From the NCBI GenBank assembly GCA_000143165.1, contig CP002084.1, positions 1,426,001-1,490,000 of the forward strand: a stretch of DNA of 64,000 nt, read 5' to 3'. The notes beneath the pieces are model-generated. The model did not search any database. It saw only the letters and a program-made list of their open reading frames with translations, and was not told the origin of the DNA. Origin of the DNA: Dehalogenimonas lykanthroporepellens BL-DC-9. GTDB taxonomy: Bacteria > Chloroflexota > Dehalococcoidia > Dehalococcoidales > Dehalococcoidaceae. Below, in pieces: positions 1 through 64,000 of this stretch (the stretch's first letter is position 1; every line of letters starts with the position of its first letter). Made by a program: the position numbers and the translations under genes.

Positions 1-235
1 CGAAAAACTGGAGCGGAGAATACGGGAAAACCCGGAAAATACGGCTCTGGAAGACCTGGAATCGGTGATAAACAGGTACGGAAAAATCGTGTTCGGCGGT
101 AACCATCCCAAAGCCGTCATCGGCGGGCATGTCTTTCCATACAAAAGAGAAAACCCGGTGAAAGCTCATTATGTGGAAAAGATACTGGAGATGATAGATG
201 AACTCAAGGGAGAAGATTCCGTTTCGGAAAAATGA
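1..235 (+). CDS. HicA-like mRNA interferase toxin (5' end outside window)
   Basis: The open frame runs from the window edge to TGA at 233-235, giving about 77 C-terminal residues. It contains a GGHVFPYKRENPVK stretch, which resembles the histidine-containing beta-hairpin of HicA-like toxins, followed by a helix ending in EKILEMIDEL. In the family this double-stranded-RNA-binding-like fold cleaves mRNA. The call rests mainly on the HicB-like gene 26 bp downstream on the same strand, the usual HicA-HicB order. The family assignment is moderately sure; activity is inferred. Confidence 0.6.
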   Translation, partial: EKLERRIRENPENTALEDLESVINRYGKIVFGGNHPKAVIGGHVFPYKRENPVKAHYVEKILEMIDELKGEDSVSEK

Positions 236-261
236 ATACTGATCTGGATCGGGGGTGAAAA

Positions 262-678
262 ATGGTTGTTACAAGAATCAAAAAGCAGGGCGACAAGTTG
301 GGGCGTGATGTCGATTACTACATGAATCTGCCTTATACCATGAAGGTGAAGTATCGGCCGGAGCAAGGAGGGTATTACGTTGCCGGGTACGTGGAACTGC
401 CTGATTTGACTATGACCGGGGAAAGCCCTGAAGAGGCGGTGCGGGAACTGCTGGCGGAGAAGGCTGACTGGTTCAAGACCAGTCTTGATGAAGGCATAGA
501 TATTCCTTTGCCGGTGGAACCCCGCAAATACAGCGGTAAGATCATGGTACGCATTCCGCCGTCGCTACATGAGTCCCTGATTGAGATTGCGGACGCTGAG
601 GGAGTCAGTTTGAATCAGGTTATGGTGTCTGCGCTTTCCCGGTCGGTAGGGCGCAAGGAAGCCGGACAGAAACCGTAA
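262..678 (+). CDS. HicB-like antitoxin
   Basis: This 138-residue protein has two parts. Residues about 25-80 form the HicB-like fold (KVKYRPEQGGYYVAGYVELP, then a GESPEEAVRE helix), which in the family binds and neutralises HicA. Residues about 90-128 look like a ribbon-helix-helix DNA-binding domain of the type usually found in HicB (GKIMVRIPPSLHESL, then SLNQVMVSAL). Such antitoxins normally autoregulate the module. The ATG follows a GGGGTG purine run at 251-256. The antitoxin is longer than minimal HicB proteins because of the DNA-binding tail. It could alternatively be a stand-alone HicB-type regulator if the upstream toxin is inactive. Confidence 0.75.
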   Translation: MVVTRIKKQGDKLGRDVDYYMNLPYTMKVKYRPEQGGYYVAGYVELPDLTMTGESPEEAVRELLAEKADWFKTSLDEGIDIPLPVEPRKYSGKIMVRIPPSLHESLIEIADAEGVSLNQVMVSALSRSVGRKEAGQKP

Positions 679-1105
679 AGAAGGTAGAAAACCGAAATAG
701 CTTTCAGCCATCAGCTATCAGCAGTCAGCGGGGGCACCGGGATTGCTTCGGCATAGCCTCGCAAGGACGCACTCTAACATCGTCACTGCGAGCGGCCGGA
801 GGACGCGAAGCAGTCCCGGTACCCCGTTTCGGTCATTTGGTATTGGATATTTTGTTCCCCACGTCACTTCGTTCCTCGGGACGGCTCCGCCGGTTTGTTA
901 TTTGTGATTTGGTACCTGGGATTTCCCGCCGAAGCCGGGTGGCTGACAGCTACCCGCTTTATGCTGTATAATCACCCGGTTATTGTTTGTTGACCTCGCC
1001 CGGCGTAAGCGGGCACGGGTCTGGCGTCGCCGTTATCACCCGGCGTCTTGCTCATACCGTCAGCTTCTGGTATATTAACGCGGATTTTACGACTCTGGAC
1101 AGGAT
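679..1105. repeat. Intergenic region with dispersed repeat fragments before livH
   Basis: No gene is visible. It holds an AGCTATCAGCAGTCAGC-type stretch (about 704-730), a CATTGCGAGC...CGAAGCAATCCCGG-type element (about 740-825, partly degenerate), and a copy of a second element with TTCCTCGGGACGG in its core (about 856-908) that recurs inside the livM/livG junction. Near the livH start lie a possible promoter (CTGACA at 943-948, 18 bp, TATAAT at 967-972) and an imperfect inverted repeat at 992-1021 that could form a leader hairpin. The promoter's -35 lies in repeat sequence, so it is uncertain. Confidence 0.6.
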
Positions 1106-1990
1106 TTGAACTGGGAACAGATAATACTCAATTCAGCGGTTACCGGCAGTCTGTATCTGATTGCGGCTGTCGGGCTGACGCTTTTATACGGGCTGGTCAA
1201 GTTCCCCAATTTCGCCCACGCCGAATTCATGGCCGTGGGCGGTTTTCTGGGCTACTTCATCGCCGAACAGCTCGGCTGGCCTCTGCCGGTGGCCTATCCG
1301 GTGGCCTTTCTGGGCGCCGGCATCGTCGGTTTCCTGAGTTACCGCGGCGTCTTCAAGCCGCTGGCGGATAAAGCCGGCACCACCATCATTCATCTGATGG
1401 TGGCCTCCATGGCCCTGGGCTTCATCCTGCGCCATACCACCGGTGAAATCTGGGGCTTTTCCTCCCTCACCTTCGGCATCATCTGGCCCATCTATGAAAT
1501 CGGTTCCCTTCGCATCAGCCTCCACTGGATAATCATTATCGTTACCGCAATCGCTGTGGGCGTGGGCATGCATTACCTGCTGACCCGCACCAAAATCGGC
1601 AAGGCCATCCGGGCCACCGCCTCCAACCCCCGCCTGGCGCTGGCCGCCGGCATCGATACTACCCGGGTGCTGATGATAACCTGGTTTCTGTCAGCCGGCC
1701 TGGCCGGCATCGCCGGGCTGTTCCGGGCGGTGGAAACCCGGATTACGCCCTATGTCGGCTGGGACATCATCCTGCCGACCTTTGCCGTGGTGGTACTGGG
1801 CGGCATCGGCAGTTTTTACGGCGCCATGGTCGCCGCTTTCGCCATCGGCTTGATGGAGAACATCGGCGTCGTTCTGCTGTCCGAAATCGGCCTGTCCACC
1901 CAGTATCGCATGGCTATTCCCTTCATCGTCCTGATAATCGTACTTATTTTCCGGCCCCAGGGGCTGGCGAAAGCGTTTAAGGGTAACTGA
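1106..1990 (+). CDS. livH: Branched-chain amino acid ABC transporter permease LivH
   Basis: This 294-residue membrane protein has about eight hydrophobic segments and the LivH hallmarks: an early LIAAVGLTLLYGLVKFPNFAHAEF region and a C-terminal VVLGGIGSFYGAMVAAF motif that contacts the ATPase. With LivM it forms the membrane channel for uptake of leucine, isoleucine, valine or related substrates. The TTG start follows GGACAGGA, and the length fits the family. Its TGA overlaps the livM ATG by one base (TGATG), indicating coupled translation. It is the first gene of livH-livM-livG-livF-queD. Confidence 0.93.
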   Translation: MNWEQIILNSAVTGSLYLIAAVGLTLLYGLVKFPNFAHAEFMAVGGFLGYFIAEQLGWPLPVAYPVAFLGAGIVGFLSYRGVFKPLADKAGTTIIHLMVASMALGFILRHTTGEIWGFSSLTFGIIWPIYEIGSLRISLHWIIIIVTAIAVGVGMHYLLTRTKIGKAIRATASNPRLALAAGIDTTRVLMITWFLSAGLAGIAGLFRAVETRITPYVGWDIILPTFAVVVLGGIGSFYGAMVAAFAIGLMENIGVVLLSEIGLSTQYRMAIPFIVLIIVLIFRPQGLAKAFKGN

Positions 1991-2922
1991 TGGACCCGTT
2001 ACTGGTATACGCGCTGAACGCTCTGGTTTACATCGGCATCTTTGCCATTGTAGCCAAGTCGCTCAATGCCGAATACGGCTACACCGGCCTGGCCAACTTC
2101 GGCAAGGTGGCCTTCTTCATGATCGGCGCTTACAGCTACGCCATCCTCATCGATGTCGGCGTAATCTGGCCGCTGGCGCTGGTGCTGGCCGGGGCGATTT
2201 CATCCCTCTTCGGCCTGCTGATTTCCCTGCCGGCCATCCGGCTCCGTGAAGATTATCTGGCCATCGTTACCCTGACCTTCGGTGAAATACTGCGTATCTT
2301 CTTCAAGGCCGAGGACTGGCTGGCCAACGGTGTCTGGGGCATCAACATCCCCTCGGTCTTCGCCGCCGATGATTTTGCTCTCCGGCTGTGGCTCAACCTG
2401 GCGCTGGTGGCCGGCGTGCTTCTGCTGTGTTACCTGTTCATGCACTACCTGACCAACTCGCCCTTCGGCCGTATCATGCGCGCCCTGCGGGATGACGAGG
2501 TGGCCGCCGATGCCATCGGCAAGAACCGCATCAAGTACAAGTCCATCGTTTTCATGATCGGCTCGGCCATGGCCGGCCTGGGCGGGGCGCTCTTTGCCAA
2601 TTTCCTGGGCTACATCACCCCGGATTCCTTCCTGCCCATCATCACCTTCACCATCTGGATGATGGTTATGCTGGGCGGTCCGGCCAGTAATGTCGGCGTC
2701 ATCGTCGGCGCGGCGGCGGTTCAGCTCTTCGAGCGTGGCACCATCATCCTCAAGGACTACATAACTCTGCCCATCGACCCGACCAATCTCCAGAACATCA
2801 TGTTCGGCGTTATCATCATCCTGATACTGATGTACCGCCCCGGCGGCCTGTTCAAGGAGAGCAAAATCAACACCCTGGGCACAAGGAGGGCCATGCGATG
2901 GCTGAATCCCTCCTCGAAATAA
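1990..2922 (+). CDS. livM: Branched-chain amino acid ABC transporter permease LivM
   Basis: This 310-residue integral membrane protein pairs with LivH. It shows the family motifs SLNAEYGYTGLANFGKVAFF, LRLREDYLAIVTLTFGEILR (split here by position) and a C-terminal MMVMLGGPASNVGVIVGAA segment. It starts on an ATG overlapping the livH stop. Its last codons (MRWLNPSSK then TAA) lie inside a 40-bp segment that is repeated at 3064-3103. In the second copy the same frame again reads MRWLNPSSK-stop. Originally the livM end and livG start evidently overlapped, and a later insertion separated them. Confidence 0.93.
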   Translation: MDPLLVYALNALVYIGIFAIVAKSLNAEYGYTGLANFGKVAFFMIGAYSYAILIDVGVIWPLALVLAGAISSLFGLLISLPAIRLREDYLAIVTLTFGEILRIFFKAEDWLANGVWGINIPSVFAADDFALRLWLNLALVAGVLLLCYLFMHYLTNSPFGRIMRALRDDEVAADAIGKNRIKYKSIVFMIGSAMAGLGGALFANFLGYITPDSFLPIITFTIWMMVMLGGPASNVGVIVGAAAVQLFERGTIILKDYITLPIDPTNLQNIMFGVIIILILMYRPGGLFKESKINTLGTRRAMRWLNPSSK

Positions 2923-3103
2923 TGCCTGAGACTTTCTTGAACAAAGCCCGAAACCGGTCAGGTTTTGATATTGGACATTTGAATTTGGTTCCCCACGTCA
3001 CTTCGTTCCTCGGGACGGCTTCGCCGGTTTGTTATTTGGAGCTTGGAGCTTGGAGCTTGAGGAAAGGAGTGCCATGCGATGGTTGAACCCCTCCTCGAAA
3101 TAA
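2883..3103 (+). repeat. Duplicated livM-end/livG-start junction flanking a repeat element
   Basis: Bases 2883-2922 and 3064-3103 match at about 37 of 40 positions and lie 181 bp apart. Each contains a ribosome binding site, the overlapping livM tail and the livG start. Between them is a copy of the intergenic element also seen at about 856-908 (shared core TTCCTCGGGACGG), followed by a short GGAGCTTGGAGCTT repeat. The left copy still starts a short livG-like frame (MAESLLEI) that does not continue into livG. The layout fits a repeat insertion with duplication of the target. Confidence 0.75.
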
Positions 3104-3870
3104 AAGACCTCAAGAAATACTACGGCGGACTGTGCGCCGTGGCCGGGGTGGACCTGGAAGTCGGGCGCGGGCAGTTTGTCGGCCTGGTGGGGCCCAACGG
3201 TTGCGGCAAGACGACTCTGCTGTCCTCTATCTACGGCCTGCGGCCTTCCACTTCCGGCAGTGTCACCTTCGCCGGACGCCGTATCGAAAAAATGATGCCC
3301 CACCGGATATATGACCTGGGCATGGCCAACGCCTTCCAGTTCCCGCGGCTGTTCCCGACGATGTCGGTGCTGGACAACATGATAATCGCCGCCCGGAACC
3401 AGCCCGGCGACAATGTCTTCAACAGCCTGTTCCGCCGCGGCGCCTGGCACCGGGATGAGGAGCGCCTGGCCATTCGCGCCATGGAACTGCTGGAAATTTT
3501 GAATATCTCCCACCTGACCTTTGCCAGGGCGGGCGAGATGTCCGGCGGCCAGCAGAAACTGCTGGAAATCGGCCGGTCGCTGATGTCGGAGCCGGAGCTT
3601 CTGCTCCTGGACGAACCGGCGGCGGGCGTCAATCCGGTGCTGGGCAAGCAGATATTCGAGGAACTGGACCGGCTGAAGGCCGAGAAGGGCATGAGTTTTC
3701 TGGTCATCGAACACCGGCTGGAACTGCTGATGGCGCATGCTGACTGGGTGTATGTCATGGACCGCGGTCGGGTGGTGCTTCAGGGCAAGCCGGAGCAGGT
3801 AGTCAATGACCCGGTCTTCTTCGAGGTTTATATCGGCAGTGCCGCGACGACGGAGGCTTCCGATGAGTGA
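3079..3870 (+). CDS. livG: Branched-chain amino acid ABC transporter ATP-binding protein LivG
   Basis: This 263-residue ABC ATPase has Walker A GPNGCGKT (residues 38-45), signature MSGGQQ, Walker B LLLLDEPAAGVNP and a switch histidine in LVIEHRLELL. The motif AAGVNP and the C-terminal region fit LivG rather than LivF. It energises the LivHM channel on the cytoplasmic side. The chosen ATG at 3079 has AAAGGAG at 3063-3069. An earlier ATG at 3074 is only the duplicated livM tail. Its end overlaps livF by 8 bp, indicating translational coupling. Confidence 0.93.
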   Translation: MVEPLLEIKDLKKYYGGLCAVAGVDLEVGRGQFVGLVGPNGCGKTTLLSSIYGLRPSTSGSVTFAGRRIEKMMPHRIYDLGMANAFQFPRLFPTMSVLDNMIIAARNQPGDNVFNSLFRRGAWHRDEERLAIRAMELLEILNISHLTFARAGEMSGGQQKLLEIGRSLMSEPELLLLDEPAAGVNPVLGKQIFEELDRLKAEKGMSFLVIEHRLELLMAHADWVYVMDRGRVVLQGKPEQVVNDPVFFEVYIGSAATTEASDE

Positions 3871-4579
3871 TATTCTGACCGCTGAAAACATCGTCGCCGG
3901 CTACGGCGACGTCCATATCGTTCACAACGTATCCGTCCGCCTGGAAGAAGGCGGCAACGTGGCCGTCATCGGGCCCAACGGCTCCGGTAAATCCACCCTC
4001 CTGAAAGCCCTGCTGGGTTTCGCTACGCTGTTCGAGGGCCGGGTTACCTTCGACGGGCGGGATGTGACCAATATAACACCGGACAAGACGGTGGCCATGG
4101 GCCTGGGTTACGTTTCGCAGACCGACAATGTCTTCGCCAATCTCACCATCCAGGAGAACCTGGAGATGGGCGCCTTCACCCGGCACGACGGCGCCGGCGT
4201 CAAGGCCGATATCCAGCGGATGTACGGCATGTTCCCGGAACTGGAGCGGCGCAAGAAGTTTTATGCCGGCAGTCTGTCCGGCGGCGAGCGCCAGATGCTG
4301 GCCATCGCCCGGGCGATGATGGCCAACCCGCGGGCGTTACTGCTGGACGAGCCGCTGGCCTCGCTGTCGCACAAGGCGGTGGAGACCATCATCGACAAGC
4401 TCCGGCTCATCAATGAGACCGGCACGGCGCTGATGATTATCGAACAGAACACCCGCCGCATTCTGGCCTTCTCCGAGCGCGCCTATGTGCTGGTGACCGG
4501 TAAGCTGGCGCTGGAAGGCCCGGCGGCCACCATCCTGGAGAACGAGGACGCCCGCAAACGCTATCTGGGACTGAGCTGA
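3863..4579 (+). CDS. livF: Branched-chain amino acid ABC transporter ATP-binding protein LivF
   Basis: The protein is 238 residues when started at ATG 3863, which follows GGAGG at 3852-3856 and gives the normal N-terminus MSDILTAENI. A longer frame from 3806 lies entirely inside livG and is not needed. It has Walker A GPNGSGKST, signature LSGGERQ, Walker B ALLLDEPLASLS and the H-loop region MIIEQNTRR. The usual switch histidine position is Gln, as is common in LivF. It forms the second ATPase subunit of the Liv importer and overlaps the end of livG. Confidence 0.93.
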   Translation: MSDILTAENIVAGYGDVHIVHNVSVRLEEGGNVAVIGPNGSGKSTLLKALLGFATLFEGRVTFDGRDVTNITPDKTVAMGLGYVSQTDNVFANLTIQENLEMGAFTRHDGAGVKADIQRMYGMFPELERRKKFYAGSLSGGERQMLAIARAMMANPRALLLDEPLASLSHKAVETIIDKLRLINETGTALMIIEQNTRRILAFSERAYVLVTGKLALEGPAATILENEDARKRYLGLS

Positions 4580-4588
4580 GGTACCGGT

Positions 4589-4954
4589 ATGTACCGTATC
4601 AGTGTGGAAAGCCACTTCGATTCTGCCCATTTCCTCCGCGGCTACGGCGGCAAGTGTGAACAGCTTCACGGCCACCGCTACCGGGTAATGGTCAAAGTGG
4701 CGGCCGCCGAACTGGATGACACCGGCCTGGCCTGTGATTTCACCGAACTGAAAGCCCTGCTCAAACCGGTGCTGGCACGCTATGACCACACCCTGCTCAA
4801 TGACGTACCGCCGTTCGATACCATCAACCCTTCCGCGGAAAACATCGCCCGCGTCATCTTTGAGGCGCTGGCGCCGGAGATTACCGGCGTTCAACTGGAA
4901 TCGGTCACGGTGTGGGAGTCTCCGGAGTCTTCGGCGGAATACCGGCCCGATTAA
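4589..4954 (+). CDS. queD: 6-carboxytetrahydropterin synthase (QueD/PTPS family)
   Basis: This 121-residue protein has the PTPS signature: zinc-ligand histidines in SAHFL and LHGHRY, the catalytic cysteine in GGKCEQLHGH, the downstream YDHTLLND motif, and the terminal glutamate in VWESPES. In the family it converts 7,8-dihydroneopterin triphosphate to 6-carboxytetrahydropterin on the queuosine/preQ0 pathway, or makes 6-pyruvoyltetrahydropterin. The ATG lies 9 bp after livF with GAGG at 4577-4580, so it is probably cotranscribed with liv genes, though functionally unrelated. No other queuosine genes are in the window. Confidence 0.88.
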   Translation: MYRISVESHFDSAHFLRGYGGKCEQLHGHRYRVMVKVAAAELDDTGLACDFTELKALLKPVLARYDHTLLNDVPPFDTINPSAENIARVIFEALAPEITGVQLESVTVWESPESSAEYRPD

Positions 4955-5530
4955 GAGCGGTCAGCTTTCAGCAGTCAGCCTTCAGCCCCTTTTTTACATT
5001 ACCTCCCTGGCTTTGTCATTATCGCCCATTTTTGTCATAACCCGCGAAAGCGGGTAATCCATAAACCCTTGACATGTGGATCCCACGCTTTCGCGTAGGA
5101 TGACAGAGAGTGTGAGCAGAAGATGACAGAGAGTGTGAGCGGTGACCGGCATCTCTCTGTTATTATCGACCCCCTTTCGTCATTACCCCCCCTCTTCTGT
5201 CATTACCCGCCTCTTCTGTCATTACCCTCCGCCCCTTTGTCATAACCCGCGAAAGCGGGTAATCCATAAACCCTTGACATGTGGATCCCACGCTTTCGCG
5301 TAGGATGACAACACTATTTATGTCGTTACCCTGCCCCTTTCGTCATTACCCCCCCTTCTGTCATTACCCTCCGCCCCTTCTGTCATTACCCTCCGCCCCT
5401 TTGTCATTACCCTCCGCCCCTTTGTCATTACCCGCGAAAGCGGGTAATCCATACCCACTCATGAACTTGGATTCTCGGCATATGCCGAGAGTGACACAAG
5501 CTGACATCTGAAATCATTAGATATTAGGAA
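4955..5530. repeat. Intergenic array of GTCATTACCC-type repeats
   Basis: There is no gene in about 575 bp. The region contains several copies of a palindromic element with core ATTACCCGCGAAAGCGGGTA (about 5036-5060, 5240-5263, 5422-5450). Two of them are followed by the same tail running through CCCTTGACATGTGGATCCCA, about 205 bp apart. Between them is a run of short CTGTCATTACCCTCCGCCCC units (about 5160-5425). The element is self-complementary and could form hairpins in RNA. It recurs at about 6905-6935 and 11718-11745. Confidence 0.75.
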
Positions 5531-5532
5531 TT

Positions 5533-5567
5533 AAAACGGGAAGGGGCGCCCATCGGGCGCCCCTTCC
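5533..5567 (-). terminator. Rho-independent terminator of livK
   Basis: A perfect 13-bp inverted repeat (5539-5551 and 5555-5567, loop of 3) is made of GGAAGGGGCGCCC and its complement. Read on the minus strand it is followed by a T run (5536-5533), just after the livK stop. It may also stop transcription coming from the liv operon. Confidence 0.85.
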
Positions 5568-5589
5568 TTGTATTACCGTGACCTTTATA

Positions 5590-6768
5590 CTATTGGTCGA
5601 TGAGACGTACCTGCTCGTACTTGAAGCCGGCGCCGTCCTGGACGACTTTCCAGACTTCGAAGGTAGCATTCTGGCGGTCACCGTACTCGTCGAAGGTGAT
5701 AACACCGGAAACACCGGCATAATCCTGTCCTATTCTTTTTATCTCGGCCGAGATATCGGCGGCGCTGGTGTAACCTACATTGGAGATGGCTTCCAGAACC
5801 AGTTTGGTAGCGTCATAGACGGTGTCGTTGTAGGTGCCCGGAGCGCGCTCGAAGCGAGCTTCGTACTGCTGAGCGAAAGTTTCGGCGAGGGCCAGACCTG
5901 CCGGAGCGACCGGGTTGGTGCCGATGACGTTATCCCGCATGAACGCGGCGGCGGCGGCATCTTCCAGGGTGCGGTCGGCTTTGACGCCTTCGGAGGTAAT
6001 CCACTGAGCGGTATCCAGACCGACCTGGGCGGCCTGTTTGAAGACGATTTGAGCGTCATCCTGATAGCCGGCGTGGACGACAACATCCGGGTTTGCCGAC
6101 TTGAGTCGTTGGAGCTCAGACTGGTAGTCGAGTTTGAGCGGGTCGTATTTAATGTAGGAGACAACTTTGTCGGCGCCGACCAGGCTCTGAACCTCGTTAC
6201 CGATACCGATGCCGTATTGATTGTCCTGAACGATTATGCCGACTCTCTGGTAGCCTTCATCGGCAATGATTTGAGCCATAGCTCTTCCCTGAAGGGTATC
6301 GGAGGGAGCGGTGCGGATGAAATACTGCCGCCATGACTGTTGCCCGATCTCAGGTGAGGTGGCTGACGGGGAGACCAGCAGGACGCCGTTGTCGGCGGCC
6401 CACTGCCCGGCGGCCATAGCCGCGCCGGAAATCATGGGACCGATGATGACCTTGACCTGATTGACGGTGGCCAGTTTCTTGATGGCTTCGAAGCCGACCG
6501 TCGGGTCGGTCTTGCCGTCTTCGACGATGAGCTTGACCTCGGCGCCGTCGATGCCGCCGGCGGCGTTGATCTGTTCAACAGCCAAGATGATGCCGTCGCG
6601 GATGGGACCGCCGATGCCGGACAATGCGCCGGTGAGGTCCATGACCACGCCGATGGTGATATCATCCGGGGTAGTGGCGGTGGGGTCGGTATCGCCGTCA
6701 TTGCTACAGGCGGCAAAGGAGAAGACCATGACCAGGGACATGAGAAGTACAAGTACCTTTTTGAACAT
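5590..6768 (-). CDS. livK: Branched-chain amino acid ABC transporter substrate-binding lipoprotein (LivK/LivJ-like)
   Basis: The protein is 392 residues when started at ATG 6768. A GGGAGGG site lies 10-14 bp upstream, and the 6-codon longer TTG start would place that site inside the gene. The N-terminus is a lipoprotein signal (KKVLVLLMSLVMVFSFAAC, lipobox FAAC), followed by a periplasmic-binding-protein type I fold (ITIGVVMDLTGALSGIGGPI...). It would capture the substrate outside the membrane and deliver it to LivHMGF, encoded convergently 1 kb away. The ligand could be branched-chain amino acids or another amide; the sequence does not decide. Confidence 0.9.
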   Translation of the reverse strand: MFKKVLVLLMSLVMVFSFAACSNDGDTDPTATTPDDITIGVVMDLTGALSGIGGPIRDGIILAVEQINAAGGIDGAEVKLIVEDGKTDPTVGFEAIKKLATVNQVKVIIGPMISGAAMAAGQWAADNGVLLVSPSATSPEIGQQSWRQYFIRTAPSDTLQGRAMAQIIADEGYQRVGIIVQDNQYGIGIGNEVQSLVGADKVVSYIKYDPLKLDYQSELQRLKSANPDVVVHAGYQDDAQIVFKQAAQVGLDTAQWITSEGVKADRTLEDAAAAAFMRDNVIGTNPVAPAGLALAETFAQQYEARFERAPGTYNDTVYDATKLVLEAISNVGYTSAADISAEIKRIGQDYAGVSGVITFDEYGDRQNATFEVWKVVQDGAGFKYEQVRLIDQ

Positions 6769-6786
6769 GCCTGAAAACCCTCCCAA

Positions 6787-7038
6787 AATGTTAATGTTTG
6801 ATATTACAACGTAGCTTCGTAAACTGTCAAGGATGTATGGTACTTTGGGACTAGTACCGTCTAAGCTGTCAGCCTTCAGCCCCTTTCTGTCCTTATGCTA
6901 CCCATTCTGTCATTACCCGTGAAAACGGGTAATCCATAAAGCCCTGAAACCTGGATATCCGGCTTCCGCCGAGGATGACTGAGCCGGTGGAGTTCACGCC
7001 TGAAAAGCTGAAAGCTGTCTGCTGATAGCTGATAGCGG
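6787..7038. repeat. Intergenic region with one GTCATTACCC-type palindrome
   Basis: This is a 250-bp gap. It contains another copy of the ATTACCCG..CGGGTAATCC palindrome (about 6909-6936) and stretches of AGCTGAAAGCTG / CAGCTATCAGC-type sequence at both ends (about 6868-6885 and 7000-7035). No promoter was clearly visible. Confidence 0.6.
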
Positions 7039-8613
7039 TTACTTCCACAAATCCTCAATCTCCTCTTCCTTCTTCGCCTCTCCCCAGTCAGAGTACTCCT
7101 TGCCGTATTCCCGCGGGGTGAAGGCCACCGGCATGGGCACGGCGTGGCCGAAGATGAGCGCCTGCTGGCGGGCCGACAGCTTGGCCAGCACGTTTTTCAA
7201 CTCTCCCTTGCCGGAAACGCCGGACAGCACGGCGTCGATGTCCTTCTCCGAGTCCAGCAGGCAGGTTATCTTGGTGCCCAGCTGGGACATGATTTCATCG
7301 TCGATGCCCGACGGGCGCTGGTCGATGATGAGCAGGGTGACGGAGTACTTGCGCATCTCCCGGGCGATGGTGCCGAAGATGGTCTGGGAGGCGGCGCCGG
7401 AGTTCAGGAACTTGTGGGCCTCCTCGATGGTGATGACCAGCGGCCGGGGCGGGGCGACGTTTTCGGCCAGCGCCTGTTCCGTCCGCTCCCGGTAGGTGGC
7501 ATAGATGCGCCGGGTCAGCAGGTTGGCCACCAGGATATAGGCGGTGATATCGGCGTAGCGGCCGAACTCCAGCACCACGTGCTTGCCGGACTCCAGGTAG
7601 GTCATGATGGTGTTCACCGCGTCGCCGGGGGCGGCCGGGTCGATGAACGGCAGACGGCGGATGGTGGCCAGGCCGCGCTTCAGGTTCTGAAAGGTGCTTT
7701 CGTGGATGGACAGCTCTCCCAGCACTTCCGGGTCGTCCAGCTTTTCCACCTGAGCCAGCCAGTCCCGTCCCAGGCGGCGGCGAAGCTGATAGACGGCTTC
7801 CACCGCGGCATCGGTCAGGTTGAGGGTCTGGCGCAGTAGTGAGATGTCTTCCGGTTCAATTTCCCGCGGGCTGATTTTGACCACGAAGTCGGTGGACACG
7901 CCCCGGCGGCGGGAGTTTTCTTCGTCCAGGGTGAAGACGGCCACTTTCGACGGGAAAAGCTGTTTCAGCGCCTTGACCTTGCCGCCGCGGCCTTCGTAGG
8001 TGCCGGCCCAGCCGTATTCCGAGTGCATGTCAAATACCAGGTTGACGGCGGCGGATTTCTGGAGCAGGCCGATGAGGAGCATCCGGGTCAGGAAGGTCTT
8101 GCCGGTGCCGCTCTTGCCGAAGATGCCGTTACTGCGCCGCGCCAGCGCCGGCAGGTCCAGGCACAGCTTGACCTCCATGTCCAGCGGGTTGCCGATCCAG
8201 AAGCGTTCCTTGTCTTCCTTGCCGAAGACCAGCTCGATGTCGGCCCCTGATGCCTCCTTGACCGGAGAGAAGTGCCCGGGTATCGTCTTGACCGGTTGCG
8301 GGCCGTCTACGGCCGTTTCAGTGCCTCCGATGGTCAGGTACGGGGCGACATGAAGCGACCCGTAGGCCGAAGTGCCGGTCAGAATCTGGCGCATGAAGTC
8401 GTCCCCGTCCGGCGGCGAAACCGTCAGCGCCGGGTCGGTCACGCCCAGCGACACATCGGTTATCATGCCGAAGAAACGTCGCTTGTGACCCTCGATGGTG
8501 ACGTAGCGGCCGACGGCCATGTCCTCGATGGCGGCCGACCCGTCCAGTTTGACCTCGATGCCCTTGTTGAGTGAGCCGGCGGTTACGATGCCCAGTCGGT
8601 GTTCCATGTTCAT
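7039..8613 (-). CDS. HerA-like DNA-translocating ATPase (HAS-barrel + DUF87/FtsK-HerA)
   Basis: In this 524-residue protein, residues about 1-140 form a beta-rich HAS-barrel-like domain (HRLGIVTAGSLNKGIEVKL...). The RecA-like ATPase core follows, with Walker A GKSGTGKTF (about residue 175), Walker B LVITIEEAH (about 395) and a C-terminal arginine/sensor region around LLIIDQRPSGID. In archaea HerA forms a hexameric pump that drives the NurA nuclease in DNA-end resection. Some bacterial relatives act in phage defence. The start overlaps the upstream gene by ATGA. NurA lies two genes upstream, so a HerA-NurA complex is inferred. Confidence 0.85.
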   Translation of the reverse strand: MNMEHRLGIVTAGSLNKGIEVKLDGSAAIEDMAVGRYVTIEGHKRRFFGMITDVSLGVTDPALTVSPPDGDDFMRQILTGTSAYGSLHVAPYLTIGGTETAVDGPQPVKTIPGHFSPVKEASGADIELVFGKEDKERFWIGNPLDMEVKLCLDLPALARRSNGIFGKSGTGKTFLTRMLLIGLLQKSAAVNLVFDMHSEYGWAGTYEGRGGKVKALKQLFPSKVAVFTLDEENSRRRGVSTDFVVKISPREIEPEDISLLRQTLNLTDAAVEAVYQLRRRLGRDWLAQVEKLDDPEVLGELSIHESTFQNLKRGLATIRRLPFIDPAAPGDAVNTIMTYLESGKHVVLEFGRYADITAYILVANLLTRRIYATYRERTEQALAENVAPPRPLVITIEEAHKFLNSGAASQTIFGTIAREMRKYSVTLLIIDQRPSGIDDEIMSQLGTKITCLLDSEKDIDAVLSGVSGKGELKNVLAKLSARQQALIFGHAVPMPVAFTPREYGKEYSDWGEAKKEEEIEDLWK

Positions 8614-9206
8614 GCTCCCAGTCTTTCCAGTATGGTTCTCAGTCGGTTGTAATCGGCCGCCAGCAGGCGCGCCAGCGTCTGGCCGGATTCCACCAGGAAG
8701 GCGCGGCGTTCTTCGGCCTCGAAGGCGTTGCCCAGGGCGCGCAGGGTAGCGGCGGTCAGTTCCTCCGCCGGCACCGGTCCTTCGGCGGACAGCAACAGTG
8801 GGATGAAGCCGGGATGGCGGACGAACTCCCGGGTTTCGTCCGCGTCGCAGTCGTAAACGAAGCCGTGAAGCCGGGCCGGTCGGGGCGGCAGGCAGTGACG
8901 CACGGCGCCGTCGGCGGTCTTGTGGCCGGCGATGACCGCCTGGATTTCACAGCGCATGAGCTTCTCCAGGTGGGGGTTGGCGGCAAAGACGGCGTCTTCA
9001 TCAGTCTCGTCCCGGCCGCGGGCCACCGGGCTTCGTCCCGGCTCCAATGAGGTGGTGGCGGCATGGGCGACCACGCCGTAGACGGTCACCCCGTCCACAG
9101 CGGTTCTGACCAGCGTCCCCAGTGCCGGCGGCGCGTTCAGTTCATAGCACTGGGCGGTGAAGCCGGTGCTGGTGGTTTCGATGATTTCCGCGATTTTTTC
9201 GGTCAT
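8610..9206 (-). CDS. HAS-barrel-like small protein between NurA and HerA
   Basis: This 198-residue protein starts at ATG 9206 with AGAGG just upstream; a longer start at 9236 is less likely. Residues 1-55 (KIAEIIETTSTGFTAQCYEL ... GTLVRTAVDGVTVYGVVAHA) look like the beta-barrel that caps HerA-type ATPases. The rest is helical and acidic, without a catalytic motif that I recognise. Its stop overlaps the herA start (ATGA), implying coupled translation and a likely physical partner or regulator of the HerA-NurA machine. The role is inferred from context only. Confidence 0.65.
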   Translation of the reverse strand: MTEKIAEIIETTSTGFTAQCYELNAPPALGTLVRTAVDGVTVYGVVAHAATTSLEPGRSPVARGRDETDEDAVFAANPHLEKLMRCEIQAVIAGHKTADGAVRHCLPPRPARLHGFVYDCDADETREFVRHPGFIPLLLSAEGPVPAEELTAATLRALGNAFEAEERRAFLVESGQTLARLLAADYNRLRTILERLGA

Positions 9207-9723
9207 GGTAACCTCTCGATTATGGCTTGATTCCATTCATTCTCCGCCTTCTTCGGCGAAAAACCTTATTACCCTTCATTATCTTTTATCTCCGATGAAA
9301 GCCTTTATCCCCCGTCATTGTACTTATCCCACCCGTCATTGCCCGTCCCGCATCGTCATTGCGAGCCTGCGGCGAAGCAATCCCGGTTCCCAATTATTAT
9401 CGTCTCTTCCATAGCTTGTCATCCTCGGCGAAAGCCGGGGATCCACGAAGCTGAACGCTGATGGCTGACAGCTGACAGCTATACCTCGGCATCTCTCTTT
9501 TGTCATCCTCGGCGAAAGCCGGGGATCCACGAAGCTGAACGCTGATGGCTGACAGCTGACAGCTATACCTCGGCATCTCTCTTTTGTCATCCTCGGCGAA
9601 AGCCGGGGATCCACGAAGCTGAACGCTGACAGCTGACAGCTTGTTCCCGTTTGAGTCCTTATTATTTTGAATTTTGATATTGTTCAGGATTTCGAAATTA
9701 GATATTAGATATTCGCGGCTCAC
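9207..9723. repeat. Repeat block splitting the nurA and herA genes, with three 84-bp tandem units
   Basis: No gene. A CATTGCGAGCCTGCGGCGAA element lies at about 9356-9388. Three tandem units of 84 bp start at 9418, 9502 and 9586 (the third is shortened). Each has the palindromic core CGGCGAAAGCCGGGGATCC followed by AGCTGA/ACAGCTGACAGC-type sequence. The unit length is divisible by 3, so a spurious periodic 92-codon frame crosses it. The same CGAAGCAATCCCGGTTCCC-to-CATAGC segment recurs at about 12135-12175. Confidence 0.85.
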
Positions 9724-10926
9724 TCACAACCACCTCGCCTCCTTGCTGAAGCTCTTGGCCGACACCTCCGGCTCGATGCCCTGTTCCCGCAGGTACAGGG
9801 CCACCACCTCGTAAAACAGCGCCCGGTCGGCGCCGGACAGCACCGCCTGTTCGTGGGCCTCGGCCAGGGCTACCGGGTAACCGTGGCCCTTGTCGGCCTG
9901 GGACAGGATGACGCCGTGAAGCAGGTCCAGCCGTCCCGGCATATCCGCCAGCCACAGCGGAAACTCCACCCGCGCCGTTTCGTCCTCCAGCTTGAGGTAG
10001 AAAAAGCCGATGCGGTGACCGCCGTAGTATTGGCCGATGACCCGGGAGGTGCTTTCGAAGACCGCCGAACGCTGGCCCGGTGCCAGCGCGCCGGTGAACA
10101 GCTCGGCGTCGCCGACCCCGGCCAGGCGGTCGCAGGGGCGTTCCCCCAGCCGTGTCCGGCCGCAATGGACATCGCAGTTGGCCGGCTCGAAGGGACACAC
10201 CGCCAGGCGCAGGGTATTGACCACTTCCTCACCGCCGGGGCGGGAGATATAGGAACCGACCACCATTTCCCGTTCGGCGCACAGCCGCCGGAAGGCGTCC
10301 AGGTATTTCACATAACCTTCGTCCAGCAGTTGCCGCAGAACATAAGGCTCGTAGTTGGCGGTAGTCAGGCTCCAGCGGATGAGCGAGCCGTCGGACAAAG
10401 CGGCTGACGGTAGTCGTAGCGGCAGGGCGTCAGCCATTCGGGTCAGCTCAGCGAACTCCTCCACGTCCCGGGCGATACCCAGCAGGGCGCCGGCCAGCGG
10501 GGTTTCCCGGGTCGATTCCGGGTCCCGGATGACCAGTTCCTCCGGTTCGGCCAGGAGTCGGGGGCTGGAATCCAGGACGGCTGACGGGGCGTCGCCGTAG
10601 TCCAGGCGCACCGTCCCGATGTTGATCAGGCGGCAGGGCGCGGATTGGTGGCGGTCCAGGTCGATGTGGGAGCCGTCGGTGGCGATGACGGTGTGGTTCG
10701 CCGGCGGGGGCGGCGCCGTCAGACAGCTGTCGATGGCGCCGGTGGGCGCGGCCAGCAGGAAGGAGGTCTTGCTCCGGGTGACCTTGTCCGCCAGTGAATC
10801 GGCGTCGGCGCCTTTCAGCGTCGCTGTCGCCGCCTTCAGGGCGGCTGAGTGCGCCGCGGCGTCCTGTTTAATTTTGCCGGCCATGATGCCTATCTGCCCG
10901 GCCACTTTGTTCACATCCAGCGACAC
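9724..10926 (-). CDS. NurA-like 5'-3' nuclease
   Basis: This 400-residue protein carries the NurA-domain start motif VIATDGSHIDLDRH (Asp84 is the expected metal ligand), a later acidic position, and a C-terminal region with DKGHGYPVALAEAHEQAVL and DRALFYEVVALYL. NurA nucleases form toroidal dimers that load on HerA. It starts on GTG 10926 with GGAGG 8-12 bp upstream. Together with the HAS-barrel protein and the HerA-like ATPase downstream it makes a plausible DNA-end-processing module, now separated by 500 bp of repeats. The active-site assignment is by motif reading only. Confidence 0.82.
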   Translation of the reverse strand: MSLDVNKVAGQIGIMAGKIKQDAAAHSAALKAATATLKGADADSLADKVTRSKTSFLLAAPTGAIDSCLTAPPPPANHTVIATDGSHIDLDRHQSAPCRLINIGTVRLDYGDAPSAVLDSSPRLLAEPEELVIRDPESTRETPLAGALLGIARDVEEFAELTRMADALPLRLPSAALSDGSLIRWSLTTANYEPYVLRQLLDEGYVKYLDAFRRLCAEREMVVGSYISRPGGEEVVNTLRLAVCPFEPANCDVHCGRTRLGERPCDRLAGVGDAELFTGALAPGQRSAVFESTSRVIGQYYGGHRIGFFYLKLEDETARVEFPLWLADMPGRLDLLHGVILSQADKGHGYPVALAEAHEQAVLSGADRALFYEVVALYLREQGIEPEVSAKSFSKEARWL

Positions 10927-11063
10927 ACGATACCTCCGTCCATAATCATAGTATAAGCCAACATGGTGACAGCTGTCAGTCCGGATTTTGCGGCCGGCTG
11001 ACGCGGGAGGTCATTTTCAGGTACAATCAGGGCAGTTCAACCGGCACAAAGGAGGAATTTGTC

Positions 11064-11555
11064 ATGCCCTCAGTAGATGTAGTAAGCGATGTCGACCTGC
11101 AGGCGCTGGATAACGCCATCAACAACGTAAAAAGGGAAACCACATCCCGTTACGATTTCCGTAACGTCAAAAGTGAAATCACCCTGGATCGGAAAAAGAA
11201 AACCATCCACCTGGAAAGCGTCGATGACCTGAAGGTCAAGGCGATGACCGAAATGCTCATCGCCCAGGCACTGAAGTTCGGGCTGGACACCAAGTGTCTG
11301 GACTTCGGCAAGATGGAGGCCACCGCCCGGGGCGGCGCCGAGATGGAAGTGACCATCAAGGAAGGCATCCCCCGTGAAACCGCCCAGAAAATAGTCAAGT
11401 TCATCAAGGGCCTGAAGCTGAAGGTGGAGCCGGCCATCCAGGGCGAACAGCTCAGGATTACCGGCAAGCAGATAGACGACCTCCAGCAGATAATGAGCCG
11501 GCTGAAGGAACAGGACTACGACATTCCTCTCCAGTTCGTCAACATGAAGCGGTGA
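11064..11555 (+). CDS. YajQ-family nucleotide/c-di-GMP-binding protein
   Basis: This 163-residue protein is full length for YajQ and is recognisable by SVDVVSDVDLQALDNAINN at the start, SRYDFRN, and the end LKEQDYDIPLQFVNMKR. The family has two ferredoxin-like folds that bind RNA/nucleotides. In Xanthomonas a member was reported as a cyclic-di-GMP effector; here the role is unknown. The ATG has a strong AAAGGAGG site at 11049-11056. It stands alone and is divergent from nurA. Confidence 0.92.
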   Translation: MPSVDVVSDVDLQALDNAINNVKRETTSRYDFRNVKSEITLDRKKKTIHLESVDDLKVKAMTEMLIAQALKFGLDTKCLDFGKMEATARGGAEMEVTIKEGIPRETAQKIVKFIKGLKLKVEPAIQGEQLRITGKQIDDLQQIMSRLKEQDYDIPLQFVNMKR

Positions 11556-11910
11556 TGGCGGGAGCCGTCAGCTATCAACCTTTAGCTATCAGACCTGAAC
11601 CGGCAATATAAATCCGTTCGTGGTGAGCCTGTCGAACCATGAACGGGGTAGCTGACGGCTGACAGCACTAATTACGTCGTTGCGAGCGGCCGCCAGCCGT
11701 CAGCTTTCAACACGCTCTTGTCATTACCCGCGAAAGCGGGTAATCCATACCGTTCTTTATCACAAGGATGCCAGGTTTTCGCCGAGTATGATGGAGTGCT
11801 TCGGGAGTACCGGAACTGCTTCGCGTTTGCCGGTTGCTTGCTTGACTTGAAAAAGGATGTCATTGCGGGCGGCTATCGGCCGCGAAGCAATCTCGGTACC
11901 TGTCCCTCAT

Positions 11911-12148
11911 CGTCATTGCGAGCCTGCGGCGAAGCAATCCCGGTAGCCCTTAACACCCATCCGTCATTGCGAGCCTGCGGCGAAGCAATCCCGGTAGCCC
12001 TTAACACCCATCCGTCATTGCGAGCCTGCGGCGAAGCAATCCCGGTAGCCCTTAACACCCATCCGTCATTGCGAGCCTGCGGCGAAGCAATCCCGGTAGC
12101 CCTTAACACCCATCCGTCATTGCGAGCCTGCGGCGAAGCAATCCCGGT
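11911..12148. repeat. 51-bp tandem repeat, five copies
   Basis: Units begin at 11911, 11962, 12013, 12064 and 12115. Each consists of CATTGCGAGCCTGCGGCGAA, CAATCCCGGTAG and a CCTTAACACCCATC linker. The fifth breaks off after CCCGGT. Units are essentially identical, without variable spacers, so this is not a CRISPR. The period is 17 codons, which creates a repetitive pseudo-ORF on the minus strand. Confidence 0.92.
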
Positions 12149-12289
12149 TCCCAATTATTATCGTCCCTTCCATAGCTTGTCATCCTCGGCATCTCTCTTT
12201 CGTCATCCTCGGCATCTCTCTTTCGTCATCCTCGACGTCTCTCTTTCGTCATCCTCGACGTCTCTCTTTCGTCATCCTCGACGTCTCTC

Positions 12290-12825
12290 TTTTGTCATCC
12301 TCGGCGAAAGCCGGGGATCCACGAAGCTGATAGCTGATGGCTGAAAGCTGACAGCTTTTCCCCGTTTTGGTCATTGAGTATTCGATATTTGAATTTGTTT
12401 AGGATTTAACGTTCCAGCCCGAATAGGTGGTCATGGCTACCCCGCCGTTAACGGTGAGCAGTCAATCCACGAGTGAGTGGCTCCATCCCCTTGTCATCCT
12501 CGGCATCTCTCTTTCGTCATCCTCGGCATCTCTCTTTCGTCATCCTCGGCATCTCTCTTTTGTCATCCTCGGCGAAAGCCGGGGATCCACGAAGCTGATA
12601 GCTGAGGGCTGAAAGCTGACAGCTTTTCCCCGTTTTGGTCATTGAGTATTCGATATTTGAATTTGTTTAGGATTTAACGTTCCAGCCCGAATAGGTGGTC
12701 ATGGCTACCCCGCCGTTAACGGTGAGCAGTCAATCCACGAGTGAGTGGCTCCATCCCCTTGTCATCCTCGGCATCTCTTTTTTGTCATCCTCGGCATCTC
12801 TCTTTCGTCATCCTCGGCGAAAGCC
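12290..12825. repeat. 268-bp direct tandem duplication
   Basis: Two consecutive near-identical units are offset by 268 bp (for example TTTTCCCCGTTTTGG is found at both 12356 and 12624). Each carries the CGGCGAAAGCCGGGGATCC palindrome, an AGCTGATAGCTGA stretch, a TTGAATTTGTTTAGGATT segment and a GGTGGTCATGGCTACCCCGC segment. Very high identity suggests recent duplication. Confidence 0.85.
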
Positions 12826-12888
12826 GGGGATCCACGAAGCTGATAGCTGATGGCTGACAGCTTACAGCTGACGCCTGACAGCTGATAG

Positions 12889-13818
12889 CTAGTAATCCAC
12901 CATCTCCCCCAGCGTCGCTGACACCGATTCCGCCAGCGCCCGGTGATGATAGCCCCCCTCCAGCACAAAAACCAGCCGCCCGTGGGAATACCGCTCGGCC
13001 ATGGTCTTCACCCGCCGCGTCATGCCGGCGAAGCCTTCGGCAGTCACCTCCATTGCCGACAGCGGGTCGTCCCGGTGGGCGTCGTAGCCCGCCGACACCA
13101 GGATGATATCCGGCCGGTGAGCGGCGACCGCCGGTGCTACCAGTTCATCGAAAGCCTTCAGGTACGCCTCATCGCCACTGCCGGCGGGCAGGGGAATATT
13201 GAGCCGGTTGGCCTCCGGGCCGGTGTCGCCGGCCGCCCCCGTGCCGGGGTAATGCGGGTACTGGTGCAGGGACACACACCGCACCGCCGGGTCGTCTTGG
13301 AAGATAGCCTGGGTGCCGTTGCCGTGATGGACGTCCCAGTCGATGATGGCCGCCCGCTCCAGACCGAACCGTTCCAGCGCCGCCCGGGTAGCGATGGCGA
13401 TATTATTCAACAGGCAGAACCCACTGCCGCGTTCGGCGAAGGCGTGATGACCGGGCGGTCGTGACAGCAGGAAACAACCGCTGTCCACCCCGCCGTTGGT
13501 AACCGCCTCCACTGCGGCCACGGCACTGCCGGCCGCGGTCACCGCCGCTTGCCAGGAACCGGGGGACAGCACCGTGTCCAGGTCCAGTGCCCCGCCGTTA
13601 CTGCCCAGCAACTCGGCTACCCGCAGATAGTCGGCGGTATGGACGGCCGCCAGTTCCTCGGCCGTGGCCGGTCGGGACGGAAGCTGTTTCAACCGGTGTA
13701 TCATACCGGTCGATTCCAGATGCCGCCACACCGCCTCCAGCCGCTCCGGCGCTTCCGGATGGTGCGGCCCCGGGCGGTGTCTTAGAAACAGCGGGTCGTA
13801 GATAATAGCCGTCGTCAA
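12889..13818 (-). CDS. Histone deacetylase-family (AcuC/HDAC class II-like) amidohydrolase
   Basis: This 309-residue zinc amidohydrolase has the family motifs in order: HPEAPERL (residues about 20-27), RPPGHHA (catalytic His pair, about 120-126), DWDVHHGNGT (zinc ligands Asp and His, about 161-170), SAGYDAHRDDPL (zinc Asp) and EGGYHHRAL (catalytic Tyr). In bacteria these enzymes remove acetyl groups from lysines or small acetylated amines. The frame begins on TTG at 13818 without a clear ribosome binding site. It is alone on this strand, divergent from an orphan promoter region. Confidence 0.9.
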   Translation of the reverse strand: MTTAIIYDPLFLRHRPGPHHPEAPERLEAVWRHLESTGMIHRLKQLPSRPATAEELAAVHTADYLRVAELLGSNGGALDLDTVLSPGSWQAAVTAAGSAVAAVEAVTNGGVDSGCFLLSRPPGHHAFAERGSGFCLLNNIAIATRAALERFGLERAAIIDWDVHHGNGTQAIFQDDPAVRCVSLHQYPHYPGTGAAGDTGPEANRLNIPLPAGSGDEAYLKAFDELVAPAVAAHRPDIILVSAGYDAHRDDPLSAMEVTAEGFAGMTRRVKTMAERYSHGRLVFVLEGGYHHRALAESVSATLGEMVDY

Positions 13819-13909
13819 GATGTTTTTCGTAATAGGTATATGTTATTTTGTTATCTTGTTTCAGTATAGCCGGTTTCCGGGCAGTATCAAAACGCCAGTC
13901 GACGGTGCC

Positions 13910-13926
13910 GGTAACCGGTGGTTACC
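13910..13926. promoter_or_regulatory. Palindromic operator-like site GGTAACC-GGT-GGTTACC
   Basis: A perfect 7-bp inverted repeat with a 3-bp centre lies about 90 bp upstream of the deacetylase start and 37 bp upstream of the orphan promoter. The form suits a dimeric regulator. No regulator gene is adjacent. Confidence 0.45.
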
Positions 13927-13945
13927 GCGAACGGAACAGCTGAAA

Positions 13946-13991
13946 GGTGTGCCAAAAGCCCCTTGACAATAAGGCACACCAGTGCTAATAA
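13946..13991 (+). promoter_or_regulatory. Orphan sigma-70 promoter with operator-like palindrome
   Basis: TTGACA (13963-13968), a 17-bp spacer ending in TGC, and TAATAA (13986-13991) form a near-consensus promoter with an extended -10. The arms GGTGTGCC (13946-13953) and GGCACACC (13973-13980) form a perfect inverted repeat that brackets the -35, as expected for a repressor site. No gene with a ribosome binding site follows. Confidence 0.6.
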
Positions 13992-14310
13992 TATTGGAAA
14001 CATTGTCCCGTCATTCAAACCGGCGGCCGGCGATGTGTTTATCTCTCGGTCAGTCCCTTATATAGCCCGGTCATGGCGTAGGGTACAGCGACGCGGCAAG
14101 CTCGGTACTTAAGCAATGAGCCGAAAATACCCGGAATTGAATGAATCAGGCTCGCGGGGACATTCCACGATTGAAAAAGGGATTCGTTTCCTTCGTTTTT
14201 TACAGAGGAACGAATAATCTGCTCACCCGGTTGCCCGTAAGTCTGTGGGCGAAGAAACTCACCGGCCACCGCCGGGCAGACTACCGATTACTGATTACTG
14301 ACCAACCCGT

Positions 14311-14538
14311 CTATTCGACGTCGATGTGAGTCTTTTCCGGCGCCGGTGAGGCGGACTCTTCGGTCTTGACGATGGCCTCATCCAGCAGACCGCGCAGGGC
14401 CATCAGCATCTCTTTTTTGGCGCCCATCAGGTGTTGCAGGGTATCGCTGTCCATTTTACGCTTGAGGTCGGGCGCCTTGATCTTGATGACCACTTCTTCG
14501 CCGGGAGCGAATGAAAACTCGAACATGCTGTTGCTCAT
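14311..14538 (-). CDS. Small conserved-looking protein coupled to the ArsA-like ATPase
   Basis: This 75-residue protein is read from ATG 14538, which lies one base after the stop of the ATPase gene and just behind an AGGAGG site located inside its last codons. An upstream frame to 14610 runs inside the ATPase gene and is rejected. The sequence begins SNSMFEFSFAPGEEVVIKIK and is followed by a helical, charged tail. I recognise no domain. The tight coupling suggests it works with the ATPase, possibly as a partner. Function unknown. Confidence 0.7.
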   Translation of the reverse strand: MSNSMFEFSFAPGEEVVIKIKAPDLKRKMDSDTLQHLMGAKKEMLMALRGLLDEAIVKTEESASPAPEKTHIDVE

Positions 14539-14539
14539 A

Positions 14540-15766
14540 TCAGGCCTCCTGATTCCTGGTTTTTTTATTCTTTCGGCCGCTGTCCGGTGACGGCGGCGGG
14601 GTATCGTCAATGAATCTGATGTGCAGTTCGTCGCCCTCCATGCGGGCGCCGTCGGTTCTCAGCCGGCTCAGCACATGGGGCAGGGCTACCGAACGCCGGT
14701 ACTGGCCGACCTTGAGGTTGAGTTCGTCGCGGTTCCGGGTCAGGTCCACCTGCTCCCTGGAAGTGAAAGGCAGTTTCAGCCGCAGGACGTAACCTTCCGG
14801 CGTCTTCTCCACCGTCTGAACCTGTCCCCGGTAGAAAAAGCCCGCCGGGTCGGTGTCGCCGTAGGCGGCTGTGGCCATGCGCCGGAGCATATCCAGGCCG
14901 ACCACTTCCTGGTCCAGCAGGGGCATGTTGAGCTGGGGCAGGGGAGAGAAGGCCTCGGCGATGTACTCCCGATACCTGGCCTGAGAACTCTGCCAGGTGC
15001 GGAAATAATCATCCTTCAGCCCTTCGGGCAGGATGCGGTTGACGATGACGGCGTCGGTGGCGTAACCGAACAGGTCCAGGTAGGTCAGCGTCCGCTGGGC
15101 TTCCTTGATGACCATTTTCTCCGGGTTGACCACCAGCCGGATGGAAGAGCGCTCACTGTCGATGAGCAGTTTGTGGACTTCCTCCAGTTCGACGTACAGC
15201 TCGACGGCCGCGTCCATGACCGAATTGGAGGGTAGGGGGATGTCGGACACCGCCCCGACCATCGGGCGCATGACCTTGGCCACCCGCCGCTGGATGGGAT
15301 ACAGTCGGTCCATCCACCATTGAAGCATATCCGGAAATGACAGCAGGCGCAGGGTCTCGCCGGTGGGGGCGGAATCCACCACCACCAGGTCGTAGTTACC
15401 CTCCTTGTTATAACGGGAGATGTAAAGCAGGTTGGCCAGTTCTTCCATGCCCGGCAGTACCGCCATCTCATCGGCGGTGACGCCGCCCACGCCGCGCCAG
15501 GCCATCAGCGCCGAGATATACCGCTGGATGGTACCCCAGTAACTCTCCATGGTCTGGTAGATTTCTACCTCCTGCCCCCAGAGGTTGGGGGCAATCTGTT
15601 TCGGCTCGTTGCCGAGCGGAATATCCAGGGAGTCTGACAGACTGTGGGCGATGTCGGTGGACAGCACCATGGTGCGGTGCCCCATTTCGGCCGACCGCAG
15701 GGCGGTTGCCGCGGCCATTGACGTCTTGCCGACGCCGCCTTTTCCGGTAAAAAGAATAATGCGCAT
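14540..15766 (-). CDS. ArsA-family ATPase
   Basis: This 408-residue protein has the deviant Walker A of the ArsA/Get3 group (LFTGKGGVGKTSMAAATAL, residues about 4-22), the signature lysine of that loop, a switch region DIAHSLSDSLDIPLG and a Walker-B-like DLVVVDSAPTGET. The C-terminus carries a small beta-rich domain (about 310-400), as in many bacterial ArsA-like proteins. Relatives handle arsenite or tail-anchored proteins, but no ars genes are near, so the substrate is open. Start ATG 15766 has GGAGG at 15775-15779. The 75-residue gene follows directly. Confidence 0.88.
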   Translation of the reverse strand: MRIILFTGKGGVGKTSMAAATALRSAEMGHRTMVLSTDIAHSLSDSLDIPLGNEPKQIAPNLWGQEVEIYQTMESYWGTIQRYISALMAWRGVGGVTADEMAVLPGMEELANLLYISRYNKEGNYDLVVVDSAPTGETLRLLSFPDMLQWWMDRLYPIQRRVAKVMRPMVGAVSDIPLPSNSVMDAAVELYVELEEVHKLLIDSERSSIRLVVNPEKMVIKEAQRTLTYLDLFGYATDAVIVNRILPEGLKDDYFRTWQSSQARYREYIAEAFSPLPQLNMPLLDQEVVGLDMLRRMATAAYGDTDPAGFFYRGQVQTVEKTPEGYVLRLKLPFTSREQVDLTRNRDELNLKVGQYRRSVALPHVLSRLRTDGARMEGDELHIRFIDDTPPPSPDSGRKNKKTRNQEA

Positions 15767-15836
15767 GACTACGGCCTCCAATTGACAGTATACATCCCTC
15801 TAAGTATAATTGACACTTGCCTGTTATCCAAAGCGT

Positions 15837-15922
15837 GCCGAAGTGGCGGAACGGCAGACGCGCTACGTTCAGGGCGTAGTGTCCGCAAGGGCGTGAGAGT
15901 TCAAATCTCTCCTTCGGCACCA
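15837..15922 (+). tRNA. tRNA-Leu (anticodon CAG)
   Basis: An 86-nt type-II tRNA with acceptor pair GCCGAAG/CTTCGGC, D-arm GTGGCGGAACGGCAGACGCG, anticodon stem CTACG/CGTAG around loop TTCAGGG (anticodon CAG), a long variable arm, TTCAAATC T-loop and encoded CCA (15920-15922). It reads CUG codons. Confidence 0.95.
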
Positions 15923-15962
15923 TTGACTTTCAGCTCGCCGAATACCTGTTTTCAGGCAACGT

Positions 15963-16039
15963 GCGCTTGTAGCTCAGATGGATAGAGCGCAGCCCTGCGA
16001 AGGCTGAGGTCGTGGGTTCGAGCCCCGCCAAGCGCGCCA
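15963..16039 (+). tRNA. tRNA-Arg (anticodon GCG)
   Basis: A 77-nt tRNA with acceptor GCGCTTG/CAAGCGC, D-arm TAGCTCAGATGGATAGAGC, anticodon stem CAGCC/GGCTG around CTGCGAA (anticodon GCG), T-loop GTTCGAGC, discriminator G and encoded CCA. It uses GCG, not the common ACG, to read CGC. It follows tRNA-Leu by 40 bp and is probably cotranscribed. Confidence 0.93.
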
Positions 16040-16061
16040 TTTCACCATTATCCACAGCCAA

Positions 16062-16087
16062 AAAGGGCGGTCTTTTGACCGCCCTTT
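16062..16087. terminator. Bidirectional terminator between tRNA-Arg and secF
   Basis: The inverted repeat AAGGGCGGTC...GACCGCCCTT has A/T runs on both sides. On the minus strand it ends in a T run right after secF. On the plus strand it follows the tRNA pair. Confidence 0.8.
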
Positions 16088-16093
16088 CGTTTG

Positions 16094-16996
16094 TTAAACG
16101 GTAGCCACGGCCCGCAGGCGCTTTCGGTCAAAGTGGTCCCAGATGACCAGAGCGGCTGGCGCCACGAACACCGAACTGTAAGTCCCCACCAGGATGCCGA
16201 TGAGCATGACCACGGCCAGGTTCTGGATGGTAGCTCCCACGAACAGCATCAGCGCCAGCACCACGATGATGGTGGTCAGCGAGGTATTGACTGAACGTAC
16301 CAGCGTTTCGGTCACACTACGGTTGACCACGCCTTCGAAGTCCGGCGCCGTTGCCCGCAGTTTGTTCTCCCGGATGCGGTCGAAGACGACCACGGTGTTG
16401 TTGACGCTGTAACCGATGACGGCCAGGATACCAATGATGAACATCAGGTTGATCTCCCAACCGAAGACGGCGGCCAGCAGGGCGAATATGCCCAGTACTA
16501 CCAGTACGTCATGGAGCACTGCCGCCACTGCTACCGCCCCGTAATGGAGCGGCTTGGGCATGCGCCGGAAGGCGTAGGTCAGGTAGAGCAGGATACCAAC
16601 AGCAGCCGCCGCTACCGCGATGCCGGCGATGCGTGAGGTCTGGGCGGCAATGACCGGGTCCACGGACTCGAAACTGCGTTCGGTTACCCCGCCGAAGGCG
16701 GTGGTCAGCCCGTCCTCGAGGCTGTTCTTCTCGGCGTCGGTGATGGCCGGCAGGCGGATCATGAAGTCCTCGGAGCCGGTTTCCTGGACGATGGCCGAAC
16801 TGTAGCCCAGGCTGTTCAGTTCCTGGTTCAATTCGGAAAGCTGAGGTGGGTTGTCGAAGGCCACCGTCAGCATTGACCCGGCGGAGAAATCGATACCGGA
16901 GCGCAGGCCGAAGACCGCCAGGAAGATAAGCGACAGGGCGATCAGGCCCCCGGAAATACTGATGAATAATCTTCTTTTACCGATGATATTAGGCAT
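16094..16996 (-). CDS. secF: Protein translocase subunit SecF
   Basis: This 300-residue RND-type membrane protein is read from ATG 16996 (MPNIIGKRRLFISISGGL), which overlaps the secD stop. A longer frame to 17041 lies inside secD. It has six expected membrane segments, a periplasmic domain (residues about 35-120, with FRSGIDFSAG-type D1 motif) and the conserved VIGYSVNNTVVVFDRIREN motif. With SecD it uses the proton motive force to assist late steps of SecYEG export. Confidence 0.95.
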   Translation of the reverse strand: MPNIIGKRRLFISISGGLIALSLIFLAVFGLRSGIDFSAGSMLTVAFDNPPQLSELNQELNSLGYSSAIVQETGSEDFMIRLPAITDAEKNSLEDGLTTAFGGVTERSFESVDPVIAAQTSRIAGIAVAAAAVGILLYLTYAFRRMPKPLHYGAVAVAAVLHDVLVVLGIFALLAAVFGWEINLMFIIGILAVIGYSVNNTVVVFDRIRENKLRATAPDFEGVVNRSVTETLVRSVNTSLTTIIVVLALMLFVGATIQNLAVVMLIGILVGTYSSVFVAPAALVIWDHFDRKRLRAVATV

Positions 16997-18335
16997 TGCT
17001 GTCCCCTGTTTCGGTGGTGAATAGGCGGGTGTTGCGGGCAAAACTCGAGCCGATGAGTGTGCGCAGGAAGGTGCGGGTAACGAACATGGCGGTGAACATA
17101 CTGACCAGGACGCCGAGGCCCAGCGTCAGGGCGAAACCCTGTACCGGCGCGCCGGCGGCCACGCTGGAGCCGACCCAGTACAGTACCACGCACACGATGA
17201 GCGTGGTTACGTTGGCGTCCCAGATGGCGCTCCAGGCCCGGGAGAACCCGGACTCGATGGCCGCGCCCACGGTGCGACCACTGCGCAGTTCTTCCTTCAT
17301 CCGCTCGAAGATGAGCACGTTGGCGTCCACCGCCATACCGATGGACAGGATGAAGCCTCCGATGCCGGCCAGCGTCAGGGTCACCGGTATGAGTTTGTAA
17401 AGAGCCATCACCAGCGCCACATAGAAGATGAGCGCCAGCGCGGCGGCTACGCCCGGCAGTCGGTAGAAGGCAATCATGAAGCCGATAACCAGTAAAATGC
17501 CGATGATACCGGCCAGGACGCTCAGATCGACGAAGTCCGCGCCCAGTACCGGAGAAATGGTGTTTTCATAGATGACCTCCAGCGACACCGGCAGGCGTCC
17601 GGCGTTAAGCTGTTTGGACAGCAGTTGGGCTTCGGTAGTGGACAGGCCAGTAATGATGCCGGAATTGGTGATGACCGTATTCACGGTGGGGGCGACGGGC
17701 TGGCCGTCATCACCCAGGAGCGCGGTATCGCCCTCGAAGATGCCCAGCCTCTTGCCGACCAGTCGCCCGGTGACGATTTCGGAGATTTTCGAGCCTTCGT
17801 CGGTCCACTCGAAATTCAGCTGGATGCGTCCGAACTGGTCGGTGGTGACGAAGGTGTTTTCCTTGAAATAGGAGGAGTTGAGCGCATAAACCTGGCCGTC
17901 GATCTCGGCGGTGGCCGGTTTCCACATGCCCAGGACGTTTTCCCACACCGCTTCGTCTTCATTGTCGGTCAGTTCACCGAACTGGAGCAGGGCGGTGGAG
18001 CCGATGCGCTGTTTCTGAGCGTCGGACAGTTCGGTTCCGGGCAGTTCCACCACGATGCGGTTGTCACCCTGGACGAAGATATTGGGTTCACTGACGCCCA
18101 GGGGATTGACCCGGTTGTTGATGACGCCCATGATGCCTTCCATGGTGGCGGCCCGGTCTTCGGCGGCCACTTCGGAGAGGGCGGCTTCGTAGACCAGGTG
18201 AATGCCGCCCTGGAGATCCAGGCCCAGTTCGATAGGTCGTTCGAGGAGGACGCCCTTGTCCGCCGGCAGAACGATCAGCGCCGACAGAATGAAGAGCGCC
18301 AGAATGGTCAAGAGTTTTGGCAGGTGTTTTTTCAT
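16989..18335 (-). CDS. secD: Protein translocase subunit SecD
   Basis: This 448-residue protein has one N-terminal membrane segment, a large periplasmic domain beginning with the D1-type LGLDLQGGIHLVYE motif and NRVNPLGVSEPNI, then five C-terminal membrane segments ending with GMAVDANVLIFERMKEELR, the RND signature. It works with SecF, whose start overlaps its stop. The order secD-secF is standard. The length is shorter than E. coli SecD, as usual in this part of the tree. Confidence 0.95.
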   Translation of the reverse strand: MKKHLPKLLTILALFILSALIVLPADKGVLLERPIELGLDLQGGIHLVYEAALSEVAAEDRAATMEGIMGVINNRVNPLGVSEPNIFVQGDNRIVVELPGTELSDAQKQRIGSTALLQFGELTDNEDEAVWENVLGMWKPATAEIDGQVYALNSSYFKENTFVTTDQFGRIQLNFEWTDEGSKISEIVTGRLVGKRLGIFEGDTALLGDDGQPVAPTVNTVITNSGIITGLSTTEAQLLSKQLNAGRLPVSLEVIYENTISPVLGADFVDLSVLAGIIGILLVIGFMIAFYRLPGVAAALALIFYVALVMALYKLIPVTLTLAGIGGFILSIGMAVDANVLIFERMKEELRSGRTVGAAIESGFSRAWSAIWDANVTTLIVCVVLYWVGSSVAAGAPVQGFALTLGLGVLVSMFTAMFVTRTFLRTLIGSSFARNTRLFTTETGDSNA

Positions 18336-18361
18336 TATCGTTCCAGTGCAGTTTTAGATTG

Positions 18362-19873
18362 TCATCGGTCTTCGGTTGTCCGCCCGATGATGTTTCCGGC
18401 CATTTCGACCGCGTCTTTATGGTTGGTTATCTCTCCGGCGGCCTGGGCTTCCCGCAGTTCGGCCATTAGCCGGCCCAGTTCGGGGCCGGGTTTCAGCCCG
18501 AAGCGGCGCTGAAGCTCGAACCCGTCCACCAGCGGTCGGTGCCGCTCCGGCGCGGTCTGTCGGTCCAGTTCCTCCCGGATATAAGCCACTATTGTAACAT
18601 GTTGACGAAAGTTATCAAGTTCCAGCGCCGGGCCCCGCGCCGCCAGGTGGTCGGCCATCGACAGGTACAGTGTAGCCAGGGCGGCATCCCCGGTGTCGCG
18701 GCGGTACCGGGCGACCGCCCGGGGGGTCGGCATGATGGCTTCCGGCCCCATCTGCACCGGCCGCAGGTGGGCTTTGACCATGGCGGCGGTGAAGTCGATT
18801 TCCCGTCGGGAGAACCGCAGGCGTTCCAGTATCCGACGGGTCAGTTCAGCCCCCTGCTGGGCGTGGCCGAAGAAGCGAATTCGGCCGGAATCGGTCAGGA
18901 CGCGGGTGTCCGGCTTGGAGATATCATGCAGAAGCGCCGCCAGGCGTGACAGCGCCAGCCGGGAGCCGCCGTGAGCGGGCACGTTGTTGAAATAGAGCCG
19001 GACCTCGTCCGGTAACGGTATCAGACGACGCTCGTTTTCGGTCGCGTGCGGCCATGGGCCGTATCCCAGTATCCAGTCCAGGGCGGCGATGGTTTTCAGC
19101 GAATGGTTGAACACGTCCCAGGCGTGTTCCTTCGGCTGAACAACCCCCCGGCAGGCTTCCAGTTCCGGGAAAACCGTCGTCAGCAGGCCCAGTTGGTCCA
19201 GACGCTCAATATTTTGGCCGCTGTCGGCAAGCGACAGCAGTGACAGCAGTTCTTCCCGGGTGCGCTCACCGGCGACGGTGGCGACCAGTCCGGCCTCTGT
19301 GCGTATTGCCGTTTCGGTATCGGCGGCGATGGTGAAACCCAGTTCGGCTGACAGCCGGGCGGCGCGTAGCAACCGCGCCGGGTCCCGGCGGAAGACACCC
19401 GCCGATACCGCCCGAAGAATTTTTCGGTCAATATCATCAAGGCCGCCCAGCGGGTCGGTCAATGCCAGACGACCGGTGGCCGGGTCGTATCCGGATAGCG
19501 GGGCGCCGACAGCGTTCGCGGTGAAGTCACGCCGCCCGAGGTCCTGGCTCAGTTCGCCGACAGCGGCGCTGAGGTCCAACTGACGGAAGCCGGTCTCCGG
19601 TAGCAGGGTGATGCGGTACATGCCGGACTCTGTGTGGAGCGGGAAAGCCTTCCCCTGAAGTTCAACGGCCAGGCGGCTGGCCAGTTCGTCAGCGTTGCCG
19701 AAAACCGCCAGGTCGAGATCAGTCGATGGCTGTCCCAGCCGGGCGTCTCGGATGAACCCGCCGACAATGGCTGAGGGTATCGACAATGAAAAACAGATGG
19801 CGGCGACCCGGTCAAGGGTGTTACGTTGCGCGCTATCGGAAACGGTGATGCTGTCGGTTGCGGAATCAGACAT
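18362..19873 (-). CDS. cca: CCA-adding tRNA nucleotidyltransferase / poly(A) polymerase-family with HD domain
   Basis: In this 503-residue protein, the N-terminal nucleotidyltransferase head has IVGGFIRDARLG and the metal-binding DLDLAV (residues about 50-56), followed by RRDFTANAVG and RAARLSAELGF of the neck. A C-terminal HD domain carries ALLHDISKP (about 311-319). These features match class II CCA-adding enzymes that add or repair the tRNA 3' CCA. Two nearby tRNAs already encode CCA, so repair or maturation of others is likely. Start ATG 19873; secD is 26 bp downstream. Confidence 0.88.
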   Translation of the reverse strand: MSDSATDSITVSDSAQRNTLDRVAAICFSLSIPSAIVGGFIRDARLGQPSTDLDLAVFGNADELASRLAVELQGKAFPLHTESGMYRITLLPETGFRQLDLSAAVGELSQDLGRRDFTANAVGAPLSGYDPATGRLALTDPLGGLDDIDRKILRAVSAGVFRRDPARLLRAARLSAELGFTIAADTETAIRTEAGLVATVAGERTREELLSLLSLADSGQNIERLDQLGLLTTVFPELEACRGVVQPKEHAWDVFNHSLKTIAALDWILGYGPWPHATENERRLIPLPDEVRLYFNNVPAHGGSRLALSRLAALLHDISKPDTRVLTDSGRIRFFGHAQQGAELTRRILERLRFSRREIDFTAAMVKAHLRPVQMGPEAIMPTPRAVARYRRDTGDAALATLYLSMADHLAARGPALELDNFRQHVTIVAYIREELDRQTAPERHRPLVDGFELQRRFGLKPGPELGRLMAELREAQAAGEITNHKDAVEMAGNIIGRTTEDR

Positions 19874-19918
19874 TACCGGATAAATATACCCGCAATCGGG
19901 CTGTGGGGCAACAGGCGG

Positions 19919-20356
19919 TCAGGGGAGAGACTGCTTGTCGGATTCACCGCATTTGATGTGGCGGGCGGTATTTTTTACCACAGCCAGCAGACTGACGACG
20001 GAACGCTGGACTTCCACCGGTTCGCGGGCCAGAATCCTGGCGACCTGGGGGTCCAGCCGGGGAGTCCGGTCGGCAGGTGAGGCGTCGATTGACCCCGGTG
20101 ATTCGGGCGGCGTCAGGTAACCGGCCAGGGCGAATAATTCATTTTCTTCGTACTGCAGGTGGCAGGCCAGCCTCAGCAGAACCTTGGCCGAAGGAAAGCG
20201 TTCTCCCCGTTCTATCCGTCCGATGTGGGATACGGATATGCCGGAGCGGTCAGCCAGTTCCTGGAGTGTCAGGGGTATTTCCAGTCGGCGGCGTCGGAGA
20301 ACGGCCCCGAGTTCAGCGGGGAGTGTTGTTTGAACAGTACCCGACAGGGTGTCCAT
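19919..20356 (-). CDS. XRE-family transcriptional regulator
   Basis: In this 145-residue protein, residues about 15-75 form a Cro/C1 helix-turn-helix (LGAVLRRRRLEIPLTLQELADRSG... then SVSHIGRIERGERFPS). The C-terminal half (about 85-145) is an unassigned extension. It probably regulates a local gene or itself. The start ATG has no ribosome binding site but lies 6 nt after a TGCTATAAT box (20363-20371), so the mRNA is probably leaderless. Confidence 0.85.
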   Translation of the reverse strand: MDTLSGTVQTTLPAELGAVLRRRRLEIPLTLQELADRSGISVSHIGRIERGERFPSAKVLLRLACHLQYEENELFALAGYLTPPESPGSIDASPADRTPRLDPQVARILAREPVEVQRSVVSLLAVVKNTARHIKCGESDKQSLP

Positions 20357-20362
20357 ATCGGC

Positions 20363-20371
20363 ATTATAGCA
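20363..20371 (-). promoter_or_regulatory. Extended -10 of the XRE regulator (leaderless)
   Basis: On the minus strand TGCTATAAT is followed by six bases and then the ATG. Transcription would start at or next to the start codon. No clear -35 was seen. Confidence 0.6.
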
Positions 20372-20530
20372 TAAGGATTTGGAAAATCAAGGGATAATAT
20401 TGGACAATAGTCAAAAAATACCACTTTGAATAAACAAAGTTCTCGGTAAACAGGCTATATCCGGATGTACTGGACTACATTCATATCGTGATACTTTTGT
20501 CATTACAAATGGTATCGCCAAGGCGTTTAT

Positions 20531-22957
20531 TCAGGAAAGACCCAGGGGATCGATATCGATACTGACGCCGGAGGGAAGGCCGGTGTTCCTCAGGAAATCC
20601 GGGACGTCGTGTCCTTTAATAATAAGCTGGAACCGGTAGTAGCCATAACGGCGGGGAACGAAAGCCGGGGCCGGGCCGATGAAGCTGATGCCGGTCCTGC
20701 CTTTCCTGTCCCGGATTTCCTTCAGCCTGCGTTTGAGAGCCTGGGCCTGGGACATGGCTTCGTTTTCGTCAGGGTGACGGGTGGTGATGACTGCCAGTTC
20801 ACCGAAGGGCGGATAGCCCATTGTGCGCCGGAAATCCAGTTCAATATCGAAGAAACCGCGATAATCGTGATTCACTGCCGAAGTTACCGCATAGTGAGTG
20901 GGCTGATAGCTCTGAATGACCACCCGGCCGGGGAACTCGCCCCGTCCGGCGCGGCCGGCGACCTGGGCCAGGAGTTGAAAAGTGCGTTCTGCGGACCGGA
21001 AGTCCGGCAGGTTGAGGGAGGTGTCGGCGTTGACCACTCCTACCAGACCGACACCGGGCAGGTCCAGCCCGCGGGCGACCACCTGGGTGCCGATGAGAAT
21101 ATCCGCCCTGCCGGAGCGGAAATCATCGAAAATGTGATATCCGGCATCGCGGTTGCGGGCGGCATCGGAATCCCATCGCAGAACCCGGGCTTCGGGGAAT
21201 TCCCGCCGGGTTTCCTCTTCCAGTTTCTGAGTACCCAGACCCAGGTACTTGATGCGGCGTCCCCCGCATGCCGGGCATGTCTCGGGGGTGCGGTAGCCGG
21301 TGTTGCAGTGATGGCAGACCAGCCGGTCTTCAACCGGATGATAACCCAGCGGTAGCAGGCAGTGACGGCATTTGAGGACTTCGCCGCAATCCCGGCACTG
21401 GATGAAGGTAGCCCCGCCGCGGCGGTTGTAGAAGAGGATTATCTGCTCCCGGTTTGCCAGCGATTGAGTTATTTCGGCGCGCAATGTCCGGCTGAAAACC
21501 GAGAGGTTGCCTTCCTTGAGTTCCTGGCGCATGTCGACCAGGGAAACCTGGGGCAGGGGGGTATTCAGCCGGGGGGTCAACCTCTCTGGCAGTTCCTGCA
21601 GGTGATAATCGCCTCGGGTCGCCGCGTGATAGGTTTCCACGTCGGGTGTCGCCGACCCCAGTAACAGGACGGCGCCGGTTTCGGTTGCCAGTTGACGGGC
21701 GACCGTTCTGGCGTGGTAAAGCGGCGGTGAATCCTGTTGTTTGTAAGCCCATTCGTGTTCTTCATCCAGGATGATGACGCCCGGCTCGGCCACCGGCGCG
21801 AACAGGGCGCTTCGGGGACCGATGACGATATCCAGACGCCCTTCGGCGATGGCTCGCCACTGGTCGAAGCGCTCACCGGCTGACAGCCGGCTATGCAGAA
21901 TAGCTACCCGCCCGGGAAAGCGGGCGGTGAATCTCTCCACTATCTGGTGAGTCAGGGCTATTTCCGGCACCAGTACTATTACCTGCCGTCGTCGCTCCAG
22001 CGCCCGGGCAGTGACATTGAGGTATATTTCGGTCTTGCCCGAGCCGGTGACGCCGTGGAGGAGAAACGCCGACGATTTGCCGGGCGCGGCGGCGGAGATA
22101 GCTTCACCGACGGCATTGACTGCCTGGGACTGGGCCTCGGTCAGTACCGGGGGCATGGGCAGTTCGACATCAGCCGGCAGGCGCGGTTCACGGGGGGATT
22201 CTTCGTCAAAGATGGTTACCAGCCCCTTGGATTCCAGGGCTTTGACGGTCTCGGTACCGGCGCCTGTTTCCCGCCGAAGGCCGGCCAGGGCGGCCCGACC
22301 GCGCCCATCGATTAGATAGCGTAGTACCGCCGCCTGACGGGGCGCGCGGGTGGCTAAGCCCCCAGCTTCTTCTGTGGCTGTTTCCGGAGTGACATTCAGG
22401 GCAACGTGTTTTTCCAGCCGGGGTTTCAATCTGGGAGAGGGCAGATGGTAGTGACGTTCCACCAGTCCGGCGGCCACGAGATAACGTATTGCTCGTCGGG
22501 CTTCCGCGAGCCCGAATTCCTTTTCGATAGCGGACTGGAGTACCGGTTCGCTGTCAGTTAGTCGCTTGAGAATGGCCGATCGGCTAGGGGAAAGCTGGGC
22601 AGATTCGGAGTTGTCGGTGGCGGTCAGCATTATTTTTGGCTGACGTTCGAAGCCCGGCGGCAACCACAAGGCGAGGGACTCGAACAGGGGGGCCAGATAA
22701 TGCCGGCTGATGAACAGGCCGGTGGCCAGTTGGGCAGGGGTCAGGCAGGTTGCCGGCTGGATGATACCGGAAAGCGGCCGGGTCTCGTCAAAGCGGGGCT
22801 GTCGGCCTGTCTCCACGACGATGCCCTGGAGGGTTTTCTGGCCGAAAGGCACCAGCACCGCCTGTCCCGGCCGGACGTTCCATTTTTCAGGAACCCGATA
22901 GCTGAAGGCCTGACGTCCGGCGGCCGGTGAATTGACACTGACCTCGGCGTAGGGCAA
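20531..22957 (-). CDS. priA: Primosomal replication helicase PriA
   Basis: This 808-residue protein has an N-terminal DNA-binding domain (VSVNSPAAGRQAFSYRVPEK), a winged-helix part, and a superfamily-2 helicase core with Walker A GVTGSGKTEIY and DEEH box VIILDEEHEWAYKQ. It also has the zinc-binding cysteine array CRDCGEVLKCRHC ... CHHCNTGYRTPETCPACGG, and QVAGRAGRG in motif VI. PriA restarts stalled forks by loading the replicative helicase. It starts on TTG 22957, 38 bp after rplS, and is probably cotranscribed with trmD-rplS. Confidence 0.95.
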   Translation of the reverse strand: MPYAEVSVNSPAAGRQAFSYRVPEKWNVRPGQAVLVPFGQKTLQGIVVETGRQPRFDETRPLSGIIQPATCLTPAQLATGLFISRHYLAPLFESLALWLPPGFERQPKIMLTATDNSESAQLSPSRSAILKRLTDSEPVLQSAIEKEFGLAEARRAIRYLVAAGLVERHYHLPSPRLKPRLEKHVALNVTPETATEEAGGLATRAPRQAAVLRYLIDGRGRAALAGLRRETGAGTETVKALESKGLVTIFDEESPREPRLPADVELPMPPVLTEAQSQAVNAVGEAISAAAPGKSSAFLLHGVTGSGKTEIYLNVTARALERRRQVIVLVPEIALTHQIVERFTARFPGRVAILHSRLSAGERFDQWRAIAEGRLDIVIGPRSALFAPVAEPGVIILDEEHEWAYKQQDSPPLYHARTVARQLATETGAVLLLGSATPDVETYHAATRGDYHLQELPERLTPRLNTPLPQVSLVDMRQELKEGNLSVFSRTLRAEITQSLANREQIILFYNRRGGATFIQCRDCGEVLKCRHCLLPLGYHPVEDRLVCHHCNTGYRTPETCPACGGRRIKYLGLGTQKLEEETRREFPEARVLRWDSDAARNRDAGYHIFDDFRSGRADILIGTQVVARGLDLPGVGLVGVVNADTSLNLPDFRSAERTFQLLAQVAGRAGRGEFPGRVVIQSYQPTHYAVTSAVNHDYRGFFDIELDFRRTMGYPPFGELAVITTRHPDENEAMSQAQALKRRLKEIRDRKGRTGISFIGPAPAFVPRRYGYYRFQLIIKGHDVPDFLRNTGLPSGVSIDIDPLGLS

Positions 22958-22995
22958 GCGCGTACTCGCTGTGAAAGATTAACCGCGCCAGCGGT

Positions 22996-23337
22996 TTATT
23001 CGCGGATTTCCTTGATCCGGGCGGCTTTGCCGGACAGATTTCGCAGGTAATAGAGCTTGGCCCGGCGGACACGACCGCGGCGGATAACCTCTATCTTGTC
23101 GACCCGTGGGGAAGCGAAGGGAAAGACTCTTTCAACGCCGACCCCATAGCTGACGCGGCGTACAGTAAAGTTGCCGCCGTCACCACCGGAACGAACCCGC
23201 AGAACCACACCCTGGAAAACCTGGATGCGTTCCTTTTCGCCTTCGATGATTTTGACGTGAACCTTGACGGTGTCACCCGGATTGACTTCGGGAAAATCAG
23301 ACTTAACTTCGGCCGGGACCAGCTCCGCTACTCTCAC
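22996..23337 (-). CDS. rplS: 50S ribosomal protein L19
   Basis: This 113-residue protein is of normal length. It has [36 protein letters not shown] and the [32 protein letters not shown]-type C-terminal signature of L19 at the 30S-50S interface. It starts on GTG 23337 with AAAGGAG 8 bp upstream. It follows trmD, as in many bacteria. Confidence 0.97.
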
Positions 23338-23470
23338 TTTGTGAACTCCTTTATCCTGCCGGTCAGGTGATTACCAGCCGGGGAAAATATCTATGTTACA
23401 GACTGAATAGTAAATCACAAAAGGTATATAAAATTCAAGTCCGGGTTGTGTATACGTCAGGTCAGGGCGG

Positions 23471-24199
23471 CTATTCGCTATCGGCGTCTTCCAGAAGTTT
23501 CCGGTCGGTCTCCGAAAGGTCCTCCGTCTTCAGCAGGTCCGGGCGACGTTCCAGAGTTCGTTTCAGTGACATACGACGCCGCCATCGGGTTATTCCGGCG
23601 TGATTGCCCGAAAGCAGTACCGGGGGCACCTTCATGCCCCGGTATTCCGGCGGCCGGGTATAGTGAGGGTATTCCAGTAGTCCGGTATTGTGGCTCTCGT
23701 CCTGGTGAGAATCAGCCGAGCCCAGGACGCCGGGAATCAGCCGGGCGACGGCGTCGGTGATTACCATGGCCGGCAGTTCTCCGCCGGACAGAACATAATC
23801 CCCGATGCTGATTTCTTCGTCCGTTATCGCGTTGACCCTTTCATCGAAACCTTCGTAATGCCCTGAGACCAGAATAAGGCGCCGTTTTTCCGCCAGGCTG
23901 GCGGCTAATTCCTGACTGAACGGCCGTCCGGCCGGTGACAGCAGGACGACGAATCCGGGTTCGGTATCCATGGCGCGAACCGATTCCACCGCCTCGAAAA
24001 CCGGTTCGGGTTTGATGACCATGCCGGCGCCGCCGCCGTAAGGCGTGTCATCGACTACATGGTGCCGGTCGTGAGTATAGTCGCGGATATTGTGTCTTTC
24101 TATCCGCAGGATACCCCGGTCGATGGCTCGCTTCAGAATACTGGTGGCGAACGGCCCGTCGAACATTTCCGGAAACAGAGTCAAGATGTCGATACGCAT
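23471..24199 (-). CDS. trmD: tRNA (guanine37-N1)-methyltransferase TrmD
   Basis: This 242-residue enzyme is read from ATG 24199 ([15 protein letters not shown]). An open frame continuing upstream to 24640 runs across the candidate RNA locus and is not coding. It has the SPOUT trefoil-knot motifs [24 protein letters not shown] and [15 protein letters not shown]. It uses SAM to methylate G37 of tRNAs, preventing frameshifts. It is first in trmD-rplS-priA. A TGTTAAAAT box 13 nt before the start may be its -10. Confidence 0.95.
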
Positions 24200-24367
24200 T
24201 TTTCTATGGATGATTTTAACACAATCCTGTACCGCGGGGCAGGAAGGAAGGCGAAATGCCATGAAAAATGGCGAAACCAAGAGATACCATGAACTTGCCC
24301 GGTAATGACCGATAATACCGATTACACTCCAGCAGGTCTGGGCCGCCCTATTGTTGTGCCTGCGGTC

Positions 24368-24396
24368 TTGACCGTAACGATATATGCGAGTATATT
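24368..24396 (+). promoter_or_regulatory. Promoter of candidate structured RNA
   Basis: TTGACC (24368-24373), a 17-bp spacer and TATATT (24391-24396) point right, away from trmD. No ribosome binding site or rightward gene follows. A 7-bp hairpin begins at 24401, about where the transcript would start. Confidence 0.6.
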
Positions 24397-24400
24397 GAAA

Positions 24401-24715
24401 TTGCGGGCGATAACCCGCAAAATAATAATCTAGCGAAGGGAGGAATGGATGGTAAAGAGGCAAGCCGTTCTGGGAATGTGGCTCTTTCCTTACAAATGCT
24501 CCTCGCTGGGAGGTTGGGCATCCTAGATAGCGACGCGGCGAGGAGCCAGGGCGAAGGCTCTTGAGCTTTTTGTAAATCGGGTGAAAACCGTCTGGTCTCG
24601 TGACCAGGACTGGAAAAGTAAAGAGCGAAGCAGACCACATTCAAGGGTACCAACGTAACAGAATAAGAACCAACCGGACGGGCGCCATAGCGGACTAGCT
24701 AAGCGCCCGTCCTGA
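24401..24715 (+). ncRNA. Candidate structured non-coding RNA of about 315 nt, unassigned
   Basis: The region has a promoter, no rightward coding frame and several strong hairpins: TTGCGGG/CCCGCAA (24401-24420), a 9-bp helix GCTCCTCGC/GCGAGGAGC (24498-24506 with 24538-24546), CTGGTC/GACCAG closing a TCGT loop (about 24590-24605), and a terminator-like end. It overlaps the tail of the convergent SAM-hydrolase gene. I looked for the conserved bases of RNase P RNA, SRP RNA, tmRNA and 6S RNA and did not find them. It could be a divergent member of a known family or a new one. Confidence 0.5.
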
Positions 24716-24718
24716 CTT
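24676..24718 (+). terminator. Terminator-like hairpin at the end of the candidate RNA
   Basis: GGACGGGCGC (24676-24685) pairs with GCGCCCGTCC (24703-24712). A second inner pairing TAGC/GCTA is followed by a short T run (24716-24719). It overlaps the stop codon of the gene on the opposite strand. Confidence 0.6.
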
Positions 24719-25514
24719 TTATCTCGTCGCCGATACGCGCCCCGGTGATGGCGGCGGCACTGCCGTTGTTGAGAGCAATTTCCAGGTAACCGGTGGAGCC
24801 GATCAGGGTCAGCAATCCTTGACCGGCCACATAGTTGCGATTGAGCCCGATGACAGTGTGCCCGCCGATATTTATCCGGACATTATCGTTCGGCAAATCG
24901 TGGCGGCGAATATCGGTGATGATATTTCCGAAGCTGTCGACATGGATGACATGGCCGGTAAGCCCGTCCGGGGCGGCAGACGGCCGGGGCATCGGAATGG
25001 CTTGCAGGCTTTCAGCCTTTTCCCCAAAGGTTTCCGGCTGAAAACCCTGTGACAGCAGGGCGGTTACCGGCGCCATGATATCCCGTCCGTGGAAGGTATC
25101 GGAAACAGGTTCACGAAAGAATCGCCGGTTAGTAACGCTGATTACACTGGCTTCTCTGGTCAGACTGACCGAATCGTTCCGGATATTCTCTCCATTGACA
25201 TAGTCCCTGAAGGCATAAGACAGAACCCCGTTATCCGGACCGACGAAAGTTCCTTTAGGGGTGCGGACGATGATGATACGCCGGTCGGTGCCCACCCCGG
25301 GGTCTACCACGACCAGGTGGACGGTACCGGTTGGAAAACAGGAATAGACGGCACCCAGGACAAAGGCGGCCTGGTGAATGTTCTGCGGCTGGATTTGATG
25401 GCTGATATCGACGATGGTCGCTCCCGGATTGATGCCCAGAATGACACCTTTGACGGAGGCAACATAGCCGTCGGCAGTTCCGAAGTCGGTTGTCAGGGTG
25501 ATGACGGAATTCAT
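24699..25514 (-). CDS. SAM hydroxide adenosyltransferase (DUF62, chlorinase/fluorinase superfamily)
   Basis: This 271-residue protein starts VITLTTDFGTADGYVASVKG and contains VVVDPGVGTDRR, FVGPDNGVLS and FFREPVSDTFHGRDIMAP, all hallmarks of DUF62. Most family members split S-adenosylmethionine with water to adenosine and methionine. The Asp-Arg-His set used for this seems present (FHGRD). Only a few relatives are true halogenases, which carry an insertion that I do not see. It lies third after gatB and secG, 30 bp downstream of secG. Confidence 0.88.
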   Translation of the reverse strand: MNSVITLTTDFGTADGYVASVKGVILGINPGATIVDISHQIQPQNIHQAAFVLGAVYSCFPTGTVHLVVVDPGVGTDRRIIIVRTPKGTFVGPDNGVLSYAFRDYVNGENIRNDSVSLTREASVISVTNRRFFREPVSDTFHGRDIMAPVTALLSQGFQPETFGEKAESLQAIPMPRPSAAPDGLTGHVIHVDSFGNIITDIRRHDLPNDNVRINIGGHTVIGLNRNYVAGQGLLTLIGSTGYLEIALNNGSAAAITGARIGDEIKVRTGA

Positions 25515-25544
25515 GTTCCGTTCCCTTTCAAAGCCGGGGCGGCT

Positions 25545-25763
25545 TTAGATGATCAGCAGTATCCAGATGGAAATCAGTACGAACAGGATGACCAGCGCTA
25601 TGGTCAGCTGGAACAGGGTTTTTTCGATACCGCGCTTGGTGCGGAAGACAGCGTCCGACTGACCGAAAATACCGCCGAGCCCGCCGCCCCTCACCTGAAG
25701 CAGGGTTGAGAGACCGAGGGTAACAGCGATGATAATCTGGGCGATAAGCAAAAAGGTGAGCAT
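25545..25763 (-). CDS. secG: Protein translocase subunit SecG
   Basis: This 72-residue protein has two membrane helices (residues about 2-20 and 50-70) around the conserved LLQVRGGGLGGIFG and SDAVFRTKRGIEKTL loop. It is an accessory subunit of SecYEG. It starts 4 bp after the gatB stop, so it is very likely cotranscribed. Together with secDF elsewhere in the window it covers three of the export genes. Confidence 0.93.
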   Translation of the reverse strand: MLTFLLIAQIIIAVTLGLSTLLQVRGGGLGGIFGQSDAVFRTKRGIEKTLFQLTIALVILFVLISIWILLII

Positions 25764-25767
25764 AACC

Positions 25768-27240
25768 TTAACCTTCCTTGAGTTGCTGTTTGATTATTTC
25801 GGCCGCCAGTGCCGGGTTGGCGCGGCCTTTGGACAGTTTCATCATCTGGCCGACCAGAAATTTCAAAGACTGTTCCTTGCCGGCCAGGTAGTCGTTGACG
25901 GCTCCCGGATTGGCGGCGATGACCTCGCTCGCCATGCCGGTCAGGGAGGAGTCGTCGGAAATCTGGGCCAGCCCTTTTTCTTTGATGATGGCTTCGGCGG
26001 TCTTGCCGGAGCCGAACATCTCTTCCAGTACTGTTTTGGCGGTAGCGTTGGTGATTTTTCCGCTACCGGCGATGCCGATAAGCTCAGCCAGAGCCATGGC
26101 CGGCACCCGGATGATAAAATCGGTGATATTGATGCCTTCCGCATTGACGATGCGTGAAACCTCGCCGTTCAGCCAGTTGGCGGTGTCCTTGGCGGAAACC
26201 TTGTGGCCGGCGATTACCTGTTCGAAATAATCCGCGGTCTCTCTGGAGGCGGTCAGCAGGGCGGCGTCGTATTCCGACAACGAGAATTGCTCGATGAAGC
26301 GTGACTGACGCGCGTCCGGCAGTTCCGGCAGTTCGGCGCGAATCCCTTCAATCCAGGCTTCATCGAAGGCCAGAGGCGGCAGGTCGGGTTCCGGGAAATA
26401 CCGGTAGTCGTGGGCGAATTCCTTGGAACGTTGCGATACCGTTTCCCCGCGTTTATCCACCCAGCCGCGGGTTTCCTGGATCACCCGTACGCCGAGGTCG
26501 TAATCTTCGGTCTGTCGAATCACTTCATATTCCAGCGCCCGGAAAACGGCGCGGAAGCTGTTCATGTTCTTGACTTCCACCTTGGGGTTGAATTCGGTCT
26601 GTCCCTGTGGCCTGAGCGAGATGTTGGCGTCACAGCGGAAGGAGCCTTCCTCCATGTTGGCCACCGAAACTCCCAGGTAACGCAGGATGGAGCGCAGTTT
26701 CATCAGGTATTGCCGGGCTTCTTCCGGCTCCCTCATGTCGGGTTCGGAAACTATTTCCATCAGCGGTACGCCGGAACGGTTGACATCGACCAGGGAGTAA
26801 CCGCCTCCCGGTTCGTCCCGGTGAATCAGTTTAGCCACATCTTCTTCCAGGTGAACCCGGGTGATGGCGATGCGCCGGCTTTCGCCGTTGACGATGACAT
26901 CCATCCAGCCGTTACGGCCGATCGGTTCATCGTACTGTGATATCTGGTAGCCCTTCATCAGGTCGGGATAAGGGTAGTTCTTGCGGTCGAACTTCGAGTG
27001 AGGCGCGATGGTGCAGTTGAGCGCCAGGGCGGTCATCATGGTGAATTCCACTGCCCGCTTGTTGATTACCGGCAGAACGCCGGGTAATCCCAGGCATACC
27101 GGGCAGACCCGTGTATTGGGGTCAGCGGCGGCATAATCGGATGCGCACCGGCAGTACATCTTACTGGCGGTCGCCAGTTGGGCATGTACCTCCAAGCCGA
27201 TGACAGTTTCGTATCTGTTTGTTGTCTTCTGGGTAATCAT
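25768..27240 (-). CDS. gatB: Aspartyl/glutamyl-tRNA amidotransferase subunit B
   Basis: The protein is 490 residues from ATG 27240 (MITQKTTNRYETVIGLEVHAQL). A 16-codon longer frame lacks a ribosome binding site. Motifs include VCPVCLGLPGVLPVINKRAV, the zinc cysteines MYCRCASDY...CPVC, SVANMEEGSFRCDANIS and a C-terminal YqeY-like tail. In the GatCAB complex it phosphorylates Glu- or Asp-tRNA for amidation. GatA and GatC are not in the window. A TGCTATACT box lies 15 nt before the start. Confidence 0.95.
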   Translation of the reverse strand: MITQKTTNRYETVIGLEVHAQLATASKMYCRCASDYAAADPNTRVCPVCLGLPGVLPVINKRAVEFTMMTALALNCTIAPHSKFDRKNYPYPDLMKGYQISQYDEPIGRNGWMDVIVNGESRRIAITRVHLEEDVAKLIHRDEPGGGYSLVDVNRSGVPLMEIVSEPDMREPEEARQYLMKLRSILRYLGVSVANMEEGSFRCDANISLRPQGQTEFNPKVEVKNMNSFRAVFRALEYEVIRQTEDYDLGVRVIQETRGWVDKRGETVSQRSKEFAHDYRYFPEPDLPPLAFDEAWIEGIRAELPELPDARQSRFIEQFSLSEYDAALLTASRETADYFEQVIAGHKVSAKDTANWLNGEVSRIVNAEGINITDFIIRVPAMALAELIGIAGSGKITNATAKTVLEEMFGSGKTAEAIIKEKGLAQISDDSSLTGMASEVIAANPGAVNDYLAGKEQSLKFLVGQMMKLSKGRANPALAAEIIKQQLKEG

Positions 27241-27317
27241 GAAATTAACCTTGTAAGTATAGCAATACGGCCGCAGGGCGGCAAACAAGCCGTGATTAAG
27301 GAATAAGCAGGTTTTTC

Positions 27318-27326
27318 TGATATAAT
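27318..27326 (+). promoter_or_regulatory. Extended -10 of the selenoprotein gene (leaderless)
   Basis: TGATATAAT is followed by six bases and the ATG at 27333, with no ribosome binding site. Transcription would begin at the start codon. Confidence 0.6.
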
Positions 27327-27332
27327 AAAAAC

Positions 27333-27959
27333 ATGACTATTAAATTAACCATTTTTTCAGACTACATCTGACCTTTCTGTTATATCGGCAAGGGACTTGT
27401 CGAACGTTTACGTGATGAATTCACAATCGAAGACACCTGGCTGGGTTTTGAGATTCACCCGGAAACCCCGGCTGATGGCGCTGACCTCTCCGGGAGGTAT
27501 GACCCGGCTGACATGGCGCAGATGAAAGCCATGCTTCAGAACCGGGCTGAAGAGTTGGGTCTGCCTTATCAACCGGCGCCGATTCTGGCCAATTCCGCGT
27601 TGGCGCTGGCCGGGGCTGAGTTCGCCCGGGACGAGGGGCGGTTTGAAGACTTCCATAGGGAGATGCTGGAGGCGGTATTCTCCCGAGGCCAAAACATCGG
27701 ACTCCGCGAAGTCATCGCCGACATCGCCGTCCGGGCCGGGTTGGACGGTTCAGCCATGCTCCAGGCTATTGACGAAAAGCGTTATGACCAGAGACTGCGT
27801 CAATCGCAGGAACTGGGGCAACAACTCCAGGTTTCCGGGGTGCCGACGTTCATCGTCAATGACCGCTACGCCATTGTGGGCGCCCAGCCGGAACAGACCT
27901 TTAGAGACATTTTCCGCCGGGTGGAAGAAGAAGCCGGCGCTGGAGATTCCGGAACCTGA
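27333..27959 (+). CDS. DsbA/FrnE-like thiol oxidoreductase with in-frame UGA (selenocysteine)
   Basis: This is one frame of 208 residues if TGA at 27369-27371 is read through. It begins MTIKLTIFSDYI-U-PFCYIGKGLVERL, so the UGA falls exactly where FrnE-type DsbA proteins have the first cysteine of the C-P-x-C active site (SDFVCPWCYIGK-like). Downstream are the helical insertion and the LQVSGVPTFIVNDRYAIVGA cis-proline region, so the whole thioredoxin fold is intact. Without Sec only an inactive C-terminal piece would be made. The window encodes the full Sec machinery. A hairpin follows the UGA (27372-27393). The partner substrate is unknown. Confidence 0.85.
27372..27393 (+). promoter_or_regulatory. 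SECIS-like hairpin after the UGA codon
   Basis: CCTT (27372-27375) pairs with AAGG (27390-27393). After a T-C mismatch, CTG (27377-27379) pairs with CGG (27386-27388, one G-U). The loop is TTATAT. Position directly 3' of the UGA fits bacterial SECIS elements bound by SelB. No energy calculation was done. Confidence 0.5.
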
Positions 27960-28013
27960 AAGACCGTTTGTCGGTGGCCTGAAAGCTGAATTGAACGTAT
28001 TTTCGACCGTATA

Positions 28014-28022
28014 TGGTATAAT
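28014..28022 (+). promoter_or_regulatory. Extended -10 of smpB (leaderless)
   Basis: TGGTATAAT ends 8 nt before the smpB ATG at 28031. No ribosome binding site is present between them. TTGAAC at 27991 is too far away (20 bp) to be a good -35. Confidence 0.6.
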
Positions 28023-28030
28023 ATAACGCT

Positions 28031-28489
28031 ATGGTCGAGAAGAAAATAGTCGCCACCAACCATAAGGCGTATCACAACTACTACATCAGCGACCCGATGG
28101 AAGCGGGCCTGGTGCTGACCGGAACCGAAATCAAATCGGTTCGCGGTGGTCGGGTCAGCCTGGGTGATGCCTATGTCCGGCCGGACAACGGCGAGTTGTG
28201 GCTCCTCAATGCTCATATCGCCCGGTACGATCCCGGATCTTACATGAGTCATGAGCCGACCCGGCGACGAAAACTGCTGGTCCATAAAAAGGAAATGCGT
28301 CAGATGCTGGCCCGGATCAAGGAGCAGGGGCTTACACTGGTGCCGACCAAAGTCTACATCAAGGGCAATGTGGCCAAGGTGGAGGTAGCGGTCGGTAAGG
28401 GTAAGAAGCTGTATGATAAACGGGAAGTCATCAAGAAACGTGATTCCGACCGAGAGCTGGGGAGGGTTCTCCGCGCCCGGCTCAAATAA
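28031..28489 (+). CDS. smpB: SsrA-binding protein SmpB
   Basis: This 152-residue protein is of normal length. It has NHKAYHNYYISDPMEAGLVLTG, GTEIKSVRGGRVSLGDAYV, and a basic tail KRDSDRELGRVLRARLK. It binds tmRNA and brings it to stalled ribosomes. The ssrA gene starts 3 bp after its stop, an unusually tight arrangement that suggests a shared transcript or at least a shared locus. The ATG lacks a ribosome binding site and follows a -10 box at leaderless distance. Confidence 0.96.
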   Translation: MVEKKIVATNHKAYHNYYISDPMEAGLVLTGTEIKSVRGGRVSLGDAYVRPDNGELWLLNAHIARYDPGSYMSHEPTRRRKLLVHKKEMRQMLARIKEQGLTLVPTKVYIKGNVAKVEVAVGKGKKLYDKREVIKKRDSDRELGRVLRARLK

Positions 28490-28492
28490 CAC

Positions 28493-28845
28493 GGGGACGC
28501 GTGGTTTCGACAGGGGAGGTTAGTTACGGAATTGCAGGTTGAGCTTGTCGCTAAGCTCATTAATCCTGGCGGCAAAAAACAATTGGCGAACGTGAACTCG
28601 TTCTCGCTGGCTAAAAACAGCTAGCGCATCCGCCGCGCCCCACCCCGACGGGCGTGAAGCGGGTGCCGACAGTCGGGGTGCCGCAAACCGGACGCTGATA
28701 AGGGATGCGAAAGAAATATCAGCTGGCCTGGAGAGATTCCGCCGGTTGAAGCTCGAAGGGCGAGAACAAAAAGCCGGCTAAACCTGTAGTAGATTCCGGA
28801 CAGTCTTCCTTGGACGGGGAGTTCGACTCTCCCCCGTCTCCACCA
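28493..28845 (+). ncRNA. ssrA: tmRNA (ssrA), tag GERELVLAG
   Basis: This is a 353-nt transfer-messenger RNA. The 5' GGGGACG pairs with CGTCTCC near the 3' end, followed by A and encoded CCA (28843-28845). The canonical GTGGTTTCGACAGG is at the 5' side and GGAGTTCGACTCTCCC forms the T-arm. The resume codon GGC is at 28585. The tag GERELVLAG ends at TAA 28612-28614. I recall this tag from Dehalococcoides, which supports placement in Dehalococcoidia. SmpB is encoded immediately upstream. Confidence 0.96.
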
Positions 28846-28855
28846 GAAACACAGC

Positions 28856-28890
28856 CGAGCCGCTGGGTGAAGAACTCGGCGGCTCGTTTA
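28856..28890 (+). terminator. Terminator after tmRNA
   Basis: CGAGCCGC (28856-28863) pairs with GCGGCTCG (28879-28886), followed by a short TTTA tail. Confidence 0.55.
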
Positions 28891-29236
28891 TGCCATTCCG
28901 GTGATTATCAATTTGATCGTTTCATGGCCGACCCGGCAAACCGGGGCAAGGTGCTGGTTGCCGGCCTCTGGCGTCACTCTCGTCACCCTAATTATTTCGG
29001 CGAGGTTGTTTAGTGGTGGGGCGTATTTCATCAACGGGTTGGGCGTTGAATACGGCTGGCTGGGAGTAATCGACCCCCTTACCATGAGTATTTTGATATT
29101 GAAGGTATGCAGGATACCTTTGCTGGAGATGACACTGTCAAAAAACCTTCTCTACCTGGAATACATGGAAAAACAAGTGTTTTTTGGCCGTTGCCGCCTC
29201 GGAAAATATAAAAACCCAAAGGAAACGTTGGGCTGA
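28891..29236 (+). pseudogene. Remnant of a DUF1295 / steroid-reductase-like membrane protein
   Basis: The first frame reads [19 protein letters not shown], then a segment [15 protein letters not shown], then hits TAG where the family continues with tryptophans. Another frame continues with GWLGVIDPLTMSILILKV and IPLLE. Together they match the C-terminal half of DUF1295 proteins (DPANRGKV, [14 protein letters not shown], GPLLMTFLLLxVSGIPLLE). The N-terminal half is absent. So this is a truncated, frameshifted fragment lying directly 3' of tmRNA, a site where integration events are common. Confidence 0.7.
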
Positions 29237-29287
29237 TTGGCACTTGTCTGGCGGCGAGGAAAACTTCAGGTCGTTAATCGGTACAGG

Positions 29288-29752
29288 TTAAAAACAACCG
29301 AGCTGGCAGGAGTGGACTTTCCAGCCGTTGGCGCTTATTTTATCGGCAATGGTCAGCGGTTTCACCTTGTGTTTTCGAGCCAGTTCGCATACCTCTGAGC
29401 AGGTCAGTCGATCGGCAACTTTCATTTCGTCTATGGCCTTGACTACTGCCTCATTCAGAGGTTCCAGTGGTGTGTCGATGAAGGGGGTCTTATCCACCTT
29501 GAAACAACCCAGCAGGCATTCGGTGATACGAACTCCCATTCTGTCAGCGATACTGCCCACCGCTATTCTGGGCACTCCGGCTTTATCGGCGATAGCCCAG
29601 GCGAGACCACAGGGCAGGTAGCCGTCTTTCAACGAGTCCGCCACCGTGCTTCTCAGTTCGGCCAGAGCGGTTTCGGAGAGCCCGGCAGGGTTTTCCGCCA
29701 GCTGAATCCGTTTGCTTTTTTTCTTTTTGTCGGTTTCTCCGAATTCTCTCAT
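29288..29752 (-). CDS. Unknown protein with two Cys-rich repeat modules
   Basis: This 154-residue protein has a lysine-rich start (about 1-20), then two related modules of about 45 residues. The first runs from LPCGLAWAIADKAGV to ITECLLGCFK, the second from LTCSEVCELARKHKV to VHSCQLGCF at the C-terminus. Each has a Cys near the start, an IADxxxxxGWKV/MGVRI-type segment and ends C-x-L-G-C-F. The repeated cysteines suggest metal or FeS binding or a redox pair; this is inference. I do not recognise the family. It stands alone between pseudogenes, but its frame is intact with a good AGGGAGGAC site upstream. Confidence 0.7.
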   Translation of the reverse strand: MREFGETDKKKKSKRIQLAENPAGLSETALAELRSTVADSLKDGYLPCGLAWAIADKAGVPRIAVGSIADRMGVRITECLLGCFKVDKTPFIDTPLEPLNEAVVKAIDEMKVADRLTCSEVCELARKHKVKPLTIADKISANGWKVHSCQLGCF

Positions 29753-29883
29753 CGCAGGTCCTCCCTGGTTGAAATAACTATACCATAATTCCGGATCATA
29801 ACCGCTCGGAAATTGCCGTCAGCTGTTATCAGTCGGCTACCGCCGGATGATAACTACCGGGCAATCCCCGGTAGAATATACCC

Positions 29884-30222
29884 ATGGGGATGTGGCTGGT
29901 AGAGCCAAAGTTGATGTGTGACCGGCATCTGCTTGGCGAACATGTGGAACTTCACATACTTGCCGCCGCCATCAATCAGGGCCGGTCGATAAACGGCTAA
30001 CTTCACGGTCTGGTAGAGCCGGACAAGATACTTTCCCGTCATGCCGAACTGGTTGCTGAAATAACCATCAGGGGGATGAAGCATCGGTCAGCAATCAAAC
30101 CGGTTTCTCGAGCTTTTATTGCCGAGCCCGTAAATGTCGTATCAAATATCCGTGAGCTTTCTCGGCGTTGTCATTGGTGTGCAGTCCGGATTATCCACAC
30201 TCATGGTCAGGAAAACGATTAG
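29884..30222 (+). pseudogene. Pyrimidine-dimer glycosylase / endonuclease V-like gene with premature stop
   Basis: Read in one frame, MGMWLVEPKLMCDRHLLGEH, then VELHILAAAINQGRSING, then TAA at 29998-30000. The same frame continues LVEPDKILSRHAELVAEI, GMKHRSAIKP and ends ELSRRCHWCAVRII. This is the pattern of small pyrimidine-dimer DNA glycosylases (M-x-M-W..P..L...HLLGEH, KGRSIxGY, RHxxLxxEMxRRGxxHxSPL). The stop sits where a tyrosine codon is usual, so a single base change would explain it. No frameshift is needed. The opposite-strand frame at 29854-30084 is a shadow. Confidence 0.65.
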
Positions 30223-30288
30223 TTTCGGCCAGGCTTTGCAGGGTATATAATGTTTTTACATCTTGAACACAAGTTGGGAGGATACGTC

Positions 30289-30840
30289 ATGAAAGCTACC
30301 GACCAGTTGAAGGAGGAACACAGGGCAATCGAGGAGTTGCTGGCCACCCTCGGCCGGATGACCCCGAAATTGGCTACGGAAGAAGCCGTGGCCTCGGAAG
30401 ACCTGAACGCGGTTGTCGACTTCATCAGGATATTCGCCGATAGATGTCACCACGGCAAGGAAGAGTCATTGCTGTTTCCGGCGATGGAAGAAGCCGGGGT
30501 CCCTCGGGAAAACGGGCCGGTCGGCGTCTTGCTGGCCGAACATCAGCAGGGGCGGGAGTTCGTCTCCAGGTTGGCAGAAGGTATTTCAGCTTATGTTGCC
30601 GGCGACAGGACAGCCGCGGAGATAATAAGGGTCAGCGCCGAGGGCTATGCCGCTTTGCTGACCCAGCATATACAGAAAGAAGATAATGTTCTGTTTCCGA
30701 TGGCGGAACAGGCATTGCCCCCAGCTCGTCAACAGCGATTGCTGGAAGAGTTCGAAGAACTTGAAGAACGGGTCATCGGCCTGGGCAAACATCAGGAACT
30801 GCACCGGACACTTGAGCGGTTGGCTGAAAAATATAATTAA
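30289..30840 (+). CDS. Hemerythrin-domain protein
   Basis: The protein is 183 residues from ATG 30289 with GGGAGG at 30276-30281; the upstream 13 codons are rejected. It is a four-helix hemerythrin-like domain with ligands in EEHRAIEELL, CHHGKEESLLFPAMEE, LLAEHQQGREFV and LTQHIQKEDNVLFPMAEQ. It binds a di-iron centre and may sense or scavenge oxygen or NO, which is reasonable in a strict anaerobe. A C-terminal helical tail (about 145-183) has no known motif. It is a single gene next to a cytochrome c lipoprotein on the other strand. Confidence 0.88.
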   Translation: MKATDQLKEEHRAIEELLATLGRMTPKLATEEAVASEDLNAVVDFIRIFADRCHHGKEESLLFPAMEEAGVPRENGPVGVLLAEHQQGREFVSRLAEGISAYVAGDRTAAEIIRVSAEGYAALLTQHIQKEDNVLFPMAEQALPPARQQRLLEEFEELEERVIGLGKHQELHRTLERLAEKYN

Positions 30841-30885
30841 CCCTGTATGGCGACGACTATTGTTTCTGACAGATTTACAGCCCGG

Positions 30886-31074
30886 TCAATTTTTCATCTG
30901 ACTGAACAGGGAGTCACGAAAAGCGGTGAATGCCTGGTCGAAACCGAATTCCCGGAACAGCTCGCTGGTTGTGCCGAAAGGCCCGTACCAGCTTTCCAAC
31001 CGGGGATAGCTCAGCCAGATCGACAGGTTGAAGTCTTCAGGTGTTCGCTTATCTGAATGTTCAGTGGTATCCAT
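30886..31074 (-). CDS. Short hypothetical ORF, possibly a gene fragment
   Basis: A 62-codon frame begins MDTTEHSDKRTPEDF and ends RDSLFSQMKN, with codon use like the genome. There is an in-frame TAG directly before the ATG and no ribosome binding site, so it may be the end of a lost gene. No domain is recognised. Confidence 0.3.
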   Translation of the reverse strand: MDTTEHSDKRTPEDFNLSIWLSYPRLESWYGPFGTTSELFREFGFDQAFTAFRDSLFSQMKN

Positions 31075-31106
31075 CTATTTCCGGCACGATACTAAAATGT
31101 TCTGTT

Positions 31107-31412
31107 TCACGGGGTATTTTTTAGCCAGTTCGCTAGTGTTGAAATTTGGACCGAAGTCAGCCCTTGTCCTGTTTTATGATCAGTAATGAATTCGACAAGG
31201 CCGGTCTCCGAAATATCTTTCAAATTAGAATTCGTGATGTCCGGGCCGTAGTCTCCTTCCCGATTTGGCCCATGGCAACTTGCGCAATCATTTGAATAAA
31301 TAAGGCTGGCCTCCATTAAATCAGCAGGAGAAGTCGTTGCGGGCGTACACGAAGCAAGAATTAGAATTGTTATAATACCTGTTACCAAACCAAATAGTTT
31401 GCGTGTTTTCAA
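31107..31412 (-). CDS. c-type cytochrome lipoprotein (single heme)
   Basis: This 101-residue protein has an N-terminal lipoprotein signal (KLFGLVTGIITILILASC, lipobox LASC), then a small cytochrome c domain with one heme motif CASCHG (residues about 43-48), GDYGPDI and a C-terminal ISTLANWL helix. The methionine ligand is not obvious in the GQGLTSVQ region. It would sit outside the cytoplasmic membrane. Cytochromes c are not expected in Dehalococcoides-type respiration, so its electron partner is unclear. It is AT-richer than its neighbours, which may indicate acquisition. Confidence 0.85.
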   Translation of the reverse strand: MKTRKLFGLVTGIITILILASCTPATTSPADLMEASLIYSNDCASCHGPNREGDYGPDITNSNLKDISETGLVEFITDHKTGQGLTSVQISTLANWLKNTP

Positions 31413-31473
31413 TCCTGGTCACCTATCCTAAATATAAATATTCAAGCTTGAATAGCGGGTATTATCTTTAATA

Positions 31474-31670
31474 TGGCAGTGTCCCGTCAAGTGGTGCAAT
31501 TTCCTCTGCGCCCCTTACAGTGTTTTCTTCATGGAATCCACAGAAAAGTAACGCCTTCCCATCTCTCATTCGTCCTGCTGAGCCATAAGTACCGCCCCAA
31601 TCAGCCTGATTACCGATAAAGAAGCCGCCCACATTACTGTGGCACTTGATTTCCTTTTCGTCGGCGCCGA
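31474..31670 (-). mobile_element. Decayed IS256-family remnant (third copy)
   Basis: The sequence from GTGTCCCGTCAAGTGGTG through CCGCCCCAATCAGCCTGATT matches the right end of the 1,373-bp IS at 48635 (transposase C-terminal part) but has internal deletions and many substitutions. Only about 200 bp remain. The transposase frame is destroyed. The other IS end is missing. Confidence 0.8.
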
Positions 31671-31712
31671 AGGCGACCTTACCTTGGAAACATCGGGTTG
31701 AAAAACTCGGTC

Positions 31713-32687
31713 TTACTCTGCTTCGACAGCATTGTTCTGCAGGAAGGTGGCCAGATTAACCTCGCGATTGGCGATGCCCAGTTTGCGTCTTATCTTCTCC
31801 CGATGATGATTGACTGTGGACAGGGCGACCCCCCTGGTTTCGGCTATTTCCCCCGAAGTCAGCCCATTCTTGATCATATTACAAATCAGCAATTCGGTTG
31901 GTGAAAGGGATGGGAAGCCAGCCGCCAGGCCACTCATGAAGGGAGAGGTCAGCTCTTCCAGGTTGGTCTTGAGCAGGGCGACATATTTCTGGTGGGCTGA
32001 AGATAGATGCACTCTAAGTGAATCTATTATGGGCAGGACCGCCTTTTCCATGTTGTGATTGATATCCCGCCGGATATCGTTTTTCTGTTGCTCGTTGCGG
32101 GACAGGATGACCTTGAGGGCAGTATTGGTTTCCCTCAGCGCCTGTCGTTCCAGCTTTAATTGTTCATTAGCTTCTTCCAGTTCCCGGTCAGCTGAAATAC
32201 GGGCGGCGATACTACCGATCCGGTCGGCCACCGCATTCAACAGGGCCCTTTCTTCCTTCAGGAATGGACCTTCATCAGCTTCAGGAAACTCTTCGGTGTA
32301 ATAAATGATACATTCGCCAAATTGCCGCCCGTTGAGATTAATCGGCACTGACTGGCGCCATTTAGTTTTCCGGAAATTGCGAGAAAGAAAAAACTGGCCA
32401 TCGAAGATTATTTCGGCACAGGTATGGTCAGCATACTGCCATGACGGTGGCAGAAAATCCACCAGGTCCTGAAGAAAACCACCGAGATCACTCCGGTGTT
32501 GTTCAGCCAGTCGGGAAATGCCGTAAAGACAGTTCAGTTCCTTGACCCGTTCTCGAAGCGCCAGTTCGATCTGCCCGCCGGTTGCCGGCGGCAGGGGAAT
32601 ACTCCAAAACCGGCGTATTTCGGTACTAGGCTCCCCCTGGCTCCCGCTAAAAATACTCCTGTGTTCCTGTATTTCGATATTGACCAC
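31713..32687 (-). CDS. LuxR-family regulator with GAF-like sensor and coiled coil
   Basis: This 324-residue protein has three parts. Residues about 45-175 look like a GAF-type sensing domain (LYGISRLAEQHRSDLGGFLQ ... DRIGSIAARIS). Residues about 178-225 form a coiled coil (ELEEANEQLKLERQALRETN). The C-terminus (about 255-320) is a LuxR helix-turn-helix (LSPTELLICNMIKNGLTSGE, then TVNHHREKIRRKLGI). It is a one-component regulator of unknown signal. The GTG start at 32687 has GAGG too close to it, so a later start is possible. An inverted repeat and a promoter lie just upstream. Confidence 0.8.
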   Translation of the reverse strand: MVNIEIQEHRSIFSGSQGEPSTEIRRFWSIPLPPATGGQIELALRERVKELNCLYGISRLAEQHRSDLGGFLQDLVDFLPPSWQYADHTCAEIIFDGQFFLSRNFRKTKWRQSVPINLNGRQFGECIIYYTEEFPEADEGPFLKEERALLNAVADRIGSIAARISADRELEEANEQLKLERQALRETNTALKVILSRNEQQKNDIRRDINHNMEKAVLPIIDSLRVHLSSAHQKYVALLKTNLEELTSPFMSGLAAGFPSLSPTELLICNMIKNGLTSGEIAETRGVALSTVNHHREKIRRKLGIANREVNLATFLQNNAVEAE

Positions 32688-32690
32688 CTC

Positions 32691-32713
32691 AATGCCTATA
32701 TGATATAGGCATT
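32691..32713. promoter_or_regulatory. Perfect 10-bp inverted repeat upstream of the LuxR-type gene
   Basis: AATGCCTATA-TGA-TATAGGCATT lies 4 bp before the start codon and overlaps the -10 region, so it would be covered by a bound regulator. It may be the autoregulatory operator. Confidence 0.55.
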
Positions 32714-32740
32714 ATATCGGTAATAATCCCCTATTATCAA
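32711..32740 (-). promoter_or_regulatory. Promoter of the LuxR-type gene
   Basis: On the minus strand TTGATA (32740-32735), 18 bp, TATAAT (32716-32711). The inverted repeat begins inside the -10. Confidence 0.6.
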
Positions 32741-32902
32741 ATCAGCGACGATGAGTTAACATTTAATGTTCCGCAATTCAAAGCGCTGGGGCGTAGCCTT
32801 GGGCGCGCGTTTCGGATTGCCTTTCGCTGTTCATGCAGGGAAGGTTTTCATGTGCGGTCTTGCGCTGAACCAATCTAATCATTATAAGGAGAGTATCGAT
32901 TC

Positions 32903-34405
32903 ATGTCCGAAAAACCCGGCAACCTCAACGCCAACACCTTGGCCCGTTACCTGGATAAACCCCAGGCGGATTTCACCAAAAAAGACATCATTAAATTTGT
33001 CGAAGACAACGGAATCGCCGCCGTAAATTTCCGGCATCTGGGCGGTGACGGCCGTCTGAAGACTTTGAATTTCGTGCCCAGTTCCCGTGAACAGCTGGAT
33101 CAGGTATTGTCCGCCGGTGAACGGGTGGATGGTTCCAGTCTGTTTTCCTACATCGATTCAGCTTCCAGTGACCTTTATATAGTTCCCCGCTATAAAACCG
33201 CCTTCGTCAACCCGTTCTCCACGATTCCCTCGCTGGACATTCTGTGCTCCTATTACACCAAGGATGGAGAGCGCCTGGCCAGCTCGCCGGAAAATATCCT
33301 TCACAAAGCTCAGAACAATTTGAAGGAAAAATCCGGGCTGACCTTCGAGGCGATGGGCGAGCTGGAGTATTATGTGGTGGCTCCCAAACAGTACCTGTAT
33401 CCTACCGTGGCTCAGCAGGGGTATCAGGAATCGGCGCCTTTCTGTAAGTGGGAGACCTTGCGTTATGAAGCCATGAACCTGATCGCGCAGGCTGGTGGCA
33501 AGATCAAATATGGTCATTCCGAAGTTGGGCATATTTCTTCCGATGAGCACGAAATGGAACAGAACGAAATCGAATTTTCCCCTGTGAATGTCGAGGACGC
33601 CGCTGACCAGCTGGTGGTGGCCAAGTGGATACTGCGGATGCTGGGTCAGCGCAACAATGTCACCGTCACCTTTGCCCCCAAGATTCTGGTCGGTCACGCC
33701 GGCTCCGGTATGCATGTTCATACGCGGGTAATGAAAGGCGACAAGAACATGTTTGTTGATGAAGGGCGACTTAATGATTTCGCCCGCCGGGTCATTGCCG
33801 GTTATCTGAAACTGGCGCCGTCATTGACAGCTTTCGGCAATACCATTCCCCTGTCCTTCCTGCGCCTGGTGCCGCACCAGGAAGCCCCGACTAACGTTTG
33901 CTGGGGCGACCGCAACCGGTCAGGACTGGTTCGGGTTCCGCTGGGGTGGTTACATTCCAACGATATGTCTGCTGATGCCAATCCCGGCGAAACCGCCGCT
34001 AAGCGTAACTTCAGCAATAATCAGACGGTAGAGTTCCGCTCACCCGACGGCTCAGCCAACATTCACCTGTTGATGGCCGGCCTGGTAGTGGCCGTTCAGC
34101 ACGGGCTGGAGATGGAAAACGCTCTCGATCTGGCTAAAAAGCTCTACGTCGATGTCAATATCTTCTCTTCAGCCAACAAGGATATCCAGAGTAACTTGCC
34201 CCAATTGCCGACTTCCTGCTGGGACGCTGCGGATTGCCTGCTTCAGGACCGGGCAATTTACGAGAAGGACGGGATTTTCCCGGCCTCAGTCATTGACGGC
34301 CTGTCTAAAATCCTCAAGCATTATGAGGATAAGGACCTCAGTGAGCGCTTCTATGGCAAAGGTGATGAGATTCAAAAGATGGTGGATGAGTACATCCACA
34401 TTTAG
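32903..34405 (+). CDS. glnA: Glutamine synthetase
   Basis: In this 500-residue protein the N-terminal beta-grasp part is followed by the catalytic barrel with MGELEYYVVAP (metal Glu), EHEMEQNEIEF, GHAGSGMHVHTRV (glutamate-binding His), NRSGLVRVP and FRSPDGSANIHL (metal Glu/Arg). It forms glutamine from glutamate, ammonia and ATP. The N-terminal region around residues 35-85 is longer and more divergent than in E. coli GlnA. Start ATG 32903 has AAGGAG at 32886-32891. A strong terminator follows. Confidence 0.93.
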   Translation: MSEKPGNLNANTLARYLDKPQADFTKKDIIKFVEDNGIAAVNFRHLGGDGRLKTLNFVPSSREQLDQVLSAGERVDGSSLFSYIDSASSDLYIVPRYKTAFVNPFSTIPSLDILCSYYTKDGERLASSPENILHKAQNNLKEKSGLTFEAMGELEYYVVAPKQYLYPTVAQQGYQESAPFCKWETLRYEAMNLIAQAGGKIKYGHSEVGHISSDEHEMEQNEIEFSPVNVEDAADQLVVAKWILRMLGQRNNVTVTFAPKILVGHAGSGMHVHTRVMKGDKNMFVDEGRLNDFARRVIAGYLKLAPSLTAFGNTIPLSFLRLVPHQEAPTNVCWGDRNRSGLVRVPLGWLHSNDMSADANPGETAAKRNFSNNQTVEFRSPDGSANIHLLMAGLVVAVQHGLEMENALDLAKKLYVDVNIFSSANKDIQSNLPQLPTSCWDAADCLLQDRAIYEKDGIFPASVIDGLSKILKHYEDKDLSERFYGKGDEIQKMVDEYIHI

Positions 34406-34421
34406 TTCAATCGTAATCCGG

Positions 34422-34460
34422 AATAAGGCGGCAGTATAAATACTGCCGCCTTATTTTTTT
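34422..34460 (+). terminator. Rho-independent terminator of glnA
   Basis: A perfect 15-bp stem (34422-34436 with 34441-34455, loop TAAA) is followed by seven T residues. It contains GGCGGCAGTA and its complement. Confidence 0.95.
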
Positions 34461-34570
34461 ACAATAAAATTGAATATATGGACAATAAGTACTAAAAAGA
34501 TAAATTAAGGGTATTGCCATAACATATAGGACAGGTTATACTGACAAAAATCTAAAAGGAGGCGGTCTGA

Positions 34571-34741
34571 ATGTTGAGTGCCATTTTGCTGATTATCTGC
34601 GGGCTGGTTCTGATCGGGACTGCCGGCAATAAAGTGCCGGTTATCGGCAAGTATCTGGTTACAGCCGGTAGCTGGCTGTCATCCTTCGCCCTTATTATCG
34701 GTATTGTGGCCATAGTGGTAGGGATTATCGAGCTTTTCTGA
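34571..34741 (+). CDS. Small membrane protein, 56 residues
   Basis: The ATG at 34571 follows AAAGGAGG (34555-34562) and encodes a 56-residue protein that is almost entirely hydrophobic. It has two predicted membrane helices (residues about 2-18, LSAILLIICGLVLIGTA, and about 36-54, SFALIIGIVAIVVGIIEL) joined by GNKVPVIGKYLVTAG. I do not recognise a family. The ribosome binding site and clean start make it a likely real gene. It is convergent with the MFS gene. Confidence 0.65.
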   Translation: MLSAILLIICGLVLIGTAGNKVPVIGKYLVTAGSWLSSFALIIGIVAIVVGIIELF

Positions 34742-34747
34742 ATAGCT

Positions 34748-36361
34748 TTAAGGTAATTTACCGGGCGAGGAGTTCGTTCCTTCGTCATTCCCTTTGTCCA
34801 TGACGGTCCGACTGGAATCCATGATACCTTCGGTTAGCATCCGGGTTCGCTTTCGGTCGATGGTCAGAAAGGCTACACCTGAAGCGGTGACCGCCAGAGT
34901 TGCGCATATTGCCATAGTACCCCGGTAAGCGGTTACGAATGCCGTGGCAATGGCTTCTCTGGCTGACTGGGCCGCCGGGTTCCCGAACTCCTCGGGGATA
35001 ACTACGCCGCCCAGCTTATCGCTCTGGGCAATGATTTCGATTCGTTGTGCTGATGACAGCCCGGATTGTTCGACATTAGACTCTAATGCCGGTGAAAAAA
35101 ACGCCAGCATGACACTGCCCAGAATCGCTACGGCCATCAATCCGGCGGTACGGGCGATGGCGTTGTTGACTCCTGAGGCCACCCCGGACAGGGAGGGGGC
35201 AACGGCCATGGCGGATTTGGTCAACGGCGCAATCAGCAGTGCCATACCGGCACCGGCCAGAATCAGCCCGGGCAGGAAATGAATGAAGTAATCGGCGTTG
35301 ATACCCCCCATCGTCAGCCACAGGATTCCGGCGCTGACCAGTAACGGCCCGCCGATCATCTGTTTCCTCGGGCCGATACGGTCGGCCAGTGACCCGGCCG
35401 AGGCCGCCAACAGGGTAATCAGGATGGTGGGTGGCAGGAGCCCCAGACCTGCCTGAGATGGTGACAACCCCTGTACCTGTTGCAGGTTGAGAACGGTGAA
35501 TACGATGGTCCCGTTGAAGGCGAAGTACAGGAGCAGGGTGGCCAGGTTAGCTCCGGATATCAGCCGGTTCCGAAAAATGCTCAGTCTTACCAGCGGCGCC
35601 GGGCTTTTCTTTTCTACCGCGATGAAGCCGGCGGCGGCGGCCACGCCGGCTGTAAGGGCGATCAGTACCAGCGGATGGTTCCAGCCCTGATTTGGGCCGC
35701 TAATCATGGCATAGGCGATGCCCGTCAGCCCGAACAGGATGAGCAGAGCTCCGGGCCAATCCAGGGGGCCTTTCTGTGTGCCGGAATGATCCGGCACTTC
35801 TCGCCAGGTAACGGCCATGGCTGTCAGTACTACTGGTACCGACATCCAGAAAACGCCTGCCCAGGCGATGTTTTCCACCAGCCAGCCGCCCAGCCATGGG
35901 CCCAGTGCGGCGATGCCGCCTGAAATTCCGGCCCATAACCCGATAGCGCGGCCACGTTCCGCTTCCCGGAAAGTAGCGTTGATAATTGCCAGACTCTGGG
36001 GTACCATCAAAGCCGAGCCTATTCCTTGAATAGCCTGGAAGGCAATGAGGAGGGCGATGGAATTGGCCAGGCCGGAGGCAACGGCGCCGACAACGAAGAT
36101 GCCCATCCCGACAAGAAATACCCGACGCCGTCCCAGGCGATCACCCAGGGAGCCGCCGATAAGGAGAAAAGCAGAGAGGGTTAAGAGATGAGCGTTGATG
36201 ACCCACTGAAGGTCGGAAAGACTGGAGTCAAAAGTGCTCTGGATGGCCGGCAGAGCGACCGAGACCGCACTCCAGGTGATGAATGAAGATGCCGAAGCCA
36301 GTAATGTAGCAACCAGTACCCATCGGCCGGTTCTGCTGGCGATCGCGACACGTTCGGTAAT
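34748..36361 (-). CDS. MFS drug exporter, DHA2 (14-TMS) family; start codon uncertain
   Basis: Residues read upstream of the first ATG (36106) still match the family: WVLVATLLASASSF, then LPAIQSTF, SLSDLQWVINAHLLTLSAF, GGSLGDRLGRRRVFLVG. So the gene starts near 36361-36390. No ATG, GTG or TTG occurs in that part before an in-frame TGA near 36403. A rare ATT (36361) or another codon would have to be used, or the start has been lost. The rest is intact: motif GSLGDRLGRRR, then 12-14 helices and motif C-like GIAALGPWLGGWLVEN. It probably exports drugs or metabolites by proton exchange. Confidence 0.75.
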   Translation of the reverse strand: MTERVAIASRTGRWVLVATLLASASSFITWSAVSVALPAIQSTFDSSLSDLQWVINAHLLTLSAFLLIGGSLGDRLGRRRVFLVGMGIFVVGAVASGLANSIALLIAFQAIQGIGSALMVPQSLAIINATFREAERGRAIGLWAGISGGIAALGPWLGGWLVENIAWAGVFWMSVPVVLTAMAVTWREVPDHSGTQKGPLDWPGALLILFGLTGIAYAMISGPNQGWNHPLVLIALTAGVAAAAGFIAVEKKSPAPLVRLSIFRNRLISGANLATLLLYFAFNGTIVFTVLNLQQVQGLSPSQAGLGLLPPTILITLLAASAGSLADRIGPRKQMIGGPLLVSAGILWLTMGGINADYFIHFLPGLILAGAGMALLIAPLTKSAMAVAPSLSGVASGVNNAIARTAGLMAVAILGSVMLAFFSPALESNVEQSGLSSAQRIEIIAQSDKLGGVVIPEEFGNPAAQSAREAIATAFVTAYRGTMAICATLAVTASGVAFLTIDRKRTRMLTEGIMDSSRTVMDKGNDEGTNSSPGKLP

Positions 36362-36393
36362 GCTTGCTGTCGTGGAATCGTTATAACCGACAG

Positions 36394-37233
36394 CTATTCC
36401 TCATCCACCTTGTCGTCACGTTTATAGGTGCCCAGCACCCGAATCATGCTGGTGACTTTTTCCAGTTCCTTCATCGCCCGCTGGGTGGCCGGGGCGTTCA
36501 GGCCTTTCTCGAAGTCAAGGTAGAAATAGTAGTCCCAGACACGGTTGCCGATGATAGGCCGGCTTTCGATCTTTGACAGGTTGATGGCCTCGTCGTTGAA
36601 GCATTTCAGAACGCTGTACAGCGCGCCCGGTATGTCCTTGGCGCGGATGACCAGCGATGTCTTGTCGGCGTCAAGGTCGAAAGGCTTATCCGGGCGGGCG
36701 ATAACGAGAAAACGGGTGTAATTCTTCTTCTCGGTCTCGATATCCTTTGCCAGTATCTTCATCCCGTAAATGTCGGCGGCCAGGTGGGAACCGATGGCCG
36801 CGGCCGTATGCATGTCTTCTTCCTTAATCAACCTTACCGCGGCGGCGGTATCGTCGGTTTCGATACGCCGCATCCAGGGATGCTTCTCCAGCCATTCCTC
36901 GGCCTGATTCATGGCCATGGGGTGAGTATAAACCTCGGTGATATTCTCAATTTTCGTATTCGGCAGGGCGATAAGGTTCAGCACTATTCGCAGATACTCT
37001 TCACCCACGATACGGGTGTCGTGTTTCAGCAGATAATCGTAGTTATCCAGGAAGGAACCGTAGATGGAGTTCTCGATGGCGACTACGCCGTAATCGGTGA
37101 CACCCTTATGGACGTCATCGAAAACCTGTTTGAAGGTTTCACTTTCAATGATTTCTGAGTCACCCGGGAACTTCTTGCGAGCGACGATATCATGGAAAGA
37201 ACCGCGGGAACCCTGGATGGAAATTTTGATCAT
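36394..37233 (-). CDS. pheA: Prephenate dehydratase
   Basis: This 279-residue protein has an N-terminal catalytic part with IQGSRGSFHDIVA, DYGVVAIENSIYGSFLDNYD and the conserved YTRFLVIAR (Thr/Phe of the active site). It ends in a C-terminal ACT domain (residues about 190-270, DKTSLVIRAKDIPGALYSVL, ESRPIIGNRVWDYYFYLD) for feedback by phenylalanine. It makes phenylpyruvate. Start ATG 37233 has AAGGAGG 6 bp upstream. Confidence 0.93.
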   Translation of the reverse strand: MIKISIQGSRGSFHDIVARKKFPGDSEIIESETFKQVFDDVHKGVTDYGVVAIENSIYGSFLDNYDYLLKHDTRIVGEEYLRIVLNLIALPNTKIENITEVYTHPMAMNQAEEWLEKHPWMRRIETDDTAAAVRLIKEEDMHTAAAIGSHLAADIYGMKILAKDIETEKKNYTRFLVIARPDKPFDLDADKTSLVIRAKDIPGALYSVLKCFNDEAINLSKIESRPIIGNRVWDYYFYLDFEKGLNAPATQRAMKELEKVTSMIRVLGTYKRDDKVDEE

Positions 37234-37321
37234 GTACGGCCTCCTTGAAGTAGCAGATTGCCGAGATTTGTATTAATGATAGCCTTAAAAAGACCTTATG
37301 GCAATAGATTAATTGAAGGTA

Positions 37322-37984
37322 TCATACGTTGGTGTTCTGCCGTAGCATATAGCTGATGGCCTCGTAGCGGCTCTTGATCCGGAGTTTGGAGTAGATGACG
37401 TTGATATGGTTCTTGACGGTCTTTTCTTCTATGAAAAGGGTTTCGGCAATCTCCCGGTTGCCCTTTCCGGCGGCGATGAGGGTCAATATCTCTATCTCCC
37501 TGGCGGTCAGCGGTTCGGCGCTTTCCATTTCGGCGATGTTTTGAAATTGTTGGTCGCTTTGTTGAATCTGTTCGAGCAGACTTCGGTCGATTTGCGGAGT
37601 GACACTAGTGTCACCGGAGGCGACGGCCCGGATGGCTCCGACCATGTCCTCAGGGGCGAACTGTCCGTATATCAGGTATCCGGATGCCCCGGCCAACAGC
37701 GCCCGCAGGATGGTTGTCTGGTCTTCCACGACGGTCAGCATCAGGGCCTTGATCCCCGGTCTGATCTTGAGAATCCCGGCGGCGGCTTTGATCCCGTCAA
37801 AACCGGGCATATGCACATCCATCAGGACGATATCCACGGGATTGTTCTTCACCCATTCGACGGCGTCTCTGCCGCCAGCCGCTTCACCGACGACCAGGAT
37901 ATCCTGCTCAAGCTCCAGGTAACTCCGCAGCCCCCGCCGGGCGACGAAATTGTCATCGACGATGAATACTCTAATCCGGCTCAT
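37322..37984 (-). CDS. NarL/FixJ-family response regulator
   Basis: In this 220-residue protein the receiver domain has the acidic pair in VFIVDDN, the phospho-acceptor Asp56 (DIVLMDVHMPG) and Lys near 104 region. A LuxR-type helix-turn-helix is at residues about 155-215 (LTAREIEILTLIAAGKGNRE, then EKTVKNHINVIYSKLRI). Its start overlaps the end of the sensor kinase gene by 14 bp, so the two form a pair. Targets are unknown. In this group such pairs are often linked to rdh genes, but none is adjacent. Confidence 0.92.
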   Translation of the reverse strand: MSRIRVFIVDDNFVARRGLRSYLELEQDILVVGEAAGGRDAVEWVKNNPVDIVLMDVHMPGFDGIKAAAGILKIRPGIKALMLTVVEDQTTILRALLAGASGYLIYGQFAPEDMVGAIRAVASGDTSVTPQIDRSLLEQIQQSDQQFQNIAEMESAEPLTAREIEILTLIAAGKGNREIAETLFIEEKTVKNHINVIYSKLRIKSRYEAISYMLRQNTNV

Positions 37985-39218
37985 CTGAAGTCTCCCCGAT
38001 TAGAGGTATTTCGACGAGCAGCATGGTCCCGTTACCGGAGCTCTCGACCTGAAAACGTCCGCCGAGCAGTTCCACCCGCTCCCGGATACCGGCCAGTCCC
38101 AGTTTGCCCGCGGCGACGAATTCATCCAAGTTCACGACGCCGTCCAAGCCGCGGCCGTTGTCGCTTATCTCCAAGGAAAGCGAATCACCAGTCAGTTTCA
38201 AGTTTACAGTAACCATCGAAGCAGCGGCGTGACGCTCGACGTTGGTCAGGGCTTCGGAGACGATGTTCCGCAGTTGATGCGCCGTTTCCGCAGGCAGAAC
38301 CCGGTCATCGCCTGCAGACTCGAATTCTACCGCCGTACCTGTCCTGGCGCCCCATTGGCCGGCGATACCGGATATTAAGGTGGCTATCCCTTCGTCAACC
38401 GTTTCGTGGCGCAGATCGAGGATAACGTCCCTGACCTCTCGGCTGGTGCGCCGGCAGACATCGCCTATATAACTGACCGCTTCACTTATCGCGGGTTCCC
38501 CGTCGCCAAGTTTCCTCTCAAGCACCTTCGTTTCCAGGGCAAGCCCGTGAAGGGTTTTCAGGACGTTATCGTGCATATCCCGGGCGATGCGCTGGCGTTC
38601 TTCGAGGAGCGTCTTGTCCTTCAAGTAGGATTCACTGCGGCGGCGCTGTCTCCGGCCTTCATCCACTATAAAGCCCACCGGCAAGGCGATGAGAAATATG
38701 AGCAACGTCCAGAAGGTATAACCGGAATAGCTGAAGCGCACGTCATAAACCGCGTCGCGGAAGGCGTAAGCCCCCAGCAGTCCGACGGCGAAAACGCCTG
38801 TCATGATGAGGCTTCCTTTGAGTCCGTAGCGTATGGTACCCTCGATGACCACGAAGAGGAAACCGGCGTAGGCGGCGGTGTAGAAGTCGCTGACAAAGAG
38901 CAGGATTAACGCCCAGGCGGTGAATGTGTCCACAGTCAGTGAGGCGACCCCAAGTTTCCGATAATCTTCGTGAGTGGCGAGATTCCGATTGATGACCATG
39001 GCGGCACCGTTGACAATCGCCAGCCCCAACCCTATACCGATGATGGCATAATTTGGTGACGGCTCGTGCATCCCGGCCAGCAGGAATAAAGCCGGCACCC
39101 ACAGCCACCGGGCGCCGATGAACAGCCATTCCAGACGCTTCATCTCATAAAGGCGACCAGTGGTCAGCTCTCCAGATGCCCCGGTCATCAGACGGCGTCC
39201 TATCTCTCTGATGTTCAA
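37971..39218 (-). CDS. NarX/DegS-type sensor histidine kinase
   Basis: In this 415-residue protein, residues about 30-190 hold five or six membrane helices with little periplasmic sequence. The HisKA_3 motif is RIARDMHDNVLKTLHGLAL (His216). The HATPase part has LRNIVSEALTNVERHA and EISDNGRGLDG. It would phosphorylate the response regulator encoded next. The TTG start at 39218 has only a weak site. The membrane-embedded sensor suggests it detects a lipid-soluble or membrane-related signal; this is inference. Confidence 0.9.
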   Translation of the reverse strand: MNIREIGRRLMTGASGELTTGRLYEMKRLEWLFIGARWLWVPALFLLAGMHEPSPNYAIIGIGLGLAIVNGAAMVINRNLATHEDYRKLGVASLTVDTFTAWALILLFVSDFYTAAYAGFLFVVIEGTIRYGLKGSLIMTGVFAVGLLGAYAFRDAVYDVRFSYSGYTFWTLLIFLIALPVGFIVDEGRRQRRRSESYLKDKTLLEERQRIARDMHDNVLKTLHGLALETKVLERKLGDGEPAISEAVSYIGDVCRRTSREVRDVILDLRHETVDEGIATLISGIAGQWGARTGTAVEFESAGDDRVLPAETAHQLRNIVSEALTNVERHAAASMVTVNLKLTGDSLSLEISDNGRGLDGVVNLDEFVAAGKLGLAGIRERVELLGGRFQVESSGNGTMLLVEIPLIGETSDEPD

Positions 39219-39229
39219 ATCATTTCTTT

Positions 39230-39285
39230 TTTGGGCCTAAAGGCCCATGTATTAACCCTTCGCCAATTGTATCATAAGCATAGAA
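39230..39285. repeat. Left member of a two-motif direct repeat (promoter-like)
   Basis: GGGCCTAAAGGCCC, 15 bp, GCCAATTGTATCATA. The same two motifs with the same 15-bp gap but different sequence in between occur at about 42125-42168. On the minus strand the second motif reads TATGATACAATTGGC and may be the promoter of the sensor kinase gene. Confidence 0.7.
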
Positions 39286-39400
39286 AGGGTTTGGCATTCT
39301 TCATAAACATTGACGGATGGCCAAGGGAAAAGAGGTGATGCGGCTTGAACAAGTGAAAGCACATCGAACAATCGGTATAAAATTGTGGAAGGAGAACGTC

Positions 39401-40231
39401 GTGCAAAGAATAAGTTCAAAAACACTATTGACTACAGTCGTCTGTTTGGCAATTATGCTGACATTTGCTGGTGCAGCGATGTTACAGGGTGCTACGCCGT
39501 CAGAGAGCAACAAAGTCCTGCCAAACACAACGACTCCGGGCTTGCGTGGATTTTATGGACTCCCAGAGGAACAAACGAACTTCCTGAAAAACATCGTGCT
39601 AAATGATTCTGTTGTAAAGGCTTTGTTGGATAATTCAGAGTACGAATACCGTCTGGATGTCGGGTGTTGGTTGACGAAAGGCATGAACGAAGAGAAGTTC
39701 TTTGCTTGGATGGAAGGCGGGCGAACGGATACAGGTATGGTATCTGAGTATGTGGGGGTGATCTACATCGGATATAACAAGATGTATACGTTCTCAATTG
39801 ATATCAGCACTCAGAAGGTAATAAATTTGGTTGCTCAGCCTAAGCAAGGGCCACAAATACCGGAAATCACAAAGGACGAGAAGTCCAAAGCAATCAGCTT
39901 GGCTCTAAATGAACCCCATCTGAAGACAATGCTCGAAGGAAAGAACTTTGAAATTTCTAATAACGACGTTGGCATATGGCATACTACCCTTGAAGAGGGT
40001 AATGGACAACTACTGAAAATCGGAGCAGTTGTTCAAATACGTTTCGCACATACGTACAATATTAATTCTATCCTTCCAAATATGGTCGAGGATAGGAATA
40101 CTGTATTCGGTTTCGATACCGTTTTCACGCATTACGAGGGACCAATTGACAAATTGTTGGTGTTCATCAGTCTCTCAGAGGAAAGGGTGATTGAAGCGGC
40201 GCCTCAAATAATGCCTAAAGAATCTAATTAA
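39401..40231 (+). CDS. Predicted secreted protein of unknown function (AT-rich)
   Basis: The protein is 276 residues from GTG 39401, chosen because AAGGAG lies 6 bp upstream; the frame from 39317 would hide the signal peptide. The N-terminus MQRISSKTLLTTVVCLAIML...FAGAAMLQG is a signal or anchor. The mature part has two PxxPeITKDEKSKAISLALN-like and LNEPHLKTMLEGKNF stretches reminiscent of PepSY-type repeats, but no firm match. It is 14 bp upstream of another secreted protein gene and is likely cotranscribed. AT content is visibly higher than in the flanks, suggesting acquisition. Confidence 0.65.
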   Translation: MQRISSKTLLTTVVCLAIMLTFAGAAMLQGATPSESNKVLPNTTTPGLRGFYGLPEEQTNFLKNIVLNDSVVKALLDNSEYEYRLDVGCWLTKGMNEEKFFAWMEGGRTDTGMVSEYVGVIYIGYNKMYTFSIDISTQKVINLVAQPKQGPQIPEITKDEKSKAISLALNEPHLKTMLEGKNFEISNNDVGIWHTTLEEGNGQLLKIGAVVQIRFAHTYNINSILPNMVEDRNTVFGFDTVFTHYEGPIDKLLVFISLSEERVIEAAPQIMPKESN

Positions 40232-40245
40232 TAAGGAGAAATCCA

Positions 40246-40905
40246 ATGAGGAAGTCATTTTCTACATTCATAGCGGCGATTTTCCTGATACTGAGTTTTC
40301 CAGTATCAACCATTATGGCTTGGAGTCCTGCAACTTGGGGAACCACATGGGACGATTTTGGTGAAGATGTCTGGTACAAGTACGATTCCTATCATGCTTC
40401 TGGTCCTTGGTATTCTGAGGCTGATTTTCCGGTAACCATGGTATTCTACGGACCAGGTGCTAGCAAGTCCGCTGCAAAGGATACTTTGTGGTATTGGACG
40501 GGAAGCTATTTGTATTTTGCCCTTAACGATACTGGTAGTTGGACATGGGATCAAGATCAAGGAAGAAAATCCAATCCGATTCTTGATCAAGACGCTTGGC
40601 ATGTCCGACTTTACGCAAACAACGGAAACTACATGTACAATACCGCCTGGGGAAAATATGTGTTGGCAACAACTCATAGAGACTGGTTAGGGTGCCCCGA
40701 TATGTCTAAATCCGGATATGGCTGGAGTGAAGATGCAGAACAAGCCGTACGCAGTAAAGCCGCTGAAACAGTTGGTTGGGGTAACATAAAATACAATTAC
40801 TTCAATATGTACAACGCTGAAGACTTTAGGGTTGAAGGTGCATGGACCGGCTTTGCGCATGTGTGGCAGAGCAATGGCTATCTAACTGGCGTGTACATGC
40901 CATAA
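40246..40905 (+). CDS. Predicted secreted, aromatic-rich protein of unknown function
   Basis: This 219-residue protein has an N-terminal signal peptide (MRKSFSTFIAAIFLILSFPV, cleavage expected near STIMA-WS). The mature part is very rich in Trp and Tyr (for example WSPATWGTTWDDFGEDVWYK) with few cysteines. It could be a carbohydrate- or surface-binding protein, but no domain is recognised. It has AAGGAGAAA upstream of ATG 40246 and follows the preceding secreted gene by 14 bp. AT-rich. Confidence 0.7.
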   Translation: MRKSFSTFIAAIFLILSFPVSTIMAWSPATWGTTWDDFGEDVWYKYDSYHASGPWYSEADFPVTMVFYGPGASKSAAKDTLWYWTGSYLYFALNDTGSWTWDQDQGRKSNPILDQDAWHVRLYANNGNYMYNTAWGKYVLATTHRDWLGCPDMSKSGYGWSEDAEQAVRSKAAETVGWGNIKYNYFNMYNAEDFRVEGAWTGFAHVWQSNGYLTGVYMP

Positions 40906-40983
40906 TAGAATTTGTCTTTATACGTGAAGCAGGTACTCTCCTATTTTTTCGTGCACGATCATTAGATAATAGAAGGCATACTG

Positions 40984-41349
40984 ATGGATAAATCCCGCAA
41001 GGCACGCAATTTTGGCTTATTATTAATGCTGTTTGCATCTGTATTACAGGTGTTTGCCGGATTAAGTATTTCTAAACTTAGCTATGGATTTCTTACAGAT
41101 CCCGTGTATGGTTTCATTATTGTTTCTCCAATGCTATTCGGATTATGGACAGCCATGCGTTTGCCCTTTATTGGCGGGGTATTCGCGGCTATTATCAATG
41201 GCCCCCTTATCTTCGCAGCATGGGTAGGCATGATGGGCGATCCATGGCTATTGAACAGAAGCTTCTCGCAAGCAACATTCTTGAATATGGCAATCTACTA
41301 TGCAGGTCTAGCCTGGCACGTTTATGTGTATAGAAAAGCGCCTGGATGA
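40984..41349 (+). CDS. Small membrane protein of unknown function
   Basis: This 121-residue protein has four hydrophobic segments (residues about 10-30, 40-57, 62-80, 95-115). The start ATG 40984 follows AAGG at 40973-40976. No domain was recognised. It lies in the AT-rich block downstream of the two secreted proteins and upstream of further small membrane proteins. Confidence 0.55.
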   Translation: MDKSRKARNFGLLLMLFASVLQVFAGLSISKLSYGFLTDPVYGFIIVSPMLFGLWTAMRLPFIGGVFAAIINGPLIFAAWVGMMGDPWLLNRSFSQATFLNMAIYYAGLAWHVYVYRKAPG

Positions 41350-41444
41350 GCGAATTCACATTATTGGGAAAGCCGCTTCTTGAACAGAAGGCGGGGAGAG
41401 GAAACGGCGGTGGGTAAGCGGTGTAAACGGAAAGGACGCTTCAG

Positions 41445-41675
41445 ATGGGCGCTTTAATCATTATCTCCCCCTTTGCGCTTTACGGCGTCGTATTGCTGGT
41501 CTTATCAATCCGAAAACCGTATTACATTCATTTTGGGCTGGGATGTTTTCTGTTTCTGGTCATAGCCGGGGTCGTGGGTGGGCTTTTCGACGGGTTTGGA
41601 GTAGTCATTCTATTAATCGTCGGAATGGGCGTTGCGGTTAGTTTCTATCGCTTTGGCGGTGAAATTCCGGATTAA
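41445..41675 (+). CDS. Small membrane protein of unknown function
   Basis: This 76-residue protein has three closely packed hydrophobic segments (GALIIISPFALYGVVLLVL, IHFGLGCFLFLVIAGVVGG, GFGVVILLIVGMGVAVSFY). ATG 41445 has AAAGGA 10 bp upstream. No family was recognised. Part of a run of small membrane genes. Confidence 0.5.
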   Translation: MGALIIISPFALYGVVLLVLSIRKPYYIHFGLGCFLFLVIAGVVGGLFDGFGVVILLIVGMGVAVSFYRFGGEIPD

Positions 41676-41704
41676 GCTGATGTGAGAGAGGGTATCTCAA
41701 GGCG

Positions 41705-42043
41705 ATGACCCTAACGGAATTAGCCATCATGACGGGTATATTGAGCATATTATCGATCGTAGGTGCATACTATTGGCGTCGCGTCAGCGTTGTGGCATAT
41801 TTCTTTTTTATTTTTACCGGCTTCCTGTGGGGCGCGGGTACGTTCGGACATGGGCGCACCTGGTTCACCTGGTTTTTGATAGGAAACGGCATAGCAGGGA
41901 TATTTACCGTTCTGGCGATAGTCAATAAAAGACATCGTGGTTTTCCATTTTACAGTTATATGAAATATACGGCTTACATTCTCTTTTCGCTGATTATTAT
42001 CTCGTTTATTGTGGCCATGTTGGATAAATTATTCCGGTTTTAG
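41705..42043 (+). CDS. Small membrane protein of unknown function
   Basis: This 112-residue protein has about four hydrophobic segments (TELAIMTGILSILSIVGAYY, VVAYFFFIFTGFLWGAG, FLIGNGIAGIFTVLAIV, and a C-terminal ILFSLIIISFIVAML). Aromatic-rich. Start ATG 41705 has a weak AAGG site. Function unknown; probably cotranscribed with its upstream neighbour 29 bp away. Confidence 0.5.
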   Translation: MTLTELAIMTGILSILSIVGAYYWRRVSVVAYFFFIFTGFLWGAGTFGHGRTWFTWFLIGNGIAGIFTVLAIVNKRHRGFPFYSYMKYTAYILFSLIIISFIVAMLDKLFRF

Positions 42044-42111
42044 GCAGGTTTTGAGCTCTTCACCGGGCAACCCTGAGCCTCAGACGGCCTCCCATCTTCA
42101 AAGTTCCTCTT

Positions 42112-42180
42112 TTTGGCTTTTTTTGGGCCTAAAGACCCTGTTGCAGAGTTAGTGCCAATTGTATCATAGGCGGGAAGTGC
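42112..42180. repeat. Right member of the two-motif direct repeat
   Basis: GGGCCTAAAGACCC, 15 bp, GCCAATTGTATCATA, with a preceding T run, as at 39230-39285. It has no kinase gene beside it and so looks like a copied promoter fragment. The two copies bracket the 2.9 kb that hold the two secreted and first three membrane genes. Confidence 0.7.
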
Positions 42181-42210
42181 TATTTCCACTATTTACGGAT
42201 AGCCGGAGAA

Positions 42211-42735
42211 ATGAGAGCGTATCGAATGATCGCCGACAATCAGCAGATGTTATTCATCGTTCTGCCGCAAATAATCCTGTGGCTGCTTTTGTTGCTCAGT
42301 TTCCGGTTCTCGATGCTGAAAGTCACGGTGTTCAATCGAAGTCAGGATACGGATGAAGTCGATGCTGCGCGGCATCAACTCAGAAAAGCGGGACTGGTGA
42401 TCATGGCAATACCGGTGGCGATCATACTTGGTTTCACCGCCTTTGCCACATTTCGTTACGGAGCCCCTGGTTATGGGCTTGTCTTCGCCTTGCCATTGGC
42501 GGCGGTATGGTTGCTCACTCGGCAACGGCCGTTGCTGGGGGCGTCGATGGCCGCAATGGCGACGGTGATGCTGATTATCCCCGGAATCAGCGCACTGGTC
42601 ATGAATTATGAAATGACGGCGTGGTACGGCTCCATAATGCTTCTCCTGGCGGCGATGCTGGGGTTGGGGGCATGGACGACCGTCAAATCACTTCCGAGAA
42701 CGCGGAAGGTATCGACGCATGAGGAGCAATCGTAA
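42211..42735 (+). CDS. Membrane protein of unknown function
   Basis: This 174-residue protein has about five hydrophobic segments (VLPQIILWLLLLLSFRFSML, LVIMAIPVAIILGFTAFATF, LVFALPLAAVWLLT, ASMAAMATVMLIIPGISALV, MLLLAAMLGLGA). The ATG at 42211 has GGAG only two bases away; ATG 42226 is an alternative. GC content is higher than in 39.4-42.0 kb. It overlaps or abuts the next membrane gene. Confidence 0.55.
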   Translation: MRAYRMIADNQQMLFIVLPQIILWLLLLLSFRFSMLKVTVFNRSQDTDEVDAARHQLRKAGLVIMAIPVAIILGFTAFATFRYGAPGYGLVFALPLAAVWLLTRQRPLLGASMAAMATVMLIIPGISALVMNYEMTAWYGSIMLLLAAMLGLGAWTTVKSLPRTRKVSTHEEQS

Positions 42736-42736
42736 T

Positions 42737-43189
42737 ATGTATCTTCTGAACGTTTTGATATTTTACTCCTTTTTCCTGGTTATATACGGCTTGATCATCT
42801 ACGGCCTGACGCGTTATCTGCGTAGCGTTGGAGTGGAAAAGAGTATTGCCGTTTTTGCCGCCTTCGCCTTGTTCGGTATGGGCAGCGGGTTGATGGCCGC
42901 GGCGGCGGGCCGGTTTGAAGGCTGGTATATATTCAATGCTCCCGGTGTGCTACTGGTTGACGAGATATCGAACGTGCTCTACGAAACTAGGCGCAACGAC
43001 CCCTCGGCCATAGCTGGGTACGATATACACTGGATACTGCGGACGCCGCAGATAGCCTATTTTACTTCATCGATCGTCTGGATAGTGCTGGGGATTCCGG
43101 CGCAATTGATCCGCAATCTGAGATGTCGAAAGGCCGTAATCTATTACGGGCTCCGGCGGGCGGGGTATCGGGAGGACAGACCAGCATGA
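42737..43189 (+). CDS. Membrane protein of unknown function
   Basis: This 150-residue protein begins MYLLNVLIFYSFFLVIYGLI. I chose ATG 42737 (one base after the preceding stop, GAGGAG at 42721-42726) over the overlapping ATG 42719. It has hydrophobic segments near residues 5-25, 38-60 and 110-130, separated by an amphipathic region with DEISNVLYETRRNDPSAIAG. No family recognised. The next gene overlaps its stop (ATGA). Confidence 0.55.
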   Translation: MYLLNVLIFYSFFLVIYGLIIYGLTRYLRSVGVEKSIAVFAAFALFGMGSGLMAAAAGRFEGWYIFNAPGVLLVDEISNVLYETRRNDPSAIAGYDIHWILRTPQIAYFTSSIVWIVLGIPAQLIRNLRCRKAVIYYGLRRAGYREDRPA

Positions 43190-43512
43190 AACGGGGCAAA
43201 ATCGAGATTGGTTTAACGATTGCTGTTGGGGCCGTTCTGTTTGCACTGGCTTTGTGGGTCACAGCTGAACGGATGGAATTCTCCAGTGTTGCGGGAATCT
43301 GGGTCTTCTTCGGGTTTCCGGGGTTGGCCTTGCTGTTGACCGGATTTTATTGGCTCCATGAAGAACTGCCCAAAGCCCTGGTTGGGATTGGACTTGTAGT
43401 ATTCGGGCTACTACTTTGGATAAATGAGGCATCCTTTGTTATTGTCCCGGTGGTAGTGTCCGGCCTCGGATTGCTGGTGACGGCACATGCGGTATGGAGA
43501 CTTCTGAAATGA
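43186..43512 (+). CDS. Small membrane protein of unknown function
   Basis: This 108-residue protein starts from ATG 43186, which overlaps the preceding stop by ATGA and has GGGAGGA upstream; the frame from 43123 lies within the previous gene. It has three or four hydrophobic segments (IGLTIAVGAVLFALALWVT, GIWVFFGFPGLALLLTGFYW, ALVGIGLVVFGLLLW). Translationally coupled to both neighbours. Confidence 0.55.
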   Translation: MKRGKIEIGLTIAVGAVLFALALWVTAERMEFSSVAGIWVFFGFPGLALLLTGFYWLHEELPKALVGIGLVVFGLLLWINEASFVIVPVVVSGLGLLVTAHAVWRLLK

Positions 43513-43835
43513 AACGCAGGGCTTTGCTGTTCATCATCGGCGGCATTGCGATATCAGGTCTGGTATTTTGGGGTAATCTGACACTGGCGCTGAGCGTATT
43601 GACAGGATTCGTATTGTTTTTGGCATACCTGGTACTTGTGGCCTGGGCCTTCAAATCCGAAAACAGATTGAGACAAGCTCTCCCACTCATTGCGTTTAGC
43701 GTCGTCTTATTGACGTTGACAATTTGTTATGCTTTCTTCGGTTATGCGGAAGGTCTTTTGGGCGTAATAATATTCCTCGGAATACCCGGAATGATTCTGC
43801 TGATCTACATCGTAGTTAAAGTCCTATTAAAATAA
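43509..43835 (+). CDS. Small membrane protein of unknown function
   Basis: This 108-residue protein starts from ATG 43509 inside an ATGA overlap with the preceding stop. It has four hydrophobic segments (LLFIIGGIAISGLVFW, LALSVLTGFVLFLAYLVLVA, LPLIAFSVVLLTLTICYAFF, LLGVIIFLGIPGMILLIYIV). It is the last of four tightly coupled membrane genes (42211-43835) that end just before the selenocysteine cluster. Function unknown. Confidence 0.55.
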   Translation: MKRRALLFIIGGIAISGLVFWGNLTLALSVLTGFVLFLAYLVLVAWAFKSENRLRQALPLIAFSVVLLTLTICYAFFGYAEGLLGVIIFLGIPGMILLIYIVVKVLLK

Positions 43836-43879
43836 ACAAACTGCAACAGATTCATCCTAGAGCCATCACCGATATCTTA

Positions 43880-43888
43880 TGCTATAAT
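43880..43888 (+). promoter_or_regulatory. Extended -10 of tRNA-Sec / sel cluster
   Basis: TGCTATAAT ends 11 nt before the first base of tRNA-Sec (43900). No strong -35 is evident. Confidence 0.6.
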
Positions 43889-43899
43889 ACGCCTCTAGT

Positions 43900-43994
43900 G
43901 GAGGCGGATAGGCTCTGGTGGGTCTCGCGGTCTTCAAAACCGTTGGCGGCGGCGCAAACCGTCGCGGGGGGTTCGATTCCCTCCCCCTCCGCCA
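43900..43994 (+). tRNA. selC: tRNA-Sec (anticodon UCA)
   Basis: This 95-nt RNA has the extra-long acceptor/variable arms of tRNA-Sec. The acceptor 5' side is GGAGGCGG, the anticodon loop is CTTCAAA (UCA), the long variable arm lies around GGCGGCGGCGCAAACCGTCG, the T-arm is GGGGGTTCGATTCCC, the discriminator is G and CCA is encoded (43992-43994). The acceptor has a C-C mismatch at pair 6 (GGAGGCGG against CCCCCTCC). It decodes UGA with SelB. Confidence 0.93.
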
Positions 43995-44029
43995 TATACC
44001 CCAATTACCGGTGAAAGGGGGTGAGCCGC

Positions 44030-45073
44030 ATGGATGATAAACGCCTTACCGAATATTCCGCGTATTCCGGCTGAGCGGCCAAGATAGGGCCGGGGGACCT
44101 GGCCAAAGCGCTCTGTGGCTTACCGTTGAAAAGCTATTCCGATGTTCTGGTCGGCCTGGAAAAAGCCGATGACGCCGGCGTGTACCGGCTGACACCCGAT
44201 ATCGCCCTGGTGCAGACGATAGACGTCATCACCCCGGTGGTCGACGACCCTTTTTCTTTCGGTCAGATAGCCGCCGCCAACTCACTCTCCGACGTCTACG
44301 CCATGGGCGGCCGTCCGGTCACCGCCATGAGTTATGTCGGCTTTCCGCTGGACGGCGCCGATATCGACGTGTTGCGTCGGATTTTAGCGGGGGCTTTATC
44401 CAAGCTGGATGAGGCCGGCTGTGCCCTGGTGGGGGGGCATTCGGTCAAGGACACCGAAATCAAGTTCGGTCTCTCGGTGACCGGTGTCGTCCATCCGGAC
44501 AGGGTGCTGACCAAAGGCGGCGTCCGGCCGGGTGACCGGCTGATACTGACCAAGCCCATCGGCACCGGCATCCTCAACACCGCTCTCAAGGCGGATTTGC
44601 TGGACGCGGCGTCGGTGGCCATGGTCATGGACCACATGAAAATGCTCAATCGCGCCGCCGCTGAAGTCATGGTCGAAAGCGGTGCCGGCGCGGCCACCGA
44701 CATCACCGGTTTCGGGCTGGTCGGGCATGCCGCGGAAATGGCGGCGCTGAGCCAGGTCGGGCTGAACATCTCTTTCAGCCGCATCCCGACGATGCCGGGT
44801 GCCAGGCAGTGGGCCGAAGCCGGTCTGGTGCCGGGTGGGGCTTATTCTAATCGGGAATACCGCCTGGATATCCTGGATGCACCGATGCCGCTGGAAGAAT
44901 GGATGCTGGATATCCTCTTCGATCCCCAGACCTCCGGCGGCTTGTTGATTGCCGTACCGGCCGACGCCGCTGACACCATGGTCGAACGTATCCGGGAAAA
45001 GGGATGTGAGTTCGTTGCCGACATCGGCGAAGCGGTTGCCGGCCCTGCCGGCAGAATAATAATATCCGAATAG
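44030..45073 (+). CDS. selD: Selenide, water dikinase SelD, itself with in-frame UGA (Sec15)
   Basis: The gene is 347 residues (the usual length) if TGA 44072-44074 is read as selenocysteine: MDDKRLTEYSAYSG-U-AAKIGPGDL. That UGA sits at the catalytic Cys/Sec position, followed by the conserved Lys. Downstream are IDVITPVVDDPFSFGQIAAANSLSDVYAMGG and FGLVGHAAEMA. The enzyme makes selenophosphate from selenide and ATP. ATG 44030 has GAAAGGGGG just upstream. GTG at 44021 in the same frame is an alternative. Starting after the UGA (TTG 44126) would remove the active site. A hairpin follows the UGA. selA starts 9 bp downstream. Confidence 0.93.
44076..44092 (+). promoter_or_regulatory. SECIS-like hairpin in selD
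   Basis: CGGCC (44076-44080) pairs with GGCCG (44088-44092), loop AAGATAG, starting one base after the UGA. The placement fits a bacterial SECIS; its loop differs from the E. coli type. Confidence 0.5.
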
Positions 45074-45082
45074 AGGCTGATT

Positions 45083-46468
45083 ATGGCTGAAGATATACAC
45101 AATCAACTCCGTCGCCTGCCTGCGGTGGAGAAGGTGCTGGAAGCGCCGGAACTGGCCGAACCCATCGCTCGATATTCCCGGCCGGTGGTGGCCGACGCCG
45201 TCCGTACCGTAATTGAGCGGTTGCGCGCTCAAGCAGTAACCGGCGGCCGAACGCCGGAACTGCCGGACGTGGTTGATATGGTCAGGGAACAACTGTCTGC
45301 TGAGTGGGCCGGTCTTCTGCAACCGGTCATCAACGCCACCGGCATCATTCTCCATACCAACCTGGGCCGGGCTCCTCTGGCGGATACCGCGGTTTCGGCG
45401 TTGTCCGGTATGCTGGGCGGTTATCACGCGCTGGAACTGGATCTGGATACCGGGGAACGGGGCGTGCGGGCCCGGGAAACGGAAAAACTGTTGCGTCTGC
45501 TTACCGGCGCCGAAAGAGCGCTGGTGGTCAATAACAATGCCGCCGCGGTACTATTGACACTGGCCGGGCTGGCCCGGGGCCGGGAAGTCATCGTCTCCCG
45601 TTCCGAGCTGGTTCAGATAGGCGGCGGCTTCCGGGTGCCGGAAGTTATGGCCGAATCGGGCGCGCTTATGCGTGAAGTCGGTACTACCAACCAGACCTTC
45701 ATTCGTGATTACGAGGCAGCTATCTCCGATGGTACCGCCATGCTGTTGTCGGTGCATCGTTCCAATTTCACTCTGCGCGGTTTCACCCACGACCCGTCAC
45801 TGGCGGAACTTCGGGAACTGGCCGGGAAATTCAACCTGCCGCTGGTCTATGACCTGGGTAGCGGCGCTATTACTGATACCGCGGCCTACGGCATGACTCA
45901 TGAGCCCACCGTCGGGGAGGCCCTGGAAGCCGGGGTGGACCTGGTATGTGTCTCCGGGGATAAGCTGATGGGCGGGCCCCAGTGCGGTATCATCCTGGGC
46001 CGCCGGGAACTGGTGGACCGGTTGCGAAAGCATCCGTTACTGCGCGCCCTGCGCATCGATAAATATGCCGCCGTGGCTCTGTCGGCCACCCTGCTGGAAT
46101 ATCTGAAAGGCCGGGCCGGTCAATTGCCGGTCTATCGAATGATGGGCACGTCCATCGATGACCTGACTGCCAGAAGCCGGGCTATTGCGGCGGTGCTGAA
46201 TGACGCCGGTCTGGAGGCCGAAATCGTCGATGGCGAGAGCCTTGCCGGCGGTGGTTCACTGCCGGAAGAGACTCTGCCGGCCAAAATGGTAGCCGTGACC
46301 ATCGGCGGCCGGCTGGATGACTTCTGCCGCCGTTTGCGGCTGGGTGCCCCGCCGGTGCTGGGACGGGCTTTAGAAGGGCGCTTTGTCATCGACCCGCGAA
46401 CCGTACTGCCCGGACAGGATTCAGCTTTGTTACAGGCCGTCGTCAAGGCCTCGGAGAGCCGGCGGTGA
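45083..46468 (+). CDS. selA: L-seryl-tRNA(Sec) selenium transferase SelA
   Basis: This 461-residue PLP enzyme has an N-terminal tRNA-binding part ([16 protein letters not shown]), [17 protein letters not shown], the PLP lysine in [19 protein letters not shown] and a C-terminal small domain. It converts Ser-tRNA(Sec) to Sec-tRNA(Sec) using selenophosphate from SelD. ATG 45083 is 9 bp after selD. Its stop overlaps the selB start. Confidence 0.97.
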
Positions 46469-48348
46469 TAACCCTGGGAACCGCCGGCCACATCGACCAC
46501 GGCAAGTCCTCCGTGGTCAAAGCCCTGACTGCCATCGATCCCGACCGCCTGCCGGAAGAAAAGGCGCGCGGCATGACCATCGACCTCGGCTTCGCCTGGT
46601 TTGCTTTGCCGGACGGAGAAAAGGTCGGGCTGGTGGACGTGCCGGGGCATCAGCATTTCGTACGCAACGTTATTCCGGGTCTGACCGGCATCGACGCCGT
46701 GATGCTGGTGGTGGCCGCCGATGACGGCTGGATGCCCCAGACCGAAGAACATCTTCAGATAATCGACCTCCTGGGTATCGACCGGGGGATTGTCGTGCTC
46801 AACAAGACCGACCTGGTCGAGGAAGAATGGCGACAGATGGTCGAGGCCGATATCCAGGAACGCCTGACCGGCACCTCGCTGGCGGCGGTACCGGTCGTCA
46901 GATTCAGCTCCAAAACCGGGGAGGGACTGGCCGAACTCAGGGTGGCGGTTGCCGGACTGGCCGCCGGCGCCCGCCAGAGCGATACCGGTAAACCCAGACT
47001 GCCCATTGACCGGGTATTCTCCATCAAGGGGGCTGGAACGGTGATTACCGGCACTCTGCACCATGGTTCGCTGGCTGTCGGGGATGAGCTGACCATCCTG
47101 CCCGGGGGGCTGAAGGCCCAGGTGCGAGGCATCGAGTCCTATAAGGAGCACCATAATTACGCCCGTCCCGGCTCCAGGGTAGCTCTCAATCTGGCCGGCG
47201 TCAGAAAGGAAGAACTGGAGAGGGGTGACATCATCGTCCGGCGGGGCCGGGAAACACCGCTGTCCCGTTACCTGGACGCCGAGCTTCGCCTGTTGCCGGG
47301 TCTGCGCCAGCCGGTTAAGTCTGGCGCCGAGCTGACCCTGTTTTTCGAAACCACCGAGCTTCCGGCCCGGGTCATCACGCTGACCGGACGCACGGTAAGC
47401 CCGGAAGATTCGCCTGCCCTGGTTCAGTTTCGCCTGCCACGGGAGGCGGCCGGGATGGTCGGTGAGCGATTCATTGTCCGGGGTAGTTCACCGGTGGACA
47501 CCATCGGCGGCGGCCGTATCCTGGACCCGGCCGCGGAACGCTACCAGTTGAAAACCACTGCCGACAGATTAAAACGGCTGGAAGCCCGGCGTGACTTATC
47601 CCTGAGAACGCTGGTGACTACGGAGCTGGATAAGCTGTCTTTTACAAGAAAACGCGGCTTTCTGGAAGCCGCGCCATTCTCCGAAGAACGAATCGACAAG
47701 GCCGTCGCAGATGCCGTCACCAGGGGAGATGTAGTCGTTTCCGGTGACTGGCTGATTTCCGCTGATTTCTGGCGGGCGCGGCAGACGGCTCTGCAGGAAA
47801 TTCTGGCCGCCGAACATAAAGCCCAGCCGCTGAAAAAAGGCGTCATTCAAGCCGAGGCCGCTACCAGACTGAATCTGCCGCCGGAGGTTTTCAGTGCGCT
47901 GGTGAACGAAATGACCGGTAGCGGGGTCCTTACTCGGGACGGGGACAGCCTTGCGCTGTCTTCCCATCGGCCCCAGCTTTCCGATGGGCAGGAGGCCTTA
48001 GAGAAGCGCTTGATAGCGGCGGTAACCAAAAACCCGGCGGCGCCGCCGACACGAACCGAATTGTTACAGGCGGTGCCGGGCGCTTCCGGTATCCTGCGGT
48101 ACCTGTTGGAACAAAAACGGTTGGTCGAACTGCCGGAGGGTATCATACTCACCGCCGAGCTTTATCGGGATATCCGGCAGAAGGTCATCGACACCTTGAA
48201 AAGCGAAGGCCGAATAGCTATTCAGGATATGAGCGCCCTGACCGGTTTTTCCCGCAAGTACAGCATTCCTTTCCTGACCCGACTGGACCAGGAAGGGCTG
48301 ACCCGGCGTCAGGACAACGTCCGGGTGCCGGCTCGTCGCCTCGAATGA
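46465..48348 (+). CDS. selB: Selenocysteine-specific elongation factor SelB
   Basis: In this 627-residue protein the GTPase part has [29 protein letters not shown] and LNKTDL. EF-Tu-like domains follow, and the C-terminal winged helices (about 380-627) bind the SECIS of the mRNA. It starts on GTG 46465 overlapping the selA stop by 4 bp. With selC, selD and selA this is a complete Sec pathway. The last genes upstream and downstream are unrelated. Confidence 0.97.
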
Positions 48349-48488
48349 GGCGGGCGGTTAGCAGAATTCCCGCCCGGTAGCCATTTTTGGTAACTCTGTT
48401 GGGTTATTTTCAGTCATATTTGAAAATTAAGCATAAATGCTTAGTGCCGAAACCGGCGATTACGTATAAAATATTAAGACACAGGGTA

Positions 48489-48517
48489 TTGACACCGGGG
48501 GTGGCACCCATTATAAT
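48489..48517 (+). promoter_or_regulatory. Perfect sigma-70 promoter of rdhB
   Basis: TTGACA (48489-48494), exactly 17 bp, TATAAT (48512-48517). The spacer contains the partial palindrome GGGTGGCACCC. It lies about 50 bp before an AAGGAGG site and the first copy of the rdhB start. No rdhA lies upstream. Confidence 0.85.
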
Positions 48518-48568
48518 AAGGCAAAAGTTAGGGAATAATAAGGAAAAAATAAGGAGGTATCAAGCACT

Positions 48569-48633
48569 ATGTGGTTAATCATCGGTCTTCTCCTGGGCGC
48601 CTTACTCATCTGGCTCATCAGCTTCCTGAAGGA
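48569..48633 (+). pseudogene. 5' fragment of rdhB (upstream copy), cut by the IS
   Basis: ATG 48569 with a strong AAGGAGG (48550-48556) opens MWLIIGLLLGALLIWLISFLK, then runs into the IS at 48634. The bases 48565-48633 are identical to 50009-50077 on the other side of the IS. This copy has the native promoter and ribosome binding site but only 21 codons. Translation would give a one-helix peptide. Confidence 0.85.
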
Positions 48634-48634
48634 G

Positions 48635-50007
48635 GTAGTGTCCCGTCAAGTGGTGTAAATTCATCATTGGTGGTTTCCCGAATAATCAAGCTGGTAAAGC
48701 CATGATCAGGGGTTCCTCCTGCGCCCCTTCCAGCGTTTTCTTCATCGAATCCAAAGAAAAGTAGCGTCGTCCGACCTCCCACTCGTCCTGCTGTTCCATT
48801 AACACCGCCCCAATCAGCCTGATTACCGATTGGCTGTTGGGAAAGATGCCGACCACATTACTGCGGCGCTTGATTTCCTTGTTCAGTCTCTCCAGGGGAT
48901 TGGTAGAGTACAGTTGCCGCCAGTGTTCCCGCGGGAAGGCGGTATAGGCCAGGATATCCGGTTCTGCCTCTTCCAATTGGTCGGCCACAGGACCGAATCG
49001 GAGTCTGAGGTTATCGGCTACCCGGCGGAGCTGGCTGTAAGCGCTGTCGCGGTCAGGTTGAGCGAAGATGGTACGGATAGCGGCAGATACCATAGCCTGG
49101 GCGCCCCGCGGCACTCTGGCCAGCGCATTGCGCATGAAGTGCACCCGGCAGCGTTGCCACGATACCCCGGTGAGTACCGTGCTGATGGCTTCCTTCAGTC
49201 CCAGATGAGCATCACTGATTACCAGCATCACCCCGCTCAAACCACGGCTGACCAACCCCCGCAGAAACTCTTTCCAGAATACACCGTCTTCACTGGGGCC
49301 GACCTCAAGCCCGATGATCTCGCGTTATCCGGTTTCACGGACTCCGTAGGCGATAATTACCGCCTGACTGACCACCCGCCCTGAATCCCTGACCTTGACG
49401 TAGGTCGCGTCCAGCCACAGATAGGGATAACGCCATAACAAAGGCCGGTGGCGCCATCGTTCCACTTCATCGTCCAGAGCCCCGCATATTCGCGATACCT
49501 CGCTCTTACTGATACCGTTAAGCCCCAGTGACTGAACCAGAGATTCCACCTTGCGGGTGCTGATGCCCAATACATAGGCTTCCTGGATTACCGCCAGCAA
49601 GGCATGTTCCGCCCGGCGCCGGGGCTCGAGCAAGCTGGGGAAATAACTGCCGTCCCGCAACCGGGGAATCGCCAAGGGTATCGTGCCGGCCCGGGTGTCC
49701 CAGATACGCCCCCGGTAGCCGTTACGGTAGGTTAAACGACCGTTACTGCGCTCATGTTTCTCAGCTCCGGTCTTCTGCTTAACCTCAAGCTCCATGACCG
49801 CTTCGGCCAGCATTTTCACCCCTGCTTTTAGAAAATCAAGCTCGCTGTCACTTCCTGACTTGCGTAGCAATTCCAAAAGTGTCATCCTGTCTTTGGCCAT
49901 TGTCGTGGTTACCTCCTGAAAGTCTTTGTTGTTATTTTCTTTCAAGAAACCACACAATGGCCTGCTTTTTCAATTCCAGGAATTTACACCACGTACGGGG
50001 ATTCTAC
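48635..50007 (-). mobile_element. IS256-family insertion sequence, copy 1 (1,373 bp)
   Basis: The ends GTAGTGTCCCGTCAAGTGGT and (reverse) GTAGAATCCCCGTACGTGGT form imperfect inverted repeats of about 26 bp. Length is exactly that of copy 2 at 59698-61070. It is flanked by a 69-bp perfect direct repeat rather than the 8-9 bp expected for the family. The transposase gene inside is broken. Confidence 0.88.
48686..49900 (-). pseudogene. IS256-family transposase with a nonsense mutation
   Basis: The gene is identical in layout to the intact 404-residue transposase of copy 2, read from the ATG at 49900. At 49325-49327 a TAA replaces the GAA codon of copy 2 (ACC GGA TAA CGC GAG), splitting it into an N-terminal part and a part with the SDAHLGLKEA motif. 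Other differences are few (for example GLNGIS against GLNGVS). The element could still move if helped by the intact copy. Confidence 0.9.
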
Positions 50008-50012
50008 TCACT

Positions 50013-50279
50013 ATGTGGTTAATCATCGGTCTTCTCCTGGGCGCCTTACTCATCTGGCTCATCAGCTTCCTGAAGGACAAGGGCATCACCATGAAATGGT
50101 ACGAGTGGGTCATCGGCCTGATCGGTGTGGCTCTGCTCCTCTTCACCATCCAGAACTACGTCGGTTCTCTGGCTGAGCTGGAGCCCACCGCTGCCAACAT
50201 GTTCCTGCTGGTAACCGGCCTGCCGGCCGTCATCCTGCTGGTTGTGACCTGGCAGTTGGTCGTCCGCCACAAAGCCTAA
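50013..50279 (+). CDS. rdhB: Reductive dehalogenase membrane anchor RdhB (orphan)
   Basis: This 88-residue protein has three hydrophobic segments (MWLIIGLLLGALLIWLISFL; about 30-47 WVIGLIGVALLLFTIQNYVG; about 64-85 LVTGLPAVILLVVTWQLVV). It carries the typical RdhB core KWYEWVIGLIG...LLLFTIQN and EPTAANMFLLVTGLPA. RdhB proteins are thought to anchor the exported RdhA enzyme to the membrane. No rdhA is adjacent; the only one in the window is 8 kb away, on the opposite strand. The IS end now replaces its own ribosome binding site and promoter, so expression is doubtful. Confidence 0.9.
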   Translation: MWLIIGLLLGALLIWLISFLKDKGITMKWYEWVIGLIGVALLLFTIQNYVGSLAELEPTAANMFLLVTGLPAVILLVVTWQLVVRHKA

Positions 50280-50307
50280 ATCCCGGACAACTGAATATCG
50301 AAAAACA

Positions 50308-50340
50308 GGGGGAGCCTTCAACAGGCTCCCCCTTCTTTTA
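50308..50340. terminator. Bidirectional terminator between rdhB and holA
   Basis: GGGGGAGCCT (50308-50317) pairs with AGGCTCCCCC (50323-50332). T-rich tails follow on both strands. Confidence 0.88.
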
Positions 50341-50372
50341 TTTTGAAACGGAGTGTTTTATCCCGGACGAAT

Positions 50373-51383
50373 CTATTTAGAGGCGGCCAGTTCAGCCACC
50401 AGCAGGTCAATGGCAGTTATTTCATCCAGTTTGCCGGTTTTAACCGCGATATCGGTTTCAACCAGGTTACGGTAGATTTCCCGAAAACGGGGCAGTGTCT
50501 GCCGGGTGGCCTGTTGTACCGTTTTATTCCAGACGAAATCATGAGTCAGACCCAGGAGACGTCGGATGTCCGTATCCTTTTCCTTCCGGGCTTTCAGATC
50601 CTTGACCTGAATCACCAGTCGGAGCTGACGGGCGATCATCGCCAGTATATATCCAGCCGAAACCCCGCCAGATTTAAGGCTCTCCAGGGCGGCCATGGCG
50701 TCCTTCGGTCGCTGTTCGAAAACAGCGTCCACCAGGTTGAAGATACTGGCCTCCTGTGAGTTTCCGGTCAGTAGTCTGACATCATCTTCGGTTATCGGTC
50801 GGTTGCCGGCATACAGCGTCAGTTTCTCTACTTCGGCCGCGGCCGTCCACAGGTCAGCGCCGACATATTGCGCCAGCAGATTGATGGCCGGCGGCGTGAT
50901 GTGCCCGCCGCATTCCGTGACACGCCGTCCCAGCCATTCCTTGAGCGCCGGTTTGGAAGGTTGAGGGAACTCCTCCAGTTTGACGCCGGATTGTATCTCC
51001 TTGAACAGGGGATTGGTCTTGACGGCCCCGTTTTCCACCAGCACCAGAACGGTCGAAGGAGGGGAGCCCATTATGGCGGCGGCCAGGTCCTTCAGCAGGC
51101 TACTCTCGGTATCGACGGGTTTCTTTTTCGATTTCGTTGCCTTGCTACCGCTTTCCCCGGACGGCTTGAATCGGGCCAGCAGTCCGCTGACGATGACCAG
51201 GCGGGCCGGAGCCAGGAACGGTACGGTGTTGAGCGCCAGTCGCAGGTCGTTAGGGTTCAGCCTGTCCCCGTCCAGGACGCTGGTGGCGGTCTCCAGCATT
51301 TGAGGGTCACCCAATCCGGCTTTGATTTCAGCCAGCCTGGCTTTCAGGGAAAAATCGTCAGGGCCGGCAAGTATATAACGCAA
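50373..51383 (-). CDS. holA: DNA polymerase III subunit delta
   Basis: This 336-residue protein begins MRYILAGPDDFSLKARLAEI, with the delta-type N-terminal AAA+ fold without Walker A. It contains LALNTVPFLAPARLVIVSGL, VLVLVENGA, LAQYVGADLWTAAAEVEKLTLYAG and SIFNLVDAVFEQRPKDAMA, which are typical of HolA. The clamp loader uses delta to open the sliding clamp. The TTG start at 51383 has GAGG 9 bp upstream. A lysine-rich insertion lies at about residues 80-95 (SGSKATKSKKKPVDT). Confidence 0.92.
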   Translation of the reverse strand: MRYILAGPDDFSLKARLAEIKAGLGDPQMLETATSVLDGDRLNPNDLRLALNTVPFLAPARLVIVSGLLARFKPSGESGSKATKSKKKPVDTESSLLKDLAAAIMGSPPSTVLVLVENGAVKTNPLFKEIQSGVKLEEFPQPSKPALKEWLGRRVTECGGHITPPAINLLAQYVGADLWTAAAEVEKLTLYAGNRPITEDDVRLLTGNSQEASIFNLVDAVFEQRPKDAMAALESLKSGGVSAGYILAMIARQLRLVIQVKDLKARKEKDTDIRRLLGLTHDFVWNKTVQQATRQTLPRFREIYRNLVETDIAVKTGKLDEITAIDLLVAELAASK

Positions 51384-51490
51384 GTCTGTACCTCGAGTGT
51401 TGGTCGGACTGATTTTACCACAGCCGGCCTTAAGATTGTCGTATCCGGGATTATCGGCTAGAATTATTACAAAATGTTGTTGGATAGCGT

Positions 51491-51997
51491 ATGACAGGAC
51501 AACTCAGAGGTATCAGCCCGGCCCGGGTCAGGCGATTGGCGGAAGCGTATTACTCTACCTGGGATTATTACTGTTCCGAAGCTATTGTCAAAACCATCGG
51601 GGATGAGTTTCAGTCCGGTTGGCCGCCGGAGATTGTGGCCGCCGCCTCCGGTTTTCCGGTCGGTTTCGGCGGCGCCGGCTGTACCTGCGGGGCGCTGTCC
51701 GGCGGGGTGCTGGCTATCGGTATGTTCTTCGGCCGCACCGAACCCCGCGACCCTCGGTCGGAGACCGCTCTGGAACTGTCCCGGAAACTGCATGAATTCT
51801 TTATCGCGCAACGCCGTTCAACCTGTTGTCGTAAGTTGACACGGGATATGGTAATGGGTTCACCGGAGCATATGTCTCAGTGTATCGCCATCACCGGTGA
51901 AATAGCTGAGCAGACAGCGCGGTTGATTGCCGTCGAACTCGGTTTGACTCTTCTGGAAGACGACCTGGTTACGGAACAGGTCGGCATCACGGCGTAG
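51491..51997 (+). CDS. CGCAxxG-type redox-active protein (C_GCAxxG_C_C family)
   Basis: This 168-residue protein has the family core around FPVGFGGAGCTCGALSGGVLAIGMFFGR with paired cysteines, and further cysteines at CCRKLTRD and MSQCIAITG. Members are small redox proteins of uncertain function, often found with other electron-transfer genes. In some species one of the cysteines is replaced by selenocysteine; here all positions are Cys. It is flanked by unrelated genes. Confidence 0.8.
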   Translation: MTGQLRGISPARVRRLAEAYYSTWDYYCSEAIVKTIGDEFQSGWPPEIVAAASGFPVGFGGAGCTCGALSGGVLAIGMFFGRTEPRDPRSETALELSRKLHEFFIAQRRSTCCRKLTRDMVMGSPEHMSQCIAITGEIAEQTARLIAVELGLTLLEDDLVTEQVGITA

Positions 51998-52000
51998 CGC

Positions 52001-52663
52001 TCAGCCGGCTAACAGTTGCCGTAAGGTGTCTTCGACTTCAGCCGGGGCGACGGCGATAATCTGATCCCCTTTACGGAAGGTGGTATCGCCTCTGGGGACG
52101 AAGGGTTTTTCGTCCGGGCGAATAACCAGGCTCAGTACCGCCTTGTCCGGCAGTTCGATATCGTTCAGTGTCTTACCGACGGCTTCCCCGCTGTCGGCGC
52201 GAATTTCCAGTATTTCCAGTTCCCGCTGGTCACCGGTGATGCAGAAAAGATGGGTCAACGGGTGAGAGGGAACTTCGTGCTCGATGTGTTCCAGGATGAT
52301 ATTGGTGGAGTTGACCGTCACGTCCACCCCCAGTTTTTTGAAGATGACTTCGTTGCGGGGGTCGCGGACACGGGCGATGGTGCGGGGCACATTAAAGCGG
52401 TATTTACCCACCTGACAGGCGACCAGGTTGTCCTCATCGCCGCCGGTAACGGCAATCAGCATGTCCGCCCGGCCGGTACCGGCCTGAGCCTGGATGGCTG
52501 TTTCACAGGCGTCCCCGCGAAGGCAGATACTGCCCAGTTCCTTGTTGATTTCATCGCACACTACGGCATTGCGTTCGATTACCAGAATCTCGTGACCTTC
52601 GCCCAGCAGGGCTTTGGTCAGGGAATAACCGAGGCGGCCGCCGCCGACAATAATGATATACAT
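52001..52663 (-). CDS. TrkA-type potassium uptake regulator (NAD-binding plus TrkA-C)
   Basis: This 220-residue protein has an N-terminal Rossmann (RCK-N) domain with IIVGGGRLGYSLTKALLGEG and the typical acidic turn (IERN). A C-terminal TrkA-C domain lies at residues about 140-218 (EILEIRADSGEAVGKTLNDIEL, then FRKGDQIIAVAPAEVE). It binds nucleotides and gates Trk/Ktr potassium channels. The partner membrane subunit is not in the window. It abuts the preceding trkA-like gene (stop at 52664-52666, start at 52663). Confidence 0.92.
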   Translation of the reverse strand: MYIIIVGGGRLGYSLTKALLGEGHEILVIERNAVVCDEINKELGSICLRGDACETAIQAQAGTGRADMLIAVTGGDEDNLVACQVGKYRFNVPRTIARVRDPRNEVIFKKLGVDVTVNSTNIILEHIEHEVPSHPLTHLFCITGDQRELEILEIRADSGEAVGKTLNDIELPDKAVLSLVIRPDEKPFVPRGDTTFRKGDQIIAVAPAEVEDTLRQLLAG

Positions 52664-53062
52664 TTAGCTCTCCAGCTTTTCCTTCAAAAGTTCCGCGAAT
52701 ATGGTGGTCGGGCTGAGCGCTTCCAGTCCCAGTATGGTATAGAGGTCCCGGCGCAGTGGGTCGTAGATGCGGCACAGCACCTTAGGGACATTGAAAATCT
52801 TCTTGGCCATCTGAGCCGCCATGACGTTGCGGTTATCGCCTTCGGTCACTGCGACGAAGGCGTCGGCCTGTTCGATGCCGGCCTTTTTGAGTGTTTCCTC
52901 TTCCAGACCGTTGCCCATTAGTGCCGTACCCTTGAATTCGGCCGGCAGGCGGCGGAATGAATATGAATCGGTGTCCAGCGCTGTAACTTCATGGCCTTCG
53001 GCATCCAAGAGCGCCGCCAGTTGGGCGCCGACGCGCCCGCAACCCATGATGATGACTTTCAT
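52664..53062 (-). CDS. TrkA-N-domain protein
   Basis: This 132-residue protein consists of the Rossmann RCK-N domain alone (KVIIMGCGRVGAQLAALLDA, then VTALDTDSYSF) without a TrkA-C domain. It lies between a USP gene and a full TrkA gene, so the two regulators may form a hetero-oligomeric ring for potassium transport. ATG 53062 has AAGGAG upstream. Confidence 0.9.
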   Translation of the reverse strand: MKVIIMGCGRVGAQLAALLDAEGHEVTALDTDSYSFRRLPAEFKGTALMGNGLEEETLKKAGIEQADAFVAVTEGDNRNVMAAQMAKKIFNVPKVLCRIYDPLRRDLYTILGLEALSPTTIFAELLKEKLES

Positions 53063-53074
53063 GTGGAAAACTCC

Positions 53075-53509
53075 TTACAGGAACTGTGGCATATGATCCA
53101 GGATAACCCGGCAGGGGGCGTTCTTGAGGATATAAGGTACCACCTCACCCAGACAGAACTCGCCGAAATGGGTATTGTAATCCGAACCGATGATGATGGC
53201 GTCAGCTTTTTGTTCGACGGCTTCATCGACGATGGCCGGGCCGACCGCCCGGGCCTGGAGCAGATTGGTTTCCACCCTGACGCCGTACTTTTCAGCCAGG
53301 TGCTCGAAACGTGAGAGGATGCCTTCGGCGCGTGCGATTTCCGAATCTATTTCCGCGTCCAGCGGCAGAGAGCGGTCGACGGAGATGACGTTGGTGACCA
53401 CTACGCGGGAATTGCCGGAGCATTTGGCCAGATTGCAGGCCAGCTCCAGGGCTTCTTCATCTTCCGGGCGACCGGCGACCGGAACCAGTAAAGTTTGAAA
53501 TTCAGTCAT
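53075..53509 (-). CDS. Universal stress protein-family
   Basis: In this 144-residue USP domain the first strand is FQTLLVPVAGRPEDEEALELA and the C-terminal half has ADAIIIGSDYNTHFGEFCLGEV and ILKNAPCRVILD. The ATP-binding pattern G-2x-G-9x-G(S/T) is altered (GSDYNTHFGEF), so nucleotide binding is uncertain. It is 12 bp upstream of the two TrkA-type genes and probably belongs to the same potassium-linked operon. Confidence 0.85.
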   Translation of the reverse strand: MTEFQTLLVPVAGRPEDEEALELACNLAKCSGNSRVVVTNVISVDRSLPLDAEIDSEIARAEGILSRFEHLAEKYGVRVETNLLQARAVGPAIVDEAVEQKADAIIIGSDYNTHFGEFCLGEVVPYILKNAPCRVILDHMPQFL

Positions 53510-53582
53510 ATTTGACGACGCGATAGTTCACGTCAGGCTATTATAAGCACCATGACGTGATGGGTCAACAATCTGAAATCGT

Positions 53583-55187
53583 TCAGTTGATTTCCACCAG
53601 TTCGACGCCCGGGTTTTCGCGTCTGATATAGTCAAGTTCCCAATCGGAGTTGATGAGAATGACGGTCCGTTGATGCCGGTCGCGACAGCGGCGGACACTG
53701 CGGGGCAGTTCCAGGCGGCTGGTATCCGGTTCCACCCAGCGGGCGCCGGTGAAGCCGAGTCGAGACAATCTGGCAGAAACACCGTATTCCTCCTGCAGGC
53801 GGGCCAGTACCACATCGAACTGAAGCACCCCGACAGCCGCCATGATCGGTTCCCGTTTCAGGGCGTCCTCAGCGTAGAAAATCTGCACCGCGCCTTCTTC
53901 TTCGAGCTGTTCCAATCCCTTATTGAACTGCTTGTAGCGGCTGACATCATCGTTGATCAGCAGTCCGAAGTGTTCCGGTGGGAAGGTAGGGATGCTGGCG
54001 TACTCCACCGGCTGGCCGGTGGTGACGGTGTCGCCGATAGTCAACTGACCCGGGCTGATGATGCCGATGACATCCCCAGGAAAAGCCTCTTCCACCGTTT
54101 CCCGCTCCCGACCGAACAGACGGAAGGAACGCGAAAGGCGTATTGTCTGTCTGGTGCGCGGGTTGGTCACCTGCATATCCTTGGAGAATCGGCCGGAGCA
54201 CACCCGCATGAAGGCCATCCGGTCACGGTGCCGCGGGTCGATATTGGCCTGAAGCTTGAATACGAAACCGCAGAAAGTATCCGAATTGGGGTCGATGACG
54301 CCGTTTCCGGTATCGCGGACAGAGGGAGGTGGCGCCAGTGCCAGCAGGGAATCCAGAAATGGTTCGACGCCGAAATTGTTGAGAGCACTGCCGAAATAAA
54401 CAGGGGTCATGCCGCCGGCCAGAAATACTTCACGGTCGAAGGGTTTAACCACTCCCGACAACAGTTCGGTTTCTTCGGTCAGGCGCTTCCAGTCAGTCTG
54501 TCCCAGCAGTTCCGACAGTGACGGGTCGTCGATACCCGACAGCCACACCGGGGCGCGGTATTTGTTGCCTTCAGTCTTCTGAAATAGGCTCAACCCATGG
54601 TTGGCCAGGTCGTATACTCCCCGAAAAGCGGGCGCCTGGCCGACCGGCCAGTTCATGGGCACGGCGGTGATGCCCAGCAGGCGCTCTATTTCATCCAGCA
54701 GTTCCAGCGGGTCGCGTCCGGGGTGGTCCATTTTGTTGATGAAGCTCATGATGGGGATGCCGCGCAGACGGCATACCTTAAACAGCTTTTCGGTCTGGGG
54801 CTCGATGCCTTTGGCACTGTCCAGTACCATGACCGCGCTATCCACCGCCATCAGAGTGCGGTAGGTATCCTCGGAGAAATCCTGGTGGCCGGGAGTGTCC
54901 AGCAGGTTGATGTGGTAGCCCTGGTATTCCATTTCCAGGGCGGTGGCTGAAATGGAGATGCCGCGCTGTTTCTCCATGCTCATCCAGTCCGAAGCGGTGT
55001 GCCGCTGGCTGGAACGGGCTCTTACCGAGCCGGCCAGCTCCACCGCTCCGGCGTAAAGCAGGAATTTCTCGGTCAGCGTTGTTTTGCCGGCGTCGGGATG
55101 GGAGATAATGGCGAAAGTGCGACGCCGGGCTACCTCACGCTGTAACGGCGTGAGGTCAGTGGAAATTTTATCGATAGTGGAAGTCAC
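53583..55187 (-). CDS. prfC: Peptide chain release factor 3
   Basis: The protein is 534 residues from GTG 55187 (VTSTIDKISTDLTPLQREVARRRTF). A longer frame to 55268 lacks family similarity. G domain: ISHPDAGKTTLTEKFLLYAGA, DTPGHQDFSEDTYRTL and INKMDHPGRDP. Later domains include FVFKLQANIDPRHRDRMAF and the C-terminal RF3 part ALKREPIMAAVGVLQFDVV. The GTPase recycles RF1/RF2 from ribosomes. Confidence 0.93.
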   Translation of the reverse strand: MTSTIDKISTDLTPLQREVARRRTFAIISHPDAGKTTLTEKFLLYAGAVELAGSVRARSSQRHTASDWMSMEKQRGISISATALEMEYQGYHINLLDTPGHQDFSEDTYRTLMAVDSAVMVLDSAKGIEPQTEKLFKVCRLRGIPIMSFINKMDHPGRDPLELLDEIERLLGITAVPMNWPVGQAPAFRGVYDLANHGLSLFQKTEGNKYRAPVWLSGIDDPSLSELLGQTDWKRLTEETELLSGVVKPFDREVFLAGGMTPVYFGSALNNFGVEPFLDSLLALAPPPSVRDTGNGVIDPNSDTFCGFVFKLQANIDPRHRDRMAFMRVCSGRFSKDMQVTNPRTRQTIRLSRSFRLFGRERETVEEAFPGDVIGIISPGQLTIGDTVTTGQPVEYASIPTFPPEHFGLLINDDVSRYKQFNKGLEQLEEEGAVQIFYAEDALKREPIMAAVGVLQFDVVLARLQEEYGVSARLSRLGFTGARWVEPDTSRLELPRSVRRCRDRHQRTVILINSDWELDYIRRENPGVELVEIN

Positions 55188-55344
55188 AGGAAAGCCTCTT
55201 GAAATAAAATCGGAGAAACGGAAAAACTCCGGGAGAAGAGCCCGGAGGCTAGTGGAAACGATGGACAATTATCGGGTTCACAGGTTTTGATTGTATCACA
55301 GGTGATTACAGGCAGTCACCTGAAATGCCGTGAGGTTGTCCTTA

Positions 55345-55353
55345 TGTTATCAT
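55345..55353 (+). promoter_or_regulatory. Extended -10-like box before the metallophosphoesterase gene
   Basis: TG-T-TATCAT ends 9 bases before ATG 55362; a GGGG run lies between. It may give a very short or absent leader. Confidence 0.4.
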
Positions 55354-55361
55354 TGGGGTAA

Positions 55362-56099
55362 ATGCGATACGCTTTACTGGCAGATATCCATGCCAACCTT
55401 GAAGCTCTGTCAGCCGTGCTGGGTGATATTGAGCGGCATGGCGGGGTAGATGAATACTGGGTTCTGGGGGACATTGTCGGTTACGGGCCGGATCCGGGCC
55501 GTTGTATCGAACTGGTACGCACTCTGCCGGGTGCGGTGATTGCCGGCAATCATGACCTGGCCGCTGTCGATTTTGACGGCGCTGGATTCAATTTCAATCC
55601 TGAGGCCGGGGCGGCAGTGCGTTGGACGGCCAATCAGTTGTCGGCAGATGAACAGGCCTACCTGAAGAGCTTGCCCTGTCTGCTGGAAAGAGACGGTTTC
55701 ACCCTGGCCCACGGCACTCCCCGGCATCCGGTCAACGAATATCTCCTGTCCGAGGATACGGCAGGTCAGAATTTCGATTTGATTGGAACACCCCACGGGG
55801 TTGTCGGTCATACTCACCGGCCGTTGATATTCCTGATTTACGGTTCCGGTCGTGTTGGTCATCTGAACCCGGCCGCGGACAGGGTTTTCGAGATGGGGCA
55901 GGACCGGTGCCTGCTCAATCCCGGCAGTGTCGGTCAGCCTCGTGACAGTGACCCGCGAGCCGCCTACGCGGTGGTCGATAGTGTTTCCGGGTCAGTGGTC
56001 ATGCGCCGCGTCGCCTACGATATCGGCGCCGTGCAACAGAAAATGGTCGGCCATAACTTGCCCCTGCGCCTGGTGCATCGGCTGAAGAGGGGGCTGTGA
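55362..56099 (+). CDS. Metallophosphoesterase (YfcE/MJ0936-like)
   Basis: This 245-residue calcineurin-type phosphoesterase has metal motifs MRYALLADIHANLEAL (DIHxN), VLGDIVGYGPDP (GDxVGYGP), VIAGNHDLA (GNHD), TLAHGTPRH and VVGHTHRPL (GHTH). It is likely a phosphodiesterase of unknown substrate. It is followed by rsmA on the same strand. Confidence 0.9.
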   Translation: MRYALLADIHANLEALSAVLGDIERHGGVDEYWVLGDIVGYGPDPGRCIELVRTLPGAVIAGNHDLAAVDFDGAGFNFNPEAGAAVRWTANQLSADEQAYLKSLPCLLERDGFTLAHGTPRHPVNEYLLSEDTAGQNFDLIGTPHGVVGHTHRPLIFLIYGSGRVGHLNPAADRVFEMGQDRCLLNPGSVGQPRDSDPRAAYAVVDSVSGSVVMRRVAYDIGAVQQKMVGHNLPLRLVHRLKRGL

Positions 56100-56189
56100 A
56101 GATTTTGGTTCTTTGTAACCTTCCGGATTTCTATTATGAGCCGCCGGGTACTGCCGCCCTCGGTGTTGTCGTTGTATCATGGAACCGCC

Positions 56190-57056
56190 ATGGCTAATGA
56201 GCGTGATAACAGCGATTCTGTTTCCATAAAGACCGAAGTCCGGCGGTTGCTGGACAGCCATGGCTTGAGCGCCCGCAAGGGGCTGGGGCAAAACTTTCTC
56301 ATCGACCGGGGTGTGCTGGATAAAATTGTCCGCGCCGCCGGTATCGAAACCGCTGATACCGTGGTGGAAGTAGGGCCGGGACCTGGTGTGATGACCGCCG
56401 CTCTGGCCGAAAAAGCCGGCCAGGTGATTGCCGTCGAACTGGATTTCGGTATGGTTGCCGCTCTGCGGGAGACGGTCGGACAGCGGTCGAACGTTAAGGT
56501 TATCGCCGGTGATATTCTCGATATCTCTCCCTCGGAATTGACCGGTGCTTCACCTTACAAGGTGGTGGCCAACCTGCCTTACTACATTACATCGCCGGTA
56601 TTGCGTCATTTCCTGGAGGCGTCGCACCGGCCCTCCAGTCTGACGGTCATGGTGCAGAAAGAAGTTGCCCGGCAGATCACGGCCCAGCCCCCGGAAATGA
56701 GTCTGCTGGCGCTGGGAGTCCAGTTTTTTGGCCGGCCGCGGGTGGTCAGTTACGTTCCGGCAGGTTGTTTCTACCCGGCGCCGAAAGTGGCCTCGGCCAT
56801 ACTCCATATCGAGGTCTTTCCTGAGAGAAAACTGCCGCCGAAACAGGAAAAGGGTTTCTTCCGTCTGGCCAGGGCCGGGTTCGGCACCAGGCGTAAGCAA
56901 CTGGCCAACGCTTTGTCCGGCGGACTCGGCGCGGACAAGGCGAACGTGATTCAGTACTTGAAACAGGCTGGCATCGTTCCGGAGAGAAGGGCGGAAACGC
57001 TGTCCATCGACGAATGGCTGGCTTTGCGAGAGGTCTGGAGCTTCGACGATGATTAA
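56190..57056 (+). CDS. rsmA: 16S rRNA dimethyladenosine transferase RsmA (KsgA)
   Basis: The protein is 288 residues from ATG 56190 (MANERDN); the upstream 18 codons have no match. Motifs are LGQNFLIDRGVLDKIV, VVEVGPGPGVMTAALA, the NLPYYITSPVL catalytic motif and a C-terminal RNA-binding domain. It dimethylates two adjacent adenines in helix 45 of 16S rRNA. A TATCAT box lies 9 nt before the start, so the leader may be absent. It overlaps ispE by 8 bp. Confidence 0.95.
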   Translation: MANERDNSDSVSIKTEVRRLLDSHGLSARKGLGQNFLIDRGVLDKIVRAAGIETADTVVEVGPGPGVMTAALAEKAGQVIAVELDFGMVAALRETVGQRSNVKVIAGDILDISPSELTGASPYKVVANLPYYITSPVLRHFLEASHRPSSLTVMVQKEVARQITAQPPEMSLLALGVQFFGRPRVVSYVPAGCFYPAPKVASAILHIEVFPERKLPPKQEKGFFRLARAGFGTRRKQLANALSGGLGADKANVIQYLKQAGIVPERRAETLSIDEWLALREVWSFDDD

Positions 57057-57906
57057 AATCAAGGCTCCGGCCAAGATCAACCTGACGCTCGAGGTTCTCG
57101 GCAAAAGGCCGGACGGATATCATGATATCAAGAGTGTGGTACAGGAAATCAGCCTGGCCGATGAATTGGAGTTCAGTCCGGCGGCTGGCATGTCCTACAC
57201 CTCCGATTCGCCGGAATGGGCGGGTGACAAAAGTCTGGTTTCCCGAGCCGCCGCTTTACTGAAAACCCGTTACGGGGTGGAGGAAGGCGCCAATGTCCGG
57301 GTGACCAAGCGGATACCGTTGAGGTCAGGCTTGGGCGGGGACTCTTCCTGCGCCGCCGCCGCGCTCAAGGGATTCAACCGGCTGTGGCGGTTGGGGCTGG
57401 GAGTGGGTCAGCTGATGGAACTGGCCGCCGAACTGGGTTCCGACGTTCCTTTCTTCCTGATGGGCGGCACCGCTTTGATAGAAGGCCGGGGAGAAATGGT
57501 GACGCTGCTGGGGCCGTTCCCGGCCTGCTGGGCGGTCATCGTCGTCCCCGATGTCAATGTTGATGATGACAAGACTGGGCGGCTCTATCGAAGCCTGTCG
57601 CCCGGTGATTTCACCGACGGCCGGCGGACGGAAGAACTGGTTGCCGCTCTGGTGGAGAATCGGCCGGTGGAACCCCATATGCTGGGCAACGCTTTCGAGC
57701 GGGTAGCCGCGGTGGTCTGGCCGGACATTGAAGAATACCGCTGGCAGATGATGAAAGCTGGGGCTGACCGGGTCTATCTGTCTGGTGCCGGGCCGGCGTT
57801 GTTCAGTTTGTTTAATAAAAGAACAAAGGCTGAAAAGATATATGCAGAGTTGAAGACGGGAGGGAACGAAGTCTACTTTATTGGTTTGGGGAATGCAAAT
57901 AAATGA
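57049..57906 (+). CDS. ispE: 4-(cytidine 5'-diphospho)-2-C-methyl-D-erythritol kinase
   Basis: This 285-residue GHMP kinase has AKINLTLEVLGKRPDGYHDI, the Gly-rich ATP loop PLRSGLGGDSSCAAAALKGF and a C-terminal SGAGPALFSLF. It catalyses the ATP-dependent step of the non-mevalonate isoprenoid pathway. It overlaps rsmA by 8 bp, as in many bacteria. A long hairpin overlaps its stop codon. Confidence 0.95.
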   Translation: MIKIKAPAKINLTLEVLGKRPDGYHDIKSVVQEISLADELEFSPAAGMSYTSDSPEWAGDKSLVSRAAALLKTRYGVEEGANVRVTKRIPLRSGLGGDSSCAAAALKGFNRLWRLGLGVGQLMELAAELGSDVPFFLMGGTALIEGRGEMVTLLGPFPACWAVIVVPDVNVDDDKTGRLYRSLSPGDFTDGRRTEELVAALVENRPVEPHMLGNAFERVAAVVWPDIEEYRWQMMKAGADRVYLSGAGPALFSLFNKRTKAEKIYAELKTGGNEVYFIGLGNANK

Positions 57907-57933
57907 AGAGCCGAATTTGTTCGGCTCTTCATT
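57902..57933 (+). terminator. Terminator-like hairpin at the ispE stop
   Basis: A perfect 14-bp stem, AATGAAGAGCCGAA with TTCGGCTCTTCATT around loop TTTG, includes the stop codon. The U-tract is poor. It is almost symmetrical and might also serve transcripts from the right. Confidence 0.65.
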
Positions 57934-58104
57934 AGATATATGCCTTATTTGGTTCGCTTATTTAAATGAAAACCCCCTTCCTGAGCGGATGCTTGCAATC
58001 AAGGAATCAGAATAAAGCAGGATTTGGTCACGACCAGATACCGTCATGGCGAATTCGGTTAACTTAGAAAATTAATGGAGGCCCCCCATTTTATGCTCAC
58101 GCTT

Positions 58105-59472
58105 TTATTTCGCATACCAAGCACGAGGGGACCATTCTTTAGCCCAAACCTCATCAGCATCCCATTGCCCACCGTATCCCATAAAGTCATCCATACTTCT
58201 GAAGAAACCGTTGAAAAGACTGGTTTTAGAGGCTGTTATTTTGATTAATTCGTGGACGTTGGCTGCATCATATTTACTGAACGGGCACTCTCTGAAGCAG
58301 ATTCCGCAGAGGGTATTTGTTTCCAGCCAGAATCCCATACAGTTCTTTGAATTTTCGAACCAAGCTTTGTGGCCTTTATTGTTCCACTCTCCCTTGGTTT
58401 CCCAATATGGTTCCTTTTCGAAGCTGAGAGCGCCACTCGGACATGCATCAGCGCATTTCATACAGGTGGTACAGAATTCCTTCAGTCCAATATCAATCGG
58501 TTTATCCGGCGCCATCGGGAAGTCAGTTATCATTGTTGTCATATAAAAGCTCGGACCAAATTCCGGTGATACCAAACGGTTTGTTCGAGTTAATTCCGCC
58601 ATTCCACCCGCAATACTTAAAGGGACATCGAGGGCCGGAGTACTAGGAATGGCATTGTAACCGATATACCTTAAGAATTCAGAAAGGCGCGGTTTAACTT
58701 CTGTATACAAGACATCGATGGAATCTCTGCCAGACGCATCTCCCAGCGGACTCACTCTTACCTTGGTTATCGGCGTTGCCCATCGAATCGCCAGGGACAC
58801 CGCATAGCGGAATTTCTTTGGGATGATGACCAATCCTGGTTCTTCTGAATATTCTTCAACATCTCGGAATTCAATTTTAGCGCTACCGGTATGGGCATAA
58901 AAGAACCGCTCATCAAGTTCAGTTACTGTTACGAGGTCAACACCATAAAAACGAGCCGCGTTCTTTAATGTTCTGGTATTCTCTTCTGGAGTCCCATTCC
59001 ATTTGGCGACACCCAACTCTTCTGGTTGAACCATCACCATAATCATTGTATTGTCCTTGATCCAGGTAGGCGTATTCAATACATCATTGACGACGAAACT
59101 TGCGGTACGGCCGCCAAATTTAAGAGCCAAATCCCTTCGACTATATCCATTTGCCGCTTTCTTACAATTTTCGATTGTGTTCGCTTTTGCCTGAGCTTGC
59201 AGCTGTCCAAATTCTAGCGGAGTATAACCATATATGGTGGGAACTCGTTGATCATATCGGTTGTATTCTTCATTAAACTCGAACATTTTAGGGTAATCTA
59301 TCTCTTCGACCCACCATTTTCTCTCTGTATCTCTATAGCCGGGCATGGATAATAATTCATCCATATCATGGAAACCAGTGGATACTAAAGAGGCTGCACC
59401 TAGTCCGGCTCCAGTTAACCCCAGTCCCTTCATAAAATCTCTTCTGCTCACTGTTGAATGAAATTTTGACAA
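58105..59472 (-). CDS. rdhA: Reductive dehalogenase catalytic subunit RdhA
   Basis: This 455-residue protein has a Tat signal at the N-terminus, SRRDFMKGLGLTGAGLGAAS (residues 9-28). The catalytic part has the family segments LGVAKWNGTPEENTRTL, SLAIRWATPITKVRVSP and GYNAIPS. FeS motif 1 has Cys334, 337, 340, 344 (CTTCMKCADACP). Motif 2 has Cys378, 389, 392, 396 (ending CGICFRECP). The enzyme would use a corrinoid and two 4Fe-4S clusters to remove halogens from an unknown substrate at the membrane. The TTG start has AAGGAG 8 bp upstream. No rdhB is adjacent. AT content is higher than in the neighbours, pointing to transfer. Confidence 0.95.
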   Translation of the reverse strand: MSKFHSTVSRRDFMKGLGLTGAGLGAASLVSTGFHDMDELLSMPGYRDTERKWWVEEIDYPKMFEFNEEYNRYDQRVPTIYGYTPLEFGQLQAQAKANTIENCKKAANGYSRRDLALKFGGRTASFVVNDVLNTPTWIKDNTMIMVMVQPEELGVAKWNGTPEENTRTLKNAARFYGVDLVTVTELDERFFYAHTGSAKIEFRDVEEYSEEPGLVIIPKKFRYAVSLAIRWATPITKVRVSPLGDASGRDSIDVLYTEVKPRLSEFLRYIGYNAIPSTPALDVPLSIAGGMAELTRTNRLVSPEFGPSFYMTTMITDFPMAPDKPIDIGLKEFCTTCMKCADACPSGALSFEKEPYWETKGEWNNKGHKAWFENSKNCMGFWLETNTLCGICFRECPFSKYDAANVHELIKITASKTSLFNGFFRSMDDFMGYGGQWDADEVWAKEWSPRAWYAK

Positions 59473-59486
59473 GTTATTTCTCCTTT

Positions 59487-59546
59487 TTACTTTTTAGTGG
59501 CTTTTCCCATTCTGTAACCCGGTCTCTCCCGGGAGTCATTAGTCAT
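59487..59546 (-). CDS. 19-codon ORF between the HTH fragment and rdhA
   Basis: ATG 59546 overlaps the TGA of the upstream HTH fragment (ATGA) and sits behind AAGGAG. It reads MTNDSRERPGYRMGKATKK, ends with TAA at 59487-59489, and is followed by the ribosome binding site of rdhA. It is basic and has no membrane segment. It could be a leader peptide, the remnant of a small gene, or chance; the two coupled sites favour translation. Confidence 0.5.
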   Translation of the reverse strand: MTNDSRERPGYRMGKATKK

Positions 59547-59697
59547 GGGCATATCTCCTTAATTAAATATTTTTCGACCAGACTCTCTGGGCGCAGGCAA
59601 TCATCGCGGAATTGCCTGGATATCAGAAACCGGACACGCTGGGCAGAAAACCCGTATTCTCTGGCGATTTCTGACATGGTCGTATCTGGGCCAGCCA
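59543..59697 (-). pseudogene. 3' fragment of an HTH-type regulator, cut by the IS
   Basis: Downstream of the left IS end (59698) the minus strand encodes a C-terminal piece of about 50 residues: TTMSEIAREYGFSAQRVRFL then a KYLIKEICP end. The first part is like a DNA-binding helix-turn-helix. It lacks the N-terminal part. It probably was a regulator upstream of rdhA that was broken by the IS insertion. Confidence 0.55.
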
Positions 59698-61070
59698 GTA
59701 GAATCCCAATACGTGGTGTAAATTCCTGGAGTTGAAAAAGCAGGCCATTGTGTGGTTTCTTGAAAGAAAGTAACAACACAAACTTTCAGGAGGTAACCAC
59801 GACAATGGCCAAAGACAGGATGACACTTTTGGAATTGCTACGCAAGTCAGGAAGTGACGGTGATCTTGATTTTCTGAGAGAAGGGGTGAAGATGCTGGCC
59901 GAAGCGGTCATGGAGCTTGAGGTTAAGCAGAAGACCGGAGCTGAGAAACATGAGCGCAGTAACGGTCGTTTAACCTACCGTAACGGCTACCGGGGGCGTA
60001 TCTGGGACACCCGGGCCGGCACGATACCCTTGGCGATTCCCCGGTTGCGGGACGGCAGTTATTTCCCCAGCTTGCTCGAGCCCCGGCGCCGGGCGGAACA
60101 TGCCTTGCTGGCGGTAATCCAGGAAGCCTATGTATTGGGCATCAGCACCCGCAAGGTGGAATCTCTGGTTCAGTCACTGGGGCTTAACGGGGTCAGTAAG
60201 AGCGAGGTATCGCGAATATGCGGGGCTCTGGACGATGAAGTGGAACGATGGCGCCACCGGCCTTTGTTATGGCGTTATCCCTATCTGTGGCTGGATGCGA
60301 CCTACGTCAAGGTCAGGGATTCAGGGCGGGTGGTCAGTCAGGCGGTAATTATCGCCTACGGAGTCCGTGAAACCGGAGAACGCGAGATCATCGGGCTTGA
60401 GGTCGGCCCCAGTGAAGACGGTGTATTCTGGAAAGAGTTTCTGCGGGGGTTGGTCAGCCGTGGTTTGAGCGGGGTGATGCTGGTAATCAGTGATGCTCAT
60501 CTGGGACTGAAGGAAGCCATCAGCACGGTACTCACCGGGGTATCGTGGCAACGCTGCCGGGTGCACTTCATGCGCAATGCGCTGGCCAGAGTGCCGCGGG
60601 GCGCCCAGGCTATGGTATCTGCCGCTATCCGGACCATCTTCGCTCAACCTGACCGCGACAGCGCTTACAGCCAGCTCCGCCGGGTAGCCGATAACCTCAG
60701 ACTCCGATTCGGTCCTGTGGCCGACCAATTGGAAGAGGCAGAACCGGATATCCTGGCCTATACCGCCTTCCCGCGGGAACACTGGCGGCAACTGTACTCT
60801 ACCAATCCCCTGGAGAGACTGAACAAGGAAATCAAGCGCCGCAGTAATGTGGTCGGCATCTTTCCCAACAGCCAATCGGTAATCAGGCTGATTGGGGCGG
60901 TGTTAATGGAACAGCAGGACGAGTGGGAGGTCGGACGACGCTACTTTTCTTTGGATTCGATGAAGAAAACGCTGGAAGGGGCGCAGGAGGAACCCCTGAT
61001 CATGGCTTTACCAGCTTGATTATTCGGGAAACCACCAATGATGAATTTACACCACTTGACGGGACACTAC
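59698..61070 (+). mobile_element. IS256-family insertion sequence, copy 2 (1,373 bp)
   Basis: It is bounded by GTAGAATCCCAATACGTGGT on the left and GGGACACTAC on the right. It is the same length as copy 1 and almost identical in sequence, but opposite in orientation. The flanks do not show an obvious 8-9 bp target duplication, which suggests that recombination or deletion followed the insertion. Confidence 0.88.
59805..61019 (+). CDS. IS256 (Mutator)-family transposase, intact
   Basis: The protein is 404 residues from ATG 59805, which follows AGGAGG; the upstream frame to 59748 is not needed. Features are the N-terminal MTLLELLRKSG region, a DDE catalytic core with LWLDATYVKVRD and SDAHLGLKEAISTVL, and CRVHFMRNALARVP. 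The C-terminal part is RLNKEIKRRSNVVGIFPN. It carries out cut-and-paste or copy transposition of the element and could act on the broken copy 1. Confidence 0.95.
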   Translation: MAKDRMTLLELLRKSGSDGDLDFLREGVKMLAEAVMELEVKQKTGAEKHERSNGRLTYRNGYRGRIWDTRAGTIPLAIPRLRDGSYFPSLLEPRRRAEHALLAVIQEAYVLGISTRKVESLVQSLGLNGVSKSEVSRICGALDDEVERWRHRPLLWRYPYLWLDATYVKVRDSGRVVSQAVIIAYGVRETGEREIIGLEVGPSEDGVFWKEFLRGLVSRGLSGVMLVISDAHLGLKEAISTVLTGVSWQRCRVHFMRNALARVPRGAQAMVSAAIRTIFAQPDRDSAYSQLRRVADNLRLRFGPVADQLEEAEPDILAYTAFPREHWRQLYSTNPLERLNKEIKRRSNVVGIFPNSQSVIRLIGAVLMEQQDEWEVGRRYFSLDSMKKTLEGAQEEPLIMALPA

Positions 61071-61292
61071 CTACCTCTTGTGGCTCATAACAGCCTCTGC
61101 CACTGATCTGATGTACAAGGAGTATAGAAACTACACAGTGTCAGCGTATAGACACTTAAGTGTTGGGCGGTGGTGTTGTTTTTGGTTGTCGAGGGGGAAG
61201 AAATTATGCAGAGTTAGGTTATTGCGAATCTCTGATTGGGCTTTGAACCTGTAGTTTGCCGGTGAATGAGTTTGTGTTCGACCGGCGCTAAG
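61071..61292. other. Short intergenic region
   Basis: 222 bp between the IS and the MalT-like gene. No gene, terminator or clear repeat was seen. Confidence 0.5.
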
Positions 61293-64000
61293 CTACAGAA
61301 GTCCAAATTCGCGGGCACGCGCTATAGCGCCGGTGCGTCTTTGAACTTGTAGTTTGTCGAAGATTTTCCTGTTGTGCCCCTTAACCGTGTCCAGGGCGAG
61401 GAAGACTCTTTCACAAATCTGCCGATTCGAGAGTCCTTGGGCCATTAGCCGTAGTATTTCTAATTCACGCTGGCTTAATGGTTCGATCAGGGGCTGGACA
61501 GATGGGCAGGGGGATAAATCAGGTTTATCACACGTCTTCTGCTTCTCAGCTTCAAATGCAGCCAGCAGTTTTCCAACATAGTCCGGCATATTCCCGTGAG
61601 CAGCCGCTTCTGAGAGTAATTTGGCCATGGGGGGACCTTCATCAACGAAGATACGGACGAAGCCGCCCGGTTCCGCCAGACTCAGAGCATCACTCAGTGC
61701 CTGGAGGGACTTATTATCATTTGATTCAGCGAAGACCTGCGCCTGGAGTACCAGGATTTTAATAGTTTCATACACCCAGCCGGCTTTCTCGGCTGCGATG
61801 AGGAGGCGAGTAAGTAAGCTCGACGCTTGGCGCAGACTAGCGTGAGCGCCGGCTGCGGTAGGGGCATGCCTGGCGCGGGCCAACAATACGCGCGCAAGAT
61901 TAATATGGTGCAGATCGTAGTGGTAGCTGAGTTCGCCATCCACGCTCAGCCCGCTGGCGTCGACCCACCGGTTAAGATCATCCATTCGGCCTTTGGCCAG
62001 TAATAACCGCACGCGGCAATCGTCCAGCCAGCAGCGGACAAACGGATCCACCGGCGATTTATTCGCCACTTCTTGAGCCTTTTCAAAGGTGTCGTAGGCG
62101 CCGATCCAATTGTTTTGAGCCAATTGGAGCCGGGACAGCGCCACATATGCATCCGCCAAAACATCCGGATGACCCAGCTGAATACACTGCTCTATGCCTG
62201 GATGTAGCCACTGTTCGGCTCCCGCCAAATCGTTTTTTTCGCGCAGCACGTCGCCGAGCTTCACTTTAGGGAAACCGGCTATGGGTAATTGCTGGCCGCC
62301 GGCCATAGTAGCCAAAGCCAAGCCTTCATAATAGATACAAAGAGCTTCATCCAGCTTTCCCTGTTTAACTAGCTGCATGCCCACATAGCAGGATGGGGGC
62401 ACAGCCAGCAACGGGTAGTTAGGCTGCAAGGCCACGGTTCTAGCTGTCTGGAATGCTTGTAACGAGGCATTGACGTTGCCTTGACCCCAATAGGCGCCAC
62501 CCAAAGCCGTGGCTGTCCACCCCCGCATATAATCGCCCTCAGGCAGTTGCTGGATGGCTGCCTCTGCCATGGCCAGAACACGGGGAATATTGCCGCTCAC
62601 TAAAGCAAGGTGAGCCCGAATGGCGGCGATGTAGCCTATAAGACGGGTAGTTTCCTCTACTGGCAGGGGGGAGCCCGGCCATGTCTGCTCGGCTAGTTGC
62701 AGAAATTCCTCGATACGATCTCTCGGCCCAGTCCAATAGAATGCCAATGACTGGTAAACGCACAACCAGGGTCGGGCCCGAATGACCGACTCGGGCAGGC
62801 CAGCCAACCAACCACTCAGTTTTGTCAGGTTGGTCTGCCTGTGAACCCGGTAGGCGAAATGCTGGATCAGATCAGCCGTATGCTCCCAATCGTGGCTGGC
62901 AAAGGCGTGAGCCACGGCTTCCTCAATCAGGTTTTCGCTCTCAAACCAGGCGCTGGCCCGGTGATGCAACTTTGGCACTAAAGCCGGGCTGGACTGCTCC
63001 AGGCGTTGGCGCAATAGTTCCGCAAAGAGATGATGATATCGGTACCAGCGCCGCTCGTTGTCCAGGGGAACGATGAACAGGTTGGCCCGTTCGAGATATT
63101 CCAGGGTTTCCTGCCCGGAAGTCGAGGAGTCGAGCGGAATAGTATCACAAAGGGGGCCGCAAAGGCGTTCGAGTATGGATGTGCGTAGCAAGAACGTCTG
63201 GATGCTTTCAGGTTGTTGACGCAGAACTTCTTCGACCAGATAGTCCAGGATGAAATGGTGGCTGCCGGTGAAAGACTTGATGAAATTGGCATTGTCTTGA
63301 TGTCCCCGCATGGAAATCGCGGCTAACTGCAGCCCGGCTATCCAGCCTTCGGTGCGGGTTTCTAGTGCGGCAATGTTTTCCGCTGAAAGGTTGAGGTCCA
63401 TCACCTGATTGAGAAACTCGGCGGCTTCGGCGGGCGTAAACCGCAAATCAGAGGCGCGCAGTTCGGTTAGTTGGTCACGGGCGCGTAATCGGGCCAGGGG
63501 TAAATCTGGATCCTCACGAGTGATTATAGCCACATGCATTTGTGGCGGCAGATGTTCAAGCATTAAGGCGATGGTATCGTCAATCGGTTTGGCATCAAGA
63601 ACATGATAGTCGTCAAGTATCAGAACGAAATCGTTTTGGATGGCGGTGATTTCGTTGAGTAAGATGGTTAGAATCGACTCAATTGGTGGCGGTTGAGGGG
63701 ATTGGAGCGCCCCCAAAACTCCTTCCCCAATTTTTGGGGCAATCATCTGCAAAGCTGCAACGAAGTATATAAGAAAGTTCGTGGGGTTTTTATCTGCTTC
63801 TCCCAAAGACAACCATGCTACAGGGCGCCCACAGCCTGCCACCCATTCGCTGATCAAGGTGGTTTTACCAAAGCCTGCAGGAGCAGAGACAAGGATTAGC
63901 TTGTGATGTAGACCTTCATTTAGGCGCTCGAACAGTCTAGCCCTGAGGACAACTTTAGACCGTGGTGGGGGTATGAAAAATTTAGTAGCTAAAATTGGTG
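61293..64000 (-). CDS. MalT-like LuxR-family ATP-dependent regulator (5' end outside window)
   Basis: At least 902 codons, open to the window edge. The first residues read TKFFIPPPRSKVVLRARL and LHHKLILVSAPAGFGKTTLI (Walker A GFGKTT), typical of the STAND ATPase module in MalT/LARR proteins. VLILDDYHVLD follows as Walker B. A long TPR-like helical middle (about 350-780 from the edge) is followed by the C-terminal LuxR HTH (LSQRELEILRLMAQGLSNRQ, then LDTVKGHNRKIFDKL). The protein would switch on target genes when a ligand is bound. It is near rdhA but separated by the IS; a link is speculative. Confidence 0.92.
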   Translation of the reverse strand, partial: PILATKFFIPPPRSKVVLRARLFERLNEGLHHKLILVSAPAGFGKTTLISEWVAGCGRPVAWLSLGEADKNPTNFLIYFVAALQMIAPKIGEGVLGALQSPQPPPIESILTILLNEITAIQNDFVLILDDYHVLDAKPIDDTIALMLEHLPPQMHVAIITREDPDLPLARLRARDQLTELRASDLRFTPAEAAEFLNQVMDLNLSAENIAALETRTEGWIAGLQLAAISMRGHQDNANFIKSFTGSHHFILDYLVEEVLRQQPESIQTFLLRTSILERLCGPLCDTIPLDSSTSGQETLEYLERANLFIVPLDNERRWYRYHHLFAELLRQRLEQSSPALVPKLHHRASAWFESENLIEEAVAHAFASHDWEHTADLIQHFAYRVHRQTNLTKLSGWLAGLPESVIRARPWLCVYQSLAFYWTGPRDRIEEFLQLAEQTWPGSPLPVEETTRLIGYIAAIRAHLALVSGNIPRVLAMAEAAIQQLPEGDYMRGWTATALGGAYWGQGNVNASLQAFQTARTVALQPNYPLLAVPPSCYVGMQLVKQGKLDEALCIYYEGLALATMAGGQQLPIAGFPKVKLGDVLREKNDLAGAEQWLHPGIEQCIQLGHPDVLADAYVALSRLQLAQNNWIGAYDTFEKAQEVANKSPVDPFVRCWLDDCRVRLLLAKGRMDDLNRWVDASGLSVDGELSYHYDLHHINLARVLLARARHAPTAAGAHASLRQASSLLTRLLIAAEKAGWVYETIKILVLQAQVFAESNDNKSLQALSDALSLAEPGGFVRIFVDEGPPMAKLLSEAAAHGNMPDYVGKLLAAFEAEKQKTCDKPDLSPCPSVQPLIEPLSQRELEILRLMAQGLSNRQICERVFLALDTVKGHNRKIFDKLQVQRRTGAIARAREFGLL

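Follow-up and report, generated by a model that had tools for sequence, protein, structure and literature searches.

A predicted freestanding RNA gene of Dehalococcoidia in which a conserved small open reading frame is joined to a conserved RNA fold

The window, the whole stretch of 64,000 nucleotides analysed here, comprises positions 1426001-1490000 of the complete 1,686,510-bp genome of Dehalogenimonas lykanthroporepellens BL-DC-9. Between trmD, its left neighbour on the opposite strand, and a convergent gene for a SAM hydroxide adenosyltransferase (24699-25514, minus strand), it contains a short segment that an initial annotation had read as the gene of a structured RNA, equipped with a promoter and a terminator and placed outside the common RNA families. 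This raises the question of whether the locus gives rise to a plain noncoding RNA or to something else. The analysis upheld the transcription signals, the structure and the lack of a known family, but the transcript would also encode a conserved micropeptide, whose open reading frame (ORF) is tied to one of the helices, P1. The elements on which this view is based are the following:

24403-24720 (approximate), plus strand: the RNA gene as a whole, with promoter, several helices and terminator, as read from the sequence
24368-24396, plus strand: sigma70-type promoter TTGACC-17-TATATT, recurring in homologues
24401-24420, plus strand: 5' hairpin TTGCGGG-CGATAA-CCCGCAA, at the predicted transcript start
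24436-24443, plus strand: Shine-Dalgarno sequence AAGGGAGG, with GGAGG kept class-wide
24449-24526, plus strand: small ORF of 25 amino acids with the stop codon TAG at 24524-24526; conserved peptide, coding-type substitutions
24485-24490, plus strand: codons TTT CCT for the Phe-Pro pair of WxFP; P1 follows after 7 nt, a spacing found in homologues
24498-24546, plus strand: hairpin P1, GCTCCTCGC (24498-24506) with GCGAGGAGC (24538-24546), with the stop codon in its loop; identified by covariation and stop position
24557-24626, plus strand: helix P2 (24557-24571 with 24613-24626), with an internal loop GA/A beside an invariant G.U; identified by covariation
24578-24590, plus strand: helix P3, enclosed by P2, weak here
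24592-24607, plus strand: helix P4, enclosed by P2, 90% paired
24676-24722, plus strand: intrinsic terminator, a hairpin (24676-24712) with a T-rich tail, as read from the sequence

The promoter can be read directly (TTGACC at 24368-24373, TATATT at 24391-24396, spacer 17) and would set the start of transcription near 24403. Among homologues, at least 10 of the 12 consensus letters are present in 56% of the copies, compared with 2.8% of shuffled sequence, and the distance from promoter to start codon is alike, mostly 40-55 nt; a hairpin of altered sequence also occurs at the position of the 5' hairpin, as judged by visual inspection rather than by a statistical count. The terminator arms, GGACGGGCGC (24676-24685) and GCGCCCGTCC (24703-24712), are followed by TGACTTTTAT, and a terminator-like hairpin with a T run lies downstream of most homologues. 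As the initial annotation had claimed, the terminator runs into the 3' end of the convergent adenosyltransferase gene, and its further claim of several helices agrees with the folding of the RNA strand, which surpassed 100 of 100 dinucleotide shuffles (z = -3.21), as well as with the retention of helices in homologues. By its sequence, the locus would thus yield a short, freestanding transcript between a promoter and a terminator of its own. The statement that no rightward gene is present was right in that nothing beyond small ORFs was found, but overlooked the one inside the RNA that is preceded by a Shine-Dalgarno sequence.

No known RNA family accounts for this transcript. At gathering thresholds, Rfam returned only a tmRNA and three tRNAs, all elsewhere in the window, and a permissive scan of the region yielded chance-level matches only, with 6S and SRP absent up to E = 10. 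Covariance models of 6S RNA (RF00013) and SRP RNA (RF00169, RF01854) had no match at the locus or anywhere in the genome, although most control genomes were positive for small SRP; the SRP domain IV motif was absent from the window and, genome-wide, a search for it stayed at background level. Neither RNase P RNA (RF00010) nor tmRNA (RF00023) matched at the locus; the RNase P RNA of this genome lies elsewhere, and its tmRNA is a separate gene at 28493-28845. The predicted tag of this tmRNA is long and lacks the usual ALAA-type tail, and ARAGORN may have misplaced its frame. Searches of plasmids and phages gave no match to the RNA, and the literature searched described no small regulatory RNA of this kind in Dehalococcoidia.

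In homologues, by contrast with the absence of conservation that the initial annotation had named, next to a strong Rfam hit, as an outcome that would speak against its proposal, the RNA is strongly conserved. By DNA search, the region was recovered from all 7 remaining genomes of the genus, plus a single genome from another family. Within the order, the core covariance model R1 had matches in 42 of the 156 genomes, three of which belong to the sister genus, and its E-values were mostly 1e-15 or lower (best outside the genus 2e-31; six weaker ones from 4e-11 to 0.007). A model of the P2 domain, R2, in which the P4 register is one column off from the corrected P4 alignment, added about 29 further genomes of the class; this count leaves out L107, a match in an ordinary-looking coding region without P1 or a Shine-Dalgarno sequence, which we took to be false. 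Among 400 genomes of the phylum, R2 had no match outside the class, and an exact pattern searched across 84,980 species genomes retrieved 10 records, all of Dehalococcoidia or Chloroflexota. On these comparisons we regard this as a real, so far unnamed RNA gene that is found only in Dehalococcoidia. Its distribution within the order is patchy: 19 near-complete genomes had no match even with laxer filters, in a search that carried no internal positive control, indicating that the gene is not essential.

The RNA gene is usually present in a single copy. Tandem duplicates, each with its own promoter and terminator, occur at L037:173-359 and 557-738, and at L030:1501-1684 and 1885-2067; the second tandem copy is devoid of the FP motif (peptide ..LLCRWDEDSKGSSLV..), its FP segment being replaced by DEDS. 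In three loci of family f36 (L052, L053, L054), P2-P4 are kept, P1 is missing and the ORF is very short or lacking, so that in these versions, as their sequences read, nature has separated the RNA part from the peptide.

The initial annotation had proposed to look for homologues between trmD and a DUF62 gene; they do exist, but also outside this intergenic setting. Upstream of the RNA we find, depending on the lineage, genes that we take to be trmD, pheA, selD or glyS, and downstream presumably a SAM hydroxide adenosyltransferase-secG-gatB cluster, a radical SAM gene or a gene of the metallo-beta-lactamase fold; two of these names were checked with Pfam. As the upstream neighbour is usually divergent and the downstream neighbour usually convergent, and as both change between lineages, the RNA appears to be a gene of its own, rather than a leader. 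A selenocysteine tRNA gene is located in the window at 43899-43993, and selD (and selA) lie near the RNA gene in several relatives. This proximity had brought up a selenocysteine insertion (SECIS) element as a candidate, which we rejected, since any of TAG, TAA and TGA serves as the stop codon of the ORF. In several relatives, a CRP-like palindrome, TGxGA-N6-TCACA, precedes the RNA in place of a good -35 box; such palindromes (TGTGACCAAAGTCACA, TGAGACAAAAGTCACA and similar ones) were found in L046, L050, L051, L082 and L103, about 190-320 nt upstream of the P2 end, which suggests control of the RNA by a regulator of the Crp/Fnr family in these relatives.

Nearly all P1-bearing copies possess an ORF of 18-43 codons, mostly 20-27, whose start codon lies 4-10 nt downstream of a GGAGG-like sequence; in a few copies, mainly tandem paralogues, this gap is 13-14 nt. 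Across the class, the peptides share a motif of roughly QALLCRWxFPxxxSSL, further examples being MEKLQALLCTWFFPCIGSSLVGVRGS (genome G010) and MTRREAWLCRWMFPYRSSLAT (from another family of the class). For the ten codons that end in FP, a stretch in which the true frame is without any stop, 31% of the differing codon pairs are synonymous, compared with 4% and 16% in the other frames. Since the selection of ORFs had partly been guided by the FP motif, the analysis was repeated without the FP codons on a set dereplicated to 32 sequences. Here, 23% of the differing pairs were synonymous, compared with 11% for shuffled column order, a value reached in 3 of 1000 shuffles, and the BLOSUM score was likewise higher than for the shuffles, 7 of 1000 of which reached it. 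Judged by its codons, the ORF is under coding-type constraint, and its translation is predicted. The Phe and Pro codons themselves vary in the third base (TTT 48, TTC 7; CCT 38, CCC 15, CCG 2, CCA 1), indicating that the FP motif is held at the peptide level. Apart from a sub-threshold match to a Tap leader peptide, the peptide is absent from Pfam and NCBIfam. A frameshift at the FP codons was also considered: the stops of the +1 and -1 frames are scattered, whereas those of frame 0 are uniform in position, leaving such a product unsupported.

The collection of homologues also served the covariation analysis, which had been proposed as a check on the structure and came out strongly positive. 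Among 34 distinct P2 sequences, 99.3% of the cells hold standard pairs, and 9 of the 13 pairs show two-sided compensatory changes; P2 and P4 together have a covariation score of 0.453, while shuffles give 0.263 and slid registers at most 0.20. P3 is present as well; the alignment covered P2 and P4. Every sequence has an A and a G.U pair beside GUA in the P2 internal loop, an arrangement that may be a motif of the bulged-G (loop E) type. The 3' domain is conserved in sequence too, with invariant AAGG, AGC, GUA and CGA positions. The outer nine pairs of P1 are 95% paired, compared with 82% after random redistribution of the 3' arms over the sequences. P1 begins exactly 7 nt past the Pro codon of the FP motif in 49 of 54 copies, two more counting as 5 by choice of register, and the stop codon, although it may be TAG, TAA or TGA, falls inside the P1 loop in 52 of 54. 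In its predicted form, the ORF is geometrically locked to the RNA fold. Two further pairings were rejected. A pairing between the 3' arm of P1 and the 5' strand of P2 is feasible but does not covary (0.911 observed, 0.897 re-dealt), so that a defined two-state switch between P1 and P2 is unsupported. CTCCTCGC could pair with the Shine-Dalgarno region in the window, yet its covarying partner is P1 (in L021, CCCC with GGGG).

The predicted transcript of about 310 nt thus carries a conserved mini-protein of 25 amino acids and a strongly conserved folded RNA, and that a freestanding RNA gene with constraint on both peptide and fold exists here is, from the comparisons above, highly probable. The combination makes it probable that we are dealing with a two-in-one regulatory RNA, rather than with a plain noncoding one. 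One might nevertheless suppose that the RNA is purely noncoding and its ORF an accident of conserved RNA sequence; the SSL codons are indeed constrained by P1, and the UUUCC of the FP codons could, as seen by eye, pair in many copies with a GGAAG where P2 begins. Yet there is a surplus of synonymous and conservative changes outside the helices, the Shine-Dalgarno sequence and the start are conserved, the stop stays in the loop whichever of the three codons is used, and family f51 keeps the FP codons after loss of GGAAG, their only likely RNA partner, making this explanation improbable. The converse, a plain mRNA of a functional micropeptide in which P1 and P2-P4 form a 3' untranslated region that shields the message or adjusts its translation, with no role in trans, deserves more credit, though we still consider it unlikely. 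It would explain the codon-level constraint as well as the dedicated promoter, Shine-Dalgarno sequence and terminator; the 3' domain, however, is conserved in sequence as well as in structure and persists in L052-L054, where the ORF consists of a few codons or has been lost, indicating that this domain is kept for more than the peptide.

A Shine-Dalgarno sequence, a short ORF, a hairpin at fixed distance and a terminator are also the layout of a leader-peptide attenuator that acts on a downstream gene by transcription or translation. As no co-directional gene follows here or in most relatives, whose downstream neighbours are diverse and for the most part convergent, we think this highly improbable. 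Hardly better is the case for a chromosomal type I toxin message with the small peptide as the toxin: a folded message for a short peptide of partly hydrophobic character would fit, but the gene is usually single-copy and kept across the whole class, and the peptide, at about 25 amino acids, has no clear membrane-spanning segment. The least credible proposal is that this is the unrecognised 6S or SRP RNA of the genome. None of these models matches anywhere in the genome, which would leave room for it; against it stand the absence of both families from the permissive scan and of the domain IV motif from the window, the constrained ORF, and the failure to find the candidate in 19 near-complete relatives, which is hardly possible for an SRP RNA.

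We therefore favor a regulatory RNA of dual function in which folding and translation are coupled, with a probability of roughly 0.55. That P2-P4 are conserved hints that the RNA, apart from its peptide, has a regulatory effect on proteins or other transcripts. Tandem paralogues with DEDS in place of FP, f36 relatives that keep P2 with a tiny ORF or none, and the 19 genomes of the order without the gene count against this reading. Sequence comparison provides the freestanding gene, promoter, Shine-Dalgarno sequence, coding constraint, 7-nt geometry, stop in the loop and P1/P2; from these we infer a ribosome pause, an unmasking of the 3' arm of P1 and an action in trans. A ribosome would load at the strong Shine-Dalgarno sequence and translate up to WxFP. 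When the Pro codon occupies the ribosomal P site, P1 would have its base at about +11, at the mRNA entry of the ribosome, so that a pause would be expected there, and such a pause may be the simplest reason for the fixed distance between the Pro codon and P1. Moving on, the ribosome would open P1 and terminate inside the former P1 loop, releasing the purine-rich 3' arm (GCGAGGAG), while the stable P2-P4 domain would bind a protein or target RNA in trans. In this specific form, a new translation-gated class of regulatory RNAs confined to Dehalococcoidia, in which a WxFP pause 7 nt before a stop-bearing hairpin sets the fold and which acts in trans instead of on a downstream gene, the idea is speculative.

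TnaC, SecM and the Erm leaders, regulatory leader peptides that act by nascent-chain arrest, resemble the present case in their short ORF, a Trp/Pro-containing motif and a hairpin at a set distance downstream; they differ in that no controlled gene follows here, the peptide is unrelated, and the pause is a prediction from geometry. Dual-function small RNAs are exemplified by the CRP-controlled VcdRP of Vibrio cholerae, which encodes 29 amino acids (PMC8672173), and by SR1/SR1P of Bacillus subtilis (PMC8501984). As predicted here from the sequence, both unite a small peptide and an RNA part on one short freestanding transcript, and the control of VcdRP by CRP is paralleled by the CRP-like palindrome upstream of some homologues of our RNA. 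There is, however, no known homology to either; the conserved RNA part is a covarying multi-helix domain here and an open base-pairing stretch there, P1 is fixed 7 nt from the Pro codon with the stop in its loop, and no gene for Hfq turned up in this genome. One Dehalococcoides-type peptide weakly matched Tap, the RepA leader peptide of IncFII plasmids (PF08048, TIGR03475; E 0.0005-0.002), which we treat as chance, the match being below curated cut-offs, limited to one of five peptides and without a replication gene. The rdhA motif (PMC11109978), a weak riboswitch candidate of Dehalococcoides, is likewise a candidate structured RNA of these organisms, but it directly precedes reductive dehalogenase genes, whereas the RNA described here is freestanding.

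Dehalococcoidia are important in the clean-up of chlorinated solvents, and the RNA is open to direct tests, since Dehalogenimonas- and Dehalococcoides-like genomes, which belong to groups that have been brought into culture in part, carry it. A fixed distance between codon and hairpin, in a transcript with no downstream gene to control, raises the question of whether translation can gate a trans-acting RNA.
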